The notes under the pieces were generated by a model. That model was not told the origin of the DNA. It worked only from the letters and a program-made list of their open reading frames with translations, and did not search any database. Both the position numbers and the translations under genes were made by a program. Below, one piece after another: positions 1 to 64,000 of a DNA stretch of 64,000 nt. The DNA comes from Ianthella basta (lineage: Eukaryota; Porifera; Demospongiae; Verongiida; Ianthellidae), in contig OZ025882.1 in the NCBI GenBank assembly GCA_964019415.1, forward strand, positions 5,953,012-6,017,011, written 5' to 3'. Position 1 is the first letter of the stretch; each line of letters opens with the position of its first letter.

Positions 1-157
1 GGAACACATCGGCTCGCTTCACCATAAGATGGCGAAATGCCCTGGCCCACCTTCAAAGCTCATGCCTATAGCATGTCAAACATGGTGCTAAGAACATGTA
101 CACGCACACCAACCACATCAAAGTCTACCATGTTGTGTCAACTACATCAAAGCTTAC

Positions 158-3100
158 CATGTGCCCAGCATCCAAGATCCAGTAGAAGTAGAAGTTCTGG
201 TATTTCTGAAGAAAGGCACCAGTGTTCAGGTCAGCCTTTCCTGAAGGAGGATACAGAGGACCCCGCGTAGCCTTCTTGAAAGCCGGCAGCCCACTCCACT
301 TCAATCGATCCACCCAGGCCAGGGTACCTGTCAAGATGGCAGCAGGTGTGTGCGTAGGGGGAGGGAGGGGGGAGGATAATAACAATCAGAGAATTAGTAC
401 TACAACACTGTGTATGCATAGGTATAATGCCAAATTGAAAACGACCCCATGACCGAATCAATCAACCACGACTGCAATTCTTCAGCGGTACATGAGTGTC
501 CTTCCCTTTCCTTCACTACCAACTCTATCCTTCCATTCGCAGAAACTGTTAAAAGGAAGTGCCCCCTGTCAGCCTGTCATCACATTAGGACTTTCAAGAA
601 GGAAGGACACCATAGGACAAGCCTATGTAGGATGTTTAGGGTGGGCTTAGTTGAAAGGAAGCACATCAGAGGTAGTCAAGACATGTGTCCAAAGGCATAA
701 GCCGATCCCACAGTCTTTCCTACCTCCTGCCTTGACTCCTCATATCATAGAAGCAACCATACAGTGAAGGCATTGTTCCTAAGGTAGACATAGAGTGATG
801 GTGCCCCACCCAACCCCAAGGGGCTCTGTACACATGGCAGATAAGGAGTGAAAGAGTGAGTTTTCACTACAACAGTAGTCCTTAGTTGGAGCAGGAACTG
901 GCCAGGGGTGGGTGAGATGTGTGTCTCTAAGTAGGTCTATTCCTTTTAGGGCTGAGTCAGTGGATGTGTCTCTGTCCTCAGCTCTCCTCAGACCTTCCTG
1001 GTGTTACTCAACATTACCACACACTGTCACTGTGTCTCCCATACAGTCATATTGGGTGCATGCTCGCAGGAGAAGAAGCCAGACAGTGGACAGGTATATA
1101 CTGTACAACATTGCCCACAGTAGCTAACACACAGGATGTGGATGACTGATCCTGTGTTCGTTGCTCTGGGAGATGCTTCTGCCATCTATGGGGTTCTCCA
1201 GGTATGGGCAGTCTACCCATGAGAAGAGCTTCGAGCAAACAGATATAAGCATCCTGTCATTAAAGGCGACATGCTCTATTTGACCTCACATGGATGTCGG
1301 GTCATGGCTGACAAGCAAGGGAGGAGCATGTAGCACCATTGAAGGGTTCACTGATGTGGGTGGCTTTAACTTAAAGCCAGTTTTCAATTATGAAGTAACC
1401 AACGGCTACGAGTCATAATGGAGGCCGCCACTCAACCTTCACATAGATCACTGCATTAGAATCTGATGATCAGTATATCCATTAACTGCTTCATTGATCA
1501 TATTAATAATATATAGCATTCATTGGCATACCGTTTGCATAGCATCATCCACTGTCAACATCCTAGCCATTACATCTGCCACTACTTAAGCAAAGACCAA
1601 CTCCTCTTTATACGTAGCTTAGACCACTTCACCTCAGTGTATCCCCTCTGCTTTGCACAATACAGTATTGAGCGATAATGTGCTGGACAGAACAGCCAAG
1701 AACTAACACATTAGCTTTCATACACAGCCACTGTGCCAATCCATTAGCCTCCCTCTCGTAGTAGACTCACATCCAGCCACATTTAATCATATTTCTGTGC
1801 TATGTAAATGTGGGGGGTTATATGTAGAATGCAGGAGACACACAGAAACGGATGTGTGGGCGTGCATACTGTAAGACTACCCCTTTAATAGGGGTGACCA
1901 GGGGTTAATTGGGTATCAGATTGTCCACATCCTCCCTAATCTTTGCATTTTCTAACACTCACATCAACACCAGATATGCACTCTCTCTCTCTCAGCTGCA
2001 CCACACTATGCCAAACTGCCCCATTTATATTGATATCACACTATGTCTCTGTAAAAATGTGCAATACATGAATCAGACAGTGCTGTCCAACTGTGGATAA
2101 AGCTCTAACACTCATCTCACACACCACACATACAGAAACTCCTCCCTTCCCAATCCCATTCCAATTTCCTCCTCTCCCATTCCCCCAAATTCAAACCACT
2201 TCCAAGGACAGGAACATCTAGACTCCACTACAAACATTACCTTACAACAAATTGCCCATTGTTGTAACACAGCAATGTGAGCACTTATTGATGGGTTAGC
2301 TGGTTGTGCGTTAACTGACCTGATGTTGCACAAATGAGGTCCAACTGCCCCGAGTAGATCACAACAGTCAGTCCCGATTCCAAAAGGGTGTCAACTGATA
2401 TGGAAGTGTGAACAGAGTACCACTTTAGAGAATAATACTCACTCAGACATGCACTTAATGCAGTGGAAGCTGTTTCTGTGGCAGGGCACATCCAAAGCCT
2501 CCTGGAGAAGGTGGCTTTTGTACATTGCAGATGCATAAAATTCAATGTGTGGTACCATTTGAACTAGAGGAGGCTGGCCAACTACCCATTTTGAAGGTGA
2601 TGGCCTTACACATTGACAAGTTACACTATACTGTGTGTGTACAGCTCACACACATTATACAGATTGCTATATAGTACCAACAATACAAATAATGTACATG
2701 TGAATACATGTGTGTCAGACACCTACCATCAGCGGTAACATTCTTCATGAAGTCAACACGTTGATAGTAGAACACATCTCCCGACTGCCCTGTATAAGTA
2801 TGTATGTGCACACAGAGTCCAAAAAGCTGTTCAAGAATCGGACACTCACTTGTGTACATGGATAGTACCTTTGCCAAATGCTTTTAACAGCAGCACATGC
2901 ACACATGTACACACATGCACCCAACCCACCTCCCCATGTTACGTTGGATGGTATAATCGGACATCATTTGTTTATAGTATATGGATAGCACCTTTGCCAA
3001 ATGCTTTTAACAGCAGCACATGCACACAACCTACCTCCCCACGTTACGTTGGATGGTATAACGCCTAACTTCTTCCTAATAGGACCATTCATAAGCTCAG

Positions 3101-4149
3101 ACAGTGCATCGTTTTGAGTGGCCCCGAGGTGTCGCTGGGCCAGCTTCATCCAGTAATCTAGTTAGTGAGAGAAGTGGAGAGGCTTCACAATCAAATCAGA
3201 ACAGTCACGATTGAAGTGCTTTGAGTAGCAAATCATTTGCTCCTCCTCTCTCCCCATCCCCACCTCTCCCCAGTCAGGGGAGGAGCCAAAAAGTACAGGC
3301 TTTAACAAAGCACGTTAAAAGGACTTTCTTTGACAGAGAGACTGCTTTAAAAAGGCTCACTCCGAGAACGGGCATCTGTCACCATGTCATCACTTGTGAA
3401 GTTCAACACTTTGGGGTTGCCATGGTGAAGCAAGATGTTATAGAAGCTGACATCATCAGTAAGCTAGAGGTGAGGAGGAAGGCAGCATTCAGTGCACTCC
3501 ATTATATAAGACACCTGAATTAACGACACCTCTCTAATGAGGACAGTGCCTTCTGTCCTATAATATCTTATAATAAAGAGATGTACAAACTACTACTGAA
3601 TTAAGGACACCTCTTTTAATTAATCACAACACTGGGCCACCCCAAACTGCCCCAAAGCCAAGAGGATGCGGAACAGAGAGTTGTCATAACTCTCACACTT
3701 TATTCCAAATTAACCCTGTCTTATAATTAAAAGATGTCTGGCCCTCTAAATAACATGCTGTTCAAAGGTATATTTAAAACTGTTAATCACTAATTGACCA
3801 CTGCTGTGATAAGCCATTTAATCGAACAAGATAGCCATTTGAGGAGGCTGGCAGCCTGTGCTAGTGTGTGAGGAACAGTCACATGTGTAGCCTCTCTGAC
3901 TCACAACTGGAGGGTATGCCTGATGAAGCCTTGGACAGGCAAAAGATTGCATTAAATTGAATTATTGATCAAGAAGTGATTGCGGGTGTGCTTGACTGTC
4001 CAAAGAGAGAATGTATCATAACAAATATCAACTTGGCACGCCTAAGAACACTCATGACAATGACTCCCACAGAACTGCAGAACGGTGACTGCAGCATTGT
4101 GCACACGTATGGTAGGGCAGTGAGCTACCACATCAAGTATAGGCACAGT

Positions 4150-4218
<69 letters not shown>

Positions 4219-5969
4219 CTCTGTGGCAATGTCCTCTGCTTGTCCCCACAATTGAGTAGCCTGCTCATACTGGCCATTGTTCATTGCATCTCTGATCTTG
4301 TCTGACACACTCAACATCCTGCTGTTGCCTTCTTCATTCAAAAGTGACTGTTCACATACGCAGGTAGAAAAGAATAGAGTCTAACACATATATAGTTAGT
4401 TTCATGTACTTTTCATGTATTCATGGCTACATAATTTCCAAGGCAACTTTCAGTATAGTATCCATGGTAACATCAGTTATACTGGTATATACGTACATGT
4501 ACAGCGGACCGGTCTGATCCATTCACTTCTGGGACCCCGCCCAACCAAGCTAGTTTCTGCAAGCGACTGCATTGCACGTGTACATTACAATGTGCTGTCT
4601 CTACCTGGGACAGGGGAGGCTGGCTGCCTTATGGAGTGACCACTATAGACAGATTCCACTGTACCAGGGGAGGCTGGCTGCCTTATGGAGTGACCACTAT
4701 AGACAAGTTCTACTGTATCAGGGGAGGTTGGCTGCCTTATAGAGTGACCACTATAGACAGGTCACACTGTACAAGGGGAGGCTGACAGCTGTTTGAAGTG
4801 ATCACTATAGACAGGTTTCACCGTACCAGGGGAGGCTGGCTGCCTTATACAGTGACCATTATAGACAGGTTCCACTGTACAAGGGGAGGCTGACAGCTGT
4901 TTGAAGTGATCACTATAGACAGGTTCCACCATCTGGCTTGTGCAATACCCAAGTACACACACACACTGGCAGTGGGTATGCTGGAGACATGAGCCAGCTG
5001 CACTTCAGGTGGATACCTTGTGTGTGCACACACAGACACACACACACACAAGGATGACCACTGATGTGTACCAACTGTCCTAATGAACTTCGGCAATTGA
5101 ACCCATTCATCAAAGGTCCAATCGGTAACCATAGTGACGGCAAGCGATTCGCTATTATATCAATCAGGTGACAGCCTGTAATCTGAACTGGAAGTTCAAT
5201 TAACAGTGGAAACCATCTAGAAGTCCGAATGAATGGGATTCATGAATAACACAGCCCAATGGTTCTGTCCACAGTGCTTCCCTTTACTAACCAACCATCC
5301 CTCTCCAAAACACAGACACACACTCAAACTCACTGTGGACAGGAGGTAAGGTCCCCAAGAGTACACAGAGTCTAATGGATTGAAGAGTGAAAGGGATAAG
5401 GTGACACAGTACACACACCACTAAGGCTTAACCTAGACCCCAACTTTCAGAATGACTGATCCATTACTGCCTTCTGCCCCCCTAGGTCACTGAACACAAG
5501 AGAGTGCACAATCCTATTACAGAGTGCACCGGGCTTCTCCATACAAGAGGGGGCATGATAAGGTGGCAGGGCTTCAGTTTCACCTTTCCACTCTCCCACT
5601 CCCTCTACCCCCCTCCTCTCCCCTCTCCCTCCCCTCCCCTCCCCTCCCCTCCCTCTCCCATCCCCTACTTTCCCCTCCCCTCCCCTCCCCTCCCCTCTTT
5701 ACCAACAGGTGATATCCATGAGTCTCCTAAGGCAACCCCTTTAAAGTTGCTTTTGAGGACACCCCCCTGAATGGCCTGGAAGGTGAAGGGCACAAAGGAG
5801 CATTGTGGGCAACTTTGACCTGGCTGGCAGCAAACTCAAGTCCACTCTGCTTACCTTCTGAAGGGCAACAGCAAAGGCTGCATTCATCTTCCCTCCATAA
5901 GACTCACAGAAGATGTAAAAGGCATTATTCTGTGAAGGGCACAGTAGACATACATACAGTAGACACTGG

Positions 5970-6063
<94 letters not shown>

Positions 6064-6066
6064 GCA

Positions 6067-6117
<51 letters not shown>

Positions 6118-9100
6118 GCATGTGCGCGTGTGTGTGTGTGTGTGTGTGTGTGATGTAGTGATGTCTGGTAAATGCTCCATCTTTACAATGCCACTCCCTC
6201 TACCCCTGACAGACCTCCAGACTGGGGTATTTCTTCAAGAAAGCCTGAAAGAATGTGACAAGGTCATTGGCAATCTGAGTGACGTCTGTGGTGTAGGCAG
6301 AAGGGTTGTCAACGTAGCTGAATCCAGTACCAACAGGATTGTCCACAAACAGTACATTGGCTACTTTCACCTGGTGGGATGGAGGGACATGGGGAAGGGA
6401 AGGCAGCAAACGCGGGTCGTTGTCATGGCACTCTTAATCATATCCACAAACTGGTCTCTGCAGTGCATGCAACCTGCTATTGTCTACTGAAACATTCACT
6501 GAGTTTGGTGCAACTTTAACCATTGAGCTGCTTCGTGAAACCACTAGGCTTTCTTCTCATCATGACCTGTTTTATTGCTGCTTGTCCTGTCAATGTCCTC
6601 CCACCATCATCACCAGAAAGAGCTCAGGAACGATGAGAGATACAGCAGCATCACTGAGCCTTCGCACGAAAGATACTATTGGCTCACATTCTGAACCCAT
6701 TTTCAACAATCCCTACATCTGAGAGCATTTGCGGAGGAAACCCGTGAACAGCACGTTGCAACGCTTCCGGATGAAAGGACTGGTGAAATGTGTACTGAAC
6801 TTCTTTCAAATATATATAAGCCAACATAATTTCCATGTAATATCGAGCAGCACTGCTCCAATCACCTTCTTGTTCCTGGTCCTTTCCTGACACACAGTGC
6901 TTATGGTACAAGTGCTGATGGGAGTAACAATGTAACTCCTACACTCAATTTGTTCTTCTGTTAAGCTCTCACATCTCTTAGCATATACAGTAAGGGAAGG
7001 CGGGGTTTGGGAGCAGAGGATGCCGCTCCTCTCCATCCTCCATGTTCGTGCAGCAAGCTGTGCAAAGCAGCCATACCCCACCCCCCTTATAATGGTATTC
7101 ACACATCCATCATTCTAATGTACGTTATGTTATGTAGACTTCTTGTATATCCTTGTCTTCACTCAACTACAGACAAAGTATACCCCCCACACACATACTG
7201 TGACAGCCCCTCCTACTCTTGGTGTCCATACGTGGGCTGAACACTTAGGGTACAAAGTGGATCATCCCACTCTGATCAACAAAACAATATGCCACATACA
7301 CAAACACACACACGCACACACACACACGTTGAACCGGTGGCACTATTTGTTGCCTTGTCGCTGGCACAGCAGTGGGCAGACTGCTCTGGGCCAGCATCGC
7401 TGAGGCCGGGCGTACACTTGCACCTTGCACCACTGTGCAAGATGAAGGTGGCCCATGGGGTGCCAGGCACAAACAGCTTGCAAGCAAAATAAGGTCTCCA
7501 ACATTCAGCACTACCCCTCCCATTTCAGGGGGGTGGCCAGGAAATTTAAAAGGGGGGTTCCAATAAGGCTTACAACTTATTCGAGGCATAATAATAAAAT
7601 AACATTACATAACTAACATGGCCGCCGATACATTCTGGAGCAGATATCATGTGGAAACAACGTAAAGGTGATATAATACTGTCTTCTACTGTGTAGTGTA
7701 CCAGCCGTGGAAAGGCCAGCACAGCACTAAGACACCCTACAGCACAGCACTGTAGTACTGTAGGCTAGTAGTGTAAAGGTGCCAATGTCAGCAGACTTAG
7801 CGAGTAGTGCGAAAATTGCAAACACTTGTACTCAAAATGTTTGTTTTTGTACAGGTGGAAATTTGAAAATCGCTATAACCTACCCAATCCTGAACTTTTC
7901 AAAATGCTAAATTCACTTTCCACTAAATATTGTAGTCTTACGATACTCTATTTATGTCGGCATTGTACTTGAAAGGGGTCTTTCCTGATCTTCTAGAAAG
8001 CCCCTCCCTATGCCCCACATAGAAAAGCTTGAAACAGGAGGGCAGAGACAGTTCGACTAAAACAACATGCACTCCAATTGGCTGACACAGAAGTAATAAA
8101 AAGTGCTACAATGAGAAGGGCACCGAAACCTGGAGGTGCAACTTTACGTAAGAACCATGGCATACAACAGTGTACCTTCACTATGGCACAGAGGATAAAT
8201 GGCTTCTATTACCTAGCAACCTACCTAGCAACCTATATACCTAGTAACCTACCTAGCAACCTGAATGGCAGTGTAGGTGTGCCATGGCACAAGTGGCTTA
8301 CCCAGGTGTACTCCCGTGGTTGCAGCTCCACGTTGAGGGGGCCAAGTTCCTCAAAGTTGCCAAAGCCAGTTCCAGAGCCGCCAGGCCCACCCTGCAGGTA
8401 GAGACATGGCCGAGTGGCAGAAGAAGGGTATACCACTCAAAGGAAGATGCTCACGGCTGAGTTGACTGTATTTGGGGTGTTCCTTACAAGGTTCTCCCTG
8501 GAATATTATTACGGCTAACAGTGGTACATGAGAGGCATAGTCAAATTTTCAGCAAAACAAAATATTAAATGGTGTGAAGGTACGTATGGTAAATAACAAC
8601 ACTGGGTAATTAGCATGCAGACAGGATGGCTAGCATACGAAAAACTCTACTGCTGTGCAAATCGTGGCTATTTCTCAATAACAGAGGTCGATAGGTCCTC
8701 ATCTAAGATGGCACCTTTCCATACGTTCCTTTTATGAGTTGCCATGCCATTTACAAATGTGGAAGAATAGAATGCTGAGACATGCAGAAGACTAAAAGTT
8801 TATTCAAATTGACTCATTGACCACATTTATATTATTCACATATCAATTTAGACATTAAAAGAAGTTGAAAGGTCGGTTCATTACAGTAGGCCACTGTAAT
8901 GGACAGGCCAGGCTAGATTGACCACAAAGGGCTAATCACTGGATTTTAGCCTACCAGCCTTCTACACTGTAGTGTCTCAGGAGGTTGGGGGGGGGGGGGG
9001 GCGGAGCCCTATTGGTGGCAACCAGTGATTTCCTCCTCCCCTAGTCATCCTACAAGGATGTCTGAGAGCTGTCTGTGGCTCTTCCATCTTTGTAGGATGA

Positions 9101-9861
9101 CTAGCAGGGGGAAGGTGATCACTGGTTGCCACCAATAGGGCTCCGGCCCCCCAGCCTCCTGAGACACTGGGACATAGAAGGCTGGTAGGCGTAAAATCCA
9201 ACGATTAGCTCTTTTTCATTAAAAAGAAGGCTGAGAGCTCAAAAATGATCTGCAGAGCACACAACAAGCCACTGCCACACAAAACACAGCAACAGAAATG
9301 CCAAATAGCTACCACTAGCACTTGCAGTTGCTCACACAACGTTTCCTCACAATGTATCCAGTGGTTAGAGGAAAAATACATGTAACGCAAACATCATACA
9401 GTGGAACTTGTCTAAGATGAATACTGAGTTAGGCAGCCACCTCTCTAAAACAGCCAACCTCCCTGGCCCCAAATAGCACTAAAGCATTGCAATCTACCTC
9501 TGTAGAGCAGCCACCTCTCTATAAAAGGCAGTTAGAGCTGGCCCACAGGTGATTGTCTTAGGACAGGTTCCACTGTACACACAAGCGCGGCAGAGAGAAC
9601 AGGGTGTGGCCGATAAATAAACAAGGTATTGTACATTATCTCCTAGTTACGTACCTGTAGCCACATGATGAGGGGAAGAGAGTCCCTTTGCGCTGACTGC
9701 GCGCCGTACAGCCACCAGAACATGTGCGCCTCTGGTCGCACGTCCACGTACCCCCAGTCCTCGTCTGGGATAGTCTGAGCCTGCCCCGGGGCGAGGCACA
9801 CGATGGAGAGAGAGGCGCACACGGACAGCAAAGCGGTCAGGATAGCCATTTTCACTGTCAC
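158..9861 (-). CDS. SCPEP1: Retinoid-inducible-type serine carboxypeptidase, 3' end outside window
   Basis: Family S10 serine carboxypeptidase, expected in the secretory or lysosomal pathway. Exons on the minus strand: 9655-9861, 8302-8391, 6215-6370, 5855-5929, 5703-5766, 5334-5371, 4219-4347, 3361-3463, 3035-3157, 2727-2789, 2320-2394 and 158-327. All have GT/AG ends and consistent phases, giving 431 residues before the edge; the vertebrate protein is about 450. A signal peptide covers roughly residues 1-29 (two Met candidates, 1 and 5). Visible motifs are the oxyanion-hole GGPGGSGTGFGNFEE, FVDNPVGTGFSY, the nucleophile ESYGGK (Ser161), LGDSWISP, LMNGPIRKKL, YSGQLDLI (Asp368) and ILDAGHM (His430), so the catalytic triad is intact. 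The last exon open at position 158 ends in an ATG|GTAAGC donor; about 20 C-terminal residues must lie to the left. The exon at 3361-3463 is the least conserved. Identity is secure; individual exon ends are by eye. Confidence 0.93.
328..2319 (-). other. Last visible intron of the carboxypeptidase gene
   Basis: This 2-kb stretch separates the exon carrying the catalytic Asp from the exon carrying the catalytic His. I see no coding segment in it that fits the family on the minus strand, and no recognisable gene on the plus strand. Confidence 0.6.
2860..3062. repeat. Partial tandem duplication over an exon end
   Basis: About 80-95 bp are present twice, at 2860-2956 and 2985-3062. The block begins GATAGYACCTTTGCCAAATG and runs through the GGTTATACCATCC side of the carboxypeptidase exon. 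The right copy contains the real 3' end and donor of exon 3035-3157. The left copy carries the same codons (SNVTWGG on the minus strand) and a GGTGGG version of the donor. Confidence 0.7.
4151..4214. repeat. (CA)n microsatellite beside a splice donor
   Basis: About 64 bp of uninterrupted CA. On the minus strand it is (GT)n starting four bases inside the intron after carboxypeptidase exon 4219-4347, so the donor GAG|GTGAGT runs directly into the repeat. Confidence 0.95.
4611..4932. repeat. Tandem minisatellite, six units of about 54 bp
   Basis: The motif CARGGGAGGCTGRC recurs at about 4611, 4665, 4719, 4772, 4826 and 4880, each followed about 30 bp later by CACTATAGACAGGTTCCACTGT. Units differ by a few substitutions. 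It lies in an intron of the carboxypeptidase gene. The TATAGACAGGTTCCACTGTAC core resembles the ends of the dispersed element at 9402-9578. Confidence 0.85.
5976..6152. repeat. (TG)n microsatellite with CGTGCATGTGCG interruptions
   Basis: About 177 bp of TG with two similar short interruptions near 6058-6072 and 6112-6128, suggesting an internal duplication of the array. It is intronic in the carboxypeptidase gene. Confidence 0.95.
8213..8264. repeat. Short tandem repeat of ACCTAGCAACCT type
   Basis: Four to five imperfect copies of CTAGYAACCTAC, in an intron of the carboxypeptidase gene just downstream of the exon at 8302-8391. Confidence 0.7.
8944..9198. mobile_element. Foldback (MITE-like) element
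   Basis: A long imperfect inverted repeat. The left arm (8950-9060) contains CTACCAGCCTTCTA, GTCTCAGGAGG, a G run, CCCTATTGGTGGCAACCAGTG and CTAGTCATCCTACAA. The right arm (9090-9198) holds the reverse complement in order: TTGTAGGATGACTAG, CACTGGTTGCCACCAATAGGG, CCTCCTGAGAC, TAGAAGGCTGGTAG. It has no coding capacity and would fold into a stem of about 100 bp. The class (MITE or foldback) is inferred from structure only. Confidence 0.8.
9402..9578. repeat. Dispersed repeat, copy 1 of 3
   Basis: The block starts CAGTGGAACTTGTCTAAGAT and ends GACAGGTTCCACTGTAC, with GGCAGCCACCTCTCTAAAAC and AATCTACCTCTGTAGAGCAG inside. Matching blocks lie at 13975-14112 and 33770-33937. The ends are short inverted repeats (CAGTGGAAC / GTTCCACTG), as in a small non-autonomous DNA element. 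Confidence 0.75.
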
Positions 9862-10074
9862 GTGACGATCGGACCTGCTTCAGTTTTTTGTTGCATGATT
9901 TAGCTGTATGTAGTTGGAACGGTGTGACAACGAAATAGCTACGAAACGAACAACGAAGCAACGAAATACAACCCAAAGAGGGCTCATGTAAAGGTAAAGC
10001 TAGGATGTAATGATCCTCTGTGCACGGTAGTCATGAAATGTAAAACAATGGTAGCCTAATTATCGACACAGCTG

Positions 10075-10364
10075 TCAATGCTGTCTAGCTACCTGTGATG
10101 CAATATTCAAATTCATGGTCTGAACATGAGGCAGTGTCATTCTGATGTCACGCACAGTAGTCAAGAGGGAGTCTAAGTCCCCATGAATTCTCCGAAATGA
10201 TTGCTCATTCTTCCCGTGGTCAATAGGAAGCCAACATATCACCACAACTACCAACACTACAGTAGCTATGCAGAACAGTCCAACAGCTGCAATGATCCAA
10301 AACACTATTGCACTGGCTTCAAAGAATACAGAATACACCCAGACAGCAATCCCTCCAACTACCA
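10075..10364 (-). CDS. Putative exon of a small membrane protein, unrecognised
   Basis: An open stretch of about 96 codons on the minus strand. It has two closely spaced hydrophobic segments (residues about 5-15 and 17-45, rich in Val, Ile and Ala) followed by a polar tail DHGKNEQSFRRIHGDLDSLL. There is no usable ATG: an in-frame stop lies just upstream, and a CTAG acceptor precedes the open stretch. The stretch ends near ATTGCATCACAG|GTAGCT, a possible donor, so it is probably an internal exon. No family recognised. Confidence 0.4.
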
Positions 10365-10548
10365 CTAGTTTTTACTAGTACTATGCCACAAATATTCACC
10401 ATTCTCTTCCTGTCTCGAGCTGCTCTCTATAATATTCTCTCTGTAGTATTATAGTAAAGCGCTAAATAGCTGTTTGGCAGGCATTATTAAATGAATCCCA
10501 TTTCTTTTTTCTTTTAACTTTTGTCCATGAATGCTTCAATAAATGAAC

Positions 10549-10911
10549 TTAGTCCTGTAGCAGTTTCATATCAGGAGGAGAAAACTTCAATCCATTTTTT
10601 GCAGCTTTCATCGAGTCACCCTTGCGCAAATCAAGGTCTTCACTAATCCTGTCCAAGATAACACAAGCCGTCTCTATAACCAATACAAGGTCGATCCGAA
10701 CAATCCTCACTTCAAAGGTGTGTTTGATTTCTTTGCTGTTTGGCTCTTCAAGAGTTTCCAGTGCTTTGTCTACAACTGTTACCACTTTTGGAACGAGATC
10801 TTTCATTGCAGTGACTAGTTTGTCCTGATTCTCAACCAAAGTCGTAATATTCAGTAAGTATTTGTTGGCCTTTGCAATGCCATTCATTGCTGCTCTTGCA
10901 ATCCTGTCCAT
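10549..10911 (-). CDS. Unrecognised 120-residue soluble protein or terminal exon
   Basis: Starts at ATG 10911 and ends at TAA 10549. The sequence is Lys/Asp/Val rich with heptad-like hydrophobic spacing (ALETLEEPNSKEI, ILDRISEDLDLRKG), suggesting a helical, possibly coiled-coil, cytosolic protein. It has no signal peptide or membrane segment. It could be separate from the membrane exon at 10075-10364 or a neighbour in the same gene; phases do not settle this. No family recognised. Confidence 0.4.
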   Translation of the reverse strand: MDRIARAAMNGIAKANKYLLNITTLVENQDKLVTAMKDLVPKVVTVVDKALETLEEPNSKEIKHTFEVRIVRIDLVLVIETACVILDRISEDLDLRKGDSMKAAKNGLKFSPPDMKLLQD

Positions 10912-12547
<1,636 letters not shown>

Positions 12548-13198
12548 TTAGCACTTATTGTCTGGAAAGGCTGAGACTATATGGTAACCACCATCTTGCC
12601 AGCTGATGAATAGCTTGATCACCAAGTTCTCTTTTGAACAATTTGGGTATTTATAATTCTTACAGATGCTATCAATGTGACCAGTTGCCGTATGTTTCAC
12701 AACACAGCAACGCTTCTTTGCACCTGTGCAGTCTTTGTATACAGTAACAATTCGATCCACCAAGGATTGCTTTCCCCAAGATCGTGGAAAAAAGAATAAA
12801 ACACTTGTTTTATTTCGAGGGTAGTATTTGCCATCCCTTGCATGCCGTACCATTACATTTTCAGCTGCTGTTGTGTATGGACAGTTTGCAGATGGTCTAC
12901 CGAGATAGGTAACTGGACCAGCAATGTACGCACTTCTGGGATTTCTGCCACTGGGACGACTATGAAACCCTTCCACTTCGGTCTCACTACCATTGCCTTT
13001 AACTTCACCACAGAAAATGTGTGTTATTGCCACTGGTGGATCTGTCTTGCTGACATATTTTTCAGAGTCAAGTACAGGACTCCACTTGTTGCAGAAATAC
13101 CTGTTTAGGGACCTTTCCCACTCCTTCACACCATTCACCACAAGGATGTTCACCACAAACAAGAAGAGGATCATTTGGAGGCAGCAGCTGCTATTCAT
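12548..13198 (-). CDS. Secreted bacterial-type EndoU-like ribonuclease, paralogue A
   Basis: Intronless, 216 residues. A hydrophobic signal peptide covers residues 1-23 (ending VVNGV). The mature part is Cys-rich (C36, C63 and the C-terminal C216 among others), as expected for an extracellular, disulfide-bonded protein. Signature elements shared with the three paralogues downstream are CNKWSP, the first histidine in AITHIFCG (H60), the second in EGFHSRP (H79), FFFPRSWGKQ, LVIKLFISWQ and IVSAFPD (S209). In the Bac_EndoU family the catalytic core is two histidines plus a C-terminal Thr/Ser near a Tyr-Pro, which this layout matches with Phe in place of Tyr. Expected chemistry is metal-independent or Mn-dependent RNA cleavage leaving a 2',3'-cyclic phosphate. 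This is the most diverged of the four copies. Family assignment is from motif layout, not a search. Confidence 0.7.
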   Translation of the reverse strand: MNSSCCLQMILFLFVVNILVVNGVKEWERSLNRYFCNKWSPVLDSEKYVSKTDPPVAITHIFCGEVKGNGSETEVEGFHSRPSGRNPRSAYIAGPVTYLGRPSANCPYTTAAENVMVRHARDGKYYPRNKTSVLFFFPRSWGKQSLVDRIVTVYKDCTGAKKRCCVVKHTATGHIDSICKNYKYPNCSKENLVIKLFISWQDGGYHIVSAFPDNKC

Positions 13199-13426
13199 CT
13201 TTGGAAATATCAGAGGACACCTTCACACTCCTTCAGGTAATTGACAGTAATGTAACAACTACAGTCACGTTTGAGGCTGACTTTCGAGCTGGGGAGCAAG
13301 TGGTTGTCTTTGAGATGTATCCTGCCTGCTCACAAAGACAAAGGATGAATGTTTACCATATTTTTATGCTAACTCACATTCATGCAAAACTTTCTTTTGT
13401 CTATATTTGGTCATGTGTACATTATA

Positions 13427-13436
13427 CTATAAATAG
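13427..13436 (-). promoter_or_regulatory. TATA-like box conserved upstream of EndoU-like genes A, B and C
   Basis: The ten-mer CTATAAATAG (CTATTTATAG on the coding strand) lies 229 bp upstream of the gene A ATG. The same ten-mer lies at 16355-16364 (260 bp before gene B) and 18328-18337 (230 bp before gene C), each followed on the plus strand by GAACATTT or GACACCTC. I did not find it before gene D. The distance implies a 200-bp leader or a leader intron; a shared promoter copied with the genes is the likely reading. Confidence 0.4.
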
Positions 13437-13798
13437 AACATTTCAATGTGATGAATATAAAATAGGAAATTGCCATTGACCTAAGGGAACTACTTAGCTA
13501 AGTGTTAAGACAAGAGTCTAAAGATAAAAGAAATTGTCCAAAGTGGCTAGCTAATTATGCACTAATGTTGCACTAATGTAGCTATACGTAGCTATGATCC
13601 AAGGCTGATAACAGTAGCTATAGTATTTTGGTACATACATGAGAGAAAATGACCACGCATATGTAATCACTGCATACATTTGGCTGGACAACTCCTAGCT
13701 CTATTGATGATGTGTATAAGCATTGACTGTGACAGGTGTATACCTACAGTACATGTACTTGTGTATGCATGCCAATCATTTTACACTAGAATTAAGGT

Positions 13799-13899
13799 AT
13801 GGGTTGGTTCTCTAATACCAGCTTCACAACAGGGTTGAAAACCTTGCCAGGCAAGGTTTTCAACCCTGTTGTGAAGCTGGTATTAGAGAACCAACCCAT
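13799..13899. mobile_element. Perfect palindrome of about 50-bp arms
   Basis: The left arm begins ATGGGTTGGTTCTCTAATAC and ends AAAACCTTGCC; the right arm is its exact reverse complement with essentially no spacer. The right half plus its 3' extension (TGAGCCAGCTGAGAAGCCCT) recurs at 29038-29125 inside the ZNF207 gene, so this is a dispersed element, here as an inverted dimer. Confidence 0.85.
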
Positions 13900-13974
13900 T
13901 TCTGATGCTTGAGCCAGCTGAGAAGCCCTCACTTCATAGAATTAAGGTGCATGGCATTTGTGGCACTGTACATT

Positions 13975-14112
13975 GCCAGCTCTAAACCAGCCAGCCTCCC
14001 TGGCCCCAAATATAAAAACATCGCAATCTACCTCTGTAAAGCAGCCACCTCTCTAAAAAGGGTAAGTTAGAACTGGCCCACAGGCAGCTCTTATACAGGC
14101 TTCACTATACAT
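13975..14112. repeat. Dispersed repeat, copy 2 of 3
   Basis: Shares CCAGCCTCCCTGGCCCCAAAT, AATCTACCTCTGTAAAGCAG and GAACTGGCCCACAGG with 9402-9578 and 33770-33937. The left end is degraded. Confidence 0.7.
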
Positions 14113-14459
14113 GTACTGTATTTGTATAATACTGTACCCATGGATTGATGGCATTTATTAGTTATTATTGTACAGTACGTATATTATGCTAAGACCTGAT
14201 GGCTGTTGTACACAGTCATGGATGGTATTTAGTTAATGTCACCTTTACCAGTAGCCCAAAGCATCGTACTTGATACACTGTTGCCTGTATGGCAATAGTC
14301 TTGCTCAAAATGAATCACTGACCCACAAATATACATATTATCTTAGACAATAAAGATAGGGTATAATTGTAGCTGTTCAAATTGTAAGACTCAAAATCAG
14401 GGAACCCATCCAAAGGGTGGGTTTCTGGCTGGGTACCACAATAAATTTTGGGACAGAGT

Positions 14460-14640
14460 TGTACATGGCTAGTGGGTAGTTGCTCAAGCACTTGCGAAGC
14501 AGAAGTTCATGGTAACTCAGGACATTTCTGCCATGTAGGCCTTCATCAGCTGAAAAAGGCCTACGTGGCCAAAACGTCTGGAGTTACTGTGAATTTCTGC
14601 TATGCAAGTGCTCAAACAACTACCCACTAGCCACAATATG
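14460..14640. mobile_element. Inverted-repeat element with ~75-bp arms
   Basis: The left arm contains GGCTAGTGGGTAGTTG, CTCAAGCACTTGC, GCAGAAGTTCA, GTAACTC and GTAGGCCT. The right arm contains the complements AGGCCTACGTGG, GAGTTACTGTGAATTTCTGC, GCAAGTGCTCAAACAACTACCCACTAGCC. The short loop reads CATCAGCTGAAA. No coding capacity. Confidence 0.8.
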
Positions 14641-15213
14641 TCCAACGTAGCAATGAGTCTCTATGCTATCAGAGTTGTACATGCTTAATTGGATGAAACC
14701 AAAGCAGTGCAAGGATTAAGGATGCTACCACTTTAAAGGCACATGCATGTGCAAGAGTCAGTAGAACCCAGGGGATACTGTGGACAGGCAGTGATGAGTG
14801 CATGTGGGTGCATGCACTTATTTCTGCTGTTGCATGCAGTGTCATTACTTGTTTCCACTACTTACTATTGTTGTGGAAGATAACAGTAAGTGATGTCTGA
14901 TGGTAAAAGAGCCTAATTAATCTCACTTCAACTGCTCTTAGTGATAAAGTGAGTAGCTAAGTGCATGCATGCTTGCTTGGCTAAAACCTTTAGGACTCAT
15001 GCCAAAGTACACGCCTAATGAATTACCCTAGCACCAAAAAACAAGTCTGCGTATGCATGAACAACATCCAACCAAGATGCAAACTAATACTGTAAGTAAT
15101 GCATGCAGCAATTAACTGATCGAACACAGCTACATATGCAAACATTAGTCTACTTATATAATACTGTAGTGTTCAGTGTACGTATTATAGAACTGCACTA
15201 TGCACAGTCACGC

Positions 15214-15360
<147 letters not shown>

Positions 15361-15372
15361 TGCTACTGTTCA

Positions 15373-16095
15373 TCAAGCCCTGCAGGAGCAGCCTTCATCT
15401 GGAAAAGCTGTGACTACGCGATACTTGTCCTTATTATTTCTGTCCCTTCCTTGCCAGCGAAGAAAGATCTTGAATGCCAAATTTTCAATTGAGCAGCTTG
15501 CACCTGTGATGTTATAGATGTAATTCCTCATACAGATACCAGTCAATCTGTTATTCTGATCTGTATCCTTGACACAGTTCGGATTTTGCTGTCCATTTGC
15601 AGTACAAGTTTGAAACACGCGTGTGATATTTTGCACTATATCATGTTTCCCCCAGGCTGGAGGAAAAAAGATGAAAGTTCGATCTGGATCGGTTGTACGA
15701 GGAATGTAAGTGTTCAGCTTTGCATCTAGCACCTTGACATCCATAGCTCTCACCCTATATGGACAAATCTGCGTTGGATTTCCGAGAGCTACAGGTTTAC
15801 GAGATTTGGTATCAATGGTGGCACTGTTGGGATTCCTGTTGCCAGGGCGAGCATGAAACCCTTCAGCTTTAGGTTCATAACCGTCACGTCCACGATGGAT
15901 GGTAATCTGGCCACAGAATATGTGTGTTATTGCCACAGGTGGATCTGTGTTGCTTACATAAGCCTCATCTAGAGGACTCCACTTGTTGCAGTAGAAATCG
16001 TTTAAGTGCTTCTTCCACTCCTTCACATCAATCACCACAAGGATGTTTACCAGGATTAGGAGTAAGAGCATTTGGAGGCAGTGGTTGCTCTTCAT
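15373..16095 (-). CDS. Secreted bacterial-type EndoU-like ribonuclease, paralogue B
   Basis: Intronless, 240 residues, the longest of the four. A signal peptide covers about residues 1-23 (LLLLILVNILVVI). Core elements are CNKWSPLDEAYVS, H58 in AITHIFCG, H81 in EGFHARPGNRNPNSA, CPYRVRAMDVKVLDAK, FIFFPPAWGKH, CSIENLAFKIFLRWQG and VVTAFPD with T229. It ends in a Cys-rich tail (GCSCRA). It is very similar to paralogue D across the whole mature region (for example TTDPxRTFIFFPPAWGKH in both). Relative to A it has extra residues between the two histidines and before the C-terminal block. The product is probably an extracellular RNase; whether it acts in digestion, defence or self/non-self is not visible. 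Confidence 0.72.
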   Translation of the reverse strand: MKSNHCLQMLLLLILVNILVVIDVKEWKKHLNDFYCNKWSPLDEAYVSNTDPPVAITHIFCGQITIHRGRDGYEPKAEGFHARPGNRNPNSATIDTKSRKPVALGNPTQICPYRVRAMDVKVLDAKLNTYIPRTTDPDRTFIFFPPAWGKHDIVQNITRVFQTCTANGQQNPNCVKDTDQNNRLTGICMRNYIYNITGASCSIENLAFKIFLRWQGRDRNNKDKYRVVTAFPDEGCSCRA

Positions 16096-17402
16096 CTTTG
16101 AAATATATATCTGTGGACACCTTCACATGTACTCCTTCAGGTGATTGACAGTAAAGTAACAGCCACGTACAGTCAGGTTTAATTTGAGCTTGATTCGGAG
16201 TTGAGTATCGAGTGGTTGTCCTTGAGATGAATACCAGTGCACACGTACACAGTATATCCCGTCTGCTCACAAGATACAGTAAGGGTTAACTGAATGACCA
16301 TATGCCAACTTATTTGCAGAGCCTTCAAATTTTGTTTGCCCACTGACAGTTGTACTATAAATAGAACATTTCATAAGCACTGCTTAAGCTATCAGGCATG
16401 CAAGAGTACAATTTCATACTGTGAGAGAGATAAGATATAATGTACAAAGTGACTTAATGTAGAGCTGCTAGCTGTGATTCATTGCCAATAACATGCGCAG
16501 CATAGTGTTATGGCACATGAAGCAAAATGACCATGTCTACATCACATGCACACATGCATGCATGGACAACTCAATCCTGTGTAGCTCTTCAGACTTGTTT
16601 GATGGATGATTATATACTGATATGACGTTAGATGCAGGAGTCTGCATAACTGGACCTAAACAACCACCTCAACAACTATTGTCTGCATGTTCATTTGCCC
16701 TAGGCCCCAGAGAGCTCTAGGCAGCCCTGTGTCATTCATCCTGTTCCCGTGTTGGCCACTTCAGCTGACACACTGGTGGGGATTGCACCCATGGAGGGTG
16801 TATATGGGTTTCTGGCTGGTTAGCATGATAAAACTTTGGGGCAGAGTTTTGTTTAATTAGCTCTATATAACCAAAGCAGTGTGAGGGGCAAAGCAATGAT
16901 ACTGTAACGTTTTTAGCTACCACTTCAAAGGCACATGTGCAAGAATAAGTAAAAGCCCATGGGCTACTATGGAAGGACTGATGAGTGTCACTGTGCACTT
17001 AGTTTTGTTGCATGCAGTGTCATTACTTGTTTCCACTGTTAACTACTGTTGTGGAAGATAACACCAAGTGGATGACGCGTGATGGTACATAAAAAGAGCC
17101 TATTTAGAATCACCTCAACTACCCCTATAGTGATAAAGTGAGTAGCTAAGTGCAGTCATACATGGCCAAAGCTGGGACTCATGCACACTACAGTATATAC
17201 CTAATGGCTTATCCTAGCACTAGAAAACTAGTGTACCCGTAACATACAACCAAGATGCACACTAATATTAATGATGCAGCAACTAAACACAGTTAGGTGT
17301 GCAAACCTCAATCAATCTGTAAATATACTGCAGTGTTCACTGTATAGCTATGAACTTCACAATATGCAGTCTCTTGCACACCTAGCTGATGCTGCTGCAT
17401 GC
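16096..17402. other. Intergenic region between EndoU-like B and C
   Basis: The first ~270 bp is the putative promoter of B, including CTATAAATAG at 16355. The part 16850-17330 repeats 14690-15150 (shared blocks GCAGTGTCATTACTTGTTTC, TTGTGGAAGATAACA, GTGATAAAGTGAGTAGCTAA). Gene and 3' flank were therefore duplicated together. No further gene seen. Confidence 0.65.
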
Positions 17403-18098
17403 TCATCCATCACTGCAGTAGCAGCCAACATCTGGGAAGGCTGTGACTACACGATAGTGATTTCCTTGCCAGCTGAGAAAGATCTTAAATGCCAAGTCCT
17501 GCTTTGAACATCCTTGGTAGGTGTAATTCTCCTTGCAGATTTCACTAATGCGACCTTTTACGCGATCCACCTTGCAGCCATTCTTTCCGTCTTTCTCATC
17601 TTTACACTCATTGAATACAGAAATAATTTGGTTCACCAAACATGTTTTTGCCCAAGATGGTGGGAAAAAGATGAACTTTCGCTTCAGATCTTTTGAGCGA
17701 GCAATGTAAGAGCCATTCTTTGCATACAGTACTTTCACATCCCTAGCTCTCACCCTGAATGGACAATTCACCTCTGAATCTCCGAGAAACACAGCGGGGT
17801 GATCAATTGGAGTGTCAATCTTAGCACTTTTGGGATTCTTGTTGTCAGGACGAGCGTGAAACCCTTCGGCTTTAATTTTGAAACCATCAGTTCCGTAGTA
17901 GGTGTCAAGTTGGCCGCAGAAAATGTGTGTTATTGCCACAGGTGGATTTGTCTTGCTGACATAAGCCTCATCTAGAGGACTCCACTTGTTGCATTGGAAG
18001 TCGTTTAGGGGCTTGCTCCACACCTTCACACCATTCACCATGAGGATGTTCACCACGAACAAGAAGAGAATCATTTGGAAGCAGCAGTTGCTCTTCAT
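17403..18098 (-). CDS. Secreted bacterial-type EndoU-like ribonuclease, paralogue C
   Basis: Intronless, 231 residues. A signal peptide covers about residues 1-23 (LFLFVVNILMVNG). Core elements are CNKWSPLDEAYVSKT, H58 in AITHIFCG, H81 in EGFHARPDNKNPKSA, CPFRVRARDVKVLYAK, FIFFPPSWAKT, CSKQDLAFKIFLSWQG and VVTAFPD with T219. The short tail GCYCSDG keeps paired cysteines as in B. The region between the FFPP block and the C-terminal domain is Lys/Asp rich and differs from B and D, so this loop is the variable part of the family. It has the same strand and spacing as its neighbours. Confidence 0.72.
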   Translation of the reverse strand: MKSNCCFQMILFLFVVNILMVNGVKVWSKPLNDFQCNKWSPLDEAYVSKTNPPVAITHIFCGQLDTYYGTDGFKIKAEGFHARPDNKNPKSAKIDTPIDHPAVFLGDSEVNCPFRVRARDVKVLYAKNGSYIARSKDLKRKFIFFPPSWAKTCLVNQIISVFNECKDEKDGKNGCKVDRVKGRISEICKENYTYQGCSKQDLAFKIFLSWQGNHYRVVTAFPDVGCYCSDG

Positions 18099-19442
18099 CT
18101 TTGGAAATATCAGTGAATACCTTCACACTCCTTCAGGTAATTGACAATGATGTAGCAGCTACAGTCACGTTTGAGTTTGCTATGAAGCTGAGGATCAAGC
18201 AATTGTCCTTGAGATATGTACCGAGCCGTACCGTGAGAGTATCCAGCTGGTTCACAGACAAGAATGAATGCTACCTGTACTCTTATGCCAATTCACATGC
18301 AGCCTGCCTTATGTTCGGTGAGGTGTACTATAAATAGGACACCTCAATGTGATGAATATCCTTGACTCAAAAAGGCATAAGTGCTATTTAAACAAAAAGA
18401 CAAGCGCACATCCGTATACACCGTGAGAGATAACAGATAATGTACCAAGTGACTTAATGTAGAGCTGCCTCTTTACATTGCTTATGTTAGTGTATTATAA
18501 TACTTATAGTGTTTTGGGACATTGGGGACTTATGACCACATAATACCACTGCCTGCATGGATAATTCCTATAATAGCTCTTCAGACTTGTGATGAAGGAT
18601 ATGATAACTTTAAACGGTGCATATTTATATGCATTTTATTGTGCATGCAGGGAAGTGCTCCAGATGGTGGTTTGTGTAGCACATAATGTTATATTATGTA
18701 CTCATAGACGATGCATGCAGATGTGTAGTGTAGCAAGCATAGAGATGCATTGGTCCAGTATATATAATATTATGCATATACTTGCACTGCATATTGTATT
18801 ATACGGTGTGATCTGACAGGGCAATCACTTCAAGCACTTCTTATAGCTCAGTAGCTTGTAATATGAATGTTTAACAACCAATTCATTATTTATACAGTGA
18901 TGAGTCATATGAACACAGAACTGTAGGATCAAAGGTACACCATGTGGCAAGTTATGATTGGGAACAACTGTACAGCTGTGCTTATTTACTGGTATTTAAT
19001 GTGCTGTACACTGCACATCCATGGCATAGAACATAATGCATGATTAGCAAGCTACGTAATTCCCACCCCCTGGTACACATACGCAGTGAGCCCTGCACAC
19101 ACACGCACACACACACGCACACACAGTCACTACTATAAGTGAACAGCCAGGCTGTGACTATACAAGATATATACAGTAGCTGCCACTTGTTTGGCCAAGA
19201 AAGAATATCAGTGTTGTGCACACTTCAGGCAAAACCGTGACGAGCCATAGCCAGATGTACGTAGCATTAAGATTATCATTCATTAGTGACACAGTTAATG
19301 CACACTAATAATGAAAATTAATAACTAAACACAGCTAGGTATGATAAACACAATCAAAGGTATACTGTTAGTAGGAACGTACTGAACGGTATTCAGCCTC
19401 GCTTGTTCACACACACTAATTCTAACTGTTTATAGCACAACA
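18099..19442. other. Intergenic region between EndoU-like C and D
   Basis: Contains the putative promoter of C (CTATAAATAG at 18328-18337) and an AT-rich stretch without a supportable gene. A short CA-rich tract lies at 19095-19127. The last 200 bp resemble the 3' flanks of B and C (CTAAACACAGCTAGGTATG). Confidence 0.6.
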
Positions 19443-20120
19443 CTAGCAGGCAGTGTCTGGAAAGGCTGTGACTACAAGATAGTGATTCCCCTGCCAGCTT
19501 ACGAAGAGCCTGAACGCCAAATTATGATTTGAACAGTCGGGGTAGTTGTAATTCCTCATACAGATGCCAGTCAATCTGTTGTTCTGATTCATAGTCCTGA
19601 CACAGTTTTGATTTTGCTGTCCATTAGTGCAGGCCTGGAACACACCGATGATATTTTGCACTAGAACGTGTTTCCCCCAAGCCGGTGGGAAGAAGATGAA
19701 AGTCCGATTTGGATCGGTTGTACGAGGGACATAGGTGCTCCATTTTGCATCTAGCACCTTGACATCCATAGCTCGCACTCTATATGGGCATGTCCGTGGT
19801 GGATTTCCAAGGGGTACAGGTTGATTATTTCTGGTATCAATGATGGCACTGTTGGGATTCTTGTTGCCAGGGCGAGCATGAAACCCTTCAGAACTAACTT
19901 CATCACCATTGGCTCCATGATAGACATGAATCTGGCCACAGAATATGTGTGTTATCGCCACAGGTGGAGCTGTGTTGCTGATGTAAGGCTCCACTAAAGG
20001 ACTCCACTTGCTGCAATAGAAATTGTTTAGGTGGCCGCCCCACACCTTCACACCATTCACGACAAGGATGTTCAAAGCAAAAAAGAATAGGATCATTTGG
20101 AGGCAGCAGCTGCTATTCAT
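19443..20120 (-). CDS. Secreted bacterial-type EndoU-like ribonuclease, paralogue D
   Basis: Intronless, 225 residues. A signal peptide covers about residues 1-23 (LFFFALNILVVNG). Core elements are CSKWSPLVEPYIS, H58 in AITHIFCG, H81 in EGFHARPGNKNPNSA, CPYRVRAMDVKVLDAK, FIFFPPAWGKH, CSNHNLAFRLFVSWQG and VVTAFPD with T218. It is closest to paralogue B. It ends directly after FPDTAC, without the extra Cys-rich tail of B and C. It is the first gene of the array in transcriptional order. All four copies keep both histidines and the C-terminal Thr/Ser, so none looks like a pseudogene. Confidence 0.72.
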   Translation of the reverse strand: MNSSCCLQMILFFFALNILVVNGVKVWGGHLNNFYCSKWSPLVEPYISNTAPPVAITHIFCGQIHVYHGANGDEVSSEGFHARPGNKNPNSAIIDTRNNQPVPLGNPPRTCPYRVRAMDVKVLDAKWSTYVPRTTDPNRTFIFFPPAWGKHVLVQNIIGVFQACTNGQQNQNCVRTMNQNNRLTGICMRNYNYPDCSNHNLAFRLFVSWQGNHYLVVTAFPDTAC

Positions 20121-21552
20121 CTTTGGAAGTTGTGGACGCCTTCACGCTCCTTCAGGTGATTGACAACACAGCTACAGTCAGGAACTTGATCTGGAGCTGA
20201 TGAGGGCTGGGGGCTTCTGTGAGTCACTGTGTTACAGTATAGTTACAGTATAGATAGTCAACTGTGTGGTTACACTCAGGGAGTTTGCTGTTTTATCCCA
20301 GCACCTACTGCTGTGTATGCATAGTTATATACGGCAACTTACCCCCAAATGTAGGAAACGAGCAAGGTATAATACTGTATGCATACCCTCTTGGGTATTA
20401 GTGCCATGTATTATAACTCTGCATGCACATGTAAACTTGTTTATGGGTGATTTGTCCTACTGTACTATACTACAGATGCTGAATAGCTGGTTTGGCATAC
20501 AAGTCTATTCTCTATTGCACTTGAATAGACAAAGAAGACATTCAGAGAACAACAACTGCTTTCCTAGAGATAGCTAGGAAATTCAATTCAATTATTGAAA
20601 GCAATAGGCAAATTAAACACTGGAAAACTTGTTCAGACATTTTGGCCTTCATCAGTGAACTATCAAAACTTACAGGCACTGATGTATGAATACACTATAC
20701 GGCAGTCAGATGATGATGTGGTCCAATGAGGTACACAAGTACAGGAAGTCAGGGAAATACAAAAGGTGGTGAAAAAGGATGTAATTAGGAGCACACACAC
20801 AAAGATGGAAATAGTAACTAGTAGCTATAGTAACTGTGAACACAACACATTTAAAGTCACATGGTCAGTGAGTCCAACAGTGCACATAGAGTCCTAGCAA
20901 GGCGTCCCTGTCTTTACTGCAAAGGCCTGTTGATGCTGGATATAGCTACTAGGACACTAGCATGTGGTAAGTATAGGTGTGTGTGTGGGGAGGGGAGGGG
21001 GGAGGTGGGAGATGCATCAATGCCCATGGCCTTACATAGAGAGCTAGCTGATCTCTCCAAGGCCATGTATGAAGGCATCTGTCTGTTGCAGATATGCCTC
21101 AACACGTTTTCCGTGTTTTGGTTAGTGTTTCCAAGAACAAGAATTAAAATTGAAATGAGTCTACTTGGCTACTCAGGCTTTTATAGCATTAATGACTAGG
21201 TTAGTTCCTTGTCCAATGACGTATTCCATCACAGTGTTAGCTAGCTATTAGGAATGGGCACTGCAACTTCAGTATAACCACCCATGCCAAGCCCCTATGC
21301 ACTACACAGCAATTTTGCAGTTGCACTAGATTCAAGCTCACCACTTCCTGTACAGCAAGAGTCACTTATAGCTAGCTAGCTAGCTGGCTCTAAGTGTAAA
21401 CTTACTACTTGCATGACATCATTCCAATATATCTTTGGGCCATGTACATTGCAGTGCCTGCAACAGAGTCTGATGTTGAAAGTGTCAAAGTGCTCTGATC
21501 ACGTGATACAAAATTGCGCAATCTGTGTATTATCTTGACAACGCAAGACAGA
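20121..21552. other. Intergenic region between EndoU-like D and CBY1
   Basis: The two genes are divergent, so their upstream regions lie here. No supportable gene. The segment around 20630-20700 (TTTTGGCCTTCATCAGTGAA) resembles the dispersed GGCCTTCATCAGCTGAAAA core of the element at 14460-14640. Confidence 0.6.
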
Positions 21553-22349
21553 ATGCCTGTGTTCCGCAAAACGGCCTTTCGCACAGCCAAGAAGCCGCCG
21601 AAGCGGAGAACGACGTCTTTGCCCAACATTTCTAGCCTTGATGAGACCACTTACTCGATAGACGACCTGAAACTCGAGGGAGGACCGGTGGTTTTGAGAC
21701 TGGGCGGGCAGGAGATGGTGTTCGAAGGCGGGCAATGGACCAGCATGTCCGGTTAGTGTGCCGTAACAGTGCATGCACGGCAGTGTGTGTGCTGACCAAC
21801 GCCAAAGGGGCACTGCATGACCATGGCGCACTGTTGTGTGGCTTTGGATTGGGCACTGCTATCTTGTGGGTTGACTGTAATTTGCCATGACTATGTACGT
21901 AGCATGCTGCTTCCTGGACAACCACGTGCAGTCAGCTCTCCATTAAAACGGGTGGCACACAGCCAGACAGTTGATGTGTACTCAAAAGGGTGTTTGGACA
22001 CAGCACTGTGGCATGGTGCACACATCAATGCATAACTTTCAGCATAAGACCCTCCCATCGACTGATGCTTCTTTCATGTATATAGAAACACAGTTTATGT
22101 TCAATAGATTGGGCCCATCCTCTTTTATTTCATGCAGTCACAGATGACCATCTTGCTCAAGATGCTCCCCCAAAGGAGCATGCAAGGCTGCAGAGACAGG
22201 TCATCAGTCTTACAGAGGAGAACAACCTTCTGAGGTACAAGGTGGAGCTGCTACTGGACATGGTGAGCTGGTGTGTGGGACTACTGTCTGTCTGTTTACC
22301 ACATTGTAGCTGCCACTACTATGTACATGCTTCTTCCCTTCCCCCCCCC

Positions 22350-22388
<39 letters not shown>

Positions 22389-22475
22389 CTGGCTGCAAGC
22401 AACGCTGACTTTGAAGCCATGCAGAAGGAGCTGCAGGCCTACAAGAGGCCACCCTCACAGTCACAGAGGCAGTGA
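21553..22475 (+). CDS. CBY1: Chibby homologue
   Basis: Chibby is a small coiled-coil protein at the ciliary transition zone and distal centriole that also antagonises beta-catenin in bilaterians. Exons: 21553-21751, 22138-22262, 22389-22475, with phases 1 and 0, giving 136 residues (about 126 in vertebrates). The basic N-terminus MPVFRKTAFRTAKKPPKRR, the SLPNISSLDETT block and LGGQEMVFEGGQW match the family. Exon 2 starts the C-terminal heptad region (SLTEENNLLRYKVELLLDM), the homodimerising coiled coil. The second intron is short and mostly (CA)n, running straight into the acceptor ACACACAG. The tail is KRPPSQSQRQ. Presence of Chibby supports an animal genome with cilia. Confidence 0.93.
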
Positions 22476-23015
22476 ATGAGAGCACCTTTGTGCTCCACAA
22501 GTCATACACACTTGCATGCTTTTATTATATTGCCACATGCGAGCCCTACCCAGTCCCCTCCTACTGCACACAGTACAGGTATCAGTTCTCTCCTACTTAC
22601 AGTGCCTGTATAACTCATACACACACACACTATTCTGCTTGATGTATACCAGTAATAGGCAACACATTACAGAGTATAACCTTGTATGTATAATACATTG
22701 TATTGCAACTTGCACTGTGTTCATGAGCTGTGCAGTTGACTTGAAGGCAGCTATAGAGAACCGCTACAACTGACACATTATGGAGGAGTTGATTGTAAGC
22801 AATGGCTGCTGTGACCCCGAGCCCTTCTCTGATCGCTCTGAGTCTTCCCCACCCTGCGTACATCACTCAAACGCTTCCACATTCAGAAGTCGAGCATCTA
22901 TTGTATATGTGACAGCAAATGAGGAACACAGTACACACAGGTCCCAGCATACATCCTTTCCTTCACTCATACAAAGTAGTCTTCACTGCCCTTGCCTTTA
23001 TCACACACACACACA

Positions 23016-23067
<52 letters not shown>

Positions 23068-24232
23068 ACACACGCCACCAGTGCTGTGGTAATGGTAATG
23101 AGTAATTGCAACTGATTGTAATTAATTACACTTTTTCAGTAATTGGAATTTAATTGGAATTGAGATATTTCTGCTGAAGAAATTGTAATGGTAGTTGATT
23201 ACATTCTTGTAATTGATACCTGATTACACAATTACATTTCTCCCCTTTGGCTATCAAAACACTAGACTGCTGGAAGAAAAATCTAAAGATTACCCTACTG
23301 TTCAAACCTACAGTAGCTCGTCAAGCATTCTCCGTATCAGCTTGGAGCACCAAGCAAATTTTGACTGGGGAATATGGCACCCCCCCGGGAAGTTTGTCAT
23401 CCCTAGGGATTTAGGCATCACCTAGAAACACGGGGCAATGGCACTAAATCCCTGCACGCAATTACACGGAATTACATTCCTCCTCCTTGGCTACCAAAAC
23501 AGTAGACTGCTGGAAAAAATGTAAAGATTACCTTACTGTTCAAACCTAGCTCGTCAAGTATTCTCCGTATCAGCTTGGAGCACCAAGCAAATTTCACTGG
23601 GGAATATGGCACCCCCCAGAGATTTAGGCATTCCCCAGGAACTTTGTCATCCCCAGGGATTCAGGTATTCCCTAGGGATTTAGGTATTCCCTACGGATTT
23701 AGGTATTCCCTAGGGATTTAGGCATCCCCAGGAAAGATGGGGGCAATGGCACTAAATCCCTGCACGCAATTACACGGAATTACATTTCTCCTCCTTGGCT
23801 ACCAAAACAGTAGACTGCTGGAAAAAATGTAAAGATTACCTTACTGTTCAAACCTAGCTCGTCAAGTATTCTTCGTACCAGCTATGCCTGCACTAGTTGA
23901 GTGCATTTGGTTGGGCAGGCAAGACTTTGAATCCACTAAGATGTTGTTGCATGCTTCCAAAAGAGCTTGAAGCACTGCTATTCTGAAGATGAACTCCAAG
24001 TAAATGTAACTTTAATGTAATTGTAATCGTAATTGTAATTGCCTTCAAGTAGTTGTAATGGAAATTAATTACTTATAATATTAAAGTAATGGTAATTGAT
24101 TCTTAAAATAGCCAAGTAATTGTAATTGTAATTAATTACCAGTAAACTGTAATTACCACAACACTGATTGGGACACTGACACACACACACACACACCACA
24201 CACACACACACACGCACACACACTGCTAGAAC
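22476..24232. other. Intergenic region between CBY1 and CENPX
   Basis: CBY1 and CENPX converge here. After about 600 bp without clear features comes a (CA)n tract (22999-23070), then the hAT-like element (23079-24166) and a second short CA tract. No gene is supported. Confidence 0.7.
23079..24166. mobile_element. Non-autonomous hAT-like DNA transposon, about 1.09 kb
   Basis: The left end is CAGTGCTGTGGTAATGGTAA and the right end GTAATTACCACAACACTG, giving terminal inverted repeats that match at 14 of the first 15 positions. The CAGTG termini are typical of hAT elements. The subterminal regions are rich in TAATTGTAATTAATTAC. The interior has three tandem, partly decayed copies of a unit beginning AATTACATTYCTCC and containing AGTAGACTGCTGGAA (near 23230, 23470, 23775). 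There is no transposase frame. I cannot see a clear 8-bp target duplication; the left flank is a microsatellite. Confidence 0.7.
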
Positions 24233-24965
24233 CTACTCATGTGAGATTGTACAGAGGGGTCTTACCAATTTAGGTAGGATTTTCTCAAAGTGTTGGATGT
24301 CCACTACGGAAGCACCTTCATCCTGCACAGCAAGACACAACACACACACAGCTTCACAATAACTACTACTGCGTCTATTTATGTGTACACATACAATACA
24401 TGAATGTGTACACATGCATGCAGGTTCAGTACAAAGACGTACATACGTGCAATTTGGATAAACTCACTCTTGCTTGCATTGCTGCTCTAAATGCTGCTTC
24501 TAAAGACATTGGGAAGGGCACGATACATACAGTCATATTAAAGGAATGATCTATACTAGCAGTGAGGTGCACTGAGAGGTGTACAACCCTCACCGTGTAT
24601 AAATGCACAGAGGAGGTCAGACGCCAGATGCTGTGCGTCACTGTTGACTACAGAAAGTGAAATGGAACATATTAAAAACTTCACAATAGAACAGAAACTA
24701 GTCTAGCCATAAAATGCACTCAAACAAGTCATGACCATATGTGTGCGGGTGCATGCACATGCTATAATGATGTATGGTGAGCATTCAACTGACTCTTGGT
24801 GGATTTCTCCTTAAAATTCCACTTGAGAAGCTCAGCAACCATCTCCTGCAAAACGAGACCGCTGTCAACACAAAGAATACACCACAGACACTCAATACTA
24901 CGCGCAGTGTACATGATCTAGTACAGTGAAACACAGCATGCCTGCTTCAAAGGATTTCCCTCCAT
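24233..24965 (-). CDS. CENPX: Centromere protein X / MHF2 histone-fold protein
   Basis: CENP-X pairs with CENP-S as a histone-fold dimer, both in the CCAN kinetochore complex and with FANCM in DNA repair. Exons on the minus strand: 24794-24845, 24594-24647, 24468-24499 and 24233-24322, all phase-consistent. The reading is EMVAELLKWNFKEKSTK, NSDAQHLASDLLCAFI, EAAFRAAMQAR, DEGASVVDIQHFEKILPKL. This follows the family order ELVxxLLxxxFKDDKTK, DALxLMxELLxxF, VxEAAxRxxxQA, LxVDVDQLEKVLPQLLLDF. The first exon is not firmly placed: a short ATG exon starting at 24965 (MEGNPLKQ) is possible but its donor is weak. The C-terminus (VRPLCTISHE) is slightly longer than usual. Confidence 0.88.
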
Positions 24966-25274
24966 CCCTTCAAAAGATTCCGCCTTTCTCCGTATTCTTA
25001 GTGAACGGGAGTGACCAACGTGCCATTTCCCGCGCCGGTCAAGTAAGTGTTTGTGTTTCTTTTGATTCCATGGTGTGTTTGCTCTTTATATACTGCTCTG
25101 AGCCACCTGTCACGGTGGATAAATTTTGGAGTGCTTTCTGCATAATCTGCTTGTGTTTGTTTGTGCCAAGGGCGGTTTTAATGCTGTTCACTGAAAGTGA
25201 GTGCATCTTCAGCGGCCATTTTATTTTCGATGTCCACTTTTGTACCTCACAGTCTGACAGACTACACTTGAAGC
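24966..25274. promoter_or_regulatory. Probable bidirectional promoter of CENPX and ZNF207
   Basis: About 310 bp (430 bp to the first secure CENPX exon) separate the two divergent starts. It includes CGTGCCATTTCCCGCGCCGG near 25018-25037; TTTCCCGCGC is a good E2F-type site (consensus TTTSSCGC), the usual cell-cycle element. A TTTCCCGCGCC match is seen directly; function is inferred. Confidence 0.5.
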
Positions 25275-35832
<10,558 letters not shown>

Positions 35833-36027
35833 GGCCTTTAGAGACCATTTGAACACTGTTATGAGGTTAATAATTAATTTATACACACTGACACGTGGTC
35901 AATGACGTCATGGATCTACGTGTATATAAAAGGGCTAGCGTTGTCGCGTAGTATAGTCCTTGCCCCCCATAGCTACGACTTTATGAACTGAGATTCAGCT
36001 GAAAAGGAAGGAATTTAGGGATTCACC

Positions 36028-37753
36028 ATGGCCATGCCTTACTTGCTAGGTTTTGCATTTTATTGCATCCTGGCAGCGCCGGCACTTCTGGGTGAGTAGC
36101 TGTACGCTGTGCGCGCGCGTGCCGCCCTAGCCACACCCCAGGCCATGAATACTTTGATACGTGTGCCCTGTTTATTTGTCATCGGTATCATAATATTCTT
36201 TACCCGCAGGTGGAGCTATAGATCATCCATTTGCGTTCCTTGAAGGATCTGGCCCGGATGGGACGTCCTTCGTTTACCAGAGCGCTGCCGGTAGCTACGC
36301 GGACGTCGCTCCCAATGATTTTGCTTTTCCAACGGAAATTTGCTGGTCACTCCCCTGTAGCGGCGGAATGGGAGAGCTACCCGACGGGCAAAATGTGATT
36401 TGCGGCCCCTCAAACACGGCCGCCATGTGCGCTAGTGCAAGACGCGGAAAGCGGGTGAACTTTGAATTACTCTCCCTCGATCCAGCAGACGAGGTGTTCA
36501 CCCCGTTATTCGACTTAAGCTTAATTTTACCGCCCTCCCCGTTCTATTACATCAGTGTCAACGGCACCCTATACTTTATGGCTACGAGCGAGACGTACCC
36601 TAGCATCTTTTTGGGTGGAGTCGTGTCAAGTGTAGGAGCCGTCTTGCATCAGCACGTCATCACGGAGCTACAAGGTGGGAGTCTCAGCGACATGGCTATT
36701 GGGCCAGTGGCGACGACCGCAAATGGATTACTGCTAGTGCTATCACTCGGCACTACTCTCCACCTGATCCCCCTCTCCGACGACTTCCACGCTACAAAGG
36801 AGGCACTGACCATCAATGGTGAGTCGCAAGACCTGGACTGGAACAGCCCAAGTGACGGTGGTAATGCCGCACTTGGACAAGCATGCCCCAGTGCTTGGCG
36901 ACTCATACCAGATGAGAGCACCAACACTATTCTTGTGGTGTGCAAAGACCGCCTGCAACAACTGAAGCTCAACTGCAGTGGCCCTCACTTCACACACTGT
37001 TTGTTTGAGGTCAAGTCTCAAAATGCCACAGCAAAGTTCCCCAACGCACTAGCAGAAATTCTGCACGAGACCGATGACACAGCAGTCTGCTATGTGATGC
37101 TGAACCAGAAGGGGTTCCTGTCCTACATGAGCTCTGCCTTCCCCTTCCCACTTGAGGGACTGATGAGTGCCCCACTGATGGATGAGGACACCGAGAAGAT
37201 GCTTCAAGTCATTGGAGGACTGTGTAGCCCTTCCGATGGCCAGGGCTCCGTGACTTTCTTTGTGAACAAAGACGGGGAACTGTATAAACTGGCTTCAGTG
37301 AGCGGTGCACCAAAATGCAAGAAGCTGGGCCTCCAGTGTGCATCGTGTAGCATCAGTGCATGTCGAAGGGACCCGGCAATCCTAGCTTTAAATGATGAAG
37401 TCACTGGGGTAATCAAGATCTTTGACTTGGTAACCAAACATGTGCACTCCACATCAATACCTGCGGTGAGCAACCTGACTCTGTTTGGATGGCACACAGA
37501 ACACTCAGTGATCACCATCACCCCCTCCACTACTTCACCTGGTGTTGAAGTGGAAAAAGCAGAACCAGATAGCATGCCGCTCGAAGTGGGTTTGTCAGTT
37601 GCAAGTGTTGTTGCTGTTATAGCTATTGTAACAGCAATTGCTGTTGGAATCGTGATAGCTCTCATCAAGTGCAGGACTGGAAGCACCACAAACACTAAAG
37701 GCTACTCCCAAACTCTTCCTGTTCAATGTACTGGTGGTGATACAAGTATTTGA
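36028..37753 (+). CDS. Unrecognised single-pass type I membrane protein
   Basis: Two exons, 36028-36091 and 36210-37753, join in phase 1 (CTG G|GTGAGT and CGCAG|GTGGAG) to give 535 residues. A signal peptide is encoded almost exactly by exon 1 (MAMPYLLGFAFYCILAAPAL). The ectodomain is about 455 residues with scattered cysteines, including a CxxCxxxxCR cluster (CASCSISACRR), and several N-glycosylation sequons (NGT, NCS, NAT, NLT). One membrane helix follows near residues 480-505 (VGLSVASVVAVIAIVTAIAV), then a short cytoplasmic tail. Blocks such as LLLVLSLGTTLHLIPLSDD, ILVVCKDRLQQLKLNCSG and TFFVNKDGELYKLASV resemble strands of a beta-propeller, but I cannot assign a family. It may be lineage-restricted. 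Confidence 0.8.
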
Positions 37754-38341
37754 TCACCATCTCCAATAACAGTTTAAATCTGCAGTAACCAAACACACTA
37801 TTATGATGCATGTAAAAGCTTGGTACATGTGCATGTGATGTGAACACTTGCAGGTCTGGTCTTGTGACCTCTTTACTTACATTTTATACGGATGTACGGA
37901 GGGGTACCACCTCCCTTTGATCTCTTCCCTTACCTGTTTTTCATCTTCAGGGGGGGGGGGGGGGGGGGGGGGCACCACCTCCATTTCATCTGACTATTTA
38001 TATTCATAATTTATTTAAGTCTTGCTTTCTACAGTAATTTCTTTCTATTCTAAATTATTAATATAATATAATCTTTAGCTATTGCAACATTACTGCCATG
38101 AGCTAAAGCCTCACTACTGTCAACTAGCTACCCCAGTTAAATTATTAAAACTTGCATGCCTCAGGCTCTCCATGCAGAAGACATCTTTCCCGAAGCAATC
38201 CATCAATACATGATGTTTGTATACTATGACAAGAGAAAGCCATTCTGGCAGTTCTATTTAATAAAAAAAAAGCCATCCATGCACTGTGCTTACATAAGTT
38301 GTGCTATGGTAAGTAAGACATAATCCTACTCAAAACCCATT
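37754..38341. other. Convergent 3' region between the membrane protein and PARK7
   Basis: AT-rich 3' flank for both genes, with a G homopolymer of about 20 bases at 37951-37971. CACCACCTCC occurs on both sides of it, suggesting a small duplication. No gene seen. Confidence 0.6.
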
Positions 38342-38920
38342 CTAAGACTTGACCAACATGGCATCACTGATCTCCTTGGCAACCTGAGCCCCCACCAGAG
38401 CCTCCACCACGGCCAGTGCAAACTCAAAACAGGTACCAGGACCTCTGCTGGTGATAACAGTCCCATCCTTGCACACCCTGGCTTCTGAGTAGGCATGCCC
38501 ACCGTCTACGATTCGCTGCTTCAAGGACGGGTAGCTGGTGAGCTCCTTACCCTTGGCCACTCCATGAGCAACCAGAGACGTTGGAGCGGCACACACTGCT
38601 GCAATCAAGGAACCCTTTGCGTCCTGCTCAGCCAGTACCTTCTTCACCTTTTCGCTCTCTGCTAGCCTCTGTGCACCACCCAAGCCCCCTGGAAGGAGGA
38701 CCACGTCGTACGGTCCACAGCTCATGGCATCATCCAAGGATGTGTCGGGGACAATAACCACGTTACGACTGCACTTCACTGGGTCCTTACCCTCCAGACC
38801 CGCCAGGGTGACTACTATGTTTGCACGACGAAGAACGTCTGTGCTGATTACCGTCTCCATCTCCTCCGCCCCCGGAGCGAGGATGACGAGAGCTTTCTTT
38901 GGAGCAACACCGGCGGCCAT
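38342..38920 (-). CDS. PARK7: DJ-1/PARK7 protein
   Basis: Intronless here, 192 residues (189 in human). DJ-1 is a cytosolic and mitochondrial redox-sensing protein of the DJ-1/PfpI family, described as a glyoxalase/deglycase and chaperone. Matching motifs are [18 protein letters not shown] (with the conserved Glu next to the active Cys), [16 protein letters not shown], the nucleophile elbow [10 protein letters not shown] (Cys110) and [19 protein letters not shown]. The His region [10 protein letters not shown] is present. The C-terminus has only a short extension. Lack of introns contrasts with the vertebrate gene and could reflect intron loss or a retrocopy; the frame is intact and no poly-A tract is obvious. 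Confidence 0.96.
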
Positions 38921-39008
38921 CTTCTTGTCAACTGGTCCCGTTCCAACTTCGGTTTTATATTTAGATCAACATTTCACTCCGACCGGAAAACAGCTGGAAA
39001 GGTAGAAG
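38921..39008. promoter_or_regulatory. 88-bp divergent promoter between PARK7 and receptor copy 1
   Basis: The two ATGs face away from each other with 88 bp between, including CAACTTCGGTTTTATATTTA (a TTTATAT motif). Both leaders and the promoter must fit here. Confidence 0.55.
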
Positions 39009-43050
<4,042 letters not shown>

Positions 43051-43095
43051 GTGGATGGCAAGGCTGTGACCTGTAGCATATGTATATTGGAAGTG

Positions 43096-43135
<40 letters not shown>

Positions 43136-44276
43136 GTAAGAAGGTTTGTGCTTGTGTTGCTACTATACAGTATAAACATTTGCTAAAGTCACTTGAAGAT
43201 ATATTTTCAGCACCCTAAAAGATTTGGCCTTACATTAAGTTAGTAACTTTTTGTGGCTTTGATTATACTGCAAATTTTGTAGCAGTTCTCCTGTCATGTG
43301 ATTTGACATTATGAATGCACCTGTAGCATTTCACCCCCAGTGAAATTTGTAGTCAAAGATTTAGTTACCGAGCCAAAGGCGAGGCAAGTAATCCCAGTGC
43401 GGTGTCATCCCCCATTTGTATGTATATATGTATATCCATCCCAGTTAACTCAAGACACCTAGATTGCACAATAGCCCGGTGTTCTCCGCAGGCGCTCTCG
43501 GCAACAAGACGCTCTACTTGGCCACCATCGGCCACAATACTGCTCAACACTCCACTTCATTGCTGCACGCCGAGTTCAGATTGTTGTTAATGGCGCCCAT
43601 TGCTCCAGCGAGGGCTACACGCCTGTTGGCATGTCCGCCATATTGGCTAATGTCATTTGCCTCGCGTGGCCAGGAACACTTCTACTGTTCCCTCGGGTGA
43701 AGCGCAACACACACACTGTTAGCTAAGCAGGGACGGGCTACCCTGCGCAGCACCAAACATGTAGGTGGCAAGTGCACAGCAAATATGTCCTTGTTGGCCA
43801 AATCGCCTATGCCAGTGGGTAGGCCGGTTTCGTGCAAGGCGTTGGAGTGGCCATTTTGATGGCATTAGTGGCCGCAGTGAGGCCTACTGCATTTTTTTAT
43901 GAATGTCCTAGTTCAAATGTTCAGCAAATTGCCAATGGCAAGCATCCCAATTTGTGTGTGTGTGTGTTTCTTGCTTGTCTTCTGCAGGGAGGAGGAGGTT
44001 ATAGCGAACCAACCATGGCGCCCTAGGCCCACCATCCGCTACCGCTAACGTGATCCCTGTCCCAGACACACTCCAAGGCAGAGAGAGCGCAGAATGATAA
44101 CATTGTTATATAGTTCCTGTATTACTGTTTGTAGGTAGTTAATCCCAACTCCCAAACATTGTTTATCTAATGTGTGCATCAATCAATCAATCAATTAATC
44201 ACAGATGTTTCTCTAATACTGGAGGTCATCCTTACGTATCTTATACATGCTAATTGACAGCTAGAGGATGATGATA

Positions 44277-44880
44277 TTATAAGCATAGATACCAAGTGAC
44301 TTTATTGTATTTGAAATTGTCAGTCCATCTCATTCTGGGTCTTCCTCTATGTCTTTTCCCCTCCATCTCACCTTCAAAAATCTTCCCGGTTGTTCTTTCC
44401 CTACTTGTCTCTTCCATTCTAGCCTTCCACTTCTCCTGCCTGGTCTTTACCATATCTAAAACACTCACTTGACCTAGCTTCTCCCTGATGTCCACATTCC
44501 TTATCCTATTCAGTTTACTTACTCCTTCGATCCGCCTCAAGACATTCATTTGAGTGGCTTATATCCTAGATTGTAGATGCTTTGACAAGCACCACGTTTT
44601 GCAACCATACAATAGTGTGGGGATCATTGTCGCATTCACCACTTTCAATTTCGTGCTCCTGCTCAGTTCCTTCCTTTTCAATACTGTTTTGTTCATGCCC
44701 CCAATCACTTGTGTTGCACTCCCAATCCTTGACTCCACTTCTTTCTCAATCCTCCCATCACTACTAATTATCACACCCAAGTACTTCATTTCATCTACCT
44801 GATCTATCACTTCCTCACCAATTTTAACTTCACAATCCTCACTCTTCCTAGCCACCATCATCACCTTAGTCTTCCTTCAA
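44277..44880 (-). pseudogene. Non-LTR retrotransposon ORF2 C-terminal remnant
   Basis: Two adjoining minus-strand frames show the usual C-terminal block of LINE reverse transcriptases. These are KYLGVIISSDGRIEKEVESR, IPTLLYGCKTWCLSK and, after a break, the RRIEGVSKLNRIRN and KIFEGEMEGKRHRGRPRMRW segments. A stop and a frame shift separate them and the polymerase core is absent, so this is a dead fragment. The second copy is at 53209-53797. Confidence 0.85.
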
Positions 44881-45863
44881 TTTACTTCTTTGGATTAAAT
44901 GGCGGTTAATGTGTGTATTTACTTCCTAATTGGAAATGGGAATCGTGGGTCCGCCCGCTGTACATCGGGTGTAGAAGGCGCAAAGGATGTGTGTGTCCTC
45001 AGTTGTTTCCTACAGTGAGTATTAGTAGCAGGCTAAATGCAGTTCAGTTGCATGAGCTAGGAGATGTCCCATAGTCATGCATAGATCAATAAGAGTTACA
45101 TACATACATACATAGAAGTTAGACAGTACATATTAATCATCGTATGCTATAGGAGGTTCAAATTCTTGCATCCGTGATGGTGAGGAGCAGGCAGTCAGGA
45201 GTAGAAGGGAAACTCCTATACCAATCCCCCCTCAGGCACATAATGGAGGACCTGATTGAGGAGACGTTCAACTGACACCTCAGCTTTCAAATGCAGAGTG
45301 AATAGGATGTCCCTCCTACCTTAAGCAGGTACAGATTGAACGACAGAGAACTGACGATAGAAGCTAGTAAAATGCTTCCCACTACAGGATGAGACCACCT
45401 ACTACTAGTAGTAGAGACTGTTGGCGTCCAAATCTCCAAACTTTGCACTTCATTTTTGGGTGTATGCAGAATAATAGGTCTATCGCGTTAACCGACGATC
45501 GCGGGGAAGTTTTTGTCTTTGAACTATGGCTGGGACACTTGTACTGTCCCATGGACGCTCTGAGAATGCCAAGTGGGCCATACGGCAAGGAGCTGAAGTG
45601 TTTAAGCAGCGCCAAGTAACACGACTGCGTGCAATTTCTCAAACTAGTGGACATCGTTGCGCAGGTGCAAAATCGCTGCAAAATAGCATACCTACTACTA
45701 TAACTACTTATCCCATAAGGAGGTGACAACAACCCCTTGGGGTAGAATGCACCAAGAAGAGCGAAGAGGTACAGCGTCGGGGGATAAAGCCTCCTAGTTT
45801 ATTTTAACCGGGGGCCGGATACAAAATCGGGGGGATAGAATAAACCGTGACACCGGGGGTTTA

Positions 45864-45915
45864 GTCTCCCGCGCGCAGCCCCTCCCCCGCGAGGGAGGGG
45901 CTGCGCGCGAGAGAT
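45864..45915. promoter_or_regulatory. GC-rich hairpin upstream of receptor copy 2
   Basis: Arms of 23 bp (left 45864-45886, right 45893-45915) around a 6-base loop, core GCGCGCAGCCCCTCCC / GGGAGGGGCTGCGCGC, with two mispairs near the base. It ends 17 bp before the ATG. The equivalent before copy 3 is a perfect palindrome. Copy 1 lacks it. It could act in DNA or leader RNA, or be the end of a mobile element. Confidence 0.6.
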
Positions 45916-45932
45916 TTGGTTCGAGACTAGAG

Positions 45933-51984
<6,052 letters not shown>

Positions 51985-53208
51985 GTGGATGGCAAGGCTG
52001 TGACCTGTAGCATATGTATATTGGAAGTGTGTGTGCGTGCGTGCGTGCGTGTGTGGTAAGAAGGTTTGTGCTTGTGTTGCTACTATACAGTATAAACATT
52101 TGCTAAAGTCACTTGAAGATATATTTTCAGCACCCTAAAAGATTTGGCCTTACATTAAGTTAGTAACTTTTTGTGGCTTTGATTATACTGCAAATTTTGT
52201 AGCAGTTCTCCTGTCATGTGATTTGACATTATGAATGCAACAGTAGCATTTCACCCCCAGTGAAATTTGTAGTCAAAGATTTAGTTACCAAGCCGTAGGC
52301 GAGGCAAGTAATCCCAGTGCGGTGTCGTTCCCCATTTGTATGTATATATGTATATCCATCCCAGTTAACTCAAGACACCTAGATTGCACAATAGCCCGGT
52401 GTTCTCCGCAGGCGCTCTCGACAACAAGACGCTCTACTTGGCCACCATCGGCCACAATACTGCTCAACACTCCACTTCACTGCTGCACGCCGAGTTCAGA
52501 TTGTTGTTAACGGCATCCATTGCTCCAGCGAGGGCTACACGCCTGTTGGCGTGTCCGCCATATTGGCTGCCATCATTTGCCTCACGTGGCCGGGAAAACT
52601 TCCACTGTTCCCTCGGGTGAAGCGCAACACGCACACTGTTAGCTAAGCAGTGACGGGCTACCCTGCGCAGCACCAAACATGTAGATGGCGAGTGCACAGC
52701 AAGTATGTCCTTGTTGGCCAAATCACCTGTGCCATTGGGTAGGCCAGTTTTGTGCAAGGCGTTGGAGTGGCCATTTTGATGGCATTAGTGGCCGCAGTGA
52801 GGCCTACTGCATTTTTTATGAATGCCCTAGTTCAAATGTTCAGCAAATTGCCAATGGCAAGCATCCCAATTTGTGTGTGTGTGTTTCTTGCTTGTCTTCT
52901 GCAGGGAGGAGGAGGTTATAGCGAACCAACCATGGCGCCCTAGGCCCACCATCCGCTACCGCTAACATGATCCCTGTCCCAGACACACTCCGAGGCAGAG
53001 AGAGCGCAGAATGATAACATTGTTATATAGTTCCTGTATTACTGTTTGTAGGTAGTTAATCCCAACTCCCAAACATTGTTTATCTAATGTGTGCATCAAT
53101 CAATCAATCAATTAATCACAGATGTTTCTCTAATACTGGAGGTCATCCTTACGTATCTTATACATGCTAATTGACAGTTAGAGGATGATGATATTATAAG
53201 CATAGATA

Positions 53209-53797
53209 CTAAGTGACTTTATTGTATTTGAAATTGTCAGTCCATCTCATTCTGGGTCTTCCTCTATGTCTTTTCCCCTCCATCTCACCTTCAAAAATCT
53301 TCCTGGTTGTTCTTTCCCTACTCGTCTCTTCCATTCTAGCCTTCCACTTCTCCTGCCTGGTCTTTACCATATCTAAAACACTCACTTGACCTAGCTTCTC
53401 CCTGATGTCCACATTCCTTATCCTATTCAGTTTACTTACTCCTTCGATCCGCCTCAAGACATTCATTTGAGTGGCTTATATCCTAGATTGTAGATGCTTT
53501 GACAAGCACCACGTCTCACAACCATACAATAGTGTGGGGATCATTGTCGCATTCACCACTTTCAATTTCGTGCTCCTGCTCAGTTCCTTCCTTTTCAATA
53601 CTGTTTTGTTCATGCCCCCAATCACTTGTGTTGCACTCCCAATCCTTGACTCCACTTCTTTCTCCATCCTCCCATCACTACTAATTATCACACCCAAGTA
53701 CTTCATTTCATCTACCTGATCTATCACTTCCTCACCAATTTTAACTTCACAATCCTCACTCTTCCTAGCCACCATCATCACCTTAGTCTTCCTTCAA
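53209..53797 (-). pseudogene. Second copy of the LINE C-terminal remnant
   Basis: Same two frames as 44277-44880, with few differences (for example CETWCLSK instead of CKTWCLSK). It was copied as part of the segmental duplication, not by separate insertion. Confidence 0.85.
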
Positions 53798-54782
53798 TTT
53801 ACTTCTTTGGATTAAATGGCAGTTAATGTGTGTATTTACTTCCTAATTGGAAATGGGAATCGTGTGTCCGCCCGCTGTACATCGGGTGTAGAAGGCGCAA
53901 AGGATGTGTGTGTCCTCAGTTGTTTCCTACAGTGAGTATTAGTAGCAGGCTAAATGCAGTTCAGTTGCATGAGGTAGGAGATGTCCCATAGTCATGCATA
54001 GATCAATAAGAGTTACATACATACATACATAGAAGTTAGACAGTACATATTAATCATCGTATGCTATAGGAGGTTCAAATTCTTGCATCCGTGATGGTGA
54101 GGAGCAGGGAGTCAGGAGTAGAAGGGAAACTCCTATACCAATCCCCCCTCAGGCACATAATGGAGGACCTGATTGAGGAGACGTTCAGCTGACACCTCAG
54201 CTTTCAAACGCAGAGTGAATTGGATGTCCCTCCTACCTTAAAGCAGGTACAGATTGAACGACAGAGAACTGACGATAGAAGCTAGTAAAATGTTTCCCAC
54301 TACAGGATGAGACCACCTACTAGTAGTAGAGACTGTTAGGCGTCCAAATCTCCAAACTTTGCACTTCATTTTGGGTGTATGCAGAATAATACGTCTATCG
54401 CGTTAACCGACGATCGCGGGGAAGTTTTTGTCTTTAAACTATGGCTGGCACGCTTGTACTGTCCCATGGACGCTCTGAGAATGCCAAGAGGGCCCTACTG
54501 CAAGGAGCAGAAGTGTTTAAGCAGCGCCAAGTAACACGACTGCGTGCAATTTCTCAAACTAGTGGACATCGTTGCGCAGGTGCAAAATCGCTGCAAAGTA
54601 CGTAGCATACCTACTACTATAACTACTTATCTCATAAGGAGGTGACAACAACCCCCTGGGGTAGAATGCACCAAGGAGAGCGAAGAGGTACAGCGTCGGG
54701 GGATAAAGCCTCCTAGTTTATTTTAACCGGGGGCCGGATACAAAATCGGGGGGATAGAATAAACCGCGACACCGGGAGTTTA

Positions 54783-54833
54783 GTCTCTCGCGCGCAGCCC
54801 CTCCCCGCGAGGGAGGGGCTGCGCGCGAGAGAC
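54783..54833. promoter_or_regulatory. Perfect 23-bp-arm hairpin upstream of receptor copy 3
   Basis: Left arm 54783-54805 (starting GTCTCTCGCGCGC), loop CGCGA, right arm 54811-54833 (ending GCGCGCGAGAGAC). The arms are exact reverse complements. It ends 23 bp before the ATG. Confidence 0.65.
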
Positions 54834-54856
54834 TTGGTTCGAGACTAGGAAAGAAG

Positions 54857-61303
<6,447 letters not shown>

Positions 61304-61401
61304 CCACACTGTATGCATACACGTTCTATATATTACGGTCAGTGAGGGTCTAACGAACTAGACTGTATATCACGTGATATCGTGCGCGCGTGCTTGAAAA
61401 A

Positions 61402-63511
61402 ATGGCTGCCAGCACAGTCAACTCTCTGAACGCTTTGAGCAGCTTCGCTCAAGCCATCAGTAAAGCAGGTGAGTTGATCTGCTCCTTGATAACTTGCTCC
61501 TCAATCCCTTATCATTGAAATGCACAATATAACGCTCATTTATGGTGTTGTTACGTATAGACGGGACGGATGATGACGGCATTTGCCAGACATTCTCCAA
61601 GATTGTGGCAACCCAGGAAAGTATGAGCGAAAAGAAAGAGTCGGGAGTTGACCGAAACCACTTCTTGAACGTAATGGAGCATGCCTTTAGAGATACATTG
61701 AAGAAGAAGGTAAATGAAGAATGTAATACGTATTTCATTCTAACGTTATAGCATTGTACATCTCTGCTGGAGAAACGGTGAATTTCACTGTATGTGTGTC
61801 ACCAGCCCCAAGGTGCACAGTTGTGGTATGCAGACTAGTCCAAGAGCCCATTACATAGCTAGTACCATATATGAACTCCTGTGCAGTCGCAACAATCTGA
61901 GCAGCTGCCTTCTGCATGATGTGGATCTAACTGTGCAAGTGTTTTAATCCCACATCTATATATGTTTTGGTAGTAAGCTATTGTGCCCATCTGTCTGTCT
62001 GTCTGTCTGTCCAGATGCAGGGTGGCACTGAGATGCGTGTCTCCTGTGAGCTTATTCTCTGCTCCACTCGCTGTGCAGAGAAAAAGGTTTGTCCATACAG
62101 CACACCCTTTGTCCTCCTGAGTGACATTTGCGACAGCGTGACTTTGGACCGCTGTGAGGATGTGTTCACATTTGTCGAAGAGAATATCTCAGTTTGGACC
62201 AAGCCTGCATTCTTCAAAGTTGGGAGGAATCAGATGCTGCGAATGTGCAACGATTTGCTCCGGCGGCTGTCAGCATCACAGAGTACCGTATTCTGTGGGC
62301 GTATCCAGCTATTTCTGGCCCGGCTCTTCCCCTTGAATGAAAAGTCTGCGCTCAATCTTATGAGCAATTTTAACCTAGAGAATATCACCGTCTACAGTGA
62401 GAGTCCCAGCACAGCTAGTGAAGGTGGCGATGAAAAGATGGACACTTCTTTGGAAGCATCCTACACATTCAGTGACGGAGTAGTGGACTATAATCTATAT
62501 GAGAAGCTTTGGTCAATGCAGGATTTCCTTCGAAACCCTACTCAATGCTTTGAGAGCAAACAGTGGGAGATGTTCACAGCTTGTGCGCATGATGTGTTGG
62601 CTGCGTTTGATGGATACAAGCTTGATAATGTGGCAAGCAGTGGCAAGAGGCCACCAGCAGCAAGAAGCGCAAAAGCCAAAGTTGCCTCGAGCGTGGGGAA
62701 ATCCGTATCCAAATCCCCGACTTGCAAGAGTAACATTGATAGCCACTACTTTGCGAAGTTCCTAACAAGCGTCAAGCTGATGAATCTGCAGCTGAGCGAC
62801 TGTCACTTCCGCAGGCACATTCTCATCCAGCTGCTAATCCTCTTTCAGTACCTCACTTCTGACGTGAAGTTTAAAGCGTCGACACACTTGCTTACCACTG
62901 AGCAAGATCGCTGGCTGACAGAGACCACGGAGATGGTGTATCGATTGCTGGACGAGACCCCTCCTGATGGGGTCACTTTCTCCTCGTACATCAGGCACGC
63001 TCTCACACGTGAAGAAAACTGGATCTCGTGGAAGAATGACGGCTGTCCATCACTGGTCCGTTCACAGGTGGCGGAGGGAGGGAGTGACGAGGTTGGCCTT
63101 CTGAAGGAGAAGCGAACACGGCGACTGGGAGATGTTGTTGTGAGCAACAAGAAGGCCAAAAGGATGGACCTTGGCAGCCCCGAACTAACAGAGCTGTGGA
63201 ACAAATATCCAGACAGCCTGCAGATGTGCTGCTCTACAGAACGACGATTTGTTCCACAAGTGGGTCCTTTCTTGGAGGAGGCAGCCATGCAAGCCGACCC
63301 CAAGGAGCAGGTCGAGGAAGAGTATAAGCACGTTAAGAGCCCTAACTTTGCCTTCCAGGCACTGAGACTGCTATCGCGACACAGCCCCTACTTCTTTCAG
63401 AGCAATGCAGCCGTGCAGATCAAGGCTCTGCCAGACTTCCTTGAAGGGGTCGTTATTCAAACAAGCAAAGATCTCAAAGCAGCTGCCACACCAAATGGCA
63501 AGCCGTTGTAG
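61402..63511 (+). CDS. THOC1: THO complex subunit 1
   Basis: THOC1/HPR1 is a core subunit of the nuclear THO/TREX complex, which couples transcription to mRNA export and limits R-loops. Exons: 61402-61468, 61561-61709, 62015-63511, with phases 1 and 0, giving 570 residues. Long stretches match the animal family: LRMCNDLLRRLSASQSTVFC, GRIQLFLARLFPLNEKSALN, NFNLENITVY, DYNLYEKLWSMQDFLRNPTQ, YFAKFLTSVKLMNLQLSD, FRRHILIQLLILFQYL, TREENWISWKNDGCPS, LTELWNKYPDSL, and ALRLLSRHSPYFFQ near the end. It stops soon after that block, so the C-terminal death domain of vertebrate THOC1 is absent. A basic Ser/Ala/Lys insert (about residues 290-325) is specific to this protein. It starts 98 bp after the kinase gene stop, on the same strand. 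Confidence 0.96.
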
Positions 63512-64000
63512 AGTGTGTCAAGGGCCTACTGTATACAAACATGTGTGTCCAGCCACTGTTTTATAGACACACAACATGCACAACACCTTTCCATACACTT
63601 ACGTATGTATTACACTGCAGTGGTATCTATGGTGATATTTATTGTTGCATAATTTAAAACTTCTCGACTTCCTGCTCTGGACTGGATGAGGGGAGCCATC
63701 AGGAATTACACAAGACTCCACCATTATGTTGCAATGTGATTATGCAACCAGCACAGTAAATTGTGAAACTACTATTGGAAATTGCACAACCATCACAAGA
63801 CATTGTGAAACCACTATGCAGTCCAACTGTGTATAAGATAAGAAGATTTGCATTAACACAAAATGCACAGTCAATCCATACATCAAACACCAATGAAAAA
63901 CAGAAATACTTATTTCCTACAGCTGAAATCCAATTCTTCAGCACAAAGGCCCACAAACTTCACCTCCAACTAACGGGGGTCTCGTCGCCTAATTTGACCA
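63512..64000. other. Region downstream of THOC1
   Basis: THOC1 3' flank. I see no supportable gene. Short imperfect repeats of the type ATTGTGAAACYACTAT occur near 63760 and 63805. Confidence 0.5.

Follow-up and report, generated by a model that had tools for sequence, protein, structure and literature searches.

In polymorphic toxins, EndoU domains form the C-terminal part of long proteins and are accompanied by immunity genes. Bacteria also carry free-standing secreted EndoUs of the same Pfam family (EndoU_bacteria, PF14436), in which one small protein holds the motif WSxTxPxVNxTHIFxGEINxxGKxVGFHSRPGGxDP, an FFP block, and NTAFP. The accessible text of PMC3482391 gives the pattern of EndoU_bacteria as H, H, [SNT], [SNT], that is, two His and two Ser/Asn/Thr residues. 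Here, we describe sponge proteins that resemble the free-standing secreted bacterial EndoUs in both motif and architecture; in the accessible part of the literature searched, no publication came up that describes an EndoU of bacterial type in any animal, sponges included. Our best explanation, which we hold at about even confidence, is that these are secreted, disulphide-stabilized bacterial-type EndoU RNases that came from a free-standing secreted bacterial EndoU, expanded in tandem, and act on RNA from microbes or food.

A tandem array of EndoU-like genes

The window, i.e., the whole 64-kb stretch of DNA that was analyzed, contains four EndoU-like genes on the minus strand: c1 (12548..13198, 216 aa), c2 (15373..16095, 240 aa), c3 (17403..18098, 231 aa), and c4 (19443..20120, 225 aa). 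All four frames run from ATG to stop with no internal stop (listing of ORFs of at least 100 aa at 9–24 kb; stop-to-stop length 224–249 aa), and it is as open frames that they bear out the original prediction's description of the genes as intronless. The proteins share 49–70% pairwise identity (protein alignment) and the motifs VAITHIFCG, EGFHxRP, FFP, and [TS]AFP. The c1 protein has a hydrophobic N-terminal leader followed by the HIFCG His, the EGFHSRP His, FFFP, and VSAFP; c2 includes H58, H81, R133, FFP at 143–145, T229, and F231. Each N-terminus has one strongly hydrophobic stretch (Kyte-Doolittle mean 2.8–3.4; maximum further on 1.5–1.6), and this hydrophobicity supports the view that c1–c4 are probably secreted. 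The predicted positions, strand, lengths, and ordered motifs all held, as did secretion, judged by hydrophobicity, and the variability of the loop after the FFP block among c1–c4 (alignment).

The predicted tandem expansion was likewise confirmed, and there is a fifth EndoU-like copy on a separate contig (C12); no sixth copy turned up in the 209-Mb genome when it was searched three times with proteins and once by family. Directly upstream of c1 is a leader (13199..13240, minus strand), with CTGAAGGAGTGTGAAG and CCAAAG ahead of the ATG. The same leader precedes c3 (18099..18140, minus strand) and c4 (20121..20160, minus strand), based on alignment and exact genome matches, and alignment also places leaders resembling that of c1 ahead of c2 and, more loosely, the fifth copy. 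Genome-wide, CTGAAGGAGYGTGARG has three exact matches, all of them upstream of c1, c3, and c4. On their downstream side, c1, c2, and the fifth copy have CA repeats. Repeats of this kind are abundant throughout the window (one lies within 350 bases of 18.6% of random points), so we draw no meaning from their proximity to the genes. Rfam gave no match in the window at gathering scores.

Many bacteria live in sponges and the genes are intronless open frames, both of which could fit bacterial contamination or symbiont DNA within the assembly. Nevertheless, we consider such an origin of the array highly improbable. THOC1, a DJ-1 family gene, and a reverse transcriptase also lie in the 64-kb window that holds the array, and the GC content of the EndoU-like genes (0.43–0.47) is close to that of their surroundings (0.42). 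The leader is common to the fifth copy on the other contig, which adjoins an exon-split gene that we take to be a queuine tRNA-ribosyltransferase. A near-identical bacterial sequence was not found; the 42 bacterial loci described below are distant relatives. The presence of Wnt bears out that this is an animal genome.

Family membership and fold

The window proteins are very probably members of the EndoU family. All four match PF14436 at E ≤ 1e-4 (hmmscan, Pfam), with two of the four, c1 (27.0 bits, E 6.2e-6) and c2 (39.8 bits, E 7.1e-10), above the curated cut-off of 25.3 bits and c3 (23.1 bits, E 1e-4) and c4 (23.6 bits, E 7.2e-5) under it. These matches are well beyond chance. Across the 58 aligned family members, PF14436 is the sole Pfam family in every one (E ≤ 1e-3), and none matches XendoU (PF09412) at the same threshold. 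The genome has its own XendoU as a separate gene, comprising at least four stretches on contig C4, in agreement with the predicted distinction between the two types.

Fold comparison tells the same story as the profiles regarding bacterial-type EndoU/BECR membership. The four best structural matches of a confidently predicted structure (pLDDT 90) are human EndoU, Nsp15, and two CDI toxins, which places it in the EndoU/BECR fold. Neither a single-sequence search of solved structures nor a profile search returned an EndoU, and the structural link to EndoU is visible by fold comparison only. No vertebrate RNase A chain was among the VIA-align matches listed, although this excludes no relationship. 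PADLOC gave no match for the five proteins tested, and NCBIfam gave a single weak match, far below its cut-off, for the seven proteins tested.

Bacterial relatives and evolutionary origin

A contig scan with animal-type patterns gave 38 pattern matches, from which no bacterial relative was confirmed, while a scan via an alignment led by a bacterial protein (P0073) confirmed 42 of 87 as secreted bacterial loci. These free-standing EndoUs occur in Granulosicoccus, Desulfobacterales, Acidobacteria, Thalassospira, Pseudomonas, a cyanobacterial MAG, and others. The secreted EndoUs also give the strongest bacterial profile match (E 5.9e-32). In viral contigs, none of 27 pattern matches was confirmed, and phage records gave no match. 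In two of six bacterial loci examined (Thalassospira and Asaia), a small gene directly follows the EndoU gene; neither of these small genes has a Pfam family.

The animal type departs from the secreted bacterial EndoUs at several sites: the Ser-Ser/Thr pair that precedes FFP is mostly missing, positions 111 and 164 hold additional cysteines, and in most cases Q replaces E at 63 and E replaces V at 78.

The phylogenetic tree used 52 of 73 database proteins, which together with the four window proteins make up 56 "animal-type" rows, although for nearly all of the database rows we infer the animal origin. The 21 omitted proteins were window copies, fragments, near-duplicates, the E. muelleri protein, and P0073 (represented by L008). 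Bacterial rows comprised 30 of the 42 secreted loci plus six further, and the toxin set consisted of five rows. Among 40 loci (L080, L087–L125), 25 matched the secreted-type profile, of which 20 are in the tree, and this selection puts distant toxin domains at a disadvantage in the comparison. In the resulting tree, the secreted and toxin-type bacterial rows group together, apart from the animal type, with a root that is not fixed. The 56 animal-type domains as one clade are not rejected (p-AU 0.822), and neither is a topology joining the animal type with the secreted rows (p-AU 0.604) or with the toxins (p-AU 0.557). Thus, the trees do not decide between a secreted and a toxin-type source. 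The 56 domains fit one diverse group, so the transfer, if there was one, is not recent.

The original prediction held that a CDI or polymorphic-toxin domain was captured, gained a new signal peptide, and expanded, perhaps as an antibacterial or allorecognition weapon outside the cell. Polymorphic toxins belong to the same Pfam family, and the CDI CdiA-CT of STEC_O31 and LXG toxins share with the window proteins the His-His-Ser/Thr layout and the BECR fold, in keeping with the two CDI toxins among the best fold matches. LXG toxin domains from Priestia and Listeria plasmids are 34–41% identical to P0073 over 66–71% of its length, the tree that joins toxins to the animal type is not rejected, and, according to the accessible text of PMC4811931, sponge-associated Pseudovibrio (strain AD26) can carry an EndoU toxin domain. 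However, the profile match to the secreted bacterial EndoUs is stronger, with the toxin set limited to five rows, and S48 and P52, which precede the first His, are shared with the animal type by the secreted bacterial rows more often than by toxin-type rows. In CDI and polymorphic toxins, the toxin domain ends a long delivery protein, whereas the window proteins are single-domain, secreted, and 216–240 aa long; at the array, the stop-to-stop frames include no long delivery protein. Finally, since the closest profile is that of the secreted bacterial EndoUs, which already have a hydrophobic N-terminus in 40 of 42 cases, gain of a signal peptide is unnecessary. Altogether, the bacterial-type family stands, while a toxin source with later signal-peptide gain is not supported, and we consider toxin capture improbable.

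Equally improbable, in our view, is that this is an ordinary eukaryotic family, anciently common to bacteria and animals, which animals received from a deep eukaryote ancestor by vertical descent rather than by transfer. The animal-type group fits one diverse clade that is not nested in the bacterial group, as vertical descent would have it, but Ephydatia muelleri is the only named eukaryotic record among the matches, in collections that are poor in eukaryotes.

Catalytic residues and selection

Both histidines and one Ser/Thr are present in all 106 domains aligned, a count biased towards a match by domain ends that were cut by a motif. All 56 animal-type domains retain H58, H81, and S/T229, and 55 of them have a basic residue at position 133. 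The Ser/Thr directly before FFP, which we take to be the second hydroxyl of the H, H, [SNT], [SNT] pattern, is found in all 36 secreted bacterial and four of five toxin-type domains and in none of nine cyanobacterial domains; of the 56 animal-type domains, 50 lack it, c1–c4 among them. The original prediction that all four proteins keep the catalytic residues therefore stands for H58, H81, and S/T229 and fails for the hydroxyl pair before FFP.

These losses leave room for an EndoU fold that is no longer catalytic, in which the proteins would be secreted and bind RNA, uridylate, or surfaces, in the manner of a lectin, an opsonin, or a self-marker, and the histidines would be retained for binding or fold. 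The fast-changing C-terminal half (dN 0.15–0.57 vs 0.19–0.44 for codons 25–105) would also be compatible with this. We nonetheless regard it as unlikely, if a little less so than toxin capture, because conservation of H58, H81, S/T229, and basic 133 over long divergence favors catalysis. The window proteins are somewhat more probably active RNases than inactive ones; with the Ser/Thr before FFP gone, activity of c1–c4 is likely but unproven.

Selection was also predicted to act on the surface rather than on catalysis, a contrast that the data did not bear out: dN/dS is below 1 in all 10 pairs by NG86, and by YN00 one of nine pairs reaches 1.22 (c1–c3).

Proposed role and comparison with known systems

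Returning to descent from a secreted bacterial protein, the most likely course is that a free-standing secreted EndoU entered the animal line, probably that of sponges, long ago and then diversified through tandem duplication, giving the four genes and the fifth on C12. H58 and H81 would act as general base and acid on the RNA 2'-OH, with R133 and T229/F231 assisting, in an RNase A-like, metal-independent cleavage that would leave a 2',3'-cyclic phosphate. The conserved C61, C111, C164, and C188 may pair as disulphides in the extracellular space or the phagosome, where the enzymes may cut the RNA of engulfed or invading microbes, a role that would parallel the one played by the RNase A cluster of vertebrates. 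We propose such a microbe-directed or digestive role tentatively. More speculative still, and on present evidence rather unlikely, is that the array is a sponge equivalent of the RNase A cluster with which vertebrates defend themselves, independently built from a secreted bacterial EndoU: diversifying, disulphide-stabilized extracellular or phagosomal RNases, with an active site remodelled by dropping the Ser/Thr before FFP, that kill, digest, or discriminate bacteria in an animal that feeds by filtering.

Among animal proteins, XendoU/ENDOU (PF09412) is alike in its superfamily fold, as human EndoU is the top structural match, and differs in family, given the lack of PF09412 matches among the 58 members. 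Vertebrate RNase A belongs to another sequence family and would be alike in that both consist of clustered genes for small, cysteine-rich RNases that are secreted. The accessible text of PMC11275989 reports a link between RNase A and EndoU: the RNase A family is described there as confined to vertebrates, with a possible origin in an EndoU gene or in a prokaryotic RNase that was captured. If our reading is right, the sponge genes would be candidate effectors for the handling of eaten and hosted bacteria, and an early animal line would have domesticated a bacterial secreted RNase and expanded it to a multigene family, a parallel to the RNase A cluster of vertebrates. With a second case of this kind, the idea of an EndoU or prokaryotic origin for RNase A could be tested by comparison.

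Tandem array of EndoU genes and its genome setting

The four EndoU-like genes are minus-strand open frames at 12548-13198 (c1, 216 codons), 15373-16095 (c2, 240 codons), 17403-18098 (c3, 231 codons), and 19443-20120 (c4, 225 codons), and the array is thus real, at the positions of the original prediction. Pairwise protein identity among them is 49-70%, and c2, c3, and c4 are spaced at ~2.0 kb, a pattern that tandem duplication would leave. Contig C15, one of 96 in the 209 Mb assembly, carries the window, and a fifth copy, open in one frame and 43-45% identical to c1 and c2, lies on contig C12. Whole-genome searches with c2, c1, and one distant member returned the same five copies and no sixth; a family search of the genome scored three candidates and reported one.

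The genome contains 34 Wnt matches, which shows that it is an animal's. Wnt matches follow one another on a single strand over ~35 kb (G000:C16:1991483-2026924), which suggests a tandem Wnt cluster in Ianthella basta. Other window genes include THOC1 (61931-63511, plus strand) and a DJ-1 family gene (38342-38965, minus strand), along with a reverse-transcriptase fragment and a presumably ZNF207-like gene. THOC1 and the DJ-1 gene are each in one open frame with a nearly end-to-end Pfam match, so missing introns alone are no sign of foreign origin here. The window also holds a 144-base direct repeat (23432-23575 and 23740-23883, 98% identity) adjoined by shorter degenerate repeats, and three closely similar plus-strand genes (stop-to-stop frames 39006-39929, 45798-46694, and 54758-55447). 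These three start M(M/L)FLQI(L/F)SCLALVVCA, have a hydrophobic leader and TVTSESGRVLCTEKDRIRNIV, and each run into a long CA repeat; Pfam gave no family for the first.

Family membership and relatives

The assignment to bacterial EndoU is borne out at the superfamily level. In Pfam profile scans, PF14436 matched all four window proteins (two above the curated cut-off) and 58/58 aligned family members, and XendoU matched none of the 58 (E ≤ 1e-3). The Ianthella basta XendoU is a separate locus, four stretches within 2.3 kb on contig C4, arranged as in an intron-split gene.

Database searches gave 12 relatives with c2 alone, 69 with an 11-row alignment, and 20 (4 new) with a 58-row alignment. 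The sole relative with a named source, P0068 (E 6.6e-7), comes from Ephydatia muelleri, a freshwater sponge, in keeping with a sponge as host. Four relatives share a contig size of 265,473 and three others 1,011,231, so EndoU arrays probably occur in further species. Eight relatives (P0012, P0015, P0021, P0023, P0026, P0032, P0037, and P0053) have an MQE(L/F) start and lack a hydrophobic leader, which suggests an upstream signal-peptide exon in other species.

Bacterial relatives and origin

An alignment led by P0073, a relative from a Desulfobacterales MAG, yielded 42 bacterial loci. With the first ATG taken as the start, 40 of the 42 proteins are 166-256 aa long (the other two are 284 and 433 aa); the EndoU domain forms the C-terminal end, preceded in 40/42 by a strongly hydrophobic stretch. 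These loci (L008-L049) form a group of small secreted EndoUs that stand alone and are widespread in bacteria (Granulosicoccus, Desulfobacterales, Acidobacteria, Aminicenantes, Thalassospira, Pseudomonas, and others). No NCBIfam model matches P0073, the sole member scanned, and we found no description of the group in the literature searched. A second EndoU group, H(I/V)FCGE...GG(L/F)H...T(F/Y)YPDA (L088, L089, L092, L093, L095, L099, L101, L102, L108, and L109), shares the HIFCG block and lies in frames of ~280-440 aa; its genomes belong to the same phylum as the cyanobacterial locus. PF14436 occurs in 32/291 genomes sampled from that phylum and in 9/282 (8 above cut-off) from that of the myxococcal locus.

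The original prediction derived the array from a bacterial toxin domain. In profile-profile comparisons, the animal-type domains (the four window proteins and 52 database relatives, mostly of inferred animal origin) matched the secreted bacterial set (36 rows) at E 5.9e-32, versus E 2.8e-18 for five toxin-type and E 3.1e-11 for nine cyanobacterial domains, small sets that depress both scores. N-terminal to the first His, S48 is present in 48/56 animal-type, 27/36 secreted, 0/5 toxin-type, and 3/9 cyanobacterial domains, and P52 in 51/56, 32/36, 2/5, and 0/9, respectively. The tree (106 domains, a short alignment of 145 columns, 40/103 inner branches unresolved, root arbitrary) places secreted and toxin-type rows in one set apart from the animal-type rows (support 100), and so has no preference between these sources: constraining animal-type rows with secreted rows (p-AU 0.604) or with toxin-type rows (p-AU 0.557) is equally allowed. 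The profile match and the common stretch ahead of the domain lead us to prefer a secreted bacterial EndoU as the likelier source, which departs from the original prediction. A one-clade constraint on the animal-type rows gave a better tree than the free search (p-AU 0.822). We read the event as an old acquisition or as ancient sharing rather than a recent capture.

Active site and cysteines

Of the catalytic residues that were predicted to be kept (c2 numbering), H58 and H81 are invariant in 58/58 aligned members, and both His plus Ser/Thr at 229 are found in 106/106 domains, as is Phe, Tyr, or Trp at 231, letters that the domain-cutting motifs favor. Position 133 is basic in 55/56 animal-type domains. 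However, a Ser/Thr immediately ahead of FFP, present in 36/36 secreted and 4/5 toxin-type domains, occurs in only 6/56 animal-type and 0/9 cyanobacterial domains; one position earlier the counts are 35/36, 5/5, 5/56, and 0/9, and the four window proteins have neither. In XendoU, the second His pairs with a Ser (S229 of 2c1w; PMC3482391), which we infer corresponds to the Ser ahead of FFP. Retention of His/His/Ser-Thr with loss of this Ser/Thr makes this a remodeled EndoU site, which is probably, though not certainly, still active; on the state of the site, too, the result differs from the original prediction.

C61 is present in 56/56 animal-type, 18/36 secreted, 9/9 cyanobacterial, and 0/5 toxin-type domains, and C188 in 55/56, 15/36, 9/9, and 0/5. 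C111 (46/56) and C164 (51/56) occur in animal-type domains and in 0/50 elsewhere. The pattern would suit folding in the secretory pathway, with two putative disulfides, one old and one new.

Selection and probable exchange of 5' ends

Whole-gene dN/dS ratios between copies were below 1 in 10/10 pairs by NG86 (0.28 to 0.59) and, by YN00, in 8/9 computed pairs, with c1-c3 at 1.22 and dS high for many pairs. In the signal region (23 codons), dS is 0.29 for c1 versus c3 and 0.27 for c1 versus c4, compared with 0.81 and 1.60 in the C-terminal half, as if 5' ends had been exchanged by conversion between c1 and c3 or c4. The leader and signal peptide of c1 (13103-13275) and c3 (18003-18175) are 88% identical over 173 bases, and the proteins 52%; gene conversion of the 5' ends of these two is likely, and it would distort the whole-gene ratios too. 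Just 5' of the ATG, CTGAAGGAGYGTGARG has exactly three genome copies, before c1, c3, and c4; it is interrupted by an insertion in c2 and has a variant form in the fifth copy. It may be a common promoter or leader element.

Proposed function

In a secreted enzyme, H58 and H81 would most likely carry out an RNase A-like transphosphorylation, with R133 and T229/F231 assisting. Favored targets would be RNA of engulfed or invading microbes, a biology suggested indirectly by secretion, duplication, and the cysteine-rich design. In Pseudomonas aeruginosa, an RNase that carries a signal peptide and has the related RNase A fold cuts animal rRNA, with one His plus Lys, Thr, and Tyr proposed as catalytic residues (PMC13189344). 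We cite it solely to illustrate that small RNases with a leader and a fold of this class do act across species.
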